From positions 1 to 64,000 of the forward strand of contig JAJCXN010000051.1 in the NCBI GenBank assembly GCA_029263415.1: a DNA stretch of 64,000 nucleotides, written 5' to 3'. Shown here one piece after another: positions 1 to 64,000 of this stretch; position 1 is the stretch's first letter; each line of letters begins with the position of its first letter. This DNA comes from Acidobacteriota bacterium (GTDB taxonomy: Bacteria > Acidobacteriota > Thermoanaerobaculia > Multivoradales > Multivoraceae). The position numbers and the translations under genes are program-made. A model generated the notes under the pieces. That model was not told the origin of the DNA, did not search any database, and worked only from the letters and a program-made list of their open reading frames with translations.

Positions 1-1
1 A

Positions 2-396
2 ACCGGCCGGGGCGAGTGATACCTATCACCCTTGGCGTCTCGGTCCATCATCCACGAACCCGGCCAAGTGCCTCTCAAATGCCCCAAGAACAAGGACGCG
101 CAGCACCTCCGACCGACCTCCGACCGGAGCGCGCGAAGCGCTGCGAGGCACCCCCTTGGGGGCAGGGGGGGAACAGCACCGGTCGGGGCGGGTGATACCC
201 ATCACCCTCGGCGCCTCGACTCGTCATCCACGAACCTTGGCAAGGTGTGTCCAAAAAGCCCCTTTGAACAGGGACATGCAGGGTCTCCGACTGACCTCCG
301 CCGCAGCGCGCGAAGCGCTGCGAGGCACCCCCTTGGGGGCAGGGGGGGACAGAACCGGTCGGGGCGGGTGATACCCATCACCCTCGGGCCCCGACC
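2..396. repeat. 176-bp tandem repeat, two full units and a third partial
   Basis: Units start at 2, 178 and 354, an exact period of 176 nt. The unit ends are well conserved and the middle (about unit positions 60-110) is diverged. Each unit holds a small hairpin, GGGTGAT-ACCC-ATCACCC in units 2 and 3 and a variant in unit 1. Full units also hold an AGCGC-GCGAA-GCGCT hairpin and a C5/G5-G6 hairpin. The third unit runs into the 3' end of the PilZ-type gene, so the TGA stop of that gene lies inside the hairpin. The array may extend beyond the left edge of the window. The first 377 bases hold no gene I can support. Confidence 0.85.
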
Positions 397-2630
397 TCGA
401 TCTCGACAAGACCCCTTTGGAAGAACACATAGAGCACCTTATAGAGCTGATCGCGCTCAACCATCCCTGCCGCCCTCTTTTCAAGCTCACGAATGTCATC
501 CGTCTCCAGCAGCAGGTCCGAGACTTGGATGTCGGCGCGGCTCACGGGCTCCAATCTTCTGAAACGCTCAGTCCTAACAATCGATCCACGACCCATCGCT
601 TCGAGCATGCCCTCCCGCGAAGGCACTTCCCGAAAGGTTAGGGCTTGCGAAGCGGAGACGGGCGACGCAAAGGCTTCCGCAACAGCGTCATCCGACTCAT
701 CGGCACTCGGCTCATCCGTACCGAACTCACCGGCACGGGGCCCGTCGGCGCCGGGCTCCTCAGCCTCGGCCGAGCGGTCGCGTCCTTCGCCAAAGCACTC
801 GTCAGCAGCGATCTCTTCCGCGCCAATCTCGGCGGCCAACGCCTTGACGGCTTCGTTTGGGAACCACCCGGAGGTGTCTGGATCGTCAGTGTCGTCGTCG
901 ACAACCTCCTGATCCTCAGTGCCGTCGTCGACAACCACTAGATCCTCAGTGCCGTCGTCGACAACCACTAGATCCTCGGTGCCGTCGTCGACAACCACTA
1001 GATCCTCGGTGCCGTCGTCGACAACCTCTAGATCCTCAGTACCGTCCTGGGCTACGACTCGAGTCACGGCTTGATCAGGCACCGCGATTCCGTCGGCAGG
1101 CTCGAGCTCAAGCTCGGGCCAGGACGGTTCATTAGTGGGCGTTCTGGTGGTATCACTCGGTGTGGTCCCGAGCCGCTGGCTTAGGTCCAAAGAGACATCA
1201 GCCGTCGCCGGGATCGCTTTGACAAATCCTCCAGGCGTCGATTTCTGACCCTCTCCATCCACATCCTCTTTGGCCTGACCCCCTCCATTACCCATCTCCT
1301 GTCGAGAAGTCGCCAAAGCTCCGCCGTCGGCCGTGGATTCCAACTCTTCATCGAGATTGGCTGTGCCAGCTTGAGCATCCACCGAGGCTGAATCCTCGCC
1401 CTCCCCCTCGTCGTCCAACCCGAGGCTCACCCCGCTGAGGCTCGCATCACTGGCTGCTTGTGCCGCTGCCAGACGTTCTTGAGAGAAGCCTCGGGACTCG
1501 GGGCCGTCGTCAGACTCCGCGTCATCGTCAAGATCGGCACCTTCCTGCCCATCGCCATCGCCCGGACCCAAGCACTCAGCCAAGGCGGCTGGCTCATTCG
1601 GGGCCGATGAAAAACTCACCCCTTCGAGGTTCTTCACGGCTGCGGAAATCGGCAGCGTAAGGTCTTCCTCCGCTGGTTCCACCTCCGCAAGCTCCAGGGG
1701 TCCCCCGATCGCTTCGTGTTCGTCCGTGTCCAGCAAAGCGTCCACCATCAGCGGCGCACCTCCACCAGCCAGTGGTCTGAGCGTTGGCTCAGCCTCCGTT
1801 CGGTCCAGACTCAGTGGATCGACCTCGCTCGGCGTCTCGACGATCGGAGGGTCTTCATAGACCCCGAGGTGTTCAAGACGGTCTTGGGCACCAGCGAGTT
1901 TGGTCAACGCTTCTGCCGCGACCTCCTCCGCGCGAGCCAGTCGATGCTGCAACTGCGCAATGAGCTCTTCTTGATCTGCTGCCATACCGGATCGCTCAGC
2001 CAACTCAGGCTCGTCGGCCTCCGATGGCGCCGGCTGCATGGCGGGCGGCGCGGCGGGCCGGCCTGCGGGCTGCGCGGCGCGCTGCGGGCTTTCGAACAAG
2101 TCGGCTACCTCAGCATCCACCTTTACGGCGCGTCTGACTCCCGAAGACGTTTCGGGGTAGTCCGCCCTAGGAACCTGGCGTGTCGCGCGACCCGGACGGC
2201 TATCCGAGCCCTCCCAAAGCCGCCCTTCGTGCTTGGTCGGTTCGACCTTGCCTTCGCTCGTCGCCCCGGCCGCCGTGCCGCCAGCTGCCAACTCGGACGA
2301 GTCACGCCACCTCTCCATCATGCTCTGTTGCTGCTCGTCGACTTGCCTGAACTCGACCGACAAAGACAGGGTTCCGTCACCTCCAGACCGACGCGAAAGC
2401 CGCTCGACTCGACGCACCGTGCCGCGGAGCTTCAGAGAACTACCGTCGATGTGGTGCAGCTCGAATTCGAGCAAGGCCCCAACTGGCGCGCTGCGCGTGG
2501 TTAGAAGCTTGGCTCCAGACAACGAGAAGTTCGCAACCGGCTCATTGCGCCGTGCGCCTATCCACCGAAAACCGATGACCGGGTCGTCTTGGCGGGGGCT
2601 GTTACGGCGTTCTTTTTGTGGGTATGACAC
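378..2630 (-). CDS. PilZ-type N-terminal domain, long acidic repeat-rich protein
   Basis: This is a 750-residue cytoplasmic protein with no signal peptide or membrane segment. Residues about 5-105 look like a PilZ fold: an arginine-rich start (ERR..PR) followed by NFSLSGAKL in the position of the family's D/N-x-S-x-x-G motif. PilZ domains often bind cyclic di-GMP, but I cannot prove binding here. Residues about 110-680 are Asp/Glu-rich and probably disordered. They include six tandem 10-residue repeats (consensus GTEDLVVVDD) at about 527-583. The last 60 residues (from SRADIQVSDLL to VLYVFFQRGLVEI) are predicted helical and resemble the end of DUF4388/PATAN-like modules, which is a weak resemblance. 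It is transcribed with no close partner; the next upstream gene (2769-4679, same strand) is 138 nt away. The function is unknown; a signalling or motility adaptor is a guess. Confidence 0.7.
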   Translation of the reverse strand: MSYPQKERRNSPRQDDPVIGFRWIGARRNEPVANFSLSGAKLLTTRSAPVGALLEFELHHIDGSSLKLRGTVRRVERLSRRSGGDGTLSLSVEFRQVDEQQQSMMERWRDSSELAAGGTAAGATSEGKVEPTKHEGRLWEGSDSRPGRATRQVPRADYPETSSGVRRAVKVDAEVADLFESPQRAAQPAGRPAAPPAMQPAPSEADEPELAERSGMAADQEELIAQLQHRLARAEEVAAEALTKLAGAQDRLEHLGVYEDPPIVETPSEVDPLSLDRTEAEPTLRPLAGGGAPLMVDALLDTDEHEAIGGPLELAEVEPAEEDLTLPISAAVKNLEGVSFSSAPNEPAALAECLGPGDGDGQEGADLDDDAESDDGPESRGFSQERLAAAQAASDASLSGVSLGLDDEGEGEDSASVDAQAGTANLDEELESTADGGALATSRQEMGNGGGQAKEDVDGEGQKSTPGGFVKAIPATADVSLDLSQRLGTTPSDTTRTPTNEPSWPELELEPADGIAVPDQAVTRVVAQDGTEDLEVVDDGTEDLVVVDDGTEDLVVVDDGTEDLVVVDDGTEDQEVVDDDTDDPDTSGWFPNEAVKALAAEIGAEEIAADECFGEGRDRSAEAEEPGADGPRAGEFGTDEPSADESDDAVAEAFASPVSASQALTFREVPSREGMLEAMGRGSIVRTERFRRLEPVSRADIQVSDLLLETDDIRELEKRAAGMVERDQLYKVLYVFFQRGLVEIEVGARG
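881..1045 (-). repeat. 30-bp in-frame tandem repeat coding an acidic decapeptide
   Basis: Units start at 881, 911, 941, 971, 1001 and 1031. The middle units are nearly identical and the outer ones are diverged. A 30-nt unit is 10 codons, so copy-number change by slippage would lengthen or shorten the acidic linker of the PilZ-type protein without a frameshift. Confidence 0.9.
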
Positions 2631-2768
2631 GAAGGCTTCTCTCGGCGGTAAGGGCGATGGTAGACGCTTTGCAGCCTAACGACGCCACGCAAGTCGACAG
2701 CGATCGCATGCAGGCGTTGATCATACAAGGAGCATGGACCCGGGCGCCCATCGCCACCAACATTAAGC

Positions 2769-4679
2769 TCACGCCGGTGGCTGTCGAATCACGGTCGATC
2801 CGTTGAATTCGAGACTGCCTACGTCGATCTGCTGGCCAGCGGAGGACCGCGCAACCCCAGGCCAATGGACCTCGACCGAGTCGATCCCTTGATCAGTCCC
2901 AAGGCCAAACACAAGTGGCAACTCCGATTGGCTTTGATAGCTCTTCGTCGGCATCACTTGCCGTACCTGGACCCCAGACGCACTCTTGAGGGTGACCCAC
3001 GCACCAATCGCGCTGCGATTAGCAGTGACCCCGTTACCCTCAAGAGTAAACCTCACGAAGTTCGGGTTATCACTTGCCTCACCGACTCCACGCAGGTCGT
3101 TGCGTAGCAAGACGGCGGGGCCTCCCGTTTGCAGCAAGAGCACATCTAGATCTCCGTCTTGATCGATATCAGCGTAGGCGCTGCCACGACCGACTAACTC
3201 CTGGCCCAGTGCGCCCTGCGTCTCGATCGGTACGAAGACGCGGCGGGCCACATCGCCAGCGTTCCAGAACAACTGCGGCCGCTGTCGATAACTCTGCGAC
3301 GGTTCGACCTTGCCGATCTCATTTTCGAGGTGGCCATTACTCTGCAGCAAATCCAAACGACCATCTAGATCGACGTCAAAGAAAAACAGACCGAACGACA
3401 AAACCCGCCGTGAAGGGGCACCAATGCCTACCGCGATCGCTTCATCGGCAAACAGCGCCGCACTCCCTTGGCTGACATAGAACGACGACATCTCATTAGC
3501 GAAGTTACCGATGCCTATGCCGAGATCCTGTTCGCCACGGAAGAATCCCGCATCGATGCCCATGGCTCCGGTCGCTTCACCTTGTCGCCCGTAGGCGAGA
3601 CCGACGATCTCACCCAGCTCTTCAAAGCCCGAACCGGTATTCTGGAAAAAGAAGTTACGCACAGTGTCGTTGGCGACCACCAAATCAACCAAGCCGTCTC
3701 CGTCGACATCGCCAGGTGCGAGACCGAGGCTCTTGGCTACCGGTTCGCCAGTCGCAATGTTGGAGACTCTCACGCCAGATTCAGCGGACACATCGACGAA
3801 CTTGCCCGCACCCTGGTTGCGGTAGAAGTAAGGGTACGTGCCCCGGTAGTTGACCGGCTGCCCATACGCACGACCGACTCCGGCTAGCCGGTAGTCGAGG
3901 TCGATGTCGATGTCTTGCGACCATTCCACATAGTTGCCAACAAACAGGTCGAGATCGCCGTCGTTGTCCGCGTCAAAGAAAGCCGAGCTTGAGCTCCAGC
4001 GATCAGCTTCTCCGGCGACGCCAGCCGCGGCGGTCACATCTTCAAAGCGGCGGCTGCCTGCAGCAGCAACGTTGCGCAGCATCCGATTGGCACCAACCGC
4101 CGAGACGAACAAATCGGGAAAGCCATCGTTGTCGATGTCGCCCACGGCGACTGCGGTGGCGTAAGCCACAAAGTCGAGGCCTGAGCCTTGAGTGCGATCC
4201 ACGAAACGGCCCGAGCCGTCGTTCTCGAAAAGCCGACTGGGACCGGCCGCTGCACCCTTCCAGGTGCGCGAATTGATCAACACCAGGTCTTGGTCGCCAT
4301 CTTGGTCATAGTCGACGAACGCAGCGCCTCCGCCCATGGTCTCAGGCAGGAACCGATCACCGACCGCACCACTTTGATGAACAAAGTCGATCCCTGAACT
4401 CGCGGTTACATCGGTAAAGGTGACGCTAGGTGGCTCGACCGACTGCTCGCGCTCGACACCCACCGGGCCATCCAACCCGATCGCTGAATCCTCTGGAGCC
4501 GCCACCAAGAGCCCGCGGGCAAGCCACACGATGACTGCCACTGCAGCCGCGGCACCGATCAGCAGCATCGAGCGCCGCACTGCTCGGCCGATGACTTCAT
4601 CGTTCTCCTCGAGGTTGTCGAGGTCCTCCTCGCCATCGAGCGGTTCGTTGGCACGGTGGTCCCGCTGTTCTTCCGACAT
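2769..4679 (-). CDS. FG-GAP/VCBS repeat protein with ASPIC/UnbV domain (CRTAC1-like)
   Basis: This is a 636-residue, probably membrane-anchored extracytoplasmic beta-propeller. The first 36 residues are acidic and cytoplasmic, and a single membrane segment spans about 37-60. At least six calcium-loop repeats of the D-x-D-x-D-G type follow (for example DYDQDGDQD, DIDNDGFPD, DADNDGDLD, DVDGDGLVD, DVDLDGRLD, DIDQDGDLD), spaced through residues 120-520. The C-terminal 80 residues match the ASPIC/UnbV domain (WVTLKSASGVQVRQV, then VEVHWPG). Its start is 9 nt after the stop of the upstream multihaem cytochrome, so the two are very likely co-transcribed. In many Acidobacteriota and Planctomycetota such proteins sit beside TPR or cytochrome genes; the substrate is unknown. 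Confidence 0.9.
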   Translation of the reverse strand: MSEEQRDHRANEPLDGEEDLDNLEENDEVIGRAVRRSMLLIGAAAAVAVIVWLARGLLVAAPEDSAIGLDGPVGVEREQSVEPPSVTFTDVTASSGIDFVHQSGAVGDRFLPETMGGGAAFVDYDQDGDQDLVLINSRTWKGAAAGPSRLFENDGSGRFVDRTQGSGLDFVAYATAVAVGDIDNDGFPDLFVSAVGANRMLRNVAAAGSRRFEDVTAAAGVAGEADRWSSSSAFFDADNDGDLDLFVGNYVEWSQDIDIDLDYRLAGVGRAYGQPVNYRGTYPYFYRNQGAGKFVDVSAESGVRVSNIATGEPVAKSLGLAPGDVDGDGLVDLVVANDTVRNFFFQNTGSGFEELGEIVGLAYGRQGEATGAMGIDAGFFRGEQDLGIGIGNFANEMSSFYVSQGSAALFADEAIAVGIGAPSRRVLSFGLFFFDVDLDGRLDLLQSNGHLENEIGKVEPSQSYRQRPQLFWNAGDVARRVFVPIETQGALGQELVGRGSAYADIDQDGDLDVLLLQTGGPAVLLRNDLRGVGEASDNPNFVRFTLEGNGVTANRSAIGAWVTLKSASGVQVRQVMPTKSYQSQSELPLVFGLGTDQGIDSVEVHWPGVARSSAGQQIDVGSLEFNGSTVIRQPPA

Positions 4680-4688
4680 GTCTTGGTC

Positions 4689-7544
4689 CTATTCGCTCGG
4701 AGCGTTTGGCGTTGGATTGGGTTCTTCGGCGAGCACGGCCGGCCCAAGCGGACTAGCAAAACGACCGGCTTCAGCCGAGAGCGCTCTTGAGAGATCGTAG
4801 ATCACGATCGCCTCAGCGGCATGATCCGCGGCCGGATCGCGACGGCGCGCCGCGGTGATCGCTCTGCCGCGAGCGTTGTCGTCCGGCTTGTAACGCAAGT
4901 ACTCCGAGCGGTGCTGCTCCGCACGCGTCGCTTGGCCTAGTTGCCGATAGACGAGGTCGAGGTTGAAATGTGCACTCACATTCTCCGGATCAAGCGCCAG
5001 CGTCGCCTCGAAGGCTGCGGCAGCTTCGTTCAAGAAGCGCTCGCGCTCCGGAGCGCGTCGATCACCGCGCTCTTCCTTAGCGCGCTCGAACAGGGCTTGG
5101 CCAAGTTGATCGTGAACGCGATAGTCCTTCGAGAAATCGAAGCCTCTGCTACGCATGGTCTCATCGGTGGCCGCCAAGATACTGCGGAAGTTCACGATCG
5201 CCTCGTCGAGAAAGCCGTTCTGCTGATTGACAAGACCGGTGAACCAAGCCACCGTCCATGCAGGGGCTGGCGGATCAAACGAGGACGCTCGCTCGAGCGC
5301 AGCAATGGCCCGATCCTCGACCGTGCCCTGCGCAAAGTAGACCCGCGCCAGGTTCAGCGGCCCATCGGCCCGATTCAGTTCTTCCACACGCGCGAAGGCT
5401 GTTTCGGCCTGCCGAAGCTGACCCTTCGTCTTGCCGCCCTTGCGTAGCAATCCGATGCCGTAGTCGTTATAGCGCTGCCATTCAACGATTTCGCGCGGTG
5501 GGTTCGCGACCTCGACCCCAAGTCCTCTAACCGGGAAGACCACTCGGTCGGTCGCCAGAGTCATGACCGGCAGATCGTTAACGTAGTCAGCGCCGAACAC
5601 GTGGCGCATGTAAGTCGTGTCGAACTTCCGATAGCGGACCGAAACCTCCACCTCGACCGGGGCAGTGAGACCTCGAGGTACGTTCAACAGGTAGTGGACG
5701 GCATCAGCAGCACCGGGCGGAATCTGATGGTTATACAGAGCCACGAAGATGTCTTGCGCGTTACGGCGATCGATCCGGTTGCCCTCGCGATCCAAGACGT
5801 AGCTATTGATGAAGTGCGACCAAGGGTCGACGATCCGATCCTCGTCCATCGCACCGCTGCGACCGATCACGCGACCGCCAGAGGTGGCGAGCATCTCCAC
5901 CCATAGTTGGTTCGAGTCCGACGTGCCTTGGGTCAAGAGGTGGCCCAGTCCAACCGTGCGCACCACCGCCTCGATCAAATAGCTCTCGCCTGGGATCAGC
6001 TCGGGAACGGCCGGTCGCAGCGGGCCGATGAACTCGCCATCGACCTCACCACCAGCGCGTAAGGCAAACAGATCTACCCGCACCTTGCCTTCGTTGAAGG
6101 CAACGTGGGCTTCATTCACCCAATCAGGCAGCCCCAACATGGTGGGGATCGCGGTATTAGCCGAAGGAAACAGGTGATCGTGAACTGCAAGTGGACCATC
6201 GGCCTCGATTCGACGCGCGCCGAAATCGTCCGAGGCCAGGGGCTCCATGTGGCAGCCGTTGCAGTTGGCCTGAGCAACCGGAGGATAGTAGAAGCTCGAC
6301 GCGCCGTGTCCCGACACGCCGGAAAGCAAGAAGGAGTCGTAGTGGTTCTGTCCGCGCAGCCACTTGTAGTCGTTCAACTGCTCAGGCAAGTGAACCTTGT
6401 GACAACTGGCGCAGAACTCGGTCTCAGTGTGCAACGGCTTGAGGAAGGTTTTCTTGTGAAACTCGGGCTTCGCCTTGATCAGCTGACGGTTGATCCAGCC
6501 CAGCGTCGCATTGTCGGAGAACGCAAACGGATAGTGTTGCGGTTCCTCAATGGTGTAGTCGGAATTGCCTCGTGGACTGTTCAGATGGGTGATCGCGTGA
6601 CACGCAGTGCAGGTGATTCCAGCCTGCCCAGTCGGATCAGTCTCGCCATCAAAGTCGGGCTCATCGAACCTGCCTGAAAAGAACGGCACCGGATCGTGGC
6701 AGCCTGCGCAGAAGCGCGACGCCTCAACGTCGCCATCCCGCGCCGCCGACACCAAACGAGTCTCTTTGACGGACGCAGCGTAAGGCGGGTTGTTGAACGA
6801 ACTGAACTTGTGCACGCTGTTCGACCAGCGCTCGTGCGTATCCTGATGGCACTCTTGGCAATACTCGTTGTTGTCCAATACCTCAGCCGGAATGAAGTCG
6901 CCAGTTGAGGTGCGGGCGAGGGAGGGAAAGAAATACGTCTCGCCTGACTCAGGCCCTTGCCGGCCCCAGTCGCGCGGATCCTGTGCCTGTAGGACCAAGA
7001 GAGCGCCAGCAGACACTACTGCGGCAACTGCCCACTTGCGGGCAGTGTCCCATCTCATCTTGGGCCCGGCCAGGCGGTGCAGAACGAACAACCACCCGGC
7101 TGCCACCGGCGTGATGACGTGCAGCCACCACGCGATCGAACGCGCCGCCGGATCCTTGATGACGATCACACCATCGAGCCGAACTAACACCACGCCCGAA
7201 AGCAGCAAGACGATAGCGGTCGCGAACAACGCATAGCCCACTCGAACGGCACGGCGGTTCGGCCGATTGTGGGTGTTGCGGATGTGAGCAATACCAAAAC
7301 CAATCACCGGAAGCACAATTAGTAACCCGAGCACCAAGTGGCCCAAGAACATGATCATGAAAAACCAGTTCTGGTAGGTGTTGCCGCTGACCTCTTCCAG
7401 CAACCGCACGCCCAGCAGGTAGCCAGCGTTGATCGATAGCAGGCCGAACAGAACGAAAGCAACCTGCAGCACCGGCTTTAGCCTGGTACCCACCGCCTTG
7501 CGGTAACGCGGACGCTTCTTCGGCACTGCTTCCTCCGATGTCAT
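4689..7544 (-). CDS. Membrane cytochrome b-like plus pentahaem cytochrome c plus TPR protein
   Basis: This is a 951-residue three-part protein. Residues 1-190 hold four or five membrane helices (about 26-47, 61-86, 102-122, 138-157, 171-187), with histidines at about 69, 142 and 156 that could ligate b haem. Residues 225-435 carry five CxxCH haem-c motifs (CQECH 229, CAGCH 279, CTACH 312, CASCH 378, CNGCH 428). A beta-rich middle follows, and TPR-like helices occupy about 715-900. This layout suggests a quinol- or electron-transfer protein whose haem domain faces the periplasm, as in the cytochrome c554/NapC-related groups, but the electron acceptor cannot be told from sequence. It is the first gene of a two-gene unit with the UnbV protein downstream. 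The start ATG lies 171 nt from the divergent clpS. Confidence 0.85.
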   Translation of the reverse strand: MTSEEAVPKKRPRYRKAVGTRLKPVLQVAFVLFGLLSINAGYLLGVRLLEEVSGNTYQNWFFMIMFLGHLVLGLLIVLPVIGFGIAHIRNTHNRPNRRAVRVGYALFATAIVLLLSGVVLVRLDGVIVIKDPAARSIAWWLHVITPVAAGWLFVLHRLAGPKMRWDTARKWAVAAVVSAGALLVLQAQDPRDWGRQGPESGETYFFPSLARTSTGDFIPAEVLDNNEYCQECHQDTHERWSNSVHKFSSFNNPPYAASVKETRLVSAARDGDVEASRFCAGCHDPVPFFSGRFDEPDFDGETDPTGQAGITCTACHAITHLNSPRGNSDYTIEEPQHYPFAFSDNATLGWINRQLIKAKPEFHKKTFLKPLHTETEFCASCHKVHLPEQLNDYKWLRGQNHYDSFLLSGVSGHGASSFYYPPVAQANCNGCHMEPLASDDFGARRIEADGPLAVHDHLFPSANTAIPTMLGLPDWVNEAHVAFNEGKVRVDLFALRAGGEVDGEFIGPLRPAVPELIPGESYLIEAVVRTVGLGHLLTQGTSDSNQLWVEMLATSGGRVIGRSGAMDEDRIVDPWSHFINSYVLDREGNRIDRRNAQDIFVALYNHQIPPGAADAVHYLLNVPRGLTAPVEVEVSVRYRKFDTTYMRHVFGADYVNDLPVMTLATDRVVFPVRGLGVEVANPPREIVEWQRYNDYGIGLLRKGGKTKGQLRQAETAFARVEELNRADGPLNLARVYFAQGTVEDRAIAALERASSFDPPAPAWTVAWFTGLVNQQNGFLDEAIVNFRSILAATDETMRSRGFDFSKDYRVHDQLGQALFERAKEERGDRRAPERERFLNEAAAAFEATLALDPENVSAHFNLDLVYRQLGQATRAEQHRSEYLRYKPDDNARGRAITAARRRDPAADHAAEAIVIYDLSRALSAEAGRFASPLGPAVLAEEPNPTPNAPSE

Positions 7545-7702
7545 AGGAGTTTCCTCATGAGAACAAATGGTTGATCGGTCGGCGCTGGCTGAACCGATGC
7601 TGGGTTCGCCCCCTCAGACCACACCAAGCTCGCGCGAAGAGTATCAATCTCTCCGACAGAGCCGCGACAAAAACTAGGCACACAGACCCGCCACTCCATC
7701 GC

Positions 7703-7708
7703 TAGAAT
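7703..7708 (+). promoter_or_regulatory. Candidate -10 box of clpS, leaderless spacing
   Basis: TAGAAT ends 7 nt before the clpS ATG (7716), which places the likely transcript start at or next to the A of the start codon. No convincing -35 is seen at 16-18 nt upstream. No Shine-Dalgarno sequence precedes the ATG, which fits leaderless translation. Confidence 0.4.
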
Positions 7709-7715
7709 TCACCCG

Positions 7716-8054
7716 ATGCCCACTCCCTCCAAAGGCCAGCCCGCTCACGGCGACACTCACACCCTGACCCGCCACAAGAGTGCGACCCGCACGCCCAGGC
7801 GGTTCGCTGTAGTGCTCCACAACGACGACTTCACCACCATGGAGTTCGTCGTCTGGGTCTTGGTCAACGTCTTCGACCGCACCGTCGGACAAGCCACCCA
7901 GTTGATGCTCGACGTCCATGAGCACGGTGCAGCCCGCGTAGGCGCTTATCCTCGGGAGGTCGCTGAGACCAAGCGCGACGAAACGATGCAGTTCGCCGAA
8001 CAGCAAGAGATGCCGCTCTTGGTCACGATCGAACCGTTATCGCCGCAGACCTAG
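7716..8054 (+). CDS. clpS: ATP-dependent Clp protease adaptor ClpS
   Basis: This is a 112-residue adaptor that binds N-degron substrates and the N-domain of ClpA for delivery to ClpAP. The core begins near residue 28 with FAVVLHNDDFTTMEFVVWVL, which contains the N-end-rule pocket motif (NDD..T.EFV). It continues through LMLDVHEHGAARVG and the conserved VAETK segment. Length fits the family. The N-terminal 25 residues are a basic, Thr/His-rich tail, as expected for the mobile ClpA-inserting arm. No clpA is adjacent. The last 18 nt overlap the 3' end of the convergent DUF2723 gene, so the two transcripts are antisense at their ends. Confidence 0.95.
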   Translation: MPTPSKGQPAHGDTHTLTRHKSATRTPRRFAVVLHNDDFTTMEFVVWVLVNVFDRTVGQATQLMLDVHEHGAARVGAYPREVAETKRDETMQFAEQQEMPLLVTIEPLSPQT

Positions 8055-10076
8055 TCCTGACCGAGTCTCCATTGCCCTGAGTCGGTGCCCCTTCGCCATC
8101 AGCGTCTCTCCAGCGCGATCGAGCGACTGCGCAAGCGCTAGGTGTTCCTGAGAGCTGAGTTCTCCGCTCGCGGACGGAAGCAGCCGCCGCTCGAGGCTCT
8201 CGGCTCTTGCCAGCTCGGCTCTCATCTCTTCGACCCGATCCGACGAGCGCACCTTCTCGTTCGATGGAATGTGACGCCCGTTGATCGCCTGCGCGCGCTC
8301 AAACGCTTCGAACGATCGTCGCACCATACCGTTGCGGCGATAGATCAAGCCCAAGTTGTAGAACAGAACGTCGTTGCCAGGAGCCGCTTCGCCAGCGCGC
8401 AAGAACTCCGCGCGCGCGCGCGGCCACTCAGTCGACTCGTGGGTAAGCCCCAGCATGTAGTGAAAGTGGCCCACAAGATTGCTCGCGAGATAGTCCTTGG
8501 GAACGGCTGCGTCCCAGGCGCCATCGAGTTCACGCTCTGGCAGGCTGACCGGCGCGCCCGTTCCAGTCCGCACCGTGCGAAACGCAAGACCGACCGGGAC
8601 CACATCGAGGCCGTTCATGTTCCAGTTGGGGTAATGCGTGAAGAAAAGCGGGTCGTCGTCTGGATCGAACCGCAAGCTGCCTAGGTCTGCACCTCCAACT
8701 CCTTGCATCACCAAATCCACGTCGGGTCGCACTCCTTCAACCAAGTGCAGATACATCAGAACAAACAGAATGTTGTCGTCTGACGCAGCCAAGTGCGCTC
8801 CCGGCGGGAGGCTTGCCATGAGCTGTCGGCTGAAGTCCTCGGCAATCCGGAAGTCGCTGCGATCGAAGCGATTCCAACCGTTCAAGAGCAGCGCCACCGG
8901 CAAGAGCAATAGAACCTTGCTACCTCTATGCCAGCGCCGAACCAGCACATCGCAACCCCACGCAATCAGCAAAGCCACCATGACGTAGGCCGGAATGTAG
9001 TAGCGGTGCCAGATGAAGATGTCGGACCGCGATCCGTGCAGTCCAACAATCACTAGATTGGCACCGATGATCAGAGGCGGGAGCAAGATCAATCGCTCTC
9101 TTCGCCCTACACCAAGTGCTAGAGCTCCGACCAAAGCCAGAACGGCTCCTACCCATAGCGTTTCCTGTCCGATGCCGCCAAGAAAGTCTGCCGCAATGGG
9201 AATCCAATCGCGCGGGGATTCCATCCACGCGCGGCCCCAAAAGTCGCTGCGCAGTACCGCCTCCTTGAACGCCGTAAACGTCTCTGGGTTACCCCAGTCG
9301 AGCCGCGGATCCTGAGCCGAACGCCAAGGCATATAGAGGTACGGCAACAGGCCGGCTAGCCCCGCTCCAACGCAAGCAACGATCTCACGGGGTCGTCGCA
9401 GCATCGCAGGTTCGACGGCAATGGCAAACACTCCTACCCCCAGACCAACAACTCCCATCACGGTGTGGTTGCACGCACCCAATCCAGCGGCAAGAGCGGC
9501 CAAGACCAACCAACGGATCGGCCTTGCGCCTGCGGCATCGGTATCGGCATCGGCATCGGCATCGGCATCGGCCCTATCACCCCCGCGCCACCACTCCAGC
9601 GCACAAGCAAGCACCACCACCACAAAGAACCCGTTGAGGGTGTAGACACGCTGAATCGTCGCCTGTGACCAAAAGCTCGGAGCCAGCGCCAAGCTCAAAC
9701 TTCCCACCGCCGCGGCGATCCACGAACCACCATGCCGCCGCACCGCAAGGTAGAGAACACCAGTCGCAAGCGCTCCGAAGAACCCTGAGAACAGGCTCAT
9801 TCGAAACGCCACAGATCCCACCGGAACCAAGGTGATCCACGCCTTGCCTAACAGGACAAAGAGGGGATAGCCCGAAGGATGGGGAATGCCGAGGATCGCG
9901 GCCGCCGTCACCAGTTCGCCAGAGTCGCCAACGTAGATGGTGCGGCAAGCGCCAAGTAGGTAGACACCGAAGACAAGCAAAGCCACCAGAACAGCTTGGA
10001 CCTGTGACCGCGGCCAAGCCCGCTCACGCATCACGTCGCCACCTCCATCGCGCGTTGCCGGCGCACCAAGCGCCAA
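8037..10076 (-). CDS. DUF2723-family (GT-C-like) membrane protein with C-terminal TPRs
   Basis: This is a 679-residue integral membrane protein. The N-terminal hydrophobic region (about 18-180) holds the DUF2723 signature: YVGDSGELVTAA at about 48, then IPHPSGYPLFVLLGK. Acidic DSGE motifs in this loop resemble the catalytic acidic loop of GT-C lipid-linked-sugar glycosyltransferases, so transfer of a sugar to protein or lipid is a reasonable inference. About 10-12 membrane helices extend to residue 390. The soluble C-terminal part has TPR-like helices at 540-620. A loop near residues 170-183 is a pure Asp-Ala repeat from a DNA hexamer. The start overlaps the upstream GT-87-like gene by 46 nt, indicating an operon. 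Confidence 0.8.
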   Translation of the reverse strand: MALGAPATRDGGGDVMRERAWPRSQVQAVLVALLVFGVYLLGACRTIYVGDSGELVTAAAILGIPHPSGYPLFVLLGKAWITLVPVGSVAFRMSLFSGFFGALATGVLYLAVRRHGGSWIAAAVGSLSLALAPSFWSQATIQRVYTLNGFFVVVVLACALEWWRGGDRADADADADADTDAAGARPIRWLVLAALAAGLGACNHTVMGVVGLGVGVFAIAVEPAMLRRPREIVACVGAGLAGLLPYLYMPWRSAQDPRLDWGNPETFTAFKEAVLRSDFWGRAWMESPRDWIPIAADFLGGIGQETLWVGAVLALVGALALGVGRRERLILLPPLIIGANLVIVGLHGSRSDIFIWHRYYIPAYVMVALLIAWGCDVLVRRWHRGSKVLLLLPVALLLNGWNRFDRSDFRIAEDFSRQLMASLPPGAHLAASDDNILFVLMYLHLVEGVRPDVDLVMQGVGGADLGSLRFDPDDDPLFFTHYPNWNMNGLDVVPVGLAFRTVRTGTGAPVSLPERELDGAWDAAVPKDYLASNLVGHFHYMLGLTHESTEWPRARAEFLRAGEAAPGNDVLFYNLGLIYRRNGMVRRSFEAFERAQAINGRHIPSNEKVRSSDRVEEMRAELARAESLERRLLPSASGELSSQEHLALAQSLDRAGETLMAKGHRLRAMETRSGLGLRR
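9533..9568 (-). repeat. (CGGCAT)n hexamer microsatellite inside the DUF2723 gene
   Basis: There are six consecutive hexamers, one of them variant (CGGTAT), read on the plus strand. On the coding strand they give alternating Asp and Ala in a loop between membrane helices. Expansion or contraction by one unit adds or removes two residues and keeps the frame. Confidence 0.85.
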
Positions 10077-11728
10077 CGATCCAATTCGAGCGCAATCAAG
10101 AGCAGCGCCAACAGCAAACCACGATCGGCGTACTGCAGAGCATCTCGCTGCTCGAACGCCACCACGACCAGCGTCGCGGCCTCAAGGGCAAAGATCATCG
10201 CTAGCCGATGTGGCCACCGCCGATGAACCCAAACCAGCACCATCAAGATCGGGTAGTAGTAGGCCGCCAGATTGAGACCGGCATACAGCAACGGCAACGC
10301 CAGCGCCGCCGCAGCTAGATCTGTGCGTCGCCGTACCAGCCAAGCCACCAAGACCACCAGCGGCAGCAGGACAAGCCAACGCTGCGCTCGGTAGATCCTG
10401 AAGCGTCGCTCTTTCCACTCGTTGAGTTCTGTCTGCGTGAGCTTGGCTTGATCACCGCGATTGATCACCAACGCGTCGGTGAGCCCAACCACATTGGGCG
10501 CGACATTCTCCACGTGGCGGGCCATGTTCGCGGAGAAGTCCTTCCACGACGACAGACGATCGGCACCGGTCTCCGTGACCACCGTCGCTGCACCCAGCAA
10601 CAACCCGCTTACCGCCAGCGAAGCAAAGAGATGCCAATAGAACCGAGGCAACCCGATCCGTCCCGACCGTCGATACCTGATCCACACAAGTGCCACAGCC
10701 TTGAGCCCCAACGGCACCAAGAAGAACACCGGAAAAGCCCGCAAAGCCGTGGCCAAAGCAAGGCCCACCCCTGCAGCGAGCGGCCGTCGCCGATGCAGCG
10801 CGCACAGCCCGACCATGAGTGCTGCGAACCACAAGAAACGGAGAAACGAACCGCCGGTCCAACTGAAACCCGCGCCGAACATCACGCAGAACTGGATGGC
10901 ACTCAAGAGCATTACCTCAAGACCAAACGTCCTCGCGATCACCCCGAACGCGATCAAGAGCAATAGTGGATCCAGCAACGCAAACAACAAAATCCCCGCG
11001 CCCGACCCCGCCGGAACCCGGTTCGCGATGGCACCGCCAATCACTGCCCACACCGGGGTCGGATTGAAGCCGTGATCTCGCAGAATCCGAGCCCAGTGAT
11101 CCTGAGTCAGCCGATCCCTGAAGTAGCGAACATCTTCCTTGAAGTCACTCCATCGCTGCTCGGAAAACCGCGCCTTGACCGGATCACTCTTCTGCAGGAG
11201 CTGGCGAATATGCACCATCTCATAGGTCGCGAGATCCCGCGCCTCGATGGCGCGGAACCGGTTCTCATACAACTCCGCCTCCGCCCGCAACAGCGCCGTG
11301 TAGAGATCCGAATACCCCAACTCATTCCGGTACTTCGCCGCCACAAAATTGTGCGCGACATCGTGCAAGTGCACAAATGCCCTGGTGCCATACCCGTGAA
11401 ACGCACCATAGTTGCTGTAGTTGATGGTGGCCATCAACGCCAAAGCCAACAGCACGCCCAGCCTCGATCGCCTCTCCAAAAGCCATCGAACCTTGCTCGC
11501 CCACAGTACGCAGAACACCAACGTCGCCACCGCCAGCAACCCAGCCACCAGTTTCCCCGTCTCCAACCCAACGCCCTGCCCCCAAGGCAGTCGCAAGAGT
11601 GCAGCGATCGCCAACACCCCCAACCCCATCCACCTTGCCCTCCGCTGCTCTGGCCACACCACCCAGTGCGCCACCAGCCCAGCCGGCAACAAAACAACCA
11701 GGAGGACCCACACCAAATTCAACAGCAT
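10031..11728 (-). CDS. GT-87/DUF2029-like polytopic mannosyltransferase-type membrane protein
   Basis: This is a 565-residue protein with about ten membrane helices, starting MLLNLVWVLLVVLLPAG. The large loop after the third helix (residues about 120-240) contains charged segments with ELYENRFRAIEARDL and a conserved-looking DHGFNPTPVWA. This arrangement is typical of GT-C fold polyprenol-linked sugar transferases of the GT87 type; assignment is by topology and general resemblance, not by a decisive motif. It overlaps the downstream DUF2723 gene by 46 nt, so both probably act in the same envelope glycan or glycoprotein pathway. The 5' part of the gene is unusually G+T rich on the coding strand. 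Confidence 0.65.
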   Translation of the reverse strand: MLLNLVWVLLVVLLPAGLVAHWVVWPEQRRARWMGLGVLAIAALLRLPWGQGVGLETGKLVAGLLAVATLVFCVLWASKVRWLLERRSRLGVLLALALMATINYSNYGAFHGYGTRAFVHLHDVAHNFVAAKYRNELGYSDLYTALLRAEAELYENRFRAIEARDLATYEMVHIRQLLQKSDPVKARFSEQRWSDFKEDVRYFRDRLTQDHWARILRDHGFNPTPVWAVIGGAIANRVPAGSGAGILLFALLDPLLLLIAFGVIARTFGLEVMLLSAIQFCVMFGAGFSWTGGSFLRFLWFAALMVGLCALHRRRPLAAGVGLALATALRAFPVFFLVPLGLKAVALVWIRYRRSGRIGLPRFYWHLFASLAVSGLLLGAATVVTETGADRLSSWKDFSANMARHVENVAPNVVGLTDALVINRGDQAKLTQTELNEWKERRFRIYRAQRWLVLLPLVVLVAWLVRRRTDLAAAALALPLLYAGLNLAAYYYPILMVLVWVHRRWPHRLAMIFALEAATLVVVAFEQRDALQYADRGLLLALLLIALELDRWRLVRRQRAMEVAT

Positions 11729-12190
11729 CCTGCAACTCTACTCATCAAACAAGCACACCAATCCAAGATCGCCGACCCAACCAACCCCCTCGGCTGCCGC
11801 CCAGTTCGAGTCAAGGGCCACCTCGACAGCGTCAACGGCAGATCAGACCGAGAAAGATTCACCCGGCACCAAATCCTCCAACAACACCAGCTCTAAGCAT
11901 TTGGCACTCGGCAAACTGCCCCGCCCTACTAGCCGCGAAGCCGGATCGGGTGTCGACGCCGACCGGCTCGCGAAGGAGCCGGAAGGTACATCCGAAGCAC
12001 CGCAATCCCCCCCCAGAACCAAACTGACCGCGATCCTCAAACCGGCGACAAAGTGCTGGAGGGAGCGCGGTGACAACCGATCCGGCAAAAGCGGCGTACA
12101 CGCCTTCGCAGCACCCGCGACCGAACCACCCGGCCCCAATTGCAGTCCAACCACCACAGCACTCAACCCCACCACTGCTACCCTCCCCAG
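11729..12190. other. 462-bp divergent intergenic tract, A+C rich on the plus strand
   Basis: The stretch between two divergent genes holds no convincing coding region. Open frames exist on both strands because stop codons are sparse, but they have no recognisable domain. It contains one copy of the covarying hairpin element described separately (11932-12095). The plus strand is visibly rich in A and C, and this skew continues into both flanking genes. Confidence 0.6.
11932..12095. repeat. Structured inverted-repeat element, copy 1 (164 nt)
   Basis: The outer stem is GCCGC (11932) with GCGGC (12091), followed by an internal loop GAA/AAAA. The inner stem is GCCGGATCGG (11940-11949) with CCGATCCGGC (12077-12086), then a mismatch and TGTCG paired to TGACA. 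Inside the arms are the conserved GGCTC-GCGAAG-GAGCC hairpin (11965-11980) and the segment GGAGGGAGCGCGG (12058-12070). Copy 2 at 46062 has the same layout with different but still complementary stem bases. It could be a structured RNA or a REP-like palindromic repeat. Confidence 0.8.
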
Positions 12191-14206
12191 ATGCCAACCC
12201 AACACCTCCGTTGCGCCCTCGCAGTCAGCGCCATCACCCTCTGCCTCGGCTGCGGCACCTCCCCCAACCCCAGCAGCGGCCGCCTCCTTATCCTCGGCCT
12301 AGACGGGCTCGACCCTCAGACGATTGACCTACTGATGTCCGAAGGTCAACTCCCCAACTTCGCCAAGCTCCGTCAAGAAGGCGCCTACGGCCGACTCACA
12401 AGTCAAAAGCCGCTGCTCTCGCCGATCATCTGGACCACGATCGCCACCGGCAAGGGCGCCAACCAGCACGGCATTGGTCACTTCACAGCCACCGACACCG
12501 CCACCGGCGAAGAGATTCCAACATCGTCCTTGCAACGCAAAGTCAAAGCGCTGTGGAACATCGCATCCGAAGCAAACAAGAAGGTCGCCACCATCGGCTG
12601 GTGGGCCACTTGGCCGCCCGAGGAGATCAATGGTCACGTCGTCAGCGACCACGTCGCCTACCACTTCCTGTTCGACAACGGCCTGTTCGGCGAGGTTGAA
12701 GGTCAAAGTTCAACCACCGACGACAACAAGACCCATCCCCCCGAACTCTTCAAAGCGATTCAAAGCAAACTCCGCAAACCTGGCGACCTCACCGCCACCG
12801 AGCTCGCGCCCTTCGTTTCCTTAACTGACGAAGAACTCGCCCAGCCGTTCGATTTTGACGACGACATCGGCCACTTCCGTTGGGCCTTGGCAACCGCCAA
12901 GAGCTATCGCGATATCGGGCTCGACCTGTGGCGTACCGAGAAGCCCGACCTCGAAATGCTCTATATCGAAGGCACCGACTCCTCCTCGCATCTATTTGGC
13001 CACCTGTTCCGCGCCGAAGGCTTGGGCGGCGAACTCGCCGAACAGCAGAAGAAGTTCGGTAGCACCACCGAGCAGATGTACCTCTTCGCCGACGAACTGC
13101 TGGGCGACGTCATCGCTGCACTTGATGATGAGACCACCTTAATGGTGCTCTCCGACCACGGTTTCGAACTCGGCAAGTTGCACGACGACCCCTCCAAGAC
13201 CCGCGACCTACGTCGCGTCTCAGAACGCTTTCACCGGATGGAGGGCATCCTCTATCTATATGGAAACCGAGTGAAGACCAATGCCCGCATTGACGGCGCC
13301 TCCATCCTCGACATCGCCCCAACCGCACTCGCTCTTTTGGGGCTGCCCGCCGCGCAAGACATGCCGGGCCGCATCCTCACCGAAGCCTTCTCACAACCGC
13401 TAGGTAGTCACCGCGTCGTTAGTTATGAAGGCGGTACGAGCAACAACCCGTCAAGGCCAGGAGCCGACACCAACATCAGCCAAGCGCAGCTCGACCACTT
13501 GCGCAGCCTCGGCTACCTCTCCGGGTCCAGCGGCACGCCGACGGCTGGCCCCAGCGGAATCGCCGGCTCCGACAAGGGCGATCGCAACCTCGCCGCCATC
13601 GCCTTCGCAGCGGGCGACTATCGGGAAGCGGCCCATATCTATCGCCGCCTCATCGAAGACGACCCAGACGACGCCGGCCTAAGGACTAGTCTCGCCGGCA
13701 CCCTGGGTGCCATGGGCCGCTACGAGGACGCCTTGGTCTATCTCAACCAAGCAATTGAGATTGACCCGTTGAACGCCGAGGCGTACCACAACCGCGCAGT
13801 GGTCATGGAACGCAAAGGTGACATGGACTCTGCCATCGCCGATTACGGAACCGTCCTGCGCTACGCCCCGCAATACGAGGCTTCGCGTCAGGCACTGATC
13901 CGCTTGACCGGTCGCGCAGACCCGCGCGGCGTCAACACTCAGGCCGAAGCGCAGGCCGAGGCCTTGGTGCAACAAGCCAGTGTTGCCGCACAGAAAGCCA
14001 ACTACCAACAAGCGATGGCGCTGCTCGACCAGGCGCAAGCCATCGCGCCAAAGTATGCACTCACCTATCAATACCGCTCCAACGTCGCCTACCTCAAGGG
14101 CGACGTTCCGGCCGCGATCGCAGCACTCGTAGAGGGCCTGAAGATCGAGCCCGATAACGCACTGTTCGCTACCAATCTCGCTCGACTGCGCTCTACCGTC
14201 AACTGA
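12191..14206 (+). CDS. Lipoprotein type I phosphodiesterase/alkaline phosphatase-superfamily protein with TPRs
   Basis: I chose the ATG at 12191, not an upstream ATG at 12140. From 12191 the protein opens with a signal peptide and lipobox ending LCLG-Cys21. The enzyme domain (about 28-430) belongs to the alkaline phosphatase superfamily, nucleotide pyrophosphatase/phosphodiesterase group. It has the metal motif LDGLDPQTIDLL, a probable nucleophile Thr in SPIIWTTIATGK, a TDSSSHLFGH segment and the late SDHGFE metal motif. Residues about 465-671 form TPR repeats (for example PDDAGLRTSLAGTLGAMGRY, AEAYHNRAVVMERKGDMDSA). It probably acts on a phosphate ester outside the cell membrane; the substrate is unknown. 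Length is 671 residues. A CGCTCG-TTG-CGAGCG hairpin follows 20 nt after the stop. Confidence 0.88.
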   Translation: MPTQHLRCALAVSAITLCLGCGTSPNPSSGRLLILGLDGLDPQTIDLLMSEGQLPNFAKLRQEGAYGRLTSQKPLLSPIIWTTIATGKGANQHGIGHFTATDTATGEEIPTSSLQRKVKALWNIASEANKKVATIGWWATWPPEEINGHVVSDHVAYHFLFDNGLFGEVEGQSSTTDDNKTHPPELFKAIQSKLRKPGDLTATELAPFVSLTDEELAQPFDFDDDIGHFRWALATAKSYRDIGLDLWRTEKPDLEMLYIEGTDSSSHLFGHLFRAEGLGGELAEQQKKFGSTTEQMYLFADELLGDVIAALDDETTLMVLSDHGFELGKLHDDPSKTRDLRRVSERFHRMEGILYLYGNRVKTNARIDGASILDIAPTALALLGLPAAQDMPGRILTEAFSQPLGSHRVVSYEGGTSNNPSRPGADTNISQAQLDHLRSLGYLSGSSGTPTAGPSGIAGSDKGDRNLAAIAFAAGDYREAAHIYRRLIEDDPDDAGLRTSLAGTLGAMGRYEDALVYLNQAIEIDPLNAEAYHNRAVVMERKGDMDSAIADYGTVLRYAPQYEASRQALIRLTGRADPRGVNTQAEAQAEALVQQASVAAQKANYQQAMALLDQAQAIAPKYALTYQYRSNVAYLKGDVPAAIAALVEGLKIEPDNALFATNLARLRSTVN

Positions 14207-14572
14207 TCAGGCACTCCGGCGCCGGCCGCTCGTTGCGAGCGAGTCGGGACCTAACCAGAGCAGACACCATCGCAACGACACCACGCTTGTTGCTGTTGCA
14301 CTTTGCACCACCGGCCTGGCCAACCTCCCCATGGGTGGAAAGAACGGCGCCGGCATTGACTTCTACATCCCTTGGGCAATGGCGCACCGTACGAACCGTC
14401 TGACATTCAGGACCCGTATTCCAACGCCAATCGCACTCGCCTCTACACCGAGATAAAATGCCGACAGGAAGTCGCCGCACATCCGATCCGACACCACATT
14501 ACGCCATCAAGAGTCATGTTGCGGTTCGGCCTGGAGTCCTAGACGAATTCCAGCCGGGACTCACCCAACAGG
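14207..14572. other. 366-bp intergenic stretch between convergent genes
   Basis: It holds a hairpin at 14227-14241 and otherwise nothing I can support. A 93-codon minus-strand frame (14199-14480) has no recognisable features and starts without a ribosome binding site. Confidence 0.6.
14227..14241 (+). terminator. Short hairpin after the phosphodiesterase gene
   Basis: CGCTCG-TTG-CGAGCG forms a perfect 6-bp stem 20 nt downstream of the stop codon, preceded by the palindrome CCGGCGCCGG (14217-14226). There is no T-tract, so it may be a 3'-end stabiliser instead of an intrinsic terminator. Confidence 0.4.
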
Positions 14573-15793
14573 TCACAGGGCGCGTGCCGCGATCCATCCG
14601 CCGCCGATCACCGTGCCTAGGGTGGAACCAAGGTTTGCCAGCACCACGACCAGCAGCACTCGGCTCACCGGGTTCGTCCAGAACCCTTTCACCGAGGTGA
14701 TCGCGGACGGTAGATCCTCGAGATCTGCAACTGTTGGTCGTTTGATCCAAGCCTGCACTAGCCCTGCCACCCAGCCCGCTGCAACCATCGGGTTGAGGCT
14801 GGTCAGCGGCGCTGCGACAAAGGCCGAAAGGACAGTGAGCGGGTGCCCTAGAGCGAGGGCAGTTCCTGCTGCTGACAACGTGCCGTTGACCAAGAACCAC
14901 ACCGCGATCGAGCCCATGCTCTCGTCGACGCCGCCGCGGAAGAAGCCGTAAGCGATCAAACCGATCACCGCGGCTGGAATCGCCCACTTGAGAAATTTCG
15001 GCACCCATGACGGCTTGGGTATTTCGAGAGTGGGGGCGAGGTCGTGGTCGCTATGGATGTGCTTGGTGATGCCAGGCGAATGCCCAGCGCCGACAACCGC
15101 GACGATGCGCTTGCCAGGTGCCTCACGGATCTTCTGGGCCAAGTAGAGATCGCGCTCATCGATCAGGGTTCCCTTAACCTGCGGGAACGCCTCCGCGAGC
15201 GACTCGAGCATGCCCGCGAGTTCCTCTTCTTCCTTGAGCTTCTCGATGGTCTCCTCGTCAATGTCGTCGGCGATGAATAGGCCGCCGATCATCTGACTGA
15301 TCATCTTGAGCTTCTGCCAGAGGCCAAGACCGCCCCAGGTGCGCCGCAAAGTCACCTGGATATCGCGGTCGGCAAGCACGAGTTCTGCACCACGCGCCTC
15401 GGCGAGCTTGATGCCCTCGACCATTTCCGCCCCCGGTTCTACACCGAGTGCATCCGCAATGCGTCGCTGAAACGACGTCATCACCAGCGAGCTCAAAAGT
15501 AACGGCGCCTTGCCCTCCTTCAACACCTTGAAGATGTCGAGCTGCTTCCACGCTTCCTTGTCGATGATGTTGCGGTATCGCCCTTCGCACAGCTCGATGC
15601 AAACGGTGTCGGGCTCGAAGATCTCGATGGTCCGGCGAACATCTTCAACACTGCTCTTCGAGACGTGCGCGGTACCAACCAATGCAATCTGACGCTCAAC
15701 GCCATCCACTTCGAGATCGATCAGTTTGCAAGTTGACGGAAGCTCAGGAGCGATCTGGTCGCTTTTGGTATCCGGAAGAGTGGGTTCAGTCAT
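14573..15793 (-). CDS. TraB/PrgY family membrane protein
   Basis: This is a 406-residue protein starting at the ATG at 15793 (MTEPTLPDTKSDQ); longer in-frame extensions upstream look non-coding. Residues about 35-270 carry the TraB/PrgY/GumN-type fold with motifs ALVGTAHVSKSSVEDV, CIELCEGRYRNI and VVGAGHSPGI. Conserved Glu/His residues in these motifs resemble the metalloprotease-like Tiki/TraB site. Residues about 290-406 contain four membrane helices, as usual for bacterial and archaeal TraB proteins. In Enterococcus plasmids the family blocks pheromone signalling, but most chromosomal members have no known role, so I give no gene symbol. It lies alone, convergent with the phosphodiesterase gene. 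Confidence 0.88.
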   Translation of the reverse strand: MTEPTLPDTKSDQIAPELPSTCKLIDLEVDGVERQIALVGTAHVSKSSVEDVRRTIEIFEPDTVCIELCEGRYRNIIDKEAWKQLDIFKVLKEGKAPLLLSSLVMTSFQRRIADALGVEPGAEMVEGIKLAEARGAELVLADRDIQVTLRRTWGGLGLWQKLKMISQMIGGLFIADDIDEETIEKLKEEEELAGMLESLAEAFPQVKGTLIDERDLYLAQKIREAPGKRIVAVVGAGHSPGITKHIHSDHDLAPTLEIPKPSWVPKFLKWAIPAAVIGLIAYGFFRGGVDESMGSIAVWFLVNGTLSAAGTALALGHPLTVLSAFVAAPLTSLNPMVAAGWVAGLVQAWIKRPTVADLEDLPSAITSVKGFWTNPVSRVLLVVVLANLGSTLGTVIGGGWIAARAL

Positions 15794-16218
15794 ACAGCTA
15801 AGACGTCCGTTTGAGTTCGTTTGGCGACCGCGGCCCTCGAGGTGGCGCACGTGGAGAGAGGTGGCGCACGTAGAGAGCGGAACCCTATCGTCCTTTGAAC
15901 CGAACTCTATTCGCAAGCAGTGTTCGCTAGCCTTTAGCGAATGCCCTTAGGGAACAGGCGGTGCGGTAAGCTTCGCCGGCCACGGAGTCATGCCAAGACC
16001 GCAGGTTCGTTGCCTCCGAGGAATCGCGCTCGACGCGCTCCGCTCGCGACCCTCGACTGGAGCTGATGCCGGCTCCCTCATTGCCTAGGTAAGGACTTTC
16101 TTGCACGCCGGGAGCAACACCCGTCCGGGGCCATCCACCCCGCGGTTGCGACCGAGCGATCCAGCTGGCGTCCGCACCGCTCCTCAATTCTCGACACCAG
16201 GAACACCCCTCAACCGAT
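15794..16218. other. 425-bp divergent intergenic region with a 19-bp direct repeat
   Basis: The region separates the TraB gene from the divergent cysteine/cystathionine synthase gene. A direct repeat GAGGTGGCGCACGT occurs at 15839 and 15858 (period 19) in the leader side of the TraB gene and could be a regulator site. I see no other gene or clear promoter. Confidence 0.5.
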
Positions 16219-17187
16219 ATGCAGATCTACGACGACATCCTTCAAACACTTGGCAACACGCCCCTGGTCCGACTCGGCCGGTTTTACGAACCCGGCACTC
16301 TTGTTGCCAAGATCGAGTCCTTCAACCCGGGCTCGAGCGTCAAAGATCGCATTGGCGTTCAGATGATCAACGCCGCGGAGAAGTCCGGCGAACTCAAGCC
16401 CGGCGGCACCATCGTCGAACCCACCTCAGGTAACACGGGCCTAGGACTCGCGATTGTCGCTGCGTTGAGGGGTTACAAGCTCATCTGTACGGCTGCCGAC
16501 AAGATTCCACAGGAGAAGGTGGCCTTGCTTGAAGCCTACGGCGTCACCGTGCATACCTGCCCGACCGACGTCGAAGCAGACGATCCTCGCTCCTACTACA
16601 AAGTGGCCGAACGCCTCCGCGATGAAGAAGATGCGTTTCTCCCATACCAGTACTACAACCAAGCCAACCCGCAGGCCCACTACGAATCCACCGGGCCCGA
16701 GATCTGGGAACAGACTGAAGGCAAGATCACCCACTGGGTGGTCGGCATGGGCACCGGCGGGACCATCAGCGGCTCCGCTCGCTACCTCAAGGAACAGAAC
16801 CCCAATATCGAAGTCATTGGCATTGATCCCGTTGGCAGTGTCTACACCTACTATCGCGAGCACGGCAAACTGCCACCCGAAGACGAGATCCACGGCTACC
16901 TGATTGATGGCATCGGCGAGGATTTTATGCCCACCACCGTGTGGTGGGATTACATCGATCGGATGATCACTATCTCGGATCAAGAGGCGTACGACGCGGT
17001 CGGCGAGTTGGCGCGAAAGGAAGCGATCTTCCCAGGCTCTTCTGGCGGCGCTGCTGTTGCTGGTGCGAGGCAGATTGCGCGGGAGGCGGGGGATGATGCG
17101 TTGGTGGTGACGTTGTTACCGGACTCGGGTGAGAGGTCTTTGTCGAAGTTTAGTCGCGGGTGGTTGGAGGAGAAGGGGTTGGCCTAG
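16219..17187 (+). CDS. PLP-dependent cysteine synthase/cystathionine beta-synthase family enzyme
   Basis: This is a 322-residue fold-type II PLP enzyme. The PLP lysine is Lys42 in NPGSSVKDR. The substrate-binding loop is PTSGNTG at 68-74, and the phosphate-cradling glycine loop is GMGTGGT at about 175-181. The C-terminal serine motif is PGSSGGAAV. The segment EDFMPTTVWWDYIDRM is closer to cystathionine beta-synthases than to CysK, but the regulatory CBS domains are absent. It therefore makes cysteine from O-acetylserine or cystathionine from serine and homocysteine; I cannot decide between them. The last 45 codons switch abruptly to G/T-ending codons, unlike the C-ending codons before them. 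Confidence 0.9.
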   Translation: MQIYDDILQTLGNTPLVRLGRFYEPGTLVAKIESFNPGSSVKDRIGVQMINAAEKSGELKPGGTIVEPTSGNTGLGLAIVAALRGYKLICTAADKIPQEKVALLEAYGVTVHTCPTDVEADDPRSYYKVAERLRDEEDAFLPYQYYNQANPQAHYESTGPEIWEQTEGKITHWVVGMGTGGTISGSARYLKEQNPNIEVIGIDPVGSVYTYYREHGKLPPEDEIHGYLIDGIGEDFMPTTVWWDYIDRMITISDQEAYDAVGELARKEAIFPGSSGGAAVAGARQIAREAGDDALVVTLLPDSGERSLSKFSRGWLEEKGLA

Positions 17188-17382
17188 CTCGGTTGGGTGG
17201 CGGGGTGGGGGTAGTGGCGATGGCGATGGTCCTACTGCATAGGCGAGGCGCGTCTTCGCTCCTTTCGGCGGATCGGGGATCCCCTTTGGGGGCACCGCCC
17301 AACCCATTGCCAACCCCCTCATGCTGTACTACCATACGCAGATGTCACCCCCGCCTCGCCCTCACTAACCGGAACGCCACAA

Positions 17383-17763
17383 GTGCCAGCCAGAAAACTC
17401 CGCCAAGTTCAACTCGTCGGCTCCCAGATCCGCCAACTGCGCAAGGAACACCGCCTAACGCAGAACCAGCTGGCTACCCGCATCGGCGTGCAGCAGTCGG
17501 ACCTCTCGCGCATGGAGAAGGGGGAGTACCGAGTCTCGCTCGATACGTTGTTTCGGATCCTCGGTGAGTTCGATCTTGGTATCGGCGAATTCTTCGGCGA
17601 AGACCCGACCGCCAACACCACGGTAGACGACGTAGCGCTGTTGCGTCAGGTCCGCTCGCTGCCGGATGAAGATCAGCGCGAGATCGAGCAGTTCGTGGGG
17701 TTCAAGCGCTCTCGCCACCTGTCGACCTCAAAGCCGACCAAAGTTGATAGGTCCAACGCCTAG
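17383..17763 (+). CDS. XRE-family helix-turn-helix regulator
   Basis: This is a 126-residue cytoplasmic DNA-binding protein starting with GTG at 17383. Residues about 9-66 form the HTH_3 domain: IRQLRKEHRLTQNQLATRIG, VQQSDLSRMEKGEYRVSLDTLFRILGEF, with recognition helix QQSDLSRMEKG. The C-terminal part (LLRQVRSLPDEDQREIEQFVGFKRSRH) is basic. It is followed after 53 nt by a TPR protein and then a secreted protein, the likely target operon or partners. Confidence 0.9.
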   Translation: MPARKLRQVQLVGSQIRQLRKEHRLTQNQLATRIGVQQSDLSRMEKGEYRVSLDTLFRILGEFDLGIGEFFGEDPTANTTVDDVALLRQVRSLPDEDQREIEQFVGFKRSRHLSTSKPTKVDRSNA

Positions 17764-17816
17764 CCTCTCCTATTCCTTAGCCCCCTCCTTCGCCTCCTTC
17801 CAGTGAACCGACTTCC

Positions 17817-18728
17817 ATGACCACCAGCCATACGTTGTCCAAGAAGCATCCCGGCCACCTCCTCCTTTTGCGCGGTCTCGACGCTGTTGCCCGGGGCGAT
17901 CGAGCTAGAGCCGGCCAGCTGTTCGACAGCACCATGTCTTGGGCCATTGAGCGCGGCGACAACGATCTATGGGATCGTGCCTTTTGCAACCGCTGCGGGA
18001 TCGATATCGAGAACGGCCGCCATATCGAAGGCCTAGCCGAGCTGCGCGAGATCGTGCTGCGCAGTCGCAATCTTGAGAATGGTTTCCTAGCTTCATACAA
18101 CGCCGCCCGCGCCTACGACCTACGCGGCGACCAAGACCGAGCGTTGTTCTACTTGAACATCGCCAAAGATCGCTGCGGGCGCCTGGCTCGTCACGACTGG
18201 TTGGCGTGGGCCCACAACCAAGCCGGCAATCTCTATCTCACCAAGTCGAAGATCGAAGACGCCTGCTTGGAGTACCAAACGGCGCAGGCACTGCTGCCAA
18301 CCGAAGCGCGCGCGCAGAAAGCCCAAGTGCGCGACAACCTCGGTTACTGCCGCATGCTGCAAGGTCGCACCGCCGAAGGGTTCTCGCTCGTTTACAAGGG
18401 GCTGCGCGAACTCCGCCGCTTGAAGCTGGTGCGCGAGCAGATTCCGCTGCACCTATCTCTTTGCTTCGGCTATCTCGAGGTCGATCGACCGGCGCGCGCC
18501 CTACAGCACGGTTTGCGCGGTCTGGAACTCGCTGAAGCACACACCGACGTCGAGTCGATCAAGAACGCTCACTACCTGGTGGGCGAGACCTACAACCAGC
18601 TAGGCCAGGATCTAGAGGCCTTCAACACTTTCCAGGCATTGCAAGAGCGCTACTTCCCCGACACACCGCACATCCCGCAGCTGCTGATGGCGATCGACAC
18701 CAGATCCCTGGTGAACCTCAAGGCTTAG
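17817..18728 (+). CDS. TPR-repeat protein
   Basis: This is a 303-residue soluble protein built of helical hairpins, with no signal peptide. The repeats include ASYNAARAYDLRGDQDRALFY at about 95 and AWAHNQAGNLYLTKSKIEDA at about 135. They continue with VRDNLGYCRMLQGRTAEGF (about 170) and NAHYLVGETYNQLGQDLEAF (about 255). The layout resembles the TPR halves of regulator-with-TPR proteins. Here the DNA-binding half is a separate upstream gene (XRE, 53 nt away). The next gene, a secreted protein, starts 7 nt after its stop, so the three form one operon. A role as sensor or partner of the XRE protein is inferred from context only. Confidence 0.85.
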   Translation: MTTSHTLSKKHPGHLLLLRGLDAVARGDRARAGQLFDSTMSWAIERGDNDLWDRAFCNRCGIDIENGRHIEGLAELREIVLRSRNLENGFLASYNAARAYDLRGDQDRALFYLNIAKDRCGRLARHDWLAWAHNQAGNLYLTKSKIEDACLEYQTAQALLPTEARAQKAQVRDNLGYCRMLQGRTAEGFSLVYKGLRELRRLKLVREQIPLHLSLCFGYLEVDRPARALQHGLRGLELAEAHTDVESIKNAHYLVGETYNQLGQDLEAFNTFQALQERYFPDTPHIPQLLMAIDTRSLVNLKA

Positions 18729-18735
18729 GTCACCG

Positions 18736-20277
18736 ATGTTCAACCAACGCATCAGTCGCGCACGTTCCGCCTTCCGCTCCAAGGCATTGTTGTCGCTCGC
18801 AGCCAGCGTCGCGCTGACGTTAGTCGCCCTACCCTGTCTCGGCCAGTCCCTGCTCGGCATGGAGTACGTCGAGACCAAGAGCACCACCATCGGCCCCAAC
18901 GGTGAGCTGTTCCACATTCAGGCTGGCATGCATCTCGATCTGTTCCCTGAAGACCCTGCAGCGGGCTGGAACACAGTGCTTGCACTCGACGTCGTTCGCG
19001 ACGGCGAGTTGGCCGAGCGCCTGGTGATCCCTGGCACCGAGAGTTTCGAGATCGAGAGCGACGCCGCACTACTCGCCGACGGCAACCGCCTGTTCATCCT
19101 ATGGATGAGTCGCGCGGGTGCCGAGCTTTCGAGTCTCGAGTTGATTTCGTTCGAGGCCGATACCTCAAGCTTCGGTAGCAAGGTTGATGTTTCTGGCGAT
19201 CCGCTACCCCTCAAAGGCCGACCGGACCTCGCCATTACCCGAGAGACCGTCTGGTTACCGGCTCACTACAACGCTGAAGGCGAACAACTCGCAGCTCCAA
19301 CAACAGCAACCCGCACCGTCGTACATGTGCTGTGGTGGGAAGAGGATCTCGCGACTACGCAGAGCAGTGTCTATTACGCACCGATCGTCCTGACCGACGG
19401 TGCGTTCCTTGGGTGGAATCCGGTAGTCCAGCTCAGCCCCGAGTTCTTCGGCATCACACCGCAAGCGCCCGCTACGCCTGGGTGGTCGCAAGACCTCCTC
19501 CACGCGCCGTCGCTCGACCAGGGAACGGATGCACGTTCCTTGGTGATCGGTCTCCCGGCCGGCTCGAACGGCGTGCTCTACAACACGGTCGTACGGCTCC
19601 TGCCCGAAGGTTTAGCCGCGATTGCCGAAGAGGCTCGCTCTCACATCATTGGCGTCGGGCTCATTCAAACTGGTGGCGCTGGCGGTGCAGGCCCAGACTA
19701 CATCGACGTTGCCGAGGCCGCACGTTCGCACATCATCGGAGTCGGCAGAGTCCAGCTACATCAGGGTGTACGAGAGTTTGTGGCCAACAAGGTCGCAGCT
19801 CGCATCGTCGCCTTTGGCGAGGCACAGGCCGTCGCAGGCGCTCTGTTCGATCCTGCGGTGTTCGAAGAACTGGCTGCCGAAACTTGGGCCGAAGCGATGG
19901 CCGCTGGCGCTTCGCTGCTTGGCAACCAGCTGCGCAGCGCGGATCTTTCGTGCGGAGTCTTGCACCTCGGCGCGACCGGTCCGGTAACCCTGGGATCCGA
20001 ATCAACGGAGTCGCTTCACCAAGTCGAGTTCTGCATCAGTTCCACGCACACCCTGCCCGCGACCACCGCCGTTGAGGGCTCCGAGCACCGTATCGTGACC
20101 TCGGAAGATGGCACTCAAGCGCTTGTCGTTTGGCAGGATCAAGACGGGACCGTAAGCTACCGTCGCACCGAAGCGACTCTCGAATCCGGCTGGACCGAGA
20201 CCCAGGTTGTGCCAGATACCGAGCTGGACCTCAACCTAGCTGTCGCCTTGCTGCGCAGCCAAGTCCGGATTCGCTAG
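18736..20277 (+). CDS. Secreted protein of unknown function
   Basis: This is a 513-residue protein with a clear Sec signal peptide (basic start, hydrophobic stretch at about 16-34, cleavage after LPCLGQ). The mature part is beta-rich with many Trp/Val strands, some like propeller blades (for example VVHVLWWEEDLATTQSSVYYAPI and EDGTQALVVWQDQDGTVSYRR). An internal duplication at about 295-340 repeats the peptide ARSHIIGVG twice. I recognise no enzyme motif. It is the third gene of the XRE-TPR operon, starting 7 nt after the TPR gene. An envelope function watched or controlled by the first two genes is inferred. Confidence 0.75.
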   Translation: MFNQRISRARSAFRSKALLSLAASVALTLVALPCLGQSLLGMEYVETKSTTIGPNGELFHIQAGMHLDLFPEDPAAGWNTVLALDVVRDGELAERLVIPGTESFEIESDAALLADGNRLFILWMSRAGAELSSLELISFEADTSSFGSKVDVSGDPLPLKGRPDLAITRETVWLPAHYNAEGEQLAAPTTATRTVVHVLWWEEDLATTQSSVYYAPIVLTDGAFLGWNPVVQLSPEFFGITPQAPATPGWSQDLLHAPSLDQGTDARSLVIGLPAGSNGVLYNTVVRLLPEGLAAIAEEARSHIIGVGLIQTGGAGGAGPDYIDVAEAARSHIIGVGRVQLHQGVREFVANKVAARIVAFGEAQAVAGALFDPAVFEELAAETWAEAMAAGASLLGNQLRSADLSCGVLHLGATGPVTLGSESTESLHQVEFCISSTHTLPATTAVEGSEHRIVTSEDGTQALVVWQDQDGTVSYRRTEATLESGWTETQVVPDTELDLNLAVALLRSQVRIR

Positions 20278-20537
20278 GCCGGGTTCGCTTGCCGGGTTCT
20301 CTAGGCCCGGTTCACTAGTCGGGGTCGGTAGGGCGGGGGCGAGATTTCCTTCGGCAAGCTTGCCTCTCCACGGACCCGTTTCGGAACACTCGTTTGCAAA
20401 CTCCACCTTGGCTGGAACACGGGCGCCCGTTGACGCGTTCTCAAAGCATAGACGCGCTGCAAAGTTCGATTTGGTCTGTGAGCCAAGATCTCAGCGGCGC
20501 CATCCAACAGCATCCAACCAGTCACCTTACTTCCCCT
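20278..20537. other. Intergenic region with GCCGGGTTC repeats
   Basis: Three near copies of GCCGGGTTC lie at about 20278-20311. The rest has no assignable element. An in-frame extension of the protease gene into this region from an ATG at 20394 looks non-coding. Confidence 0.45.
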
Positions 20538-21791
20538 ATGAGGTTTCAGATGCATTCCTTCGATCCCGAACTTGAACCTTCCCGCCACCAATCGTGGGTC
20601 GGACGCTGGGTACTCTGGGTCCCTGCGTTAGCACTTGCGTTTTACCTTGGATCGGTCTCTCGCGGACCTTTAACAAGCACTCTCCTCTCCGACGGATCGG
20701 CCAGCCCAGCGCGCACCGCACTCGGCTCTGCAGGCACCGCCGATCAGGACGGTTCTGGCCTCGCGCGCAGCGAGGTCGAGGTGGTTGATCTCTTCAAGAC
20801 CGCATCGCCATCAGTGGTCTACATCACCACCCTCGAACCCAGACGGGTGGGGTTCACACGTACCGTGACCGAAGCTGAGACCGGCTCTGGATCCGGTTTC
20901 ATCTGGGACAACGATGGTCATGTGGTGACCAACTACCATGTCATCCGTTCGGTCTGGGACTTAAAGCGTGCGGAGATGATGCCCAGCGATCGGGTACGAG
21001 TGACCCTGGCCGACCAGTCCGAATGGGACGCGAAGGTGCTGGGAGTTGCCCCTGAAAAGGACCTCGCGGTGTTGCGCCTCGAGGCGCCTACCCAGAAGCT
21101 CCGTGCGCTTGGGCGCGGCAGCTCAAAGGGCCTTCAAGTGGGCCAATCGGTCTACGCCATCGGCAATCCATTTGGTCTCGATCAAACGCTCACCACCGGC
21201 GTGGTCAGCGCTCTTAACCGAGAGATTCGTTCAATCGACCAGACCCGGATCATCCGCAACGTGGTGCAGACGGATGCGGCAATCAACCCCGGCAACTCTG
21301 GCGGGCCACTGTTGGATTCGAACGGCAGGCTGATCGGCGTCAACACGCAGATCGCCTCGACCTCGGGCTCTTCCGCCGGGATCGGTTTCGCTATCCCGGT
21401 GGATACCGTCACCTGGGTTGTGCCTGACCTCATCGAGTGGGGCGAGATCGCTCGACCGACCCTTGGACTGAGCCAGATCGATGAACAGTTCTTGAGGCGG
21501 CGTGGACAAACCGGCGTGCTCGTGGTTAGCGTGAACGCCGACTCGGGCGCCGCTCGGGCTGGCCTCCGCGGCACCTCCGTTGATCGACGGGGGTACGTGC
21601 AACAACTGGGTGATGTGATCGTCGGTGCCGGTGGAGAAGAGGTCGCTAACTTCGACGATCTTCTACGAACCCTGGAGAACTTGGAGGAAGGTGACCTAGT
21701 GGACCTCAAGGTACTGCGCGGCGAAAAGCGCATCGAGGTGTCGGTCGAGCTCGGTCCGAGTATCGCCCAAGCGACCCGTCGGCGCAGGTAG
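20538..21791 (+). CDS. HtrA/DegP-like trypsin-family serine protease with one PDZ domain
   Basis: I take the ATG at 20538 (or 20550) as start, giving about 417 residues with a single membrane anchor at about 21-38 (WVLWVPALALAFYLGSVS). The protease domain carries the triad His in NYHVI, Asp in EKDLAVLRLE and Ser in INPGNSGGPLL. A single PDZ domain follows (about 305-405), beginning GVLVVSVNADSGAARAGLRG. One PDZ with an N-terminal anchor resembles DegS or plant Deg1-type proteins more than DegP. It probably degrades or senses misfolded envelope proteins. It lies 260 nt after the XRE-TPR operon and ends 75 nt from the convergent hutG. Confidence 0.93.
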   Translation: MRFQMHSFDPELEPSRHQSWVGRWVLWVPALALAFYLGSVSRGPLTSTLLSDGSASPARTALGSAGTADQDGSGLARSEVEVVDLFKTASPSVVYITTLEPRRVGFTRTVTEAETGSGSGFIWDNDGHVVTNYHVIRSVWDLKRAEMMPSDRVRVTLADQSEWDAKVLGVAPEKDLAVLRLEAPTQKLRALGRGSSKGLQVGQSVYAIGNPFGLDQTLTTGVVSALNREIRSIDQTRIIRNVVQTDAAINPGNSGGPLLDSNGRLIGVNTQIASTSGSSAGIGFAIPVDTVTWVVPDLIEWGEIARPTLGLSQIDEQFLRRRGQTGVLVVSVNADSGAARAGLRGTSVDRRGYVQQLGDVIVGAGGEEVANFDDLLRTLENLEEGDLVDLKVLRGEKRIEVSVELGPSIAQATRRRR

Positions 21792-21866
21792 CCCACCGAC
21801 CCGGCCTGGGCTGGGCTGGATCTGCGACGCTACCCGCAGTCAGGGTTCAGCTCTGCCGGAGTGGTC

Positions 21867-22676
21867 TTATGGCCGCCAGGTCTCGAGCACGTTGGCAACG
21901 CGTTTGAGCACTTCGATCAGGTGGTCAGCCTTAGCCGCATCCCATTCCGCGGGAGCACTCAGATATCCATCCCAACCGATCTCCAGCTGCAAAGCGTGCA
22001 CGCGAGTGGCTGGGCGACCGTAGGTGCGGGTGATGCTGCCGCCTACGAAACGGCCATTCACTGCGGTCGTGAACCGTGATTGCCGCAATACACCGACGAC
22101 CAAGGCTTCAAGATCGTCAGCGGCCGTAGCGCCGTGATTCGTGCCCAGGTTGAGCACGGGTAGGACACCATCGAACAATCGCGGCAATACCGAGCAAATC
22201 GAATGGCAATCGAAGAGCACGGCGTAGCCATGCAGCTCGCGTAAGCGCTCCAGCTCACCTTCAAGAGCGAGATGGTAGGGCCGCCAGTAGCGTTCTATCC
22301 GCTCTGACTTCTCGGACTGAGTGATTGTCTCTCCTGCGCGATAGATCTCTTGGCCGTCGAACTGCTCCGTGGGGCAGAGCCCGGTGGTGGCTTGTCCCGG
22401 ATAGAGACTCTGGTCTGAAGTCGGTCGGTTGAGGTCCACGAGATAGCGAGTGTTGTTGGCCACCAACAGCGACTGGCCGCGCTCTGGTGCGAACCCGAAC
22501 AAGCGATCAACGAACCAGTCCGTATCGGGCCACTCTCGCGCTTGTTCCGTCAATCGAACCTGGAGCGACTCGGGACAGCGCGTGCCGGCATGGGGCACTG
22601 AGAACAACACCGGACCCGTGCCTTGGTGCAGGGTGAAGACCTCGGCCTCAAGCGCGGGCTTCGCTTGATCCGTCAA
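21867..22676 (-). CDS. hutG: N-formylglutamate deformylase (N-formylglutamate amidohydrolase)
   Basis: This is a 269-residue cytoplasmic zinc hydrolase that splits N-formyl-L-glutamate to glutamate and formate, the last step of the five-step histidine pathway. Family motifs are [11 protein letters not shown] near residue 26, [23 protein letters not shown] and LFDCHSI. The last third has [11 protein letters not shown] and [11 protein letters not shown]. The start codon overlaps the hutH stop by 4 nt (ATGA), so translation is probably coupled. The presence of HutF upstream fits this enzyme's substrate. Confidence 0.93.
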
Positions 22677-24250
22677 CCGCGCGCCTCGGCCAATAGCGAC
22701 TCACCCAGTACATCGAAACTCCCCGAAGCGATCAGATCGGCCACCGACTCGATGTCACCGGAGAACACACGGTCCTCGTCGCGGGGTGCAACCCGTTCTC
22801 GAATCGCTGCGTGCGCTCGCTCCAACGGCTCTGAACTCTTCAACGGTCGTCGCAGATCGATGCCCTCAGCGGCAGCCATCAACTCGATGGCGACGATCCG
22901 CCGCAGGTTGGCATTCATCCGACCGAGTCTGAACGCGGCGTGCGTCGCCATACTGACGTGGTCCTCCTGGTTCGCCGAAGTCGGCAGACTGTCGACCGAC
23001 GCGGGATGCGTCATCTGCTTGTTCTCGCTGGCGAGGGCAGCGGCGGTGACCTGGGCGATCATGTAGCCCGATTGAAGCCCGGGTTCTTTAGCAAGAAACG
23101 CCGGCAGTTCACTCAGGGCCGGATCGACCATCGCCGACAGGCGGCGTTCAGAAATCGCTCCTATCTCACTCAGCGAGAGCGCCAGAATGTCTGCCGCGAA
23201 GGCTACTGGTTCGGCATGGAAATTCCCGCCAGAAAGTACCTCGCCTGGACCCCCACCATCTGGGGAGAACACCAACGGGTTGTCGCTCACCGAGTTGGCC
23301 TCGATCAGCAACGTACGTTCGACGTTTAGCATCAGATCGAGAGCGGCCCCTAGAACCTGCGGTTGGCAACGGAACGAATAGGGATCCTGGACGTGATCGC
23401 AGTCGAGATGGGAAAGGCGGATCTCAGATCCTGCCATCAATCTGCGGATGGCAGCCGCAACAGCAACTTGTCCCGGGTGCGGGCGCAACGCGTGAATGCG
23501 AGCGTCAAAGGGCACATCAGAGCCCTTCACCGCGTCGATCGACAGAGCGCCTGCAACCAACGCCGCGCCGAGGGTCTGTTCGCCTTGAAACAAGGCCTGC
23601 AGTGCCAGCGCGGTGGACACCTGGGTGCCGTTGAGCAGGGCCAGGCCCTCCTTGGCTTCGAGTTGCAGCGGCTCGAGGCCGACCGCCGCAAGTGCCGCAG
23701 CACCAGACATGCGCTCACCCTCAACGATTGCTTCCCCTTCGCCGATCAGGACCAGACTCATGTGCGCGAGCGGTGCTAGGTCGCCTGAAGCGCCGACCGA
23801 GCCCTGACTCGGAATCACCGGAAGCACGTCGTGCTCGAGCAGACCTGCAAGCGTCTCAGCAACCAGCAAACGCACCCCCGACGCCCCGCGAGCGAGACTG
23901 GCCAGCTTGAGCAGCATCACTAACCGCACCACATCGCCATCGAGGGGGTCGCCTACTCCGGCAGCGTGCGAACGCACCAGATTGACCTGGAGCTGCGCTA
24001 GGTCAATCGCCGAGACGCTGACTCCTGCGAGCTTGCCAAAACCGGTGTTGACGCCGTAGATCGCCGCGCCGCTCGCCAGCAGTCCTTCGACCGTAGCTCG
24101 CGACGCTTCGATGGAGGCTTGGACACTCTCGGTCAGACTGACCCGGATCGGACCTCGCAACGGCGCGCGCAGTGCATCGGTTGCAAGCGTCTGCCCCGAC
24201 AGCACGATTGCCGAGGGCGCATCTTTGCGTGGTTGGTTTGACTCGCTCAT
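22673..24250 (-). CDS. hutH: Histidine ammonia-lyase
   Basis: This is a 525-residue enzyme that converts histidine to urocanate plus ammonia. The self-made MIO cofactor triad Ala-Ser-Gly is at about 154-156 in [14 protein letters not shown]. Other family segments are [13 protein letters not shown] near 65 and [14 protein letters not shown]. There is also the C-terminal [18 protein letters not shown]. Two ATGs lie side by side (24253 and 24250); GGAGA upstream is better spaced for the second. An upstream in-frame extension is not used. It starts 20 nt after hutF stops and overlaps hutG by 4 nt, giving the operon hutF-hutH-hutG. Confidence 0.95.
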
Positions 24251-24270
24251 CATCGCTTCTCCGAAAACTT

Positions 24271-25707
24271 TTAGCCCAGTTCGTGCACACGAGCACGAAA
24301 CTCCGTCATAACTTCTTCGCGCCGGATATGGCGCCCGCCTTGGACCAGCAAGACACCGCCCACGTAGACGTCGCGTACACAGGAACTGTCGCCCGCGAAG
24401 ACCCAACTGTCGATCAGCGGATCCGCGCTGCGTCCGATCAGTCGCGAGTGATCTGGATCGAGCACCACAATGTCGGCACGCTGACCCACCTCGAGGCCGC
24501 TCATGGGTTGGTCCAACGCGCGCGCACCGCCCGCGCGTGCAGCATCAAACAACCTGCGCCCAGTCGATTGATCGGAGCCGCCGGCCAGTACGTTGCGCTC
24601 GCGATCTCGCAGGCGCTGGGAGTTCTCGAGCTGGCGTAGGTCCTCGGCCACCGAAATGCGGATCTGGCTGTCCGTGCCAATGGCGACGCGACCGCCTTCG
24701 GCAAGATAGTCGCGCGCAGCAAAGACGCCGTCTCCTAGGTTGGCCTCGGTGGTCGGACAGAGCCCCACCACGGCACCACAGTAGGCGAGTTGAGAGCGCT
24801 CTGCGTCGCTAAGGTGAGTAGCGTGGATCAAGCACCAGCTGCCATCGACGCCAGTACCCGTCCCCGACATTTCTTCGAGCAGGCGCTCGACCGGCCGTTT
24901 GCTGCATTGCGCCAAGCAGTCCGTGACCTCTGCGGTTTGTTCCGCGACGTGCACATGAATCGGCGCGCCTGGATGATCTCTGCGCATCGCGTGCGCAGCC
25001 TCGCGGAGATCCTCGATTGCAACCGCGCGCAGCGAATGAGGAGCAAGCCCTAGTCTTTCGTGCCCCTCGTGCCCGACCATCTCCTTGGCCACTGTTTGAA
25101 CAATCTCCAGCACCTGATCGGGAGTGGTCGCAAAGCGCCGTTGTCCGCCTACCAGCGCACGGCCATCGAAGCCTCCGCGGCTGTAGAGCACAGGCAACAT
25201 GGTGATCGCGATCCCGGTCGAGCGCGCAGCCGCAAGGCATCGCAGCGAGAGTTCCGCGCGCACAGCGTAGGGGCTCAGATCGGGCTGGTTGTGCAGGTAC
25301 TGGAATTCGCCGACCGCAGTAAAGCCCGCTTCGAGCATCTCGACATAGGCCTGCGCTGCAACCGCCTCCAGTTGTTCGGGACTCAACCGCTCGACGAACG
25401 AGAACATAGCCTCGCGCCAGGTCCAGAACGTGTCGTGCTGATCAACGCTCGACGGGCCTGAGCGTTCGGCCAAACCGGTCATCAGCCGTTGGTGAGCATG
25501 CGAGTGCACGTTGGCCATACCTGGGAGTGCACTGCCTTCAGTCCACTCGACGCCCTGACGCACTTTCGCGTCAGCCCCACGCTCCACCGCCTGGATGAAC
25601 CCCTCGGCGTCGAGACGCAGCACCACGTCCCTCGTCCACCCGTTGGGCAAAAGAGCCTGGTCAAAGCCAAGGGCGGGTGCCACTGATTGCTGCTTGCGCG
25701 CGTCCAT
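24271..25707 (-). CDS. hutF: Formimidoylglutamate deiminase
   Basis: This is a 478-residue amidohydrolase-fold enzyme that converts N-formimidoyl-L-glutamate to N-formylglutamate plus ammonia. The metal-binding start is [14 protein letters not shown] near residue 63. Further family motifs are [35 protein letters not shown] and the late [12 protein letters not shown]. It starts at 25707 beside the palindromic operator. With HutG downstream it defines the branch of histidine breakdown that avoids formamide (HutE/one-step) and releases formate. Confidence 0.93.
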
Positions 25708-25722
25708 GGTCGTAGCTTAAGC

Positions 25723-25742
25723 TGTATAGACAACTCTATACA
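25723..25742. promoter_or_regulatory. Palindromic operator between hutF and hutI, likely HutC site
   Basis: TGTATAGA, CAAC, TCTATACA is a perfect 8-4-8 inverted repeat. It lies in the 80-nt gap between the divergent hutF and hutI starts, so it can control both arms. TGTATAGACA-type half sites are known for GntR/HutC regulators of hut genes, and a HutC gene lies in the plus-strand arm. Confidence 0.85.
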
Positions 25743-25787
25743 AGTGCCCAGTCCATTCCGGCGCCCGATGTACCCCGAGAGTGCTCA

Positions 25788-27029
25788 ATGACTTCTGCTT
25801 CCAACACTCAGCTACTGACCCACGCCACCGTTGCAACCTGTGCGTCCGGCGCATCTGACGCCGAGCTGATCGAGGACGGCGCGGTCCTGATCGAGAACGG
25901 TGAGATCCGCTGGGTCGGCACCAGCGTCGAGGCTACCTCCGAGTTCGCCCAGTGTTCCTTGCCCACCAGTTCCTGCAGCGGGCGATTGCTCACTCCAGGC
26001 TTGATCGACTGCCATACCCACCTGGTCTACGGCGGCGATCGCAGTATCGAGTTCGAACAACGGTTGATGGGCAAGAGCTACGAAGAGATCGCGCGGGCCG
26101 GGGGCGGTATTGTGTCCTCCGTCCAAGCTACTCGCGCAGCTAGCGCACACGAACTCATGCAGACCGCGCTTCACCGACTGGACGCGCTTCTCGCGAGCGG
26201 CGTCACAACTGTCGAGATCAAGTCAGGCTACGGGCTCGATCTCGACACCGAGGCGCGGTGCTTGACGGTGGCGCGAAAGCTGTCCGAGCATCGACCGATC
26301 AGCGTCGCGACCACCTACCTCGGCGCTCATGCTCTGCCGCCGGAGTTCACCAACGACCGAGAAGGTTATGTGGATTTCGTGGTGAACCAAGCTCTGCCTG
26401 AGATCGCCGACCGCGGCCTGGCCGACGCTGTGGACGGGTTTTGTGAGGGCATCGCGTTCTCCACTCAGGAGATCGCTCGCGTATTCGAAAAGGCGAGAGC
26501 GCTCGGCATTCCGATCAAACTACACGCGGAACAGCTGTCCAACCTTGGCGGTGCGAAGCTGGCGGCTTCTTTCGGTGCACTGTCCGCTGATCACCTCGAG
26601 TACCTCGATGAGGAAGGCGTTGTTGCCATGGCTGAAGGCGGCACAGTTGCGGTCCTTTTACCTGGCGCCTTCTACTACCTGCGCGAAACGCGGAAGCCTC
26701 CCGTGACTCTGCTGCGTGAGCACGGTGTACCGATCGCGATCGCCACCGATCTCAACCCGGGGTCCTCGCCGGTTCACTCGCTCATCGCCACCATGAACAT
26801 GGCCTGCGTGCTCTTCGAGCTCACTCCGAACGAAGTGCTTCGCGGAGTGACGGTCGCAGCAGCGCAAGCGCTGGGCCTAAGAGACCGGGGCCAGATCAAG
26901 CCCGGTTTGCGAGCAGATCTGGCGCTATGGAGCACGACTGCTCCGGTCGGACTGTGCTATCCACTCGGCCACGCGCCCTGCCAGGCGGTTTGGTTTGCCG
27001 GCGACCTGGTGCGAGGTCAACTTCCTTGA
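25788..27029 (+). CDS. hutI: Imidazolonepropionase
   Basis: This is a 413-residue amidohydrolase that opens the imidazolone ring to N-formimidoyl-L-glutamate, the third step of histidine breakdown. Metal ligands are in [12 protein letters not shown] near residue 72. Family segments include [15 protein letters not shown] near 105 and [11 protein letters not shown]. The later segments [16 protein letters not shown] and [14 protein letters not shown] complete the set. It is the first gene of the plus-strand arm; hutC starts on its TGA (TTGA overlap). Confidence 0.95.
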
Positions 27030-27787
27030 GCTTGGGCACCACCTCTCCAGCAACCGCGCCGCTCGCTCGGCCACTGTATAGACACATCAAAGTCTTCGTG
27101 CGCGAGCATGTCGAGAGCGGTGCGTGGCCGCCAGGGCACCGGGTGCCGAGTGAGAACGAGTTGGTCTCACAGTTCAACGTCTCGCGGATGACGGCCCACC
27201 GCGCGCTTCGCGAGCTTCAACAAGAAGGGGTGTTGGCTCGCCGTCCGGGTGTCGGCACTTTCGTGCGCGAACCCTCGCGTCGGACCAGCTTGATCGACAT
27301 TCGCAACATCGCGGATGAGATTACTGCGCGCGGCAATCGTCACAGTTGCTCGGTCGAGCTCAAGGCGACCATCATTGCAACCGACCAGCTCGCTACGGCG
27401 TTCGATCTCGACCGAGGAACGGAGCTGTTTCATGTCGTCTTGGTGCACCGTGAACGCACCGGCCACGACAAGGCTGTGCCAGTCCAACTCGAGAACCGCT
27501 ACGTCAACGCGAAGGTGGTCTCTGACTTTCTCGAGCACGACTTCAAAAGCTCGACCCCCACCGCGTTGCTGTTGGCCGCTATTCAGCCCGATGAAATCGA
27601 GCACACCGTCACCGCCATCCGGCCAACCAAAGAGCACCAACGGCTGCTTGAGGTGAAGTCGGGTGAACCGTGCCTATCGTTGCATCGACGGAGCTGGTCA
27701 GGCGAGCACGTGGTCACGGTCGCCGAGTTGATCTATCCCGCGAGCAGGTACTCACTTCACGGGCGACATCGCCCGGCCAACGTCTGA
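27026..27787 (+). CDS. hutC: GntR-family histidine utilisation repressor
   Basis: This is a regulator of about 253 residues with an N-terminal winged helix (about 15-80: [49 protein letters not shown]) and a C-terminal UTRA effector domain. In HutC proteins the effector is urocanate. No ATG precedes the HTH between the hutI stop and the domain. I infer a TTG start at 27026 that overlaps the hutI stop by 4 nt, with GAGG 9 nt upstream; GTG or TTG a few codons later is possible. It probably binds the operator at 25723-25742. A matching half site (27075-27082) occurs within its own fifth-helix-side coding start but may be chance. Confidence 0.9.
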
Positions 27788-27836
27788 GTCGCTACAGAAA
27801 GCCCGTCCCAGAACCAATTCTCAAGGCCTAACTTTC

Positions 27837-29501
27837 ATGACTGAAGCAACCACGCCACCGTCCATTCGCTCTCCAACCGGCACCAAGCTCTCCGCTAAGA
27901 GCTGGTTGACCGAAGCCCCGCTGCGAATGCTAATGAACAACCTCGATCCTGAGGTAGCTGAGAACCCGGCCGAACTGGTGGTCTACGGCGGCATCGGCAA
28001 GGCCGCGCGCACCTGGCCTGACTACCATCGCATTGTTGAGAGCCTGCGATCGCTCGAGAGCGATGAAACGCTCCTGGTCCAGTCTGGCAAACCGGTAGGC
28101 ATCTTCCGCACACACCAAGATGCACCACGCGTGCTGATCGCAAACTCCAACCTGGTGCCGCACTGGGGCAACTGGGAAACCTTTCACCAGCTCGACCGAC
28201 TGGGCTTGATGATGTACGGCCAGATGACTGCGGGCTCGTGGATCTACATTGGTTCGCAAGGCATCGTCCAGGGCACCTACGAGACCTTCGCGGAGATGGG
28301 TCGGCGACACTTCGGCGGCAGTCTCAAAGGCAAGTGGGTCTTGACCGCCGGTCTCGGTGGGATGGGTGGCGCGCAGCCGCTCGCAGCTACCATGGCGGGA
28401 GCGTCGATGATCGCTATCGAGTGCCAACCCAGCAGCATCGAGATGCGACTGCGCACGCGCTACCTTGACCAGCGCGCGGCCTCCATGGAGGAGGCGTTGG
28501 CGATCGTCGAAGCGGCGCATGCTGAAGGGCGCGCGGTGTCCGTGGGAGTGCTCGGCAACGCCGCTGAGATGGTGCCCGCTCTGGTTAAGAGCGGAATCCG
28601 CCCGGATATCGTCACCGACCAGACCTCCGCTCACGATCCCGTCAACGGCTATTTGCCGGCCGGCTGGTCGCTCGAGGAATGGATGGACGCGCGCGCCAAC
28701 GATCCAAAGAAGGTCGAGGCTGCTGCTCGCGCTTCAATGCGAACGCACGTTGAAGCGATGGTCGCGCTTCACGAAGAAGGCATACCGACAGTCGACTACG
28801 GCAACAACATCCGCCAGGTGGCTTTCGAGGAAGGCTTCGAGAACGCCTTTGCCTACCCCGGCTTTGTGCCCGCCTACATCAGGCCGCTGTTCTGCCGCGG
28901 CATCGGCCCTTTTCGTTGGGTAGCGCTCTCAGGAGACCCGGAAGACATCTATCGCACCGACGCCAAAGTGAAAGAGCTGATCCCTGATGATCAGCACCTG
29001 CACAACTGGCTCGATATGGCCAGGGAACGCATTGCGTTTCAGGGCCTGCCTGCTCGGATCTGCTGGGTCGGTCTTGGCCAACGGCATCGGCGCGGCCTCG
29101 CCTTCAACGAGATGGTTCGCAACGGGGAACTCTCGGCACCAGTGGTGATTGGTCGTGACCACCTCGACTCAGGTTCGGTAGCAAGCCCCAACCGTGAGAC
29201 CGAGGCGATGAAGGACGGTTCCGATGTCGTCTCCGATTGGCCGCTCCTTAACGCTCTCTTGAATACCGCCTCGGGCGCCACCTGGGTGTCGCTTCACCAT
29301 GGCGGTGGTGTTGGTATTGGCTACTCGCAACATGCAGGAATGGTCATCGTCTGCGACGGCAGCGAGGACGCTGACCGCAGGCTCGAGCGGGTCTTGTGGA
29401 ACGATCCCGCATCAGGCGTTATGCGCCACGCCGACGCCGGCTACGAAGATGCGATCGAGTGCGCCCGCGAGTTCGACCTCAAGCTCCCGAGCATCGAGTG
29501 A
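27837..29501 (+). CDS. hutU: Urocanate hydratase (urocanase)
   Basis: This is a 554-residue NAD-dependent enzyme that converts urocanate to imidazolonepropionate. Family segments are [19 protein letters not shown] near residue 45, [12 protein letters not shown] and [14 protein letters not shown]. The NAD-binding [12 protein letters not shown] lies near 178, and near the C-terminus comes the segment [17 protein letters not shown]. It is the last gene of the hutI-hutC-hutU arm, 49 nt after hutC. Its stop is only 4 nt from the stop of the convergent ADOP permease. Confidence 0.96.
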
Positions 29502-29505
29502 AGTT

Positions 29506-31989
29506 TTAGCCTCTCAGCGCGGTGGTCGGCTCCACTTTGGTCGCCCGCAACGCTGGCAGCAGCGAGGCGAACCCACCGACCCCGAACACAGCGAGAGCGG
29601 CCAGTCCAAGGGTCATCGCATCCTGCGGCGCCGTGCCATAGAGAAACGCCTCGAGCACGCGGCCGAATAGGACGGTGCCTGCAATGCCAACCGCCACGCC
29701 GGTTGCAGCGAGTAGCAGGCCTTGGCGCCACACTAAGAACACCACCTTGGCAGGCTCAGCGCCCAGCGCTACGCGCACCCCAATCTCGCGTTTGCGTTGA
29801 CCAACGGTATAGGCGATCAACCCGCCGAGACCGACAGCAGCGACCAAGAGCGAGATGGCTGCGAACACGCTTAGCAGTTGCCCAACGGTCCGTGGTGAAG
29901 CGGTCAGCTCGCGACGTGCCGCCGCCACCGTCGAAAATTGGTCGATTGGCTGCTCGGGATCAACGCTCTGCACGGTCTCGGCAGCGATCCGCTGCAAGGC
30001 AGTGGCTCCAGTACCCACGGCACCTTGAATCACCAAAGTGCCGGCGAGTCCGTTCTGGCGGAGCGGCGTGTAGACGGCGGGAGTGGCTTCCTCATCGAGC
30101 TCATGTCGCACATTCGACACAACACCGACGATCCTCCACCAGTTGGCGCCGTTGTCCATAGACAGCCGCCGGCCAACCGGCTCGAGGCCTTGCAAGAAGA
30201 GGTCGCGGGTGGCTTGATTGATGATCACCACGCGATCGTAGGAGCCCGGGTTTCCAAGACCGGACACCACCGCGGTGCCGTCGCTACTGGTCATGTCGTC
30301 ACTAGCCTCGAAACCACGACCCTCGATCTGCCGAATGCCGAGCACGTTGAAGTATCCGATGCTGGCAGTGCGCGGCGCCACTTGAGCAGCGGCCTCGCCC
30401 TCCTGCGGCGGCAGTCCTTCGACCACCATCCCCTGCAGAAACGGCGACTGGCCGTCCATGGGGCGGCTACTTCCGAACGCAGCTTGGGCTACCCCCGGAT
30501 GCTCGTTGAGCTTTTGCAGAACCGACTGGTAGAGCGGTTGAGCCGCTGAAGGTGTCGGGTAGCGACTCCAGTTGAGCGACAGTCGTGCGGTGAGCACTTC
30601 TTCTGCTTGAACTCCGGTGTCTTCTGTCTGCAGCAGGTAGAGGCTCTTCATCAAGAGCCCGGTGCCGGCCAACAGCAGAACAGCGACTGCCACCTGAGCG
30701 ATGATCAGACCGCCGCGAACCAAACCTGCTCGACGACCACCCATGGCGCGGGTGCCCTCGCGCAGAGCGCTGAATCCACCAGTGCGCGAGATCTCTTGGA
30801 TCAAGGTCACGCCCACCGCCACCACAACGGCGGCCAGACATGCGAAGGCAAGAACCCAGCCATTAAGGGTGGCTGTTTCAGCGCGCGGTGTGTAGCGCGC
30901 AAGAAACGCGCGCAGGAGACCGAGTGAGAGCACCGCAACCAAGACCGCCGCGACGGCGCCGAAGCCTGAGATGATCAAACTCTCCGCAAGGTTCTTACGG
31001 ATCAGCCGCAGGCGACTCGCACCCATCGCTGAACGCACCGACTGCTCGGTAGCGGTGCGCATGCCGCGCACCACCAGCAGGTTGGCCACACTCGAACACG
31101 CGAGGACCATCAGCAGGCCCGCTGCGATCCCCAGCATCCACAACGCGCTACGCGATTCACTCACCAACGCTTCGGTCAGTTTGACGGGCTCGATGTCGTA
31201 GCCGGAGCCAGGTCGATAGGTGTCGGGGTTCTCTTGCGCAAAGACCGACGCAATTCGACCAAGGTCAGCAGAAGCGCCGTCCACCTGCTGCCCCTTGTCG
31301 AGGCGACCGAAGGCGGTGAGAGCACGAAAGGCACTTCGATTCTCTTCCTTGCGTAGCGCTGCCCCGGCCCGGAACGGACACGCAGAGGTCGGCATATAGA
31401 CATCGTGCTCTTGAGGGAACTGAGGGATCGGCGGCAACACACCCACCACCGTGTGCGAGCGGTTGTTCATCTCAAAGACCTTGCCTAACACCGACTCGTC
31501 TGCGCCGAACTCCTCAACAAAGTACGGATGACTCAGTACCAAGACCGCCTCTGCCCCGGTGGCATCGTCTGATTCCAAGAACGAACGACCATGCGCTGGT
31601 GTCACCCCCAGCACGTCGAAGAATTCGGCCGTGACCACCCCGGTCGAAACGCGCCCTGCGGCGCCATGCCCTAACAGAGTGAACGTCATCGAGTGGTGCT
31701 CGACCACTCCTGAAAGCGCCGCACTCTGCTCGCGTAGTTCTTCGACCTCTTTGATGGAGAAGGGCACGTTGCCATTGGCATTGCCGTTGCCGTCGTTCTC
31801 CACCGATTGACGCAGCAACACCAACTCATCACCGTCGGTGTAAGGCAACGGCGCCAGCAGCACCCCTTGGATCAAACTGAACACGGCGACTGTTGCGCCA
31901 AGGCCTAACCCAAGAATCACGGCAGAGGTGAGCAGTAGGGTCGGCTTGCGCAGGAGTGAGCGAAGAGCGAGTCGGAGGTCGTTCAGCAT
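29506..31989 (-). CDS. ADOP-type ABC transporter permease (MacB core plus FtsX domains)
   Basis: This is an 827-residue permease of the Acidobacteria-expanded 'ADOP' type. I chose the ATG at 31989 (GGGA 7 nt upstream). The protein opens with DLRLALRSLLRKPTLL, the typical start, then a first helix at about 18-38. A MacB-like periplasmic core occupies 50-265 (SGVVEHHSMTFTL, VTAEFFDVLGVTPAHGRSF, VVGVLPP). A first FtsX three-helix domain lies at about 275-400. A second periplasmic core follows, then the last FtsX domain with the family's QRKREIGVRVALGAEP near 740. No ATPase gene is adjacent, the usual 'orphan' state of this group. It is divergent from the blaI-like gene across 123 nt. Confidence 0.92.
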   Translation of the reverse strand: MLNDLRLALRSLLRKPTLLLTSAVILGLGLGATVAVFSLIQGVLLAPLPYTDGDELVLLRQSVENDGNGNANGNVPFSIKEVEELREQSAALSGVVEHHSMTFTLLGHGAAGRVSTGVVTAEFFDVLGVTPAHGRSFLESDDATGAEAVLVLSHPYFVEEFGADESVLGKVFEMNNRSHTVVGVLPPIPQFPQEHDVYMPTSACPFRAGAALRKEENRSAFRALTAFGRLDKGQQVDGASADLGRIASVFAQENPDTYRPGSGYDIEPVKLTEALVSESRSALWMLGIAAGLLMVLACSSVANLLVVRGMRTATEQSVRSAMGASRLRLIRKNLAESLIISGFGAVAAVLVAVLSLGLLRAFLARYTPRAETATLNGWVLAFACLAAVVVAVGVTLIQEISRTGGFSALREGTRAMGGRRAGLVRGGLIIAQVAVAVLLLAGTGLLMKSLYLLQTEDTGVQAEEVLTARLSLNWSRYPTPSAAQPLYQSVLQKLNEHPGVAQAAFGSSRPMDGQSPFLQGMVVEGLPPQEGEAAAQVAPRTASIGYFNVLGIRQIEGRGFEASDDMTSSDGTAVVSGLGNPGSYDRVVIINQATRDLFLQGLEPVGRRLSMDNGANWWRIVGVVSNVRHELDEEATPAVYTPLRQNGLAGTLVIQGAVGTGATALQRIAAETVQSVDPEQPIDQFSTVAAARRELTASPRTVGQLLSVFAAISLLVAAVGLGGLIAYTVGQRKREIGVRVALGAEPAKVVFLVWRQGLLLAATGVAVGIAGTVLFGRVLEAFLYGTAPQDAMTLGLAALAVFGVGGFASLLPALRATKVEPTTALRG

Positions 31990-32077
31990 GTGCGATTCCC
32001 AGAATTGTTGTTCCACCCCAAGGTACGAGCAAAGCCGTTGGTGTGTTTCTGACCCGAGGCAACTACGAAGACCTTCG

Positions 32078-32109
32078 TTGACAAACTACGACACTCTTCG
32101 TAGAGTGTC
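32078..32109 (+). promoter_or_regulatory. blaI-like promoter with operator over the -10, leaderless spacing
   Basis: TTGACA (32078-32083), a 17-nt spacer and TAGAGT (32101-32106) form a good sigma-70 promoter. The -10 ends 6 nt before the ATG at 32113, so the transcript should start at the start codon. The inverted repeat GACACTC-TTCGTA-GAGTGTC (32090-32109) covers the -10. A wider dyad CTACGAAG (32063) with CTTCGTAG (32096) may extend control to the divergent permease gene. Confidence 0.7.
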
Positions 32110-32112
32110 TTC

Positions 32113-32544
32113 ATGACCACTTCACCGGAGCCTCCACGACCGACCGAAACTGAACTGCGTTTGCTCAAAGTGCTCTGGCAGCACGAACCCAGTGGACCTC
32201 TCTCCGTGCGTGATGTCCTGGGCCACCTCGATAGCGACGTCGGCTACACCACAGTGCTCAAGATCCTCCAGATCATGTTCGCCAAGGGCCTGGTGGTGCG
32301 TGATGAGTCTGAGCGCTCTCACCGATACGCAGCCGCCTTGCCGCGCATTGCCGTCGAGGGAGGACTGCTTGGCGATCTGCTCCAGCGGCTGTTCGACGGT
32401 TCGGCTACTCAGCTCGTTCAAGCGGCACTCGACACCGAGCACATCGACGCAGACGAACTCGCCGACATTGAGCGGCTCATCCGCAACGCGCGCCGGCGCT
32501 CGCAGAACAAGGACACTCGCAGCCCGAAGGAGAACGACCAGTGA
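32113..32544 (+). CDS. BlaI/MecI-family transcriptional repressor
   Basis: This is a 143-residue winged-helix repressor. Residues about 8-80 match the BlaI fold: PTETELRLLKVLWQ, PLSVRDVLGHL, VGYTTVLKILQIMFAKGLV, then RYAAALPR with the usual end of the wing. The C-terminal helices (about 88-130) form the dimer region cut by the partner protease in the family. It overlaps the M56 gene by 4 nt (GTGA), the standard BlaI-BlaR pair arrangement. The dyad over its own -10 suggests autoregulation. Confidence 0.92.
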   Translation: MTTSPEPPRPTETELRLLKVLWQHEPSGPLSVRDVLGHLDSDVGYTTVLKILQIMFAKGLVVRDESERSHRYAAALPRIAVEGGLLGDLLQRLFDGSATQLVQAALDTEHIDADELADIERLIRNARRRSQNKDTRSPKENDQ

Positions 32545-34460
32545 ATGCTTTGACAGCCCTCCCAATCGACCTGGCCGCCACTCTCGACGCGATCGGAAGC
32601 GCCCTGATCGGTTCGCTATGGCAGATCAGTGTCGTGGGATTGATTTACCTGCTCGCAAAGCGCATTTGGAGAAAGCCAGCGGCGCGTCATCTTCTGGGTA
32701 CTGCTTGCTTGCTTGCCGCAACAACTTGGCCGGCGGCGAACTTCGTCAGTGAATTGAGCCGCCCTCCTTCCCAACCACGGTCGCTTGCGCAGGTTGAGAT
32801 GAGCCCAGCATCCCAAACAATCGCAACTGACGCCGCACAATCGCCGGGTCAGCTCGCGCGCCAAGACCGGAGCCAAGGATCCACCGCAGCGTTGGTGAGA
32901 ATCTCATCCGCCTGCCTCTGGCTCATCGGAGCCAGCTTGATGGTCGGCCGCCTCGTGCTGGGCCTGCTTCACCTACGCAGATTGCAACGCCCGCCAATTG
33001 CTGAGGCGTTTGTGCATGCCACCCGACGCCTCGAACATCGTCTTGCAACGCTCGCCCAGTCAGTGGGACTTGCGGCCCGGCACCATCGCATTCGCCTGCG
33101 TGTTGTCGGCCAACAACTCGGCCCATGCACTTTCGGCCTGTTGCGCGCCACTGTCTTGGTGCCAATGTCAGCGTGCACTGGTTTGCCCGCCGCGCAGCTC
33201 GATGCCATCTTGCTCCACGAACTCGCTCACATCCGGCGCCACGACGCTTGGTTCGCCACCCTCCAGGCGGTGCTCGATTGCGTCTTGTTCTTTCATCCGG
33301 TTGCTCGCTGGATCTCTCGCGACACCACTCTCGCGCGCGAACAAGCGTGCGACGACCTGGTGATCAATGCAGAGCCCCTCACGGACCGAACCAACTACGC
33401 CGAAGCCCTACTTGGGCTCGCCCACCTTCGGCAGATCCACCCCTCTTCTGCCGCCCAGGGCAGCCGCCTGCAAGCGCGCGTCCGCCGAATTCTGAACCTC
33501 AAGCCATCGGAGACTGCCATGTCGAGTCAACTGCCAAGCATCGCCCTACCGCTAACCGCCATCGCGCTTCTCGGTTTGCTAGCAACCGTCACGCCCGCCC
33601 TAGAACCTCAGCAGGTGGTCGCAGACATCCCCGCCCAAATCACCATCAGCGCAGAGGTGGTCTCGCTGAGCAACTCTGTGCTCGACGATTTCGGGTTTCA
33701 TCTTAGCCAAGGCCTTGATTCCAATCTCAAGTACGCGATCCTCACATCGGGCCAGCCCGAGCGACTCCGCGAGCACATCCTCGAGACGATCTCTGCGCCC
33801 ACGATCCTAACCGCCGTCGGTTCTCGAGCCGAGGTCCAAACGGGCATCGAGGATCCCACCAACTCCACCGAGTTCCGCAGGGAAGACGGACTTCCCACAA
33901 ATGCTCGCCTCGACCTCTCAATTCTGCCTTTGCGCGCTGTGGACGGTCTGATGATCGCCGATCTCACCTTCGCACTGCATCCGGCGGTCGGCACGATCCG
34001 GCGCTCCTACGCTGACCGCGGTTTTGAGGTGAACCTTCGAGACTTCGTCGTTCAAGAAGCTGCACCGCTCCTTCTGGTTGAGGCCGCTGATCCGGCGGAG
34101 AACAGACCGCTGATCGGTCTAATTCTGAACATTGACCTCGAACCTCAGACGAACTCACTCACAGACTTGTCGGACAGCAGTCGGGCAACAGTCTCGGTGC
34201 TTGACGCCGATCTGCTCGAAGCCTTGAAGACCATGAGCCGCGTCGCGCAGCTCGATCTGCTGATCGACGCAACTGCTGACTCCTTGCTCAATGCACCGCT
34301 GACCCTCCAGGCGGTCGCCGTACCTGTTCAACAACTCATCAGCGCCATACTGGATTTGAGCTGCTTGGAAGGGACGTTCGCCGAGGAGACTCTCGAGATT
34401 TATCCCAAGCCGGGCTGCGTACAGGGAGATAAGACCGAGATAGAGCGAGAGCGACGCTAG
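32541..34460 (+). CDS. M56 (BlaR1/MecR1-like) metallopeptidase fused to secretin-like and STN-like domains
   Basis: This is a 639-residue protein with a GTG start. Membrane helices lie at about 20-40, 50-66 and 124-146. The zinc motif HELAH is at 226-230, with a downstream acidic site REQACDD near 266-272. A further helix spans about 330-352. BlaR1 has a penicillin-binding sensor after this; here residues about 360-520 look like the beta-rich secretin core (ITISAEVVSLSNSVLDDFG, PTILTAVGSRAEVQTG, ALHPAVGTI). Residues about 535-615 look like an STN domain (LLEALKTMSRVAQLDLLID). The fusion suggests a sensor that binds an outer-membrane or secretin-type partner and then cleaves the BlaI-like repressor. 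The domain call is by pattern and moderately secure. Confidence 0.75.
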   Translation: MNALTALPIDLAATLDAIGSALIGSLWQISVVGLIYLLAKRIWRKPAARHLLGTACLLAATTWPAANFVSELSRPPSQPRSLAQVEMSPASQTIATDAAQSPGQLARQDRSQGSTAALVRISSACLWLIGASLMVGRLVLGLLHLRRLQRPPIAEAFVHATRRLEHRLATLAQSVGLAARHHRIRLRVVGQQLGPCTFGLLRATVLVPMSACTGLPAAQLDAILLHELAHIRRHDAWFATLQAVLDCVLFFHPVARWISRDTTLAREQACDDLVINAEPLTDRTNYAEALLGLAHLRQIHPSSAAQGSRLQARVRRILNLKPSETAMSSQLPSIALPLTAIALLGLLATVTPALEPQQVVADIPAQITISAEVVSLSNSVLDDFGFHLSQGLDSNLKYAILTSGQPERLREHILETISAPTILTAVGSRAEVQTGIEDPTNSTEFRREDGLPTNARLDLSILPLRAVDGLMIADLTFALHPAVGTIRRSYADRGFEVNLRDFVVQEAAPLLLVEAADPAENRPLIGLILNIDLEPQTNSLTDLSDSSRATVSVLDADLLEALKTMSRVAQLDLLIDATADSLLNAPLTLQAVAVPVQQLISAILDLSCLEGTFAEETLEIYPKPGCVQGDKTEIERERR

Positions 34461-34610
34461 CGGCGACCGCAATCGGTTCACAGGCTCCTAGCACCCGCCA
34501 AGTCCGCTTCTACGAGACGCCGATGCACCCACCTCGTACCGACACTGACTCATTCTTGCTGAGCCGCGCGGTCGCGATTTCAGCTCGTGCCGCTAAGGAA
34601 CTCGAACCAC

Positions 34611-35675
34611 CTAGTCATCAGGATGAAGCATGTAGAAGTCAAAGAACGGTTGCCGCTGCGGATCCACCAGTTCCACAACCTCTCGTGCGAGTTCCAGGCC
34701 ATGGTCTCCGTTGGTCAGGATCACGAGACCCAAGCCGCGGTTTGCATCAAAGAACGCAAGGCTCTTGAAACCCGGATTTGATCCCCAGTGAAACGCGGTT
34801 GGCGACTCAGCCCCGGTGTCTGACAACGACCATCCCAAACCCCAAGACAAGCCAAGCTCGGGTCTCACTGGCACCACACTCGTTGTCAGCTCTGCCCACT
34901 CCTCTGACGCTGCGGCCGCGAGCAGGAACCCTGCGTATCCGTTGGCACTTGCATGTAGAGAGCTACCAACATTGGCCGAGTGCGCTTCGGGCGACGCACC
35001 GCTGCTTTGCCTGAGAGGCCGTCCCTGGCGATCGTGGCCAGCAACAGCAAGCCCGCCTGGCGACCGCAAGTAGCTCAGACTTTCCAGCTTGGCGGGCTTG
35101 AAGAGCAGGTGGGAAGCGAGGAGATTGATGTCGTTGGAAGCGGCGTGTTCGACCAATCGTTGTAGCAAGGCGTAGCCGGTGCCGGAGTATCGCCAGTCCC
35201 CTTTCGAATCAAGGTCGACGCGGAGGCGATCCTGCTCTTCATCGAAAACCAGCCCACTCGTGTGCGAGAGCAACTGGGCCGAGGTCAGCGATCCAACTGC
35301 GGGAGGATAGCTGGAGTCCGGCGCCCAGGTCTCGATGTTGCCCATGAGAGGGAGCGCTTGAGCGGTCAAGAAGCGGTGCACAACGTGGGCGAAGACTGGC
35401 TTGCCCAGCGAAGCCGCTTGGAATGTCGTGCTCGCGGTGATTGGTGGGCCATCCTCGAAAGAGACTCCGAATCCCGCTGACCATTGAACGCTGGATTTGA
35501 CGGTGAGGGCGATGGCCATGCCTGGGACCGAATGCCGATCGAGAAGGGTGGGCATTGCCTGCTGGAGTTGCTCGATTCGACCTGCGTCCCAAGAACGCGA
35601 GGTATCCCGCGCCGGCTCCGCACAGCCGACGAGGTGGATCAGGAGCGCCACGATGATGGCTAGGCGCAACCTCAC
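34611..35675 (-). CDS. Lipoprotein serine hydrolase of the beta-lactamase (class C/S12) family
   Basis: The start is GTG at 35675, with GGAGG 7 nt upstream; this gives 354 residues and a lipoprotein signal (LRLAIIVALLIHLVGC, Cys18). The active-site Ser-x-x-Lys is SLGK in FQAASLGKPVFAHVV, and YSGTGYALL takes the place of the Tyr-x-Asn motif (Tyr present, Asn changed to Gly). HWGSNPGF in the C-terminal part takes the place of the His/Lys-x-Gly box. Many such proteins are D-alanyl peptidases or esterases, so antibiotic resistance should not be assumed. It sits convergent with the M56 gene and divergent from the GntR operon. Confidence 0.85.
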   Translation of the reverse strand: MRLRLAIIVALLIHLVGCAEPARDTSRSWDAGRIEQLQQAMPTLLDRHSVPGMAIALTVKSSVQWSAGFGVSFEDGPPITASTTFQAASLGKPVFAHVVHRFLTAQALPLMGNIETWAPDSSYPPAVGSLTSAQLLSHTSGLVFDEEQDRLRVDLDSKGDWRYSGTGYALLQRLVEHAASNDINLLASHLLFKPAKLESLSYLRSPGGLAVAGHDRQGRPLRQSSGASPEAHSANVGSSLHASANGYAGFLLAAAASEEWAELTTSVVPVRPELGLSWGLGWSLSDTGAESPTAFHWGSNPGFKSLAFFDANRGLGLVILTNGDHGLELAREVVELVDPQRQPFFDFYMLHPDD

Positions 35676-35876
35676 TCCCGCTCCTCCGCGATCAAGAGTC
35701 CTGAATGGGGTGACTAACGTCGAGGTTGCCGCGGCAGCCCTTCCAGAATCGCTCATTCGGTCGAGTACGCAGCACGGGAAAGAAGGTTCCTCTAAGGAGG
35801 GCCTTGAACCTCGAGCAATAGCCCGGGGCCGCTCGTCCGAATCACCCTGGGACGAAACAAGCCAATGAGCGGTGGG

Positions 35877-35912
35877 TTGACAGTATCGGTGTATCAGTAC
35901 TACGATACACCG
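35877..35912 (+). promoter_or_regulatory. gntR operon promoter with perfect 9-8-9 operator, leaderless spacing
   Basis: TTGACA (35877-35882), an 18-nt spacer and TACGAT (35901-35906) precede the ATG at 35913 by 6 nt. The perfect inverted repeat CGGTGTATC (35887-35895), 8 nt, GATACACCG (35904-35912) covers the -10 and abuts the start codon. The 8-nt spacer begins with the small palindrome AGTACT. This is a strong candidate site for the GntR protein encoded immediately after it. Confidence 0.8.
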
Positions 35913-36365
35913 ATGCAGCCGATTCACATCGACGCCAAGTCACCCGTCCCGATCTGGAGCCAGATCGAACAGCAGATCCGTCTGCTGGTCGCCCGCGGTG
36001 CACTCACTGCCGGGGCGCCCGTGCCCTCGGTGCGGGAGCTGGCGCGCGATCTAGTGGTGAACCCGGCGACGGTATCGAAGGCCTATCAACGCCTGACCGA
36101 GATGGAAGTGCTCGAAGTGCGGCGCGGCCAAGGCACGTTCGTCGCTGCGGGCGCTCCAGTCACCAATCAGCTCGCTGAACGCGAGGCCGAGAAGGCTGCG
36201 CGCGAACTGGTCGCAGTCGCGAAAGCGGCGGGCCTCAACCTGGGTGAGACGCGTGCCCTCTTGACCGACAGCTGGCGTTCGTTGCGAACTCCAGTGGCGA
36301 TCAAGTCCGCGGCCGCTCAGAAGGACACATCTCAGAAACCCCGAAGGAAGACCCCAAATGGATAA
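35913..36365 (+). CDS. GntR-family (YtrA-type) transcriptional regulator
   Basis: I chose the ATG at 35913, directly after the operator. The 150-residue protein has one GntR winged helix at about 10-78: SPVPIWSQIEQQIRLLVARGAL, PSVRELARDLVVNPATVSKAYQRL, GQGTFV. There is no UTRA or FadR effector domain, only a short helical tail (EREAEKAARELVAVAKAAGL). That is the YtrA subfamily layout, which usually controls adjacent ABC transporter genes. The stop overlaps the ABC ATPase start by 8 nt. Confidence 0.92.
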   Translation: MQPIHIDAKSPVPIWSQIEQQIRLLVARGALTAGAPVPSVRELARDLVVNPATVSKAYQRLTEMEVLEVRRGQGTFVAAGAPVTNQLAEREAEKAARELVAVAKAAGLNLGETRALLTDSWRSLRTPVAIKSAAAQKDTSQKPRRKTPNG

Positions 36366-37269
36366 CCCCACCGCCATCCATGTCGCCAACGCGAGCTATA
36401 CCTACGACGGCAAGAACCCCGCCTTCGACGACTTGTCGTTCACGGTAGAGCACGGTGACTTCTTCGCCCTTCTCGGTCGCAACGGAGCTGGCAAGTCGTC
36501 ATTGGTGAACTGCTTGATGGGCTTCTTTAGGCCTTCGACCGGCGCCGTCGATGTGCTCGGCCGCAACGTGTGGACGCACCGGCGCGACTTGATGAACGAC
36601 GTCGCCCTGGTTCCCGAGGTACCTAACGTACCGCCCACCATGAGCCCGCGCTCGGCTGCGCGGTTCTGCGATCGCTTGGGCCAGCGTGGTCGGTTCGACC
36701 ACGCTCTGTTTGGAGAACACCTAGAGCACGCCAACGTCAATCCCAGCAAAGCCTTTCGCACTCTTTCTCGGGGCCAAAAGAATCAAGTGACCCTGGCCCT
36801 GGCGCTCGCCGCTCGACCCAGGCTCCTGATCCTCGACGACCCCACCCTGGGCCTAGATGCTGTGGCGCGCAAGCGCACCTATCAAGCGCTGATTGAACAT
36901 CAGACTGAGCACGAGGTAACTCTGTTCATGACCACCCACGACCTAAGCGCCCTTGACGGCCTCGCGACCCACGTTGGGTTTCTCGACCACGGGCGCCTGA
37001 TCGAGTGCGACTCGGTGGTCGCACTCAAGGAGCGATATCGCATTGGTGCGGTTGGCGGTGAAACCAACGACTTTCCAGGCGATGTGGTGCGTCAGCACAC
37101 AACGTCCATCGGCAGGCGGGTGTTGATCGATCTCAGCGGATCAACGCGAGCCACCAACAGCGGATCCGCGATCCTCAGTGACGACGATTCAGAGTGGACA
37201 GCGCCGACCATCGAGGAACTCTTCGTTGCGTTGCTTGAAGGGTCTGATTCCAACTCACAGGCGGCTTAA
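36358..37269 (+). CDS. ABC transporter ATP-binding protein
   Basis: This is a 303-residue single ATPase domain. Walker A is GRNGAGKS at 40-47, the signature is LSRGQKNQ near 137, Walker B is LLILDDPTLGLD near 157, and the switch His is in FMTTHDLSAL. It resembles YtrB/CcmA-type exporters with ABC-2 permeases. Its C-terminal tail (about 225-303) is a separate beta-rich extension. It overlaps gntR by 8 nt and is followed 12 nt later by a membrane protein likely to be its permease. Confidence 0.93.
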   Translation: MDNPTAIHVANASYTYDGKNPAFDDLSFTVEHGDFFALLGRNGAGKSSLVNCLMGFFRPSTGAVDVLGRNVWTHRRDLMNDVALVPEVPNVPPTMSPRSAARFCDRLGQRGRFDHALFGEHLEHANVNPSKAFRTLSRGQKNQVTLALALAARPRLLILDDPTLGLDAVARKRTYQALIEHQTEHEVTLFMTTHDLSALDGLATHVGFLDHGRLIECDSVVALKERYRIGAVGGETNDFPGDVVRQHTTSIGRRVLIDLSGSTRATNSGSAILSDDDSEWTAPTIEELFVALLEGSDSNSQAA

Positions 37270-37281
37270 GGCGACCTCCAC

Positions 37282-39459
37282 ATGTCGAGCATAGACATCA
37301 CCGTACCTGCCGGATCGGACCAGCCTGCAAGAACTGGCTCGGGCCGTCTCAGCTTGTTCGGCCTCGGCCTGCGCGATGCCACGCTGTTGGCCTGGGCACT
37401 AGTCACGGAGTTTCGCTTCGCCTTCGTCGGGGCATTGGGAGTCGGCACCGGGATCGCGCTCTTCGCCCCTGGAGCGCACCAATCGACGGTGGCTCTCATT
37501 GCCGCGACCACCTGCACCTACGCGATCGCCATGGCTCTCGGTGTTCGAGCTCTTCGCGACACTGCTCACCGGAGCATGTACTACTCGCAGCCGATCTCGG
37601 CAGCCTCGATCTGGTGGGGCACCCTATTCGGGGGATTAGGCAGTGCAACAGCGTTGGGCGCATGTGTCCTAATCCCTGCTGCCCTGATCACCAAGGGTCA
37701 GGCCGTAGACATCGACAGCCTGCCACTGATTGCGGGCGGCATTCCCGCAGCGTTTCTCCTACCCAACATCCTGCTGTCGCTGGGCGAGGCGCACACCCGC
37801 TGGCGCTTCTTCAACATTGTGCCGCTCGCCATCACCTTTGCCGGCTTCTACTCTGCCTATCGTTTGATAGTCCCAACGGTGTTGCCAGGCAACGGCCCCA
37901 GAGCTGCCTTCATGATCTTTGTCTGCAGCTTGCACGCGGGTGCGCTCTTAGCCGCTCACTTAAGAGCCTCCAAGGCCCGGCTCGACTCGCGACGAGGGCA
38001 CCACGCCTTTGCCATTGCCCTGTGGGCGCTGCTTCTGATCGGCGCTGGCCTCACTATCTGGACGGCCAGAGCAGTCAGCCTCCCTGATCCGACAACAATT
38101 CGCACCGAGCACATTGAGCTCTCGACTCAGGGCCCATGGGTCGCGATCAACGCATGGGACGACGGCGCAGGCGTGTTGGCTTGGCTCAGGGACAAACAGA
38201 ACTACTGGTTTGCGGTCAACGAGGACACCGCCGAGTGGCAACGGCTCACCCGAGTCCGAGGTGTGTCGCGGTCGCAGGTCTCTGGCAGGGCGTTCAACGC
38301 AACCGCCTTCGCCGCCGAGGCCAACGCAATGTTCTGGATGCAGTACCACACTGGTGCGTATGGCTCCCTCGGAGCCCTACAGAAACTCGATCTCACGACC
38401 GGCACCGCGACGGCGTTCCCGTACCCAGACACCGACTCGGTCAACTTCCGTTGGTGGGTAGATACCACTGGCAAGTTCGCGATCATGGTCGGGGAACAGT
38501 GGAGCAAAGAAGGCGACGAGGCTTTTGGAGTCTCATCTTTGACGGTCGAGATCGTCGAGCTGTTCTCAGGTCGCTCCATCGCGAAGAAGAGGGTCAAACA
38601 GAACCCCGAAGGTCCCCTCCATGCCTCTCTCCTCTGGGGCGACGACGTGGTGAGCAGCACAGCGGACCTTGAATGGGCAAACTCCTCTGAAGGTATCGTC
38701 ACCATCGTCGGTCAGTTCGGCCCCTTCTCCCGGATGGCTATCGACCTAGATACCGGAGCGATCTCTGAGCTGACCAGAATCCACCTTGACCCAAGCTTCG
38801 CGGCGGCGCCACAGCCGGCTACTCCGGTCATTGCGGCAAACGGGTCGTTTCGGCGACCAACCTGGAACAACTCGACCGACGAGCTCTGGCTGGCGATGGG
38901 CGAACACCTCTACGCCTACTCCAATGCTGTCAGCGCAGACATTCAGGAGCCCTCCCGCACCGTCCTCAGCGCTCCGTCTGACTCCCGAATCTCTGACTAC
39001 CAACAGCACTCCGACCGTCTGATCACGATCGAGAACAAAGAGCAAAACATGTTCTTCTCGATCCATCGCCAGCTCCCCTCGGGTGAGTGGCTGACGGAAT
39101 CCCGTGCTCCGCTCGAATGGCAGGGCCTGCCTCGAACCCGACTCGGTGAAGGCTCTTACGCGCTGCTCGAACACCTCGCTCGCTGGCAAGACAATCCGGT
39201 CGCACGAGTGCTCCACTTCGAAGACGGCATCCCCAAGGTAGTCGCTGCCAGACAATGGCTCGAGGACGCTGGCCTTCCAAGTTCGTCAACCATCAACGTC
39301 GGGCTAAGCGGCGAGCTCTACCAACTCGACGACGGCTCGCTCTGGCGCACCGACCGACAAACGATGCAACCGAAGCGCTTCTCGCTACCGCTTCAGATCG
39401 GCCCGCGTGCATGGCGGCACTGGGCCAACACGCCCAAGAAAAACAACCGAGATTCGTGA
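37282..39459 (+). CDS. Membrane protein with seven-helix N-terminus and large beta-rich domain (paralogue 1)
   Basis: This is a 725-residue protein. About seven hydrophobic segments fill residues 33-262 and look like an ABC-2-type permease half. Landmarks are ISAASIWWGTLF near 104 and the cytoplasmic-type motif LDSRRGHHAF near 235. Residues about 275-725 are soluble and beta-rich, with features such as GPWVAINAWDDGAG and YWFAVNEDTAEW, and the ending LDDGSLWRTDRQTMQPKRF. This part looks like a propeller, but no family is certain. The protein is clearly paralogous to the one at 40146-42227. It lies in the gntR-ABC operon, 12 nt after the ATPase gene, so a permease-plus-sensor role is inferred. 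Confidence 0.7.
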   Translation: MSSIDITVPAGSDQPARTGSGRLSLFGLGLRDATLLAWALVTEFRFAFVGALGVGTGIALFAPGAHQSTVALIAATTCTYAIAMALGVRALRDTAHRSMYYSQPISAASIWWGTLFGGLGSATALGACVLIPAALITKGQAVDIDSLPLIAGGIPAAFLLPNILLSLGEAHTRWRFFNIVPLAITFAGFYSAYRLIVPTVLPGNGPRAAFMIFVCSLHAGALLAAHLRASKARLDSRRGHHAFAIALWALLLIGAGLTIWTARAVSLPDPTTIRTEHIELSTQGPWVAINAWDDGAGVLAWLRDKQNYWFAVNEDTAEWQRLTRVRGVSRSQVSGRAFNATAFAAEANAMFWMQYHTGAYGSLGALQKLDLTTGTATAFPYPDTDSVNFRWWVDTTGKFAIMVGEQWSKEGDEAFGVSSLTVEIVELFSGRSIAKKRVKQNPEGPLHASLLWGDDVVSSTADLEWANSSEGIVTIVGQFGPFSRMAIDLDTGAISELTRIHLDPSFAAAPQPATPVIAANGSFRRPTWNNSTDELWLAMGEHLYAYSNAVSADIQEPSRTVLSAPSDSRISDYQQHSDRLITIENKEQNMFFSIHRQLPSGEWLTESRAPLEWQGLPRTRLGEGSYALLEHLARWQDNPVARVLHFEDGIPKVVAARQWLEDAGLPSSSTINVGLSGELYQLDDGSLWRTDRQTMQPKRFSLPLQIGPRAWRHWANTPKKNNRDS

Positions 39460-39518
39460 CCATCCTCCACCGAGTTCGATCTCATTCACTTCCACACATC
39501 GGCCAAAAGGGGAAACAG

Positions 39519-40097
39519 ATGCCTCAGATCTCTGCGCACCGAATCACCACTAAACAGATCATCGGAGCGATCACGCTGTGCCTAGCCTGCTCCGTGCCCA
39601 CCGTCGCACAGACCAATCCCGAACCTTCCGACCTGGAGAACTTGCGTCAAACCATGTCCTCTCTTCGCACCATCGGCTCAGCGGTCGCCTCCTGGCACAT
39701 CGACAGGTCGAAAGACGCCACGGACGAGCAAACCAGAGGCTGGCCAGCCAACCAACCGCTGCCCATCATCACCGAAGCACAGCTGCGCGAGCTAGTAGTA
39801 CCCAAGTACCTCGACTCGCTTGAACTCAAGGACGGGTGGGGTAACCCGATCGAAGCGCGAATCAATCCCAAAGTCATCGCGGGGACGGCACTGGCGGACA
39901 AAGAAGCCGCCTTCGCCTTCATTAGCGCGGGTCAAGACGGCGTCTTCCAGGACGGGCGCCTGCACATCGGCTGCTACCACGTGGCTGAAGAACCCAATGC
40001 AGATATCGGCTGGACCGACGGCTACTTCGTCAATCGCCCCTCCCTCGACCCAGAGACCGATTGCGCGAACACCCACGGAAGCGTCCTGTTCCGCTAG
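39519..40097 (+). CDS. Secreted type II secretion G-like (pseudopilin C-domain) protein
   Basis: This is a 192-residue protein starting at the ATG at 39519 (AAGGGG upstream); a longer frame that overlaps the previous gene is not used. A Sec-type signal peptide (about 10-32, ALA-like end VPTVAQ) replaces the usual prepilin leader. The mature part has the T2SG/GspG C-domain pattern: LRTIGSAVASWHIDRS, PKYLDSLELKDGWGNPIEARI and FAFISAGQDGVFQDG. The two Cys and calcium-site-like Asp residues are placed as in pseudopilins. No secretion genes are nearby; it sits between two paralogous membrane proteins. A role outside the membrane in their complex is an inference. Confidence 0.75.
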   Translation: MPQISAHRITTKQIIGAITLCLACSVPTVAQTNPEPSDLENLRQTMSSLRTIGSAVASWHIDRSKDATDEQTRGWPANQPLPIITEAQLRELVVPKYLDSLELKDGWGNPIEARINPKVIAGTALADKEAAFAFISAGQDGVFQDGRLHIGCYHVAEEPNADIGWTDGYFVNRPSLDPETDCANTHGSVLFR

Positions 40098-40145
40098 CTC
40101 CCGGCACGCGCAGCAGCTAGCACCGAGGAACACCAGAGGAAAGCA

Positions 40146-42227
40146 ATGTCGACCAGCGCTTCAACCCAAAACAACCCAAGCGGACTGCTGCAAGCACTCG
40201 CAACCACGACCGTCGACACCGCCACGCTTTGCTGGGCACAACTAGCGCGGCTCAGTCCTCTGATGGCCGCCTGCCTGCTCATCGGTACCGGTATCGCAGC
40301 GCTTGCCAAGCCTGAAGACCGCTGGGCGTTCGCGCTGGGATGGGGTGTTGCCTTTGGCTACGCCGCTGCCCTCGCGCTTGGCGCCACTGTGCTGCGCGAA
40401 GCGCCGCAACGCAGTTTCCTCTACAGTCGTCCGACCAGCGCACCCGCCATTTGGTGGGCAAGCCTGCTGTCGAGCATTGGCCTTGCGGCTGGTCTTTATG
40501 CCGCCACGCTCGCTCCCTCCTTGCTGATCGGCCCAGCCATCGCGGATCTAGAAATAGCCTGGGCCTTTGCCGCAGGTCTACCGCTCGTGTTTCTCATCTC
40601 GAGCACGGTCCGCGCAATCCTCGACGCCAACACCGGCTGGCGCTTTGTCAATCTCGCGCTCCTGGTGAGCTTCGTCGTTGTCCTCGTTGTGGTTGGACGA
40701 GGGGTCTTCAGCAGGCATCCGTCGGCGATCACGGCGCTCTTCTTTGTCTGGCTCATCTGCACGCATCTCGGGATGATGTGCGGTGGCTTTCTCAGGACCG
40801 CCAAAGGCCGCTTCGATTCGCGCCGTGGCCACCGTGTGTTCTCCGTGGCCCTGTGGAGCGCACTCTTGCTCGGCATCGGTGCAACCGCGATTATCGCAAG
40901 GCTCCTCAAGAGTGCCGACTTCTCCGATCTGACGCCGCAACACATCGAGTTCTCCGATGCCGGTCCTTGGCACACGCTCAGCGCGACGGACGACCGCGGG
41001 GGAGCCGTGGCTTGGCTCAGAAGAGAGTCGGCGTACTGGTTCGCCTTCAATGAAGACACTGGCGCGACGCATCTCCTCGCTCATGTCGGGGCCTCCCGCT
41101 CGTACTCAGCCATGCATATCTCAAAAGCCACCGGCTTTGCCTCCGAGACCGGAGCCGCTTTCTGGATGAAGGGCTCACGCACACAATTGGTGCTCGCTCG
41201 CCGCGGCCCCAACTCCGATGACCTTCAAGAACTACCCCTGCCCTGGGAACCAAGCACCGTGCTGCAGTGGTGGGTATCGCCGAATGAAGAGGTGGTGATC
41301 GCGATCATCGCCGAGTGGCTGCTTGACGCCGGGCGAGTCACTGGCTCGAAACAATCAATCCAGGCGGTCGGGCTGCGCTCCCGGCTGTTGCTCGCTGAAG
41401 TGCCTCTCTCCTCTAAGCAGATCGATTCATGGATGGGGCCGTCTTGGCAAAACAACGCGTTCGGATCGCAATGGTCCTTGCAGTGGCGCAACCCCACAAC
41501 AGCTGTCGTGAGTCTGGCACGCAGTAGAAGGTCCTACGGCCGCATGGCTTTCGACGTGCACAGTCGGTCCTTCAGTGAGCTGACCAGAATCGGGATCGAC
41601 CCATCCGCTCTTCACCAAGGCCGGCCCCCTAGAGCACTAGCCACTGGAATGGTTCCCCACTTCTTGCAGCCTTGGTGGAATCAGGTGTCCGACGAACTAT
41701 GGATCGCCAGCGGCGCCCAAATCTTGGCCTATGCCAACGCAGTGAGCAACCAACTGCGCCCACCGACTCGGGACATCGTCACCGCCTCAGCCGGTACTCA
41801 GATCGAGAACTACTGGCATCATGGTGAGTGGCTGCTGACCGTCGAGCGGTCGGAGAGCTGGCAATCGGGCGTCGCGCTTTACACAGAGCAGCCCACGGGC
41901 GATTGGATCGTCCAGGATCGCTCGGAACTCAAAGACGTTCGCAGGCCTCAACTCCGGCTTGACCAGAACACCTTCCTCTTGCTGGATGGGGCCAATCGCA
42001 CCAATAGCAACCCCTCAGACTCCGCACTTGCCGTCATTGACGGCAGCCTAAGAGAAAGGACCGTCGCCAGCTGGCTTGCTGACAACGGACTCCCACACTC
42101 TGAGACCATCCAGCTCTCCCTCGGCGGCCATACCTACACACTCGAAGACGGCTCCACCTGGCGCACGGATCCCACCACCCTGCAACCCAGACCGGTGCAG
42201 ATCGCTGCAACGAAGGGCAACGGTTGA
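40146..42227 (+). CDS. Membrane protein with seven-helix N-terminus and large beta-rich domain (paralogue 2)
   Basis: This is a 693-residue protein. It follows the same plan as the protein at 37282-39459: about seven helices in residues 25-260, then a soluble beta-rich part. Shared landmarks are SAPAIWWASLL, FDSRRGHRVFSVALW, GPWHTLSATDDRGG, YWFAFNEDTGA and LEDGSTWRTDPTTLQP. The two copies are diverged in most other positions, which implies an old duplication. The paralogues could form a heterodimeric permease with the ATPase encoded upstream. It is probably the last gene of the operon; the acyl-CoA synthetase follows after 209 nt. Confidence 0.7.
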   Translation: MSTSASTQNNPSGLLQALATTTVDTATLCWAQLARLSPLMAACLLIGTGIAALAKPEDRWAFALGWGVAFGYAAALALGATVLREAPQRSFLYSRPTSAPAIWWASLLSSIGLAAGLYAATLAPSLLIGPAIADLEIAWAFAAGLPLVFLISSTVRAILDANTGWRFVNLALLVSFVVVLVVVGRGVFSRHPSAITALFFVWLICTHLGMMCGGFLRTAKGRFDSRRGHRVFSVALWSALLLGIGATAIIARLLKSADFSDLTPQHIEFSDAGPWHTLSATDDRGGAVAWLRRESAYWFAFNEDTGATHLLAHVGASRSYSAMHISKATGFASETGAAFWMKGSRTQLVLARRGPNSDDLQELPLPWEPSTVLQWWVSPNEEVVIAIIAEWLLDAGRVTGSKQSIQAVGLRSRLLLAEVPLSSKQIDSWMGPSWQNNAFGSQWSLQWRNPTTAVVSLARSRRSYGRMAFDVHSRSFSELTRIGIDPSALHQGRPPRALATGMVPHFLQPWWNQVSDELWIASGAQILAYANAVSNQLRPPTRDIVTASAGTQIENYWHHGEWLLTVERSESWQSGVALYTEQPTGDWIVQDRSELKDVRRPQLRLDQNTFLLLDGANRTNSNPSDSALAVIDGSLRERTVASWLADNGLPHSETIQLSLGGHTYTLEDGSTWRTDPTTLQPRPVQIAATKGNG

Positions 42228-42436
42228 GGCCACTGACGCGCTAGCGAGGCGATCCCGCAAGCTAGCGGCGAGAACTGCCCACCGTAGACCAGCCGCTCCT
42301 GCGGCGCGGTATTCCAAAGGCAAAGATGAGGCCTGCCGCTGTTGCCCACCGGCCCACCAGTCGAACCCGCTCGCGCTTGGATACGATGCCGCTACCACCA
42401 GCGACGCCTCGACCTTACAGCAAGCAGGAAACGCCC

Positions 42437-44062
42437 ATGCAAGTCCCATTACTCGTCGACGACTTTCTCCGCCGCTCTTCAGCCCTTTACCCCAACAAGA
42501 CCGCCATCGTCGACGGTCCGGATCGGTTTACCTACGCTGAATTCCGCGACCGAGCCAACCAGCTCTCACACGCGTTCACCGCCTTAGGTCTCAAGCAAGG
42601 CGACCGCGTCTGCATCCTCTCGCCCAACTCTCACTTCTTCTTGGAGAGTTTCTACGCCACCAGCCAGATCGGCGTGGTCTTGGTCCCGCTCAACTTCCGA
42701 CTGCAAGCGGACGAGCACGGCTACATCATCGACCATTGTGGAGCCAAGGCGCTGCTGGTCGACTACGAATACACCAGCATGGTGGACACTCTTGGTGACG
42801 CGTTGCCCAAGGTGGAGCATCGGATCGTCGCTGATCCACGGCGCGGTCAATCCGGCGATCAATCCAGCGGCCAATCCCCCGATCAACCGACTGCAGATGG
42901 TTGGACCGATTGGAACGATCTGATCGCGCCGCATCCCACCAGCCAACCCACGCTGCCCGAGCGCGACGAGAACGACCTGGTCTCGATCAACTACACCTCT
43001 GGGACCACTGCGCGCCCCAAGGGCGTGATGATGACCCACCGCAATGTCTATCTGAACGCCTACAGTCTGATCGCCCATCTTCAAGTTGCGCATGACGATG
43101 TTGAGCTGTGGACACTGCCAATGTTCCATTGCAACGGCTGGGGCGGTGTCTACGCGCTCACCGGTATGGGCGGCACGCACGTCGTACTGCGTGCGATCGA
43201 CGACGCCAAGATCTTCGAGCTGATCGAGCAAGAGAAGGTCACCTTCGCCTGCATGGCACCCACCGTCTTGCGCACAATTCTCGACTACCAAGACAAAGAC
43301 AAACACCAGATCACCACCAAGCCCCGCTTCACCATCGCAGGCGCCCCGCCACCGGCAGCGTTCATCGAACGGCTGGAAACAGAACTGGGCTGGCACTTCA
43401 TTCAGATCTACGGCCTGACTGAGACCTCGCCATTCCTCACTTCGTCTCAGCCAGACGCCAACACCGAAGCCACCGACTACGCACGTCGCGCCCGCGCCGG
43501 TGTGCCTGGCCTGGGCGTTCAAATCGCGGTGCTTGATGACAACGGTGAACCCGTGCCCAAAGACAATGTGACCGTCGGCGAAGTGTGCGCTCGCTCAAAC
43601 GTCGTCTTCAAGGGCTACTGGGAACAGCCCGAAGACACCGCTAAAGCCATCTACGACGGCTACTTTCACACCGGCGACCTAGCGGTCTGGGACGAGCTCG
43701 AGAGCATCCACATTGTTGATCGCAAGAAGGACGTGATCATCTCCGGCGGAGAGAACATCAGCTCCCCGGACGTAGAAGACGCGCTCTACAAACACGCCGC
43801 CGTCATGGAGTGCGCGGTCATCGGCGTACCCCACGAGAGATGGGGCGAGACGCCCAAAGCCCTGGTCGTCTTGCGCCAAGACCAAATCGCAGACGAAGCA
43901 ACCCTTATCGCCCACTGCCGCGAGCACCTAGCCCACTTCAAGTGCCCAACCTCGGTCGAAATCATCGCCGAACTCCCCCGCACCGCCACCGGCAAGCTCC
44001 AGAAGTTCAAACTCCGCGAACAATATTGGGGCGAAGGCCGTAAGGTCGGTGGCGGCGCCTAG
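42437..44062 (+). CDS. Acyl-CoA synthetase (AMP-forming ligase)
   Basis: The start is the ATG at 42437 with AGGA upstream; a longer frame from 42326 is not used. The 541-residue ANL-family enzyme has the P-loop-like YTSGTTARPKGVMMTH near residue 188 and the motif IQIYGLTETSP. The core also holds the ATP-binding YFHTGDLAVWDE, and the linker and C-domain begin DRKKDVIISGGENISSPDVE. The C-terminal adenylation lysine is in GKLQKFKLR. It joins a carboxylic acid, probably medium or long chain, to CoA through an acyl-AMP. A Gln-Ser-rich insert (about 140-155) comes from short DNA repeats. Confidence 0.92.
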   Translation: MQVPLLVDDFLRRSSALYPNKTAIVDGPDRFTYAEFRDRANQLSHAFTALGLKQGDRVCILSPNSHFFLESFYATSQIGVVLVPLNFRLQADEHGYIIDHCGAKALLVDYEYTSMVDTLGDALPKVEHRIVADPRRGQSGDQSSGQSPDQPTADGWTDWNDLIAPHPTSQPTLPERDENDLVSINYTSGTTARPKGVMMTHRNVYLNAYSLIAHLQVAHDDVELWTLPMFHCNGWGGVYALTGMGGTHVVLRAIDDAKIFELIEQEKVTFACMAPTVLRTILDYQDKDKHQITTKPRFTIAGAPPPAAFIERLETELGWHFIQIYGLTETSPFLTSSQPDANTEATDYARRARAGVPGLGVQIAVLDDNGEPVPKDNVTVGEVCARSNVVFKGYWEQPEDTAKAIYDGYFHTGDLAVWDELESIHIVDRKKDVIISGGENISSPDVEDALYKHAAVMECAVIGVPHERWGETPKALVVLRQDQIADEATLIAHCREHLAHFKCPTSVEIIAELPRTATGKLQKFKLREQYWGEGRKVGGGA

Positions 44063-44148
44063 CAACCGTTTGCGAGCCTTCAGAAGCGCTCCGATTCACC
44101 TCACACCTTAGGGCGCTGTCTCCTCATCAACAGACAAGGAGAACACCA

Positions 44149-44397
44149 ATGGCGAGAAACAACCCTGTCTGGTTTCCGGCAAAGAGATTTGGCTGGGGCT
44201 GGGGACTGCCATGCCACTGGAAAGGCTGGGTCGTATTCATCGGTTTTTTCGGAGCCATCGCCGCAACCAGCCTCAAGTTCAATCCCGCCGACGACCCCGT
44301 GGCCTGGATCGCCCGGATGATCCCGATCACCGTGGTCTTTCTAGCCATCTGTTGGCTAAAGGGCGAAAAGCCCAGATGGCGGTGGGGAGGAGACTAA
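44149..44397 (+). CDS. Small two-helix membrane protein
   Basis: This is an 82-residue protein with a strong ribosome binding site (AAGGAG 7 nt upstream). Two hydrophobic segments (about 26-42 and 58-73) flank a short polar loop. The start is Trp/Gly-rich (NNPVWFPAKRFGWGWGLP), and the end is basic. It resembles small inner-membrane proteins of many Gram-negatives that have no known function. It stands alone, 86 nt after the acyl-CoA synthetase. Confidence 0.7.
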   Translation: MARNNPVWFPAKRFGWGWGLPCHWKGWVVFIGFFGAIAATSLKFNPADDPVAWIARMIPITVVFLAICWLKGEKPRWRWGGD

Positions 44398-44478
44398 ACC
44401 GCTCCCCGCTAAGACCGCTCGGCACCAACGGTTGCACACGCCATTCCGCCCTATCAGCCCGGTCCCTGTCGAGCGCCT

Positions 44479-44540
44479 CTCTCCCACCAACCCTCAGATC
44501 CCTCTCCCACCAACCCCTCAGATCCCCTCTCCCACCAACG
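44479..44540. repeat. Short tandem repeat of about 24 bp
   Basis: CTCTCCCACCAACCCCTCAG-like units start at about 44479, 44502 and 44527 in a C-rich, non-coding stretch between the small membrane protein and tRNA-Gln. The rest of 44398-44631 has no other feature I can support. Confidence 0.55.
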
Positions 44541-44631
44541 CGACCACGATTCGACGCCGCCAGAGCCGACCCGTCGGCTCTGGTGCCGCACGAAGCCCTG
44601 CAGCCCATGAACGAACGAGCGCAGCGAGGAG

Positions 44632-44705
44632 TGGTTGGGATGCAGGGATTCGAACCCCGATTATGCGATCCAGAGACGCAGGTCCTACCGTTAGACGACA
44701 TCCCA
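44632..44705 (-). tRNA. tRNA-Gln (CTG), CCA encoded
   Basis: The acceptor TGGGATG (5' end at 44705) pairs with CATCCCA. The anticodon loop is CTCTGGA with anticodon CTG, and the T-arm is CGGGG-TTCGAAT-CCCTG. The 3' CCA (44632-44634) is encoded. The last anticodon-stem pair is T-T, a mismatch. Without CCA the gene is 44635-44705. Confidence 0.93.
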
Positions 44706-44855
44706 AACGAGAAAGCAGAAACTAGCGCCCGACCGCCGTCGCGTCAACCCAAACTACGCGGTTTGAAGCGTGTACCGTATCTCGGGAAATGCTGCCCTCA
44801 AGCTCAGAAGAGGTTGTGTCAACGCCTCAGGCCACTTAGAATTCGCCGTTCGTGC

Positions 44856-44947
<92 letters not shown>

Positions 44948-44994
44948 ATAGCGCTTCGCGCTCCCTGGCGGGTCGGCAGGGCTACGGTGTGTGT

Positions 44995-45246
44995 GGACAG
45001 CCTACGGCTGGCCACTCACGGCGAATCCAACGCGGTGGAGTTTTTGAGGCGGGGCGGACCAAGGGCGCTCCGCGGTTGGTGGGTGGGAAGGCATGAGTGA
45101 TGATCGCGACTTCGATGTCTGGACAGGCTGCGGCTGGCCACTCACGGCGAATCCAACACGGTGGGGTTTTTGAGGCGGGGCGGACCAAGGGCGCTCCGCG
45201 GTTGGTGGGTGGGAAGGCATGAGTGATGATCGCGACTTCGATGTCT
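44995..45246. repeat. Two tandem copies of a 126-bp sequence
   Basis: Copies begin at 44995 and 45121 with a few substitutions, and a third GGACAG start lies at 45247. Each copy contains GATGTCT (45114 and 45240) next to the junction. The second copy runs straight into the truncated 3' end of the P-domain pseudogene. Open frames through the repeat encode nothing recognisable. Confidence 0.88.
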
Positions 45247-45743
45247 GGACAGACGGCCCGAATCGGAGACCCTGAGCGTCCAATCGCCAGCCAGCGTCTT
45301 ACCGTTAAAAGCAGCGAGCTGCCCGCTCGGCGGATCGCCAGGTTGGCAGTTGCTCAGCAGATACGCCGAAGCGGGATCATCACCCGAGAAACAATCGTCT
45401 TCGACCGTGATGGCCCCCTCATTCGCCGAGCCGTAAGCTGAGATCGTTGCCCACTGCAGCTGGTACTGGGCAACATGAACCCCGTCCTATCGACCAGGAC
45501 CATCTGGGTGCCTGTCGAGACGTGCTCCAGCTCAACGATCAAGTCGCCAACCCAAGTGTGTGGAATCTCGAGGATCGAGTCGAGATCGGTAATCGTCCAG
45601 GGTGCCTCAACCGAAAGGGTGTCAGTGATGCCGAAGGGATCGTTGTCTGTAATGGCTAGCCCAGGCTCAGAACAGTAGATCCCTGCCATTGCAGGCAAGG
45701 CGGAGAGGACGAGCATCAAGACGAGGAAGAGTGTTTTCTACAT
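45247..45743 (-). pseudogene. Decayed secreted P-domain (proprotein convertase P-like) gene
   Basis: Read on the minus strand, an ATG at 45743 with GGAG 8 nt upstream is followed at once by a TAG stop. Past it the frame gives a good signal peptide (KTLFLVLMLVLSALPAMAG) and a P/Homo-B domain: PWTITDLDSILEIPHTWVGD and VELEHVSTGTQMVLVDRTG. At about 45465 the frame breaks. The domain resumes one frame over (ISAYGSANEGAITVEDDCF, then AFNGKTLAGDWTLRVSDSG). The final strands are missing because the reading runs into the 126-bp repeat. A nonsense at codon 2, one frameshift and a lost end mark a pseudogene. The open part alone (from TTG 45719) would be a misfolded fragment. Confidence 0.8.
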
Positions 45744-45910
45744 CAGCCAAACTCCAAAGGGCAAATCTAGAGGAAAGAATACGTTGATCAACACAACCGA
45801 TCTTCGGCCCTCGCATCGGGCACCCAGACCTCGATCGGCGGAACACCTGCACCGCAAGCCCCCTTGAACCCCACCGAGATGCGCAGCATCGCGCAGGATC
45901 CGAAACCATC

Positions 45911-45969
45911 GGCCAGGGCTGCGTGCACGAGGTCTCACACCTTATGGCGCCGTGCACGCAGCCCTGGCC
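45911..45969. repeat. Perfect 19-bp inverted repeat with 21-nt loop
   Basis: GGCCAGGGCTGCGTGCACG (45911-45929) pairs exactly with CGTGCACGCAGCCCTGGCC (45951-45969). The loop contains a further small AGGT/ACCT stem (45930-45933 with 45939-45942). There is no T-tract, so it is not a standard terminator. It could form a cruciform or a long RNA hairpin. Confidence 0.85.
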
Positions 45970-46061
45970 TCCCGCCCCAAAGTCCCGCCACTCACTCACC
46001 CCTCTGCCACCGCATCCCAAGATGCCCCGATCACAAACACCGGCTCGCCCCAGCTTCACGA

Positions 46062-46226
46062 GTCGCGCAGCCAGCATGGGTGTCGCCGCCGACCGACTCG
46101 CGAAGGAGCCAACAGGAAACTCTGCAAAACACCAAATGCCCCGCACCAACATCTCGCCCAGTCACTGTCACACAGGCGACGGAGTGCCGGAGGGAGCGCG
46201 GCGACACCCATGCTGGCGTAAGCGAC
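46062..46226. repeat. Structured inverted-repeat element, copy 2 (165 nt)
   Basis: The outer stem is GTCGC (46062) with GCGAC (46222), with an internal loop GCA/GTAA. The inner stem GCCAGCATGGGTGTCGCC (46070-46087) is perfectly complementary to 46200-46217. The conserved interior is CGAAGGAGCC (46101-46110) and GGAGGGAGCGCGG (46189-46201). Compared with copy 1, five stem base pairs have changed on both strands together. Confidence 0.85.
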
Positions 46227-46479
46227 GAAACCACTTAAGCAATCGCCACACCCCAGAAAGACCGCGAACCCAGTCCCACTTCCCATTTCCCACACAAGCA
46301 ACCAATCCCGCGATCGCCACGACCATCGCAATCGTCACCGCCCCCTCACCGCCAAGTATCTCCCGCTCAACACCGAATGTCCCTACCCCCGCCACCGCCA
46401 ACCCCCACCCCAGCGCATACAATCCAACCGCCGACCATTCCCCCATCGCCCACCCATCGCCCAACAAGGAACGCCTGCC

Positions 46480-48474
46480 ATGAGCGACGTCTTCCTACCG
46501 CAGCCCCACGACGCAACTGCCATCAATGCTCTCCGTTTCCTGGCCATCGACATGGTGCAAGCGGCGAACTCGGGGCATCCCGGAGCCCCGATGGGGCAAG
46601 CGGCAATGGCCTACACACTGTGGTCGCGCCATCTCGACGTGTGCCCGAGTCAACCTAGCTGGCATGCACGCGACCGATTTGTGCTCTCCTCGGGTCATGC
46701 CTCGGCACTGATCTACGGGCTCTTGCACCTCAGTGGCTACGACCTGCCGCTCGCAGAGCTCAAGAAGTTTCGCCAGCTCGGGTCAAAAACGCCGGGACAC
46801 CCTGAGTACGGGCATACCGCCGGCGTCGACACCACCACCGGCCCGCTTGGGCAGGGCCTCTCGAACGGCGTCGGCATGGCCATTGCCCAGCGCGTGCTCG
46901 CTGAACAGTTCGATCGCGAAGGTTTCGAGTTGTTCGATCATCGTGTGTGGGTGATCGCGAGCGACGGCGACTTGATGGAGGGCGTTGCCTCCGAAGCCAG
47001 CTCACTAGCCGGACATCTTGGATTAGGCCGACTCAACGTCTTGTACGACGCCAATCAGATCACCATCGACGGCTCCACCGATCTCTCGTTCACCGAAGAC
47101 GTGCTGGCGCGCTACGCCGCATATGGCTGGCACACGGTTGATGTCACCGACGGTAACGATCTCGAAGCGCTCGACGCCGCAATGCGCGAGGCCACAGCAG
47201 ACCCGCGCCCCTCCATGATCAAGGTGCGCACCCACATCGGTTTCGGCTCACCCAACAAGCAGGACTCCTCGGCATCGCATGGCGCACCTCTGGGCGAAGA
47301 CGAAGTCGCCTTGACGCGGGAGAACCTAGGCTGGCCACATGCCTCGTTCGAGGTGCCAGCCGAGGCGCTTGATGCGTTCGCTCCAGTCGCAACCCGTGGC
47401 GACGCCGCCTTCGCAGAGTGGGCTGCACTCCGCGAGCGCTATGCCGAAGCGCATCCAGAAGCAGCCGCGGACCTCAGCCGACGTGAACAACAACAGCTGC
47501 CCGAAGGCTTCGCCGAAGCGTTACCCCGCTTCAGCGAGAGCGACGGCCCCATGGCGACGCGCAAGGCCTCGGGCATCGCGCTCAACGCAGCCGCTGCCGT
47601 GCTGCCCGAACTGCTGGGCGGTTCCGCCGACCTCGCTGGATCCAACAATACAGATCTCGCCAACGAGCCGTTCTTCTCAGCCAGCGTCACCGGCCGCAAC
47701 TTCAACTTCGGCGTGCGCGAGCACGCCATGGGCGCGGTACTCAACGGAATGGCGCTGTCCGGCCTGATGCGGCCCTACGGCGGCACGTTCCTAATCTTTG
47801 CCGACTACTTCAGGCCCACCATCCGGCTGGCCGGGCTGATGAACCTGAGCCCCATCTACGTACTCACCCACGACTCGATCTACGTCGGCGAGGACGGCCC
47901 CACCCACCAACCGGTCTCGCATCTAGCGGCCTTACGCGCCATCCCCAACATGGTCACCCTGCGTCCGGCTGACGCCAACGAAACCTCAGCCGCGTGGAAG
48001 GTGGCTCTCGAGCGCACCACCGGCCCGACCGCGATCGTGCTCACCCGCCAAGGTCTACCGGTGCTCGAAGCTGCCACGGTCGAGCGCTTCGAACGCGGCG
48101 GCTATGTCTTAAGTGAAGCGCAAGGTGAGGCCGATTCAATCCTCATCGCCTCAGGCTCGGAAGTGTCTCTAACGCTCAATGCGCAGGCCGCTCTCCGCAA
48201 CAAGGGCCACAATCCGCGTGTCGTGAGCATGCCGTCTTGGGAACTCTTTGACGCGCAAGACGCTGCTTATCGCGAAGAGGTGTTGCCCCGTAACCTACGC
48301 AAACGCCTGGCGGTCGAGGCTGGGCACCCACTCGGCTGGGAACGCTACACCGGCCTCGACGGCGGCGTCGTTGGTCAGCGCACATTCGGTGCTTCAGGAC
48401 CTGGTGGCGACCTCGGCAAACACTTCGGCTACACGGTCGAGAACATCGTCGAGCAGTTCGAACGCCTCGGCTAG
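46480..48474 (+). CDS. tkt: Transketolase
   Basis: This is a 664-residue TPP-dependent enzyme of the pentose phosphate and Calvin-type pathways, moving two-carbon units between sugar phosphates. The start is [22 protein letters not shown] with the family His. The TPP motif is near 155 (GDGDLMEG-like: [19 protein letters not shown], then [11 protein letters not shown]). Other landmarks are [10 protein letters not shown]-like [10 protein letters not shown] near 248, FGVREHAMG near 410 and the C-terminal domain. An AAGGA ribosome site lies 8 nt before the ATG. Length fits the family. It stands alone and ends 37 nt from the convergent glycosyltransferase. Confidence 0.96.
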
Positions 48475-48511
48475 TGCATTCGTGACGTTGCGCGCTCCGT
48501 AGTCGCGGTCG

Positions 48512-49684
48512 TCATTTCCGTTCCAGGTCTCCGGCGTCGACTCGCCGAACAAAATCGCGGTAGCGCTGGTCGAATACTTCCTTAGAGTGATGCTGGCGTA
48601 CCCACTCCCATGCTCCCCGCGCCATCGCTTCAAGGTCACGCGCCGGCCTGTCGGATGTTGCAACGATCGCCTCGCGGAGACCTTCAACCGAGCAATCCTC
48701 AAGCAACACACCAGTGTCTGGGGTCACGTCGACGCTCGCGCTGCTGGTGAGTATGGGTATCAAGCCAGCGTGCATGCAGGTCAGAGCGCTCGAACCGCCA
48801 CCTTCGGCACACGACGGATAGACCAGACCAACAGTGTTTCGGCATAGGCCTGTGAACTCCGTCGATGCCGTGTCGACCCAGCCCTTGAGCGTGATGTTGG
48901 GAAGTTCGCGCAGCTCACGCTGGTACTCACGGGCAAAGTCCGCTTCGGCCTCAATCGGGCCACACACCGTTAAGTGATGTTCGGGAAGACCAGCGAAGGC
49001 CTCTAGGACCAAGTCGAGACCTTTGTGCACCAATCCACCACTGCCGAACCATAGAAAGTTGCGCCGGCAAGCGTGCCAATCCTTGTCTTCGGGCCAGCCG
49101 TACGTGAACGGTACCGACACTGGGATTCGAAGAGCGGGCTTCTCAGCAAACGCGAAGGTGTCCGCCGTGAATTGGTTGCCTAGATAGGTCAGCACGTCGC
49201 ACTGCTCGACGCCCTGATTCGTTGGCAGGAGCTTATGAGCCTGGAGCGTCACACCTCGCCTAACCTGCAGCGATCGGTGTCGCGCCTCCTGCGCCTCGTT
49301 GTTGAATCGCCAATGGCAGGTGTCGCTGTGAAAGATCTTCAGCGCGCTCTGCATCTTTGGTGCGAGTCGCTCCATGTTGAGTCGCACATCGATCAACACG
49401 TCGTAGGTGCGATCCGGCTGGAAACGGTGATTGGTCCACGAGATCCCGTCGACCGCATACCCAGCATCGACAAACGCATTGGCGATCGTCAGCGTCTCCC
49501 AAAAATGGGTATGACTGTGGTCGGCAGACCGACGCGCAAGCAAGGGATCGAGAATGTATGAGAGCAACACCGATCCTTTGGGGGCCGCAGCCGCGCCACC
49601 CCCCGGCTCGAGCCGGGCCACCTTCTGGTCATGCCTGGTCAGGCGTCGCCAAACCTTGCGTTTGATGCGTGCGAGTCTGCTCAT
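48512..49684 (-). CDS. GT4-type glycosyltransferase
   Basis: This is a 390-residue protein with a basic start and a two-lobe GT-B pattern. The C-terminal lobe (about 215-360) has FLWFGSGGLVHKGLDLVLEAF, LTVCGPIEAE, NITLKGWVDT and VYPSCAEGGGSSALTCMHAG. The last of these holds the E-x7-E donor-sugar motif area of GT4 enzymes with the first Glu present. It probably transfers a sugar to an envelope polysaccharide or lipid. It starts 27 nt after the outer-membrane factor gene of the efflux operon and may be co-transcribed, though a functional link is not evident. Confidence 0.85.
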   Translation of the reverse strand: MSRLARIKRKVWRRLTRHDQKVARLEPGGGAAAAPKGSVLLSYILDPLLARRSADHSHTHFWETLTIANAFVDAGYAVDGISWTNHRFQPDRTYDVLIDVRLNMERLAPKMQSALKIFHSDTCHWRFNNEAQEARHRSLQVRRGVTLQAHKLLPTNQGVEQCDVLTYLGNQFTADTFAFAEKPALRIPVSVPFTYGWPEDKDWHACRRNFLWFGSGGLVHKGLDLVLEAFAGLPEHHLTVCGPIEAEADFAREYQRELRELPNITLKGWVDTASTEFTGLCRNTVGLVYPSCAEGGGSSALTCMHAGLIPILTSSASVDVTPDTGVLLEDCSVEGLREAIVATSDRPARDLEAMARGAWEWVRQHHSKEVFDQRYRDFVRRVDAGDLERK

Positions 49685-49711
49685 CGACGCAATATACCTG
49701 CAAGCACGCTC

Positions 49712-51223
49712 CTACGGCCGGGTTCCGCCCGGCCCGTTCAACTCCTCGCCAGACGGCTCGAGTTGAGCCTCCAACGCCTGCCAGCCGCCGCCCAGCGCTT
49801 TGTAGAGCTGAATAGCACTGCGTGCGGTATTGATGCGCGCGAGCGCCAACGAGTCCTCGATCGCTGTTTGACTGCGTTGAGCATCCAGCAGCACGAGATG
49901 GTCGCGAAGGCCGAGTTCGTAAAGGACGCCCGCCAGCTCACTGGTCTTGGCACTCGACTCTGCTGCATCGCTGAGCGCCCCTTGAGCAAGCTTCGACTGC
50001 TCATAAGCCACCAAACCCGTTTCTACTTCCTCCAGTGCTCCTAAGACCGAAAGCTTCCACCTGGCCTCGGCAACTTCGAGGCGACTGCGTGCGGCCGCGA
50101 CCTGCGCGGTCAAACGTCCACCCTGAAAGATCGGCAAGCTCAAACTCGGCCCAAAAGCCCATGCGTGCGCGGCCGAGTCGAACAGATCAGAAAGCCGAGC
50201 GCTTTCCAGCCCAAAGCTGCCGCCGATGGAGATCTTGGGAAACCGGTCAGCGACCGCCGCTCCGATGTCGGCCGTGCTCGCGTGCAACTCACGCTCGGCT
50301 GCACGCAGATCGGGCCGGCGCAAGAGCAAGTCCGCAGGAAGCCCAGAGGCAATCGCTGGAGGTGGCTCCGGCACCTCTCCTGGCTGTTGCAACAGCCGAT
50401 CGAGTTGTCCTGGCAAGAGTCCACTCAACGTTGCGAGGCGGTGTGCCGCGGCGGCGCGCTGGACACGCAAGGGTGCAAGTGCTGCTTCGAGACTAGCCTT
50501 GAGCGTACGTGTGCGCTCCAGATCGATCAGCGGTACCAGCCCGCTCGTCACCTTCGCCTCGATCACCCGAGAGGTGTCCTCTTGGATCTCGAGGTTGCGT
50601 CGGGCCAGCCTCAGCCTTAGTTCGGCACCGCGGTGATCCGTGTAGGCCTCTGCTACTTCTGCAGCGACCGCAAGAAGCATCGCACGCAGGTTCTCACCCG
50701 TAGCCTCGAATCGCGCCTGTGACGCCTCGCGACCCCGACGAACACCGCCGAAGAGGTCGAGCTCCCAACCGGTATCAAAACCAACGGTGTATTGTTCGTT
50801 CTCGAGCGAGGCGAGGCCGGCTTCCGCCAGGCTACCCAACGGACCAGGTCCGCGGGCGCTAGCGCGCGACCTTCCTGCCGTAGACGACGCTCCCACAGTG
50901 GGCAGGAGGCGACCAGCACGGGCGTTGCGGATCGCGCGCGCTTCCTCCAACCGAGCTTGGGCAATCTCGACACGCAGATTGCCCGCGATCGCTCCTTCAA
51001 TGAGCTCGCTCAAGACAGGTTCGTTGAACTGTTGCCACCAAGGCTGTTCTCGTTCGAGCACAGCTGAGACGTCGAAGATGACGTCCACCGTCTCGACACC
51101 GTCACTACTTCCACCTTGTTGATACTCCACAGGCACGGCCGCTACCGGTGGATCAAAGTCCTGACCGACCGTACAACCGACGGTCGACAGCAATGCGATG
51201 ACCAAAGCGTAGCGCCAGCTCAT
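49712..51223 (-). CDS. Outer-membrane efflux lipoprotein (NodT/OprM-type)
   Basis: This is a 503-residue TolC-family channel. The signal peptide ends at the lipobox LLSTVGC (Cys17), followed by VGQDFDPP, the usual start of NodT-type factors. Two long repeats of coiled helices follow (about 90-250 and 290-470) with the family features PWWQQFNEPVLSELIEGAI and RRPDLRAAERELHAS. The sequence FGPSLSLPIFQGGRL lies in the second repeat. It is the outer-membrane exit of the tripartite pump and overlaps the RND gene by 4 nt. Confidence 0.93.
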   Translation of the reverse strand: MSWRYALVIALLSTVGCTVGQDFDPPVAAVPVEYQQGGSSDGVETVDVIFDVSAVLEREQPWWQQFNEPVLSELIEGAIAGNLRVEIAQARLEEARAIRNARAGRLLPTVGASSTAGRSRASARGPGPLGSLAEAGLASLENEQYTVGFDTGWELDLFGGVRRGREASQARFEATGENLRAMLLAVAAEVAEAYTDHRGAELRLRLARRNLEIQEDTSRVIEAKVTSGLVPLIDLERTRTLKASLEAALAPLRVQRAAAAHRLATLSGLLPGQLDRLLQQPGEVPEPPPAIASGLPADLLLRRPDLRAAERELHASTADIGAAVADRFPKISIGGSFGLESARLSDLFDSAAHAWAFGPSLSLPIFQGGRLTAQVAAARSRLEVAEARWKLSVLGALEEVETGLVAYEQSKLAQGALSDAAESSAKTSELAGVLYELGLRDHLVLLDAQRSQTAIEDSLALARINTARSAIQLYKALGGGWQALEAQLEPSGEELNGPGGTRP

Positions 51224-54200
51224 GACCCCACCTCGAGAGCTTCCAAGCGCTCTTGCCGTGTAACCGGCTCCTTATGTTCAAGCTCTTCGACTTCGTCTTC
51301 ACGCTTGCGATGCACCAAGACATATGCCGCTGGCACAAATATCAACGCGAGAATCGTTGCGCCACCAACACCGCCGACTAGGACGATGGCGAGTGACGGC
51401 CAAAACTGGCCGCCAACGAACAAAAGGAGTGGCAGGAAGCCACCCATAGTGGTCAACGTGGTGGAGACCACATGCCGGGTGCAGCCCAAGACCTCATCAA
51501 GAATCGCACCGTGATTGCCGCGCCGAGCCTTGGGGTTGTCTCTGATTGCTGCAAGCACGACGATGCTGTCGTTGAGTGCCACCCCAATCAGTCCCAAGGT
51601 ACCGAGGATGGTGTTGAAACTGATGGGGAAGCCCATCACCCAGGTCGATAGCAGCGCCATGCCCACCGAGAGAACCCCAACGAAGATCAGGATGCCGCCA
51701 ATGCGCAAGCTTCGGAACACCAAGATGATCGCAGCCATCATGATCGTCAGAAGTATCGGCGCGAATGCGAGTAGGTTGCCCACTGCCTCTTGGTCTGCTT
51801 CTGCGGATCCGCCAACCTCGAGCCGGTAGCCTGTCGGCAGTTCGAACCCACCAGCGTTGAGATCCGCCAGCACCTCTTGGGTGGTCGCGATCGGCAAGAA
51901 GCCCTTAGCGGTGTAGCCCAGCACAGTGTTGCAGCGCTCGCCGCCAACGCGAGAGATGCCGCCCAGCTCCGGTCTCAGGGTGAGTTTTCCCAAAGCCTCG
52001 AGCGGCGCCGAACCGCTCCGGGTGGCAAGCCTCAACGATTCGAGTTGGCTCAGCTTAGAACCGGCGCCCTTGAGCCGAAACCGCACCGGCAGTTGTTCCA
52101 AGTCTTCGAGCATCACGCCGCCAGCGATGCCTTCGAGTCCAGCCTGGAGCTGGCTTGCCACCTCGGTCAGCGTCAGCCCTGCCCGCTCGGCTTCCAGCTC
52201 GTCGGCTTCGAGCCACAGTTTCGGTTCGCCTCGCGGCAGGCTGACCTGTGTGTGGAGGATCCCTCGGTGCGACTGCATCGCGAGCCGCACCTGTTCGCCC
52301 AGTTCCTGCAATGTCTTGATGTCTGGACCGAAGACCCGGTACTGCACATCCGCCTCGACTGGCGGCCCCTGGCCGAACCCACGCACCACCGCCTGCACGT
52401 CGGGGAACGCTGCGTCGATTTCTCGTTGGAGAATCGGTACTAGGCGTTCGGTCGAGTCTGCGGAATCGACCACGATGACGCCCCGCGCGTACCGAGGTGT
52501 GTTAACCGTGTTCGTGATGAGGTTGTAGTAAACGCTAGGGAACGACTCGCCTACGAGCCAGTGCACCTGCTCAACCTTGGGATACTGACGAATGCGATCT
52601 TCAATCGCCCCCACCGCGCGTTCGGTCCGCTCGATCGAAGCGTCGACCGGCAACCACACCTGAATGTCGAACATGTTGCGATCCGTCGGCGGGAAGAACG
52701 CGCGTTGCAGTTGGCTGCCGGCGATGAACCCGATGATCGGGATCAGTGCGGCGACGGCCATGGTCAAGATGGGCCGCTTCAAGCCCGCCGTCATTGCCGC
52801 TCGAAATCGGGACGCTGCTCGGCCACCATCGATCCCATCTCGAAAGATCGTTGTGAACCCGGAATGTGCCTGCCCGCCGTCGTCGGTCACTGACTCCGGC
52901 CCACCGCCGCCATAGCGGCCGGCCAGCGCAGCGATCACAGTCAGCGACAGAAAGTACGAGGAGGTAATCGCCAAGATCACGCTCACCCCGATGTAGCCCA
53001 CGAAGTCACCAGCTGCTCCAGGCAGAAGCACAATCGGGGCGAATGCCAGCACCGTGGTCAGGGTCGAGGCGAACAGTGGACCGCGCAGGTGCTGCGAGGT
53101 CTGCTCCACAGCTTCCCTTGTTGACATCCCCGCCACGCGACGCTTGCGGATCTCGTCGACCACAACGATCGCGTTGTCGATCAGAAGGCCCATAGCGATG
53201 ATCATTCCGAAGATCGACATCTGATGGATCTGACCACCCAGCAGCAGGATGAAGAACAACGTCGCGGACGCAGTCAGCGGTAGGGCCAGACCAACCAACA
53301 GCGAACGCCGCCAGCCCATGGTCACCAGCACCACCAGCATGACGACCAGCGCGCCAAGGCCAAGACTCTGCATCAACTCACCGAGCCGCGCTCGGGTGTA
53401 GATGCTTTGATCGAAGACGGTGCGTGTTTCGATGGTGTCACCCAGAAAGGCTGACGATTTTTCCATCGCCTCAGTCACCGCCTTCGCCCAAGGGCCAACT
53501 CTGACGTCGGCCCCCATCCGCGCGCCCACCAAGACCGCGCGGTGGCCATCGACGATGCCGATCGCGGTGAGCGGGTCTTCCACCGCCCGCGACACTTGCG
53601 CGATGTCTCCCAGGCGAAGGGTCATGCCGCGCTCGCTGCGCAACGGGATCGAGCGAATGCGATCAAGGCTGTCGAGAGCGCCGTCCACTTCAATCAACAA
53701 GGTGGAGTGGCCCGAGCGCAGGGCCCCAGCAGGTGTGCGCGAGTCGGCCGCGGCAGCCCGTTGGGCGAGTTGTGCGGTCGAGAGCCCCAGCAACTGCAGC
53801 TCATCCCCATCAACCTCAACCCGAATCTCCTCGCTTGTTTCTCCAAACACCCGCACCAACTCGGTGCCTGGAACCGCACGCAATGCGTCGGCGAGATCTT
53901 CCGCGCGCCGGCTGAGCACTCCCATCGGCGCTTCCCCGGAACCGTTCCAGATCAGCGCCGCGATCCGGGTGAAAGCGACCGGCAGCAGCTGATCATCCAC
54001 CCGCGGCTCAGCAGCGCCCGGCGGCAAACTCAGTGCGGCTTCCTCGATCTTGGTGCGCACACGAGCAAACACGTCGTCGTTTGTAGCTTCGGTCACCGAA
54101 TCGGCGAGCTCGATTGACAACGTGGTAAAGCCCGCTCGCGAGTTCGACTGGATGGTCTTGATCTCGGCGATTTCGTCCAGCGCATTCTCGAGTGGTTCAG

Positions 54201-54384
54201 CCACCAACGCCTCCACGCGCTCGGCCGAGGCACCCGGGAATGCTGCAAGCACCAACGGGAAGCGACCGACAATGCGCGGGTCCTCGAGCTGCGGCAGAGA
54301 CAGCAGCGCTGAGAGCCCCGCGACGAACACCACCGCAATGGTCATGAACAACAAGTAGGGATTGCGCAAGAACGGCCCGGTCAC
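51220..54384 (-). CDS. RND-family efflux transporter (inner-membrane pump)
   Basis: This is a 1054-residue proton-driven pump of the AcrB/MexB superfamily. It has a first helix at about 8-28, periplasmic domains and two sets of helices starting at about 335 and 865. The TM4 motif is GLLIDNAIVVVDEIRKRR (Asp-Asn where AcrB has Asp-Asp), and the mirrored segment is GVALNDSIVVLAAIRD. Substrate class cannot be assigned; hydrophobe pumps (HAE) are the nearest type. It overlaps the adaptor and the outer-membrane factor genes by 4 nt each. Confidence 0.95.
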   Translation of the reverse strand: MTGPFLRNPYLLFMTIAVVFVAGLSALLSLPQLEDPRIVGRFPLVLAAFPGASAERVEALVAEPLENALDEIAEIKTIQSNSRAGFTTLSIELADSVTEATNDDVFARVRTKIEEAALSLPPGAAEPRVDDQLLPVAFTRIAALIWNGSGEAPMGVLSRRAEDLADALRAVPGTELVRVFGETSEEIRVEVDGDELQLLGLSTAQLAQRAAAADSRTPAGALRSGHSTLLIEVDGALDSLDRIRSIPLRSERGMTLRLGDIAQVSRAVEDPLTAIGIVDGHRAVLVGARMGADVRVGPWAKAVTEAMEKSSAFLGDTIETRTVFDQSIYTRARLGELMQSLGLGALVVMLVVLVTMGWRRSLLVGLALPLTASATLFFILLLGGQIHQMSIFGMIIAMGLLIDNAIVVVDEIRKRRVAGMSTREAVEQTSQHLRGPLFASTLTTVLAFAPIVLLPGAAGDFVGYIGVSVILAITSSYFLSLTVIAALAGRYGGGGPESVTDDGGQAHSGFTTIFRDGIDGGRAASRFRAAMTAGLKRPILTMAVAALIPIIGFIAGSQLQRAFFPPTDRNMFDIQVWLPVDASIERTERAVGAIEDRIRQYPKVEQVHWLVGESFPSVYYNLITNTVNTPRYARGVIVVDSADSTERLVPILQREIDAAFPDVQAVVRGFGQGPPVEADVQYRVFGPDIKTLQELGEQVRLAMQSHRGILHTQVSLPRGEPKLWLEADELEAERAGLTLTEVASQLQAGLEGIAGGVMLEDLEQLPVRFRLKGAGSKLSQLESLRLATRSGSAPLEALGKLTLRPELGGISRVGGERCNTVLGYTAKGFLPIATTQEVLADLNAGGFELPTGYRLEVGGSAEADQEAVGNLLAFAPILLTIMMAAIILVFRSLRIGGILIFVGVLSVGMALLSTWVMGFPISFNTILGTLGLIGVALNDSIVVLAAIRDNPKARRGNHGAILDEVLGCTRHVVSTTLTTMGGFLPLLLFVGGQFWPSLAIVLVGGVGGATILALIFVPAAYVLVHRKREDEVEELEHKEPVTRQERLEALEVGS

Positions 54385-55583
54385 GAGTTGGCTCCAGCGT
54401 CGTCGGTTGCCAGTCGGACTGACTGGCCGGGCACCAACCGGTGAAGACCTTTCATCACCACCAGATCGCCCGGCTCAACCGCTCCACGGACGCTCACTAC
54501 GGGCTCGCCGTCCAAAGAGCCAACCTCGACGACCTCAATAACACGCCGCTCGAGTCTGAAGACCGACGGGTCTTCAGACTTGGGTACCGCGACCAAGCAC
54601 GACCACAAACCCCGCGTCGATTCGGTGAGGGCGCTACTAGGAAGTGTGATGCCATCTCCGGCCTGCGTCGATTGCACAGCCAGGCGTGCGATCTGTCCGA
54701 CCCGGAGATCCAACAGCGGCTCATTCAGTTCAAACAAGAGGTCGACCGTGCGAGTCTGGCCGCTCTGCTCTGGCAGGTCGGCCAAACGACGAGCTGTGAG
54801 AGTGCGATCCCCGGCCACAAACTGCACCTTTGACTCGAGCGACGGATCGAGCGCGACTGAAAGTGGCACACCCACCCGTACCCGCGGGCGGTCGGTCTCA
54901 ATGATCTCGAGAATCGCTTGACCGGGCGCGATCGCCTCACCCTCGTCGGCAAGGCGCTGGGTGACCGTACCGCGGTACGGCGCCCTGAGAGTGCTTTTGC
55001 GCAGGTCGACAGCGACACCATCAAGCTCCGCTTGAGCACGACGTTCAGCAGCCGCGGCGCCGTCCCGACGTCGCCGTGCCTCGTCCACATCTTGAGGCGA
55101 AACCGCCTTGCGTTCCAGTGCCTGCTCGAAGCGAGAGAAGGTCGATTCCGCGAGTCCAAACGCAGTCGTCGCTTCATCCAATGCGGCCGATACCTGCCGT
55201 TGCCGCACGGCCAAGCGTTGGGTATCGAGGCTCGCGAGCACGCCGCCGTTAGCGACCGTACTGCCTTCATCAACGGCCACGCTTTGGAGCACTCCGGCCA
55301 GATCGAAACCGAGCCGCGATCGACGACGAGGTTCGATCTGCCCCTGGTACTCCTTGAAAACTTGGAAACCACTCGCCAACTCGGCCTGAATCACCGAGAC
55401 CACCAACAGCTGCTCGTTGTCGGCGGCTTCGGTTGGGGCGGTGTCGCCACCACACGCACCGCCAACAAGGAGGACAGCGAGCAGAGTTGTTCGCCCACAA
55501 AGAGACAGGAGAGCGGCATCGGGCGCGACGCAGCCGGCGCGGCCGGCAGTCGAGGCTCTAGACCGGACAAGTGACGGCTTCAT
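54381..55583 (-). CDS. RND efflux periplasmic adaptor (membrane fusion protein)
   Basis: This is a 400-residue adaptor. The N-terminal 50 residues include a lipobox-like GGAC (VLLVGGAC) after a hydrophobic run, so a lipoprotein form is likely; the first 30 residues may be untranslated if an internal start is used. The barrel-sandwich motif SRLGFDLAGVLQSVAVDEGSTVANG is near 95. A helical hairpin occupies about 130-185. The second half-lipoyl has TLRAPYRGTVTQRLADEGEAI near 195, and the beta-barrel and membrane-proximal domains follow. It links the RND pump to the outer-membrane factor. It starts 66 nt after the TetR gene stops. Confidence 0.92.
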   Translation of the reverse strand: MKPSLVRSRASTAGRAGCVAPDAALLSLCGRTTLLAVLLVGGACGGDTAPTEAADNEQLLVVSVIQAELASGFQVFKEYQGQIEPRRRSRLGFDLAGVLQSVAVDEGSTVANGGVLASLDTQRLAVRQRQVSAALDEATTAFGLAESTFSRFEQALERKAVSPQDVDEARRRRDGAAAAERRAQAELDGVAVDLRKSTLRAPYRGTVTQRLADEGEAIAPGQAILEIIETDRPRVRVGVPLSVALDPSLESKVQFVAGDRTLTARRLADLPEQSGQTRTVDLLFELNEPLLDLRVGQIARLAVQSTQAGDGITLPSSALTESTRGLWSCLVAVPKSEDPSVFRLERRVIEVVEVGSLDGEPVVSVRGAVEPGDLVVMKGLHRLVPGQSVRLATDDAGANS

Positions 55584-55649
55584 TCAGCAATGCTCCACGC
55601 GTGGCATAGGTAGTGATCTTGAAGGCACTGGGAAGCGGAGGGCCTAGAG

Positions 55650-56282
55650 TCAGCTGGACGACACACTCGGCGAGGCCTCCGTGCCGAGCTCGCCTCTGAG
55701 GGCTGCTCGCGCAGACCGGCGAGCACCCTGCAGCATGAGTTCAGCGCGCTCGCTATCAGGCATCGCGCGGGCGATCGACATGCCACCGACCATCGCAGCG
55801 ATCGCGCCGAGGGCCATCGAGCGACGATCTTCATCCGTCATGTCGGGGTTGCCGGCTTCGAGCACCTGCCCTAGCTGCTGCGCCCACTGAAGGATCTGTC
55901 CTTGATAGGCGTCCCTCACCTGAGCAGTCGCGCGGCTTAGCTCGGGTGTGAGGCTAGGCAGGATGCACCCGTTCTCCGGATCCGACAGGTGCTCCACCGA
56001 CAGATATCGGTCAATCAGCGCTTCGACCCACTCCAGCCCGGCGAACCCATCAAGGCCATCCTCGCGATGACTGCGGCGTTGCTCGAAGAACGACTCCATC
56101 GTCGCGTGGAGCAGGTCGTCCTTGCTGTCGAAGTGCCCGTAGAAGGCTCCAGCTGTCAGATCGGCCTCGGCCATGACCGAGTCGATACCGGTTGCGGTGT
56201 AGCCATCTCTGCGAAACAACCGCGAAGCGGCGTCGAGAATTCGAAGCCGCGTGGCCTCTTTGTGATCTGGTGGATAGCGCAT
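55650..56282 (-). CDS. TetR-family transcriptional regulator
   Basis: The start is the ATG at 56282 with GGGA 7 nt upstream; a longer frame extends far upstream but looks non-coding. The 210-residue protein has a TetR HTH at about 6-52: EATRLRILDAASRLFRRDGY, TGIDSVMAEADLTAGAFYGHF, SKDDLLHA. The rest is the helical ligand and dimer domain. It is the first gene of the unit with adaptor, pump and outer-membrane factor and probably represses it. Confidence 0.93.
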   Translation of the reverse strand: MRYPPDHKEATRLRILDAASRLFRRDGYTATGIDSVMAEADLTAGAFYGHFDSKDDLLHATMESFFEQRRSHREDGLDGFAGLEWVEALIDRYLSVEHLSDPENGCILPSLTPELSRATAQVRDAYQGQILQWAQQLGQVLEAGNPDMTDEDRRSMALGAIAAMVGGMSIARAMPDSERAELMLQGARRSARAALRGELGTEASPSVSSS

Positions 56283-56651
56283 GCAAAGTTCCCTTCCCTT
56301 GGAATCCGTCGGAGCGAAGCTAGATCGCCTGGTGACATTACGACCGTCATGCAACAAAGTTTCGTGCAATGTTGAATAGAGCCACCAGCGGGCCGTTGCA
56401 CTTAACGAGCCGCGGTACCCTATTTCCGCAACGCACCCCGGATGAATCAACCCTCCAACGACGACTCCAAGACCGATCTCCTTCGCGGTCTCGCCACTGG
56501 CGATAACGCCGAGGGCACAGGCCGCGTCAGTCGCCCTCGAGCGACTTGGTGCAATCGCGGGGCCCGATGGGAGAAGGAACCCTCGGAGATGGAGCTCCGG
56601 AGAAGCGAGCGGGAGAGGATATTGTGGGTGAAGCCCTGAGGAGAAAAGATC
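56283..56651. other. 369-bp divergent intergenic region
   Basis: It should hold the promoters of the TetR-efflux operon and of the rhodanese gene. I see no clean inverted repeat or sigma-70 pair. Short open frames here have no support. Confidence 0.5.
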
Positions 56652-57512
56652 GTGAGCTACCGAACCATCATCTCGACCAACGCTCTGCGGGCAGCCCTGC
56701 AAGCAGGTTCTCGGTTAAAGCCGATCGTCGTCGACTGCCGCTCCTACCTCACAGATCCCGACTTAGGACCACAGCAGTACCAAGATGGCCACCTGCCCGG
56801 CGCGGTTTACGCGCATCTCGACAACGATCTCGCGAGCCCCGTCGAACCCGGAGTCACCGGACGCCACCCGTTACCCAACGTGGAGGCATTGTCAGCAACC
56901 CTAGGGCGCTGGGGGATCGAAGCTGGCAAGCAAGTCGTCGCCTACGACGCAGCGGGCGGCGCCATCGCGGCGCGACTCTGGTGGCTCTTACGTTGGCTCG
57001 GCCATGAGACGGTTGCAGTCCTAGACGGCGGCTACCAAGCTTGGACCGAATGCGGCGGAGCCCTCGAACGAGGCGAGACCGGCCTTGCTAAATCAGCGGC
57101 CAAGCGATTTGTCGCTCAGCCCAACCCCAGATTGCTCGCCAGCGCCGATGAGATCAGCAAGCACAACTACTCCGTCTTGGTTGATTCTCGAGAACACCTC
57201 CGCTTCCTGGGCGAGGAAGAACCGATTGATCCAATTGCCGGGCACATCCCGGGCGCCATCAACCGACCCTTTGCGACCAATCTCGAGGGTGGCCGGTTTC
57301 GCGACCCAGCCATTCTGCGCGCCGAGTTCGAGCAACTTTTGGGCAGCGGAAGCGATACCCAGGACGCGGTGTTTTATTGCGGTTCGGGCGTAACGGCCGC
57401 ACACAACCTGTTGGCCATGGCCCACTCTGGTCTAGAGCCAGCGCGGCTCTACAACGAATCTTGGAGCGGCTGGATCGCAACCGGGAGAGCGGTCGCGACC
57501 GGAGAGGACTAG
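56652..57512 (+). CDS. Rhodanese-type sulfurtransferase (thiosulfate/3-mercaptopyruvate)
   Basis: This is a 286-residue two-domain rhodanese with a GTG start. The inactive N-terminal domain (about 15-135) has VVDCRSYLTDPD and YQDGHLPGAVYAHL. The catalytic domain (about 160-280) has PIAGHIPGAINRPF and the active-site loop YCGSGVTAAHNL with Cys near 241. It moves a sulfane sulfur to an acceptor such as cyanide or thioredoxin. The loop CGSGVTA (rather than CRxG(K/R)) is closer to the mercaptopyruvate type or bacterial SseA, so the donor is uncertain. Confidence 0.9.
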   Translation: MSYRTIISTNALRAALQAGSRLKPIVVDCRSYLTDPDLGPQQYQDGHLPGAVYAHLDNDLASPVEPGVTGRHPLPNVEALSATLGRWGIEAGKQVVAYDAAGGAIAARLWWLLRWLGHETVAVLDGGYQAWTECGGALERGETGLAKSAAKRFVAQPNPRLLASADEISKHNYSVLVDSREHLRFLGEEEPIDPIAGHIPGAINRPFATNLEGGRFRDPAILRAEFEQLLGSGSDTQDAVFYCGSGVTAAHNLLAMAHSGLEPARLYNESWSGWIATGRAVATGED

Positions 57513-57572
57513 GAGCTTCGCCGCGAACTCCCGTAGCGCTCGTTTGGTCTCCAAACCGTTTGACGAACGTTG

Positions 57573-57651
57573 CACCCGAGCAAAGCTCGAGCACAGGCAC
57601 CCGAGCAAAGCTCGAGCACAGGCACCCCTGTGGGTTCGAGCACAAGAACCC
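57573..57651. terminator. Cluster of hairpins between convergent genes
   Basis: A 25-nt direct repeat starts at 57573 and 57598. Each copy holds CGAGC-AAA-GCTCG (57577-57589 and +25). Then come CACAGG-CACC-CCTGTG (57617-57632) and GGGTTC-8 nt-GAACCC (57632-57651). The position between a plus gene and a minus gene suits a two-way terminator, although there are no T-tracts. Confidence 0.55.
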
Positions 57652-57687
57652 TAGTCATGCCACGCACTCTGGCGTCAACCACCACGG

Positions 57688-59352
57688 TTAGGGATACCCG
57701 CTCAAACTCCGCTCAATAGGCCGCGTCAAACGGTGGATCTCACCCTGTTCATTGGTGATCAGAAGGTCCATGCCATCCCATGCCAGGCCTTCGCACTGCT
57801 TGGTCACTCCTTGATTGAGGGCGATCCGATAGGGCGGGCTCGACAGGAAGTTGTCACCCTGGCTAGAGCGCGGGAAAATGAACACCGCCTGATAACCCAA
57901 CACCGCCAGGTAGCGCCCATCAGGGCTTACATCTGCAGCGGTCGCAGTCCCGCGCGTCGGATGAGCAAGGTCGCCGAAATCAAAGCGTCCGAGCTGACGA
58001 AGTGAGGTGCCGGCCTGGTTGCGGTCAAACCGATAGAGCGCAGTCCCGGTTTGCGTGCGCTCCTTCGTCAACAAGTAGAGGTTGCCGCCTGACCAGAAGA
58101 TCGATTCCGAATCGAAGTCGCGCACTCGACCATCTGGAGGCTGCGACTGCTCGGCGTAGGAGAACTCAAGCCGGTCGCGGATCACCAAGGGCGGCGACCG
58201 AGTACCACGCTCAAGGAACGAGAGATCTGGCTCATCCACGACGTAGACAACCAGGTCACGACGCCTACTCGCGTTGTTTCCCACATCGCCGATGTAGAGG
58301 TGCCCCTGGTCGTCAGTCGCAAGCGATTCCCAATCGACATTTTTGACTCCACCCACGTCAAACGACCCAAGAATCTCACCGGTGTCATTGATCGCGAAGA
58401 GCGCAGCGGCGTTGCCTGAGTCATTGAGTGTCCAGAACACGCCCTCTTGGATTCGACTCTTTTGCAATGCTGAACTCTCGTTGATCACGCTGCGATCGAA
58501 CCGGCCCCAAGGCACCCGGACTTCAACCTCAGCGGCCATTGCTGCTCGAGTCTCGGGCGGCGATTCCGGTTGCTGGTCGATCCAAGTCCGCAAGGCCTCT
58601 CGAAATGACAACTTGAGCGGCGCGCCTGAGTGGGTGGCGCCTTCAATCAGCACCAGTGGCACATCTGGCCGCACCTCACGCAAAGGCTTCACGGAGCGTT
58701 CATACAAGCCATCGCGGTCGCCAACAATGGTGATCATCGGCACCATGATCTCCTCCAGCGCGGCTTGGCTCACGCCAAGTTCGCCCCAGGCCTGCCGAAC
58801 CGCAACATGCACCGGATTAGCGCCGGTGTCGGCAGCAGGCTCGGCCGCGAACCGTGCGCGGGTTTGCTCGTCGTCCTTGGTCCAGCCCATGCCGCAGATC
58901 GCGGCCGAACGAATCCGCTCCGGGTGATCCACCAGCATGCGCAGGGTAATCATGCCGCCCATCGAGTAGCCCGCGACGTGCGCGCTCTCAATGCCAAGAT
59001 GATCCATCAACCGCACTTGGTCGAGCACCATATTGCGACCGTACTCCGCCGGGTCGGTGGGCTTGCCGCTCTTGCCGTGCCCTCGATTGTCGATCGTGAT
59101 CACCTGGTACTTGTCCTTGAGCGCGCTCGTGACACCAGTTAGCTGCCAGTTCACGCTACCGCTCGCACGGTAGCCGTGAATCAGCAGAACCGGCTCGCCT
59201 ACACCCTCCACTTGATAGTGAATGGTCACACCGTCCGAATCGAAGCTCCCGCTCTCGGCTTGTACTGCAGCTACAGAAACGGCCATCCCAAGGGCCAACC
59301 CGCAGGCAACACCTCCGATACCCGTCCATCGCCAAGATTTTCTCTGCACCAT
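57688..59352 (-). CDS. Secreted alpha/beta hydrolase fused to a C-terminal propeller-like domain
   Basis: The start is the ATG at 59352 with GGAGG 8 nt upstream, which gives a signal peptide (GLALGMAVSVAAVQA) and 554 residues. Residues about 30-285 are an alpha/beta hydrolase: oxyanion segment LLIHGYRASG, nucleophile Ser in GYSMGG, Asp in GDRDGLYE and His in EGATHSGAP. Residues about 300-554 form a beta-rich domain (VFWTLNDSGNAAALFAIND, WESLATDDQGHLYIGDVGN) like a six-bladed propeller. The fusion of these two parts is unusual. The substrate is unknown. Confidence 0.82.
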   Translation of the reverse strand: MVQRKSWRWTGIGGVACGLALGMAVSVAAVQAESGSFDSDGVTIHYQVEGVGEPVLLIHGYRASGSVNWQLTGVTSALKDKYQVITIDNRGHGKSGKPTDPAEYGRNMVLDQVRLMDHLGIESAHVAGYSMGGMITLRMLVDHPERIRSAAICGMGWTKDDEQTRARFAAEPAADTGANPVHVAVRQAWGELGVSQAALEEIMVPMITIVGDRDGLYERSVKPLREVRPDVPLVLIEGATHSGAPLKLSFREALRTWIDQQPESPPETRAAMAAEVEVRVPWGRFDRSVINESSALQKSRIQEGVFWTLNDSGNAAALFAINDTGEILGSFDVGGVKNVDWESLATDDQGHLYIGDVGNNASRRRDLVVYVVDEPDLSFLERGTRSPPLVIRDRLEFSYAEQSQPPDGRVRDFDSESIFWSGGNLYLLTKERTQTGTALYRFDRNQAGTSLRQLGRFDFGDLAHPTRGTATAADVSPDGRYLAVLGYQAVFIFPRSSQGDNFLSSPPYRIALNQGVTKQCEGLAWDGMDLLITNEQGEIHRLTRPIERSLSGYP

Positions 59353-59773
59353 CAGCTGCGCCTCCAAGTCTTTGTCTCCAAACCGTACAAGAACGAGCAT
59401 CCTACTTTGGGGCTCGGCGGTCGAGGGGCCCTGTAGACTCCGGTTCCGTTGGTTCCCCGCCTAGCAATCCGTGGTGAAACTCGCGCGGGACTGAGCGCGG
59501 GGATCTGGGTGGTCAATTCGTGCCGCGGAGAGGAGGCGATGCGGGGTATCGTTGACGAGCCTCGGTACGAGTTGGCCGCCCAAACCCCCACGCCCGTTGG
59601 GTTTGGGCGTCGTGGCTCCATCTGCATCGCGGCGCACGCTCAACGATGACACCGCATCGCCCTCGCGCACGGCGCAACACCGCTAGAGACACGGCGCTCA
59701 AACTCAGCCCACGGGAGTCTCACCACGGACTGCTAGACCGCTCCTGAGACCAAACTCGAAGATCTCACCACAT
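59353..59773. other. 421-bp intergenic region with an 11-bp hairpin
   Basis: CGCCCAAACCC (59577-59587) pairs with GGGTTTGGGCG (59599-59609) across an 11-nt loop. The region separates divergent genes. Open frames on both strands show no domain and no ribosome sites. Confidence 0.55.
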
Positions 59774-60412
59774 ATGAACGATTCAACTGCACCACCTGTC
59801 CGCATTCGGCTCTACTACGACTTTGCGTCGACCCTTTGCTACGTCGCTCATCGCGTCTTGACCTCCGTTGAGACCGAAGTCGCAGAACTCGGTGTCGAGA
59901 TCGAGTGGTGCCCCATCGACCTCACTGAAGCGGTGCCCTGGGACCGCGGCGACTCGTTTGCCGACGAGGTGCGCACCTCGGTTCGCAACACCGCGCTCAC
60001 TCTCGGGGTCGATGTCGAAATGCCTGACCCCTGGCTCGACTCGCGACCGGCGTCTCAGATCGCATTGAAAACCGGGAGCCTCGCCTCCGAAGCCCAATGG
60101 CGCGCGGCAGTGTTCCGCTCCATCTTCGAACATGGCGAACACTTACTCTCCGACGACCTCCTCGACCTAGCGCGAGAGCTCATCGGCGAAGACAACTTTG
60201 CCCAAGCCTTCGGAGACGTCGAGGCTTCCGGCCCGTTTCCAATCGTCGAGCAGAACACAGAAGACGCAATGGCCCTCGGTGTCAACGGCGTTCCCACGCT
60301 GCTCTTAGATGATTGGTTACTGGGCGGCGTCTTTGACGGAGAGTCGATGCTCTCCATTCTGGCTCAGCTTGCAGAGCAGTATCGCGATTTGGGCCACAGC
60401 GCCGTCAACTGA
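59774..60412 (+). CDS. DsbA/HCCA-isomerase-like thioredoxin-fold protein
   Basis: This is a 212-residue cytoplasmic protein with the DsbA-like (thioredoxin with helical insert) fold. It starts RIRLYYDFASTLCYVAHRVL, as in 2-hydroxychromene-2-carboxylate isomerase/FrnE proteins. The cis-proline loop is NGVPTLLLD near 175, and helices fill about 60-150. The usual CxxC is replaced by STLCY (one Cys), so disulfide exchange by the DsbA mechanism is unlikely. A glutathione-dependent isomerase or a conserved unknown is possible. Confidence 0.8.
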   Translation: MNDSTAPPVRIRLYYDFASTLCYVAHRVLTSVETEVAELGVEIEWCPIDLTEAVPWDRGDSFADEVRTSVRNTALTLGVDVEMPDPWLDSRPASQIALKTGSLASEAQWRAAVFRSIFEHGEHLLSDDLLDLARELIGEDNFAQAFGDVEASGPFPIVEQNTEDAMALGVNGVPTLLLDDWLLGGVFDGESMLSILAQLAEQYRDLGHSAVN

Positions 60413-60546
60413 AGAATCGCGGCGCAGCTCAATGAGCTTGCTGAAGAGGTCCCGCGATGCTCGCATTGAGACCTGCAGCCTCTTACTTTGCGCCGCCGAC
60501 GCAGGCAGTGTCCCAGGCAATGTACCCGGGTAATGTGCCCGGACAA

Positions 60547-60561
60547 CTCGAGCACAGGCAC
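60547..60561. repeat. Dispersed copy of the CTCGAGCACAGGCAC motif
   Basis: The 15-nt core is identical to both units of the 25-nt repeat at 57586 and 57611. The flank is changed (GTGAGCAA instead of CCGAGCAA). It lies in the intergenic region 60413-60629. Confidence 0.6.
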
Positions 60562-60629
60562 GTGAGCAATCTCCTAGGGTTCAACAGCGGTACAGTAGCC
60601 TTCCCCCAAATCGGAAGGCAGGTGAATCC

Positions 60630-62183
60630 TTGACTCGACCCATACTCCTCGCAGCGAGTGCGCTCTTCGTAACGCTTGGGCTCTCTAGCATCGCCCATAC
60701 GCAAGATCCTGACTGGTCTGCGTTTGACGCCTATGTCGAACGAGCGGCAGGTGAATGGAACGTGCCCGGACTCGCGATCGCGGTGGTCAAAGACGACCAG
60801 ACGGTGTTCGCTCGCGGCTACGGAACCACGTCCATTGAAGCCGGTTCGCCGGTCGACCAGCACACGTTGTTCTCGATCGGATCGACCACCAAGGCGATGA
60901 CCGCGCTCGGCATCGGCATGCTGGTCGACGAAGGCAAGCTCGCGTGGGACGACCCGGTCTCTGAACACCTCCCACAATTCCGACTCGCCGACCCGGTCGC
61001 CACCGCCACCCTGCGCGTTCGCGATCTGTTGACTCACAACGCAGGCGTGCCGAACACCGACGTGCTCTGGTACGAGCAAGCAAACGACCTAGACACCATC
61101 CTCGAACGAATGCAACACGTCGAGCTGTATGCACCGATGTACTCAGGCTTCACGTATCAAAACGTCATGTATGCGGCTGCCGGCAAGCTCACTGAAGTGA
61201 TCTCGGGCCTCCCTTGGCACGAGTTCATCGCGCAACGCATCTTTGAGCCGCTCGGCATGAAGCGCTCGGTCGCACGCCTCGCGGACACCCAGCAACGAGA
61301 CAACGTCGCCGAGCCGCACTACCGGATCGACGGGTCGATCGCTGTTATCGACAACGCAACGGTGGACTCGGTGGCCGCAGCGGGTTCCGTGTGGTCGAGT
61401 GTCGATGAGATGGCGAAATGGGCGCGCTTTCTGCTTCGCGGCTGCAAGACCGAAGACCAAAAGGTCCTGCTCCAGCCAAACACCTGCGCGGAACTGTTCA
61501 GACCTCAAGCGATCATCGACGTTGAGATGTATCCCGCAATGAGCCTCTATGAGCACCAGTGGTTCACCTACGCGCTCGGCTGGTTTCAGACCGACTACAA
61601 CGGTCGCGCGCTCAACTTTCACAGCGGCAGCATCGACGGCTTGGTGGCACTACATGGATTGGTCCGTTCTGAGAACCTCGGCGTCTACATCCTGGCCAAC
61701 CTTGACCATGCCGAGGTTAGGCACGCCCTGATGTACCAAGCGCTCGACCTTTACGACCCACGCATCGCCAAAGGTGATCGTCGCGACTGGAACCGCGAGG
61801 TCAAGGATCTGTTCGACGGGTTTGAGCGCCAGCGTGCTGAACAAACCCGAGCTGCGGCGAACTCAACCCCAGCCGCAGCAGTAGAGCGCCCGCAGCTCGC
61901 AAACGACGCATACCTGGGCCACTACAGCGACCCCTTCTTAGGCGAAATCTCTGTGGCTGAAGGCCCAGGCATCAAAGACCCTGGCCAGCTTGAGCTGCGT
62001 TTCGGCAACTTCGTCTGCACGCTGCAACACACCGACGGTGACTCGTTCAGCTGTCCGTGGGCCGCCACATGGCGTGGCAGTGCGAACGTCGTGTTCATTA
62101 AGTCGGGACCATCAAACATCGGCAGCGTTCGCCTGGATTCGAGCGAGTTCAAGCGCCGAGAGTCGGAACGCCGAGAGCAGTAA
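60630..62183 (+). CDS. Secreted serine hydrolase of the beta-lactamase/S12 family with C-terminal extension
   Basis: This is a 517-residue protein with an inferred TTG start at 60630 (AGGTG upstream) and signal peptide (ILLAASALFVTLGLSSIAHT). The active-site motif is SIGSTTKAMTALG (Ser-x-x-Lys), the Tyr-x-Asn motif is TYQN near 173 and the third box is HSGSIDGL near 330. It also has the family segments VPGLAIAVVKDDQ, VRDLLTHNAGVPN and AAGSVWSSVDEMAKW. Residues about 415-510 are a separate beta domain of the DUF3471 type. Such enzymes are mostly esterases or peptidases. It is 217 nt after the thioredoxin-fold gene and 96 nt before the GMC gene. Confidence 0.9.
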   Translation: MTRPILLAASALFVTLGLSSIAHTQDPDWSAFDAYVERAAGEWNVPGLAIAVVKDDQTVFARGYGTTSIEAGSPVDQHTLFSIGSTTKAMTALGIGMLVDEGKLAWDDPVSEHLPQFRLADPVATATLRVRDLLTHNAGVPNTDVLWYEQANDLDTILERMQHVELYAPMYSGFTYQNVMYAAAGKLTEVISGLPWHEFIAQRIFEPLGMKRSVARLADTQQRDNVAEPHYRIDGSIAVIDNATVDSVAAAGSVWSSVDEMAKWARFLLRGCKTEDQKVLLQPNTCAELFRPQAIIDVEMYPAMSLYEHQWFTYALGWFQTDYNGRALNFHSGSIDGLVALHGLVRSENLGVYILANLDHAEVRHALMYQALDLYDPRIAKGDRRDWNREVKDLFDGFERQRAEQTRAAANSTPAAAVERPQLANDAYLGHYSDPFLGEISVAEGPGIKDPGQLELRFGNFVCTLQHTDGDSFSCPWAATWRGSANVVFIKSGPSNIGSVRLDSSEFKRRESERREQ

Positions 62184-62226
62184 CGCAGACCAAACAAGTT
62201 TTCACAACGTCACCCCATCTCACCAT

Positions 62227-62273
62227 TGAGACTGGCACATGCCAGCCTCACCAAAAGGCCCACGGGTTAAAGT
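62227..62273 (+). promoter_or_regulatory. Near-perfect palindrome and -10 before the GMC gene
   Basis: A 24-nt dyad with one mismatched pair is centred at 62238/62239 (TGAG, A, CTGGCA, CA, TGCCAG, C, CTCA; 62227-62250). The -10-like TAAAGT (62268-62273) ends 6 nt before the ATG. A good -35 is not seen. The palindrome is a possible operator. Confidence 0.5.
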
Positions 62274-62279
62274 AGTCAC

Positions 62280-63986
62280 ATGCAAGTCATCAAGAGTCCG
62301 GACGTATACGACGTAGTGATCATCGGTTCGGGCGCCGGCGGCGGGACCGCTGCTCAGGTGCTTACGGAGAAGGGCATCAAGGTCGCCATGCTCGAGGCCG
62401 GCGGCACGATCGACCCGCTGACCGATTTCAAAGAACACGTCATGCCGCACGACGTACCCCACCGCGGCGCGCACGACGATGCCTCGATGTACTTTGGCGA
62501 GGCACCGTACAACTACTTCGCTGCGCCAAACGGCTTTTGGGACATCAAGGGCGAGCCGTTCACGGTCGCTAAGGGCAACAAGTTTCAGTGGTTCCGGTCG
62601 CGCGTCGTTGGCGGTCGCACCAACCATTGGGGCCGAATCTCTCTACGCTTTTCTGACTACGATTTCGAGCCCTACTCCACCGATGGTCTAGGCACCGACT
62701 GGCCGATCTCGTATGAGGAAATCGCACCCTACTATGAGCGGGTCGAGCGGTTCGTTGGCATCACCGGCAGCAAAGAAGGACTGCGCACTGCGCCTGATGG
62801 CATCTTTCAACCGCCGCCCGAGCCCAAGGTGCATGAACGCTTGATCAAAGAGTCCTGCGACGATCTCGGCATCCCCTGCATCCCGAATCGAAGGGCCGTC
62901 ATCACTCGACGAACCAACGGCAGAGTGCCGTGCCATTACTGCGGCCAATGCGGTCGCGGGTGCAAGACCGCGTCCAACTATTCGTCGAGTACATTGCAAA
63001 TCCTGCCTGCCGTTAAGGCAGGCAAACTCGACCTGATCACCGGCGCAATGGCGCGTGAGATCTTGGTCGATGAGAACGCGCAGGTCACCGGTGTCTCGTA
63101 TGTCGACAAAGCAACCCGAACCGAGCGGCAGATCCGCTGTCGCAGCCTGGTGTTGGCAGCGTCAGCCTGTGAAAGCGCTCGCCTGCTGCTCAACTCGCAG
63201 TCTCGTCGCTTTCCACGTGGCCTAGCCAACGGGTCGGGCATGGTCGGCCGCAACCTGATGGATACCGTTGGCTTTGAACTCTTGGGCCAGATCCCCGCGA
63301 TGGAGGGCATGCCGCGTTACAACACCGACGGCGCCGGCGGCGGCCATCTCTATGTGCCCTGGTGGCTGCACGACCAAAAGAACAAAGACTTTCCGCGCGG
63401 ATACCACATCGAACTCGGCGGCGGTTATTCAATGCCTGGCCTCGGTTCGTTTCAAGGTGTTGCGCGCAAGAATGGCTACGGCGTAGACATGAAGGCGGCT
63501 ATCCGTCGCAACTACGGCACCTACATCAACCTCGCGGGTCGGGGCGAGATGATCCCCAACCACATGAGCTATTGCGAAATCGATCCCGACGTCACCGACG
63601 ACTTCGGCATCCCAGTCCTCCGCTTTCACTTTCAGTGGACCGACTACGAATGGAAGCAAGCGCGCCACATGGAACGCACCTTCGCCGACATCATCGAAGG
63701 CATGGGTGGCAACGTCATCGGTCTGAGCGCTCCGGGCCGCGATGGCGACGGCATCTCGGTCGGCGGCTCGATCATCCACGAACTGGGCACTACCCGCATG
63801 GGCAACGATCCCAAGAGTTCGGTGTTCAACAGATGGTGTCAGGCGCACGAGGTGAACAATCTGTTCATCGCAGACGCAGCACCGTTCGTCAGCTGCCCAG
63901 ACAAGAATCCCACCATGACGATTCAGGCGTTGGCCTGGCGAACCTCGGACTATCTGGCCGAACAATTGAGGAAACGCAATGTCTAA
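62280..63986 (+). CDS. GMC-family FAD-dependent oxidoreductase
   Basis: This is a 568-residue flavoenzyme. The FAD dinucleotide motif is at about 13-19 (VVIIGSGAGGGTAAQV), followed by the acid that binds ribose (LEAGG). Residues about 195-245 include HCHYCGQC-like CHYCGQCGRGC, a Cys cluster typical of GMC enzymes that work with a gluconate-dehydrogenase-type small subunit. The catalytic region near the C-terminus is IIHELGTTRMGNDPKSSVFN, then DKNPTMTIQALAWR. It oxidises an alcohol or sugar; the substrate is not known. It overlaps the next gene by 8 nt. Confidence 0.93.
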   Translation: MQVIKSPDVYDVVIIGSGAGGGTAAQVLTEKGIKVAMLEAGGTIDPLTDFKEHVMPHDVPHRGAHDDASMYFGEAPYNYFAAPNGFWDIKGEPFTVAKGNKFQWFRSRVVGGRTNHWGRISLRFSDYDFEPYSTDGLGTDWPISYEEIAPYYERVERFVGITGSKEGLRTAPDGIFQPPPEPKVHERLIKESCDDLGIPCIPNRRAVITRRTNGRVPCHYCGQCGRGCKTASNYSSSTLQILPAVKAGKLDLITGAMAREILVDENAQVTGVSYVDKATRTERQIRCRSLVLAASACESARLLLNSQSRRFPRGLANGSGMVGRNLMDTVGFELLGQIPAMEGMPRYNTDGAGGGHLYVPWWLHDQKNKDFPRGYHIELGGGYSMPGLGSFQGVARKNGYGVDMKAAIRRNYGTYINLAGRGEMIPNHMSYCEIDPDVTDDFGIPVLRFHFQWTDYEWKQARHMERTFADIIEGMGGNVIGLSAPGRDGDGISVGGSIIHELGTTRMGNDPKSSVFNRWCQAHEVNNLFIADAAPFVSCPDKNPTMTIQALAWRTSDYLAEQLRKRNV

Positions 63987-64000
63987 GTTACCTCTACTCC
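63979..64000 (+). CDS. Start of a further gene, cut by the window edge
   Basis: ATG at 63979, with GAGGAAA 4-9 nt upstream, opens MSKLPLL and overlaps the GMC stop. In this family arrangement the expected partner is a gluconate 2-dehydrogenase subunit 3-like small protein, but too little sequence is visible to confirm it. Confidence 0.5.

Follow-up and report, generated by a model that had tools for sequence, protein, structure and literature searches.

A structured interspersed repeat of about 400 nt in an Acidobacteriota genome, probably akin to the known small mobile repeats of bacteria but unusually large

The hairpin treated here, hereafter hairpin B, is most likely akin to the known small mobile repeats of bacteria, though of unusual size, rather than a lone RNA gene. 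It is part of a real, structured, multi-copy repeat that is best read as a new, unusually large, modular and non-autonomous element of a REP/BIME/BOX-like kind; and we assign a probability of roughly 60% to the more specific proposition that hairpin B belongs to an interspersed repeat, about 400 nt long, which is non-autonomous and specific to its lineage, is of a large modular REP/BIME/BOX type and is present at some 24 intergenic places. The data establish the copy number of the repeat, its dispersal, its inverted pairing, the mixing of its modules, the pairing of its stems despite divergence and the nesting of REP-like 20-mers within it.

Copies in the window and organization of the unit

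The window—the whole stretch of 64,000 nucleotides that was analysed—contains copies 1 and 2 of hairpin B along with a degenerate third copy (Table 1), which is clear only at its 3′ end (17250–17297, 98% identical to another unit) and in its tail. The first-pass annotation had reported five closing-stem differences between copies 1 and 2, each compensated on the opposite strand, around an internal loop of constant position and size. Direct reading bears this out: among the 15 outer pairs five differ, all five being compensated (one in the outer and four in the inner stem), and the 3 × 4 internal loop is of equal size in both copies. Deeper in the stem, at columns 46–261 and 52–255, copy 1 has G·A and A·G where copy 2 has Watson–Crick pairs, so that the compensation is incomplete across hairpin B as a whole. 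On the given strand the folding z-scores are −6.21 for copy 1 and −4.84 for copy 2, with none of 200 dinucleotide shuffles folding as well in either instance; the reverse strand of copy 1 likewise folds well (z −5.38).

Table 1. Coordinates of the repeat copies, their parts and the tRNA genes in the window.
Feature	Position	Sequence	Strand	Basis
Copy 1, hairpin B (starting feature)	11932–12095		+	Direct reading; R1 match 11922–12105, 115.4 bits (copy 1 in model)
Copy 1, closing stem	11932–11936 / 12091–12095	GCCGC / GCGGC	+	Direct reading
Copy 1, inner stem	11940–11949 / 12077–12086	GCCGGATCGG / CCGATCCGGC	+	Direct reading
Copy 1, internal loop		GAA on 5′ side, AAAA on 3′ side	+	Direct reading
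Copy 1, 3′ tail	12096–12135		+	Weak similarity to other units' tails (by eye vs L054, L051, L052)
Third copy, degenerate	17248–17371		−	R1 27.9 bits, E = 3.0e-5 in genome; blastn
tRNA-Gln gene	44632–44705		−	
tRNA-Ser gene	44856–44947		+	
Copy 2, hairpin 0, beta type	45878–45890	GATGC-GCA-GCATC	+	Compensated relative to GACGC-GCA-GCGTC
Copy 2, hairpin A	45911–45969		+	R2 match 45902–45974, 81.8 bits (copy 2 in model); covariation
Copy 2, linker from hairpin A to hairpin B	45970–46057		+	Alignment with other units
Copy 2, hairpin B	46062–46226		+	Direct reading; R1 match 46052–46236, 130.9 bits (copy 2 in model)
Copy 2, closing stem	46062–46066 / 46222–46226	GTCGC / GCGAC	+	Direct reading
Copy 2, inner stem	46070–46079 / 46208–46217	GCCAGCATGG / CCATGCTGGC	+	Direct reading
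Copy 2, internal loop		GCA on 5′ side, GTAA on 3′ side	+	Direct reading

An alignment of 18 arms gave a unit of about 400 nt that runs, from 5′ to 3′, through hairpin 0, hairpin A, a linker, hairpin B and a tail. Copy 2 is a full unit; copy 1 consists of hairpin B and the tail, a hairpin A being unsupported there by either folding (z −0.15) or the covariance model R2, which matches nothing at that place. Hairpin 0 comes in two types, alpha (GTTTGGC-GCA-GCCAAAC) and beta (GACGC-GCA-GCGTC), while the stem of hairpin A comprises about 24 pairs. When the genome was searched with R2, a model of hairpin A made from 14 sequences, its 14 source places were recovered together with weaker reverse-strand matches of those same places and one weak relic, and no hairpin A copies beyond the source places were found. 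Hairpin B lies downstream at all 14 strong hairpin A places, and some hairpin B copies are without the 5′ part of the unit. The tetramer preceding hairpin B is CTAG in most copies, CGAG in copy 2 and CTGG in L047a. As judged by eye, the loop types of hairpin A, the classes of hairpin B and the types of hairpin 0 are not linked to one another, so that modules seem to have been swapped between units.

Tandem repeats of other kinds also occur in the window: of 176 nt at 1–396; of 126 nt at 44990–45252, directly after the tRNA-Ser gene; and of 30 nt in 5.5 copies at 881–1046, within a long open frame on the minus strand (378–2630).

Dispersal and head-to-head pairing

The first-pass annotation had proposed a genome-wide search with a covariance model. 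Our model R1, built from nine hairpin B sequences that included copies 1 and 2, retrieved 24 matches from the genome at a threshold of E ≤ 0.01, and 22 of these fall at E ≤ 1.4e-9; nine of the 24 were themselves in the model, and two of the 24 sit at contig ends. Copies 1 and 2 are accordingly no isolated pair but two divergent representatives of a family of 24 copies. These 24 places are intergenic with one exception, an overlap with a weak 73-aa call from our own simple hexamer gene caller; the copies are accordingly many, dispersed and extragenic, as in REPs, though the copy number is modest for a REP. The 14-mer of the hairpin loop occurs exactly at five places and with at most one mismatch at 14, versus 10 for a reversed control, a proximity that leaves the count with little weight by itself; the flanks of several of those places are nevertheless alike, and blastn with one of them retrieved a dispersed repeat.

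At five loci inside contigs (C38, C44, C26, C46, and C41) two units stand with their 5′ ends facing across a spacer of some 80–200 nt, which is the arrangement of inverted REP dimers with a spacer. Judged by eye, each of these loci pairs an alpha with a beta hairpin 0, and at two of them the beta unit is degenerate. In addition, contigs C54 (at 1–297) and C55 (in its last 297 bases) both end, at the same point, inside units that show three differences over about 297 positions before they diverge. Near-identical arms at contig ends are what would be expected if a palindrome had broken the assembly, and we infer that these ends may be the two arms of one young, long palindrome, which would constitute a sixth pair. 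The pairs are inverted repeats overall; a reading of the flanks by eye brought no target-site duplication to light. A transposase gene between the arms was considered and dropped, none being recognised by eye in the open reading frames of four loci.

Of 23 copies analysed (C26:21481 was left out), nine have tandem repeats (TRF score ≥ 40, period ≤ 20) within 150 nt of the 3′ end of hairpin B; among control stretches, all drawn from this window, the figures are 1 of 36 for intergenic and 4 of 400 for randomly placed ones. With their units of 6–12 nt, such repeats would suit an element akin to a retroposon that, like the SINEs of eukaryotes, propagates by way of an RNA copy and uses the reverse transcriptase of a group II intron; and so would the retention of the downstream hairpin B at every strong hairpin A place, combined with hairpin B copies that are without the 5′ part. 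The genome moreover contains three reverse-transcriptase matches above the Pfam cut-off (C29:737, C8:141797, and C44:292934; genes or fragments), which are group II-like by our reading. Against this, we found no link of the reverse transcriptases to the units; and several of the copies lacking hairpin A resemble, by eye, an internal loss of that palindrome, unlike a 5′ truncation, for which reason we no longer take a strict truncation of the 5′ side to prove retroposition. Head-to-head pairs are, furthermore, atypical of retroposons, and we hold such an origin to be most improbable. A fuller version, in which a bacterial SINE-like parasite would consist of a fold-selected RNA of about 400 nt copied through an RNA intermediate, its 3′ tandem repeats made by slippage and its head-to-head pairs composed of two subtypes, is in our judgement a long shot. 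None of the explanations offered accounts well for the 3′ tandem repeats.

Covariation of the stems and its possible origins

A covariation check of the kind that the first-pass annotation had likewise proposed gave values above both a shuffle null and a tree null, the latter being our own simplified simulation along a tree. In hairpin A (14 sequences) 96.4% of the cells are paired and 7 of the 24 pairs are doubly changed, which figure none of 500 shuffles reached; in hairpin B (19 sequences) the corresponding values are 93.8% and 6 of 29, again attained by none of 500. Under the tree null 1.1 doubly changed pairs were expected for hairpin A (7 reached in 0 of 1000 simulations; the doubly changed cells in 2 of 1000) and 1.5 for hairpin B (6 reached in 1 of 1000). 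Removal of the degenerate L046b2 along with copies 1 and 2 leaves hairpin B a single doubly changed pair, a number reached by 257 of 1000 simulations, although its share of paired cells still lies above that of all 1000. The covariation of hairpin B thus rests mainly on copies 1 and 2, while that of hairpin A is broader-based.

If the units were a family of RNA genes, they would be transcribed in the plus orientation into an RNA of 300–400 nt with a selected fold, which would act either in trans or, in cis, on adjacent mRNAs. The covariation in excess of the tree null would be in keeping with such a family, as would the strand bias of hairpin A, where, with 60 shuffles per arm and among arms that are related and hence non-independent, the plus strand surpasses the minus strand in all 14 arms by z-score and in 13 of them by raw energy, and where G·T mismatches outnumber A·C by 33 to 1 when counted by cell over the 14 arms. 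Counted as distinct pair types, however, G-U versus A-C stands at only 5 versus 2 in hairpin A, a modest wobble excess. The results for hairpin B were divided: the plus strand is better by z-score in 17 of 19 arms (60 shuffles each; related and hence non-independent arms) and the tandem G·A of a TGA/GAT internal loop is retained in 15 of 19 copies, but the raw energy is lower on the minus strand in 16 of 19 arms, a z-score of −2 is attained on the plus strand by only 10 of 19, the count by cell is 11 G·T versus 13 A·C, and the distinct pair types without L046b2 are 5 G-U versus 3 A-C. For the pair types of hairpin B we used fixed columns, because the local alignment behind its count by cell had caught internal loops and nested inserts. 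In addition, the family was found in one species only, and by eye no conserved promoter-like block precedes hairpin 0 (L045a and L046a3 do share some upstream sequence). We consider a family of RNA genes unlikely.

Compensation may alternatively be the product of mutation only, or mainly, with intrastrand template switching copying one arm of a stem onto the other and so giving an appearance of compensation without selection on the fold. This mechanism has been proposed for RNA stems and can rewrite a stem arm in one event (PMC8794818), from which it follows that a compensatory change by itself does not demonstrate selection. In the present family, four of the five pair differences between copies 1 and 2 fall in one 5-base block; the TGA/GAT loop is fully paired in these two copies; and in arm L048b the same loop has become TGA/TCA, with adjacent bases on one side altered so as to match the opposite side, a change that looks like a template-switch event. 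Template switching as the main cause is less easily reconciled with the one-step G-U states at five pairs of hairpin A, the folding bias of that hairpin to one strand, or the G·A loop that has persisted, instead of being erased, in most hairpin B copies; and we regard it as improbable. The first-pass annotation had concluded that pairing is what is selected: the covariation beyond both nulls speaks in favour, yet template switching would also yield compensation, as L048b may exemplify. Pairing may be maintained in the form of RNA or of single-stranded DNA, or in part through template switching; the strand tests favour RNA for hairpin A and are mixed for hairpin B.

A nested REP-like palindrome and the Y1 transposases

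In the reading that we prefer, that of a large REP/BIME/BOX-type repeat, a 20-mer nested in the hairpin B loops of several arms deserves particular attention. This sequence, a palindrome of REP size, has 43 places in the genome at up to three mismatches, versus two for a reversed control; by their coordinates 16 of those places are inside the large units and 27 elsewhere. In 20 loci (among L164–L183), which cover 23 of the 27 outside places, we found at six a mini-palindrome of common design that closes, like hairpin B, with GCGAC..GGAGC or near variants, and at another six (L169, L171, L172, L173, L178, and L182) tblastn matches of the genome's own Y1 proteins; L166, L175, and L176 are similar to the Y1-matched loci by eye only. 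At some of its places the 20-mer is thus situated in or beside Y1-transposase remnants. Three Y1 genes of the genome score above the Pfam cut-off, and one Pfam-supported Y1 protein has 44 genome matches at E ≤ 0.01, many of them fragments and many at contig ends. Pfam recognised no Y1 in six short Y1-like peptides, giving three unrelated matches (E 0.14–0.2).

When the 44 Y1 matches were compared with the R1 places, none lay beside a large unit, the nearest being some 11 kb distant on C38; conversely, around the three Pfam-supported Y1 genes the best R1 match had an E of only 0.32. The large units are consequently not flanked by RAYTs, and their association with Y1 remnants is limited to the nested 20-mer. 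Because this 20-mer occurs both in the large units and with Y1 remnants, a mobilisation of the large unit in trans by a Y1 enzyme is plausible. We would accordingly picture a unit that moves, or has moved, in trans by means of a single-strand (HUH/Y1) transposase, of which the genome has many copies and fragments; whose single units may be leftovers of head-to-head pairs; and whose stem pairing would matter to the element either while it moves, in the form of a single-stranded DNA fold, or in RNA co-transcribed with neighbouring genes.

Occurrence beyond the genome

Among 60 genomes, blastn at E ≤ 0.001 (11 candidates scored per genome) gave matches in three, namely the genome itself and two others with stretches of 26 and 38 bases. 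R1 returned partial-model matches in two relatives (E 0.0013 in G031 and E 0.0018 in G059) that we judged from the sequence, by eye, to be chance; there was thus no convincing match in the 59 relatives by either blastn or R1. In the order the family was found in its own genome only among 72 (at most nine candidates scored per genome), a set in which its genus is represented by this species alone; in the phylum it was found in its own genome only among 396 (two candidates scored per genome); and plasmids and phages gave zero matches. One pattern match in a gammaproteobacterial MAG of GTDB was set aside as chance, with little similarity past 20 letters by eye and with R1 and R2 silent at E ≤ 1. 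The viral-contig pattern matches (1 and 3) were also judged to be chance: R2 found nothing there at E ≤ 1, and R1 gave on those loci only E 0.051 and 0.075, both in L088, the second over a pattern match.

With Rfam 15 the gathering score was reached in the window by two tRNAs only, and a permissive scan of seven loci yielded, besides tRNAs, sub-gathering matches only. Weak microRNA-precursor matches fell on hairpin A of L001, L003, L005, and L012 (20–33 bits versus gathering scores of 54–268) and none on hairpin B. A HEARO-like RNA was considered as well, but had no such match in the Rfam scans of the window and the seven loci; and an integron attC site was dropped, its motifs not being seen. 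A keyword search of the open literature, made without the name of the organism, revealed no description that we recognised as this repeat. The first-pass annotation knew of no named family with this design, which statement stands insofar as none of the Rfam families attains its gathering score on any of the copies scanned, but has to be qualified by the REP-like traits of the repeat.

Comparison with known systems

REPINs, or REP dimers, and BIMEs with their RAYT (Y1) are described as dispersed extragenic palindromes with many inverted pairs and a less conserved spacer, as are the units here; heterodimers that combine two types of stem, compensatory changes and singles seen as remnants are also described (PMC3116915, PMC3733652), all of which have their likeness in the present family. 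REPs are nevertheless 20–40 bp long (PMC3116915, PMC3733652), in contrast to our unit, which measures about 400 nt and holds two large hairpins. Y1 transposases are encoded both in genomes with REPINs or BIMEs and in this one. Unlike REPINs, the large units are without a clear GTAG or CGTC tag, none stands next to a Y1 gene, and they are often trailed by tandem repeats. Against the REP-like reading we have counted the length of the units, about 10 times that of known REPs, the lack of a clear tag, the distance of the large units from any Y1 match, the single doubly changed pair left to hairpin B once copies 1 and 2 and L046b2 are set aside, and the unaccounted-for tandem repeats of the 3′ end. 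The first-pass annotation had named kinship with a REP or transposon relic as the finding that would count against its own proposal, and that kinship is in part apparent, in that the units are dispersed, intergenic and often in inverted pairs, and contain REP-like 20-mers that occur with Y1 remnants.

The BOX elements of pneumococcus (PMC3049150) resemble the units in being modular, structured and of variable size (67–637 bp in BOX), in the gain and loss of modules and in a predicted RNA fold; terminal inverted repeats and target duplications are reported for BOX, whereas the large units show head-to-head pairs, the comparison being one of descriptions only. ERIC/IRU, CIR, and NEMIS are, according to a review (PMC2229807), non-autonomous structured repeats, like the units here; in CIR a linker connects two hairpin arms, an arrangement comparable with hairpin A, linker and hairpin B. 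Our unit exceeds both ERIC (127 bp) and NEMIS (107 and 155 bp) in length. A terminal TA motif and a methylase site are also described for these elements (PMC2229807). The compensatory stems of Borrelia repeats (PMC2674063) offer a further parallel. Lastly, the structured RNA families of Rfam 15 have conserved covarying stems, as do the units, which match none of those families at the gathering score.

Implications

As a warning, a pair of covarying hairpins met within a single window may belong to a mobile repeat. Because its many copies of known orientation lie in one genome, the family provides a natural test between selection and template-switch mutation as the source of compensatory change in repeats. 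A repeat of this kind would extend the REP/BIME type to units of about 10 times the length that carry two hairpins, each covarying on its own.
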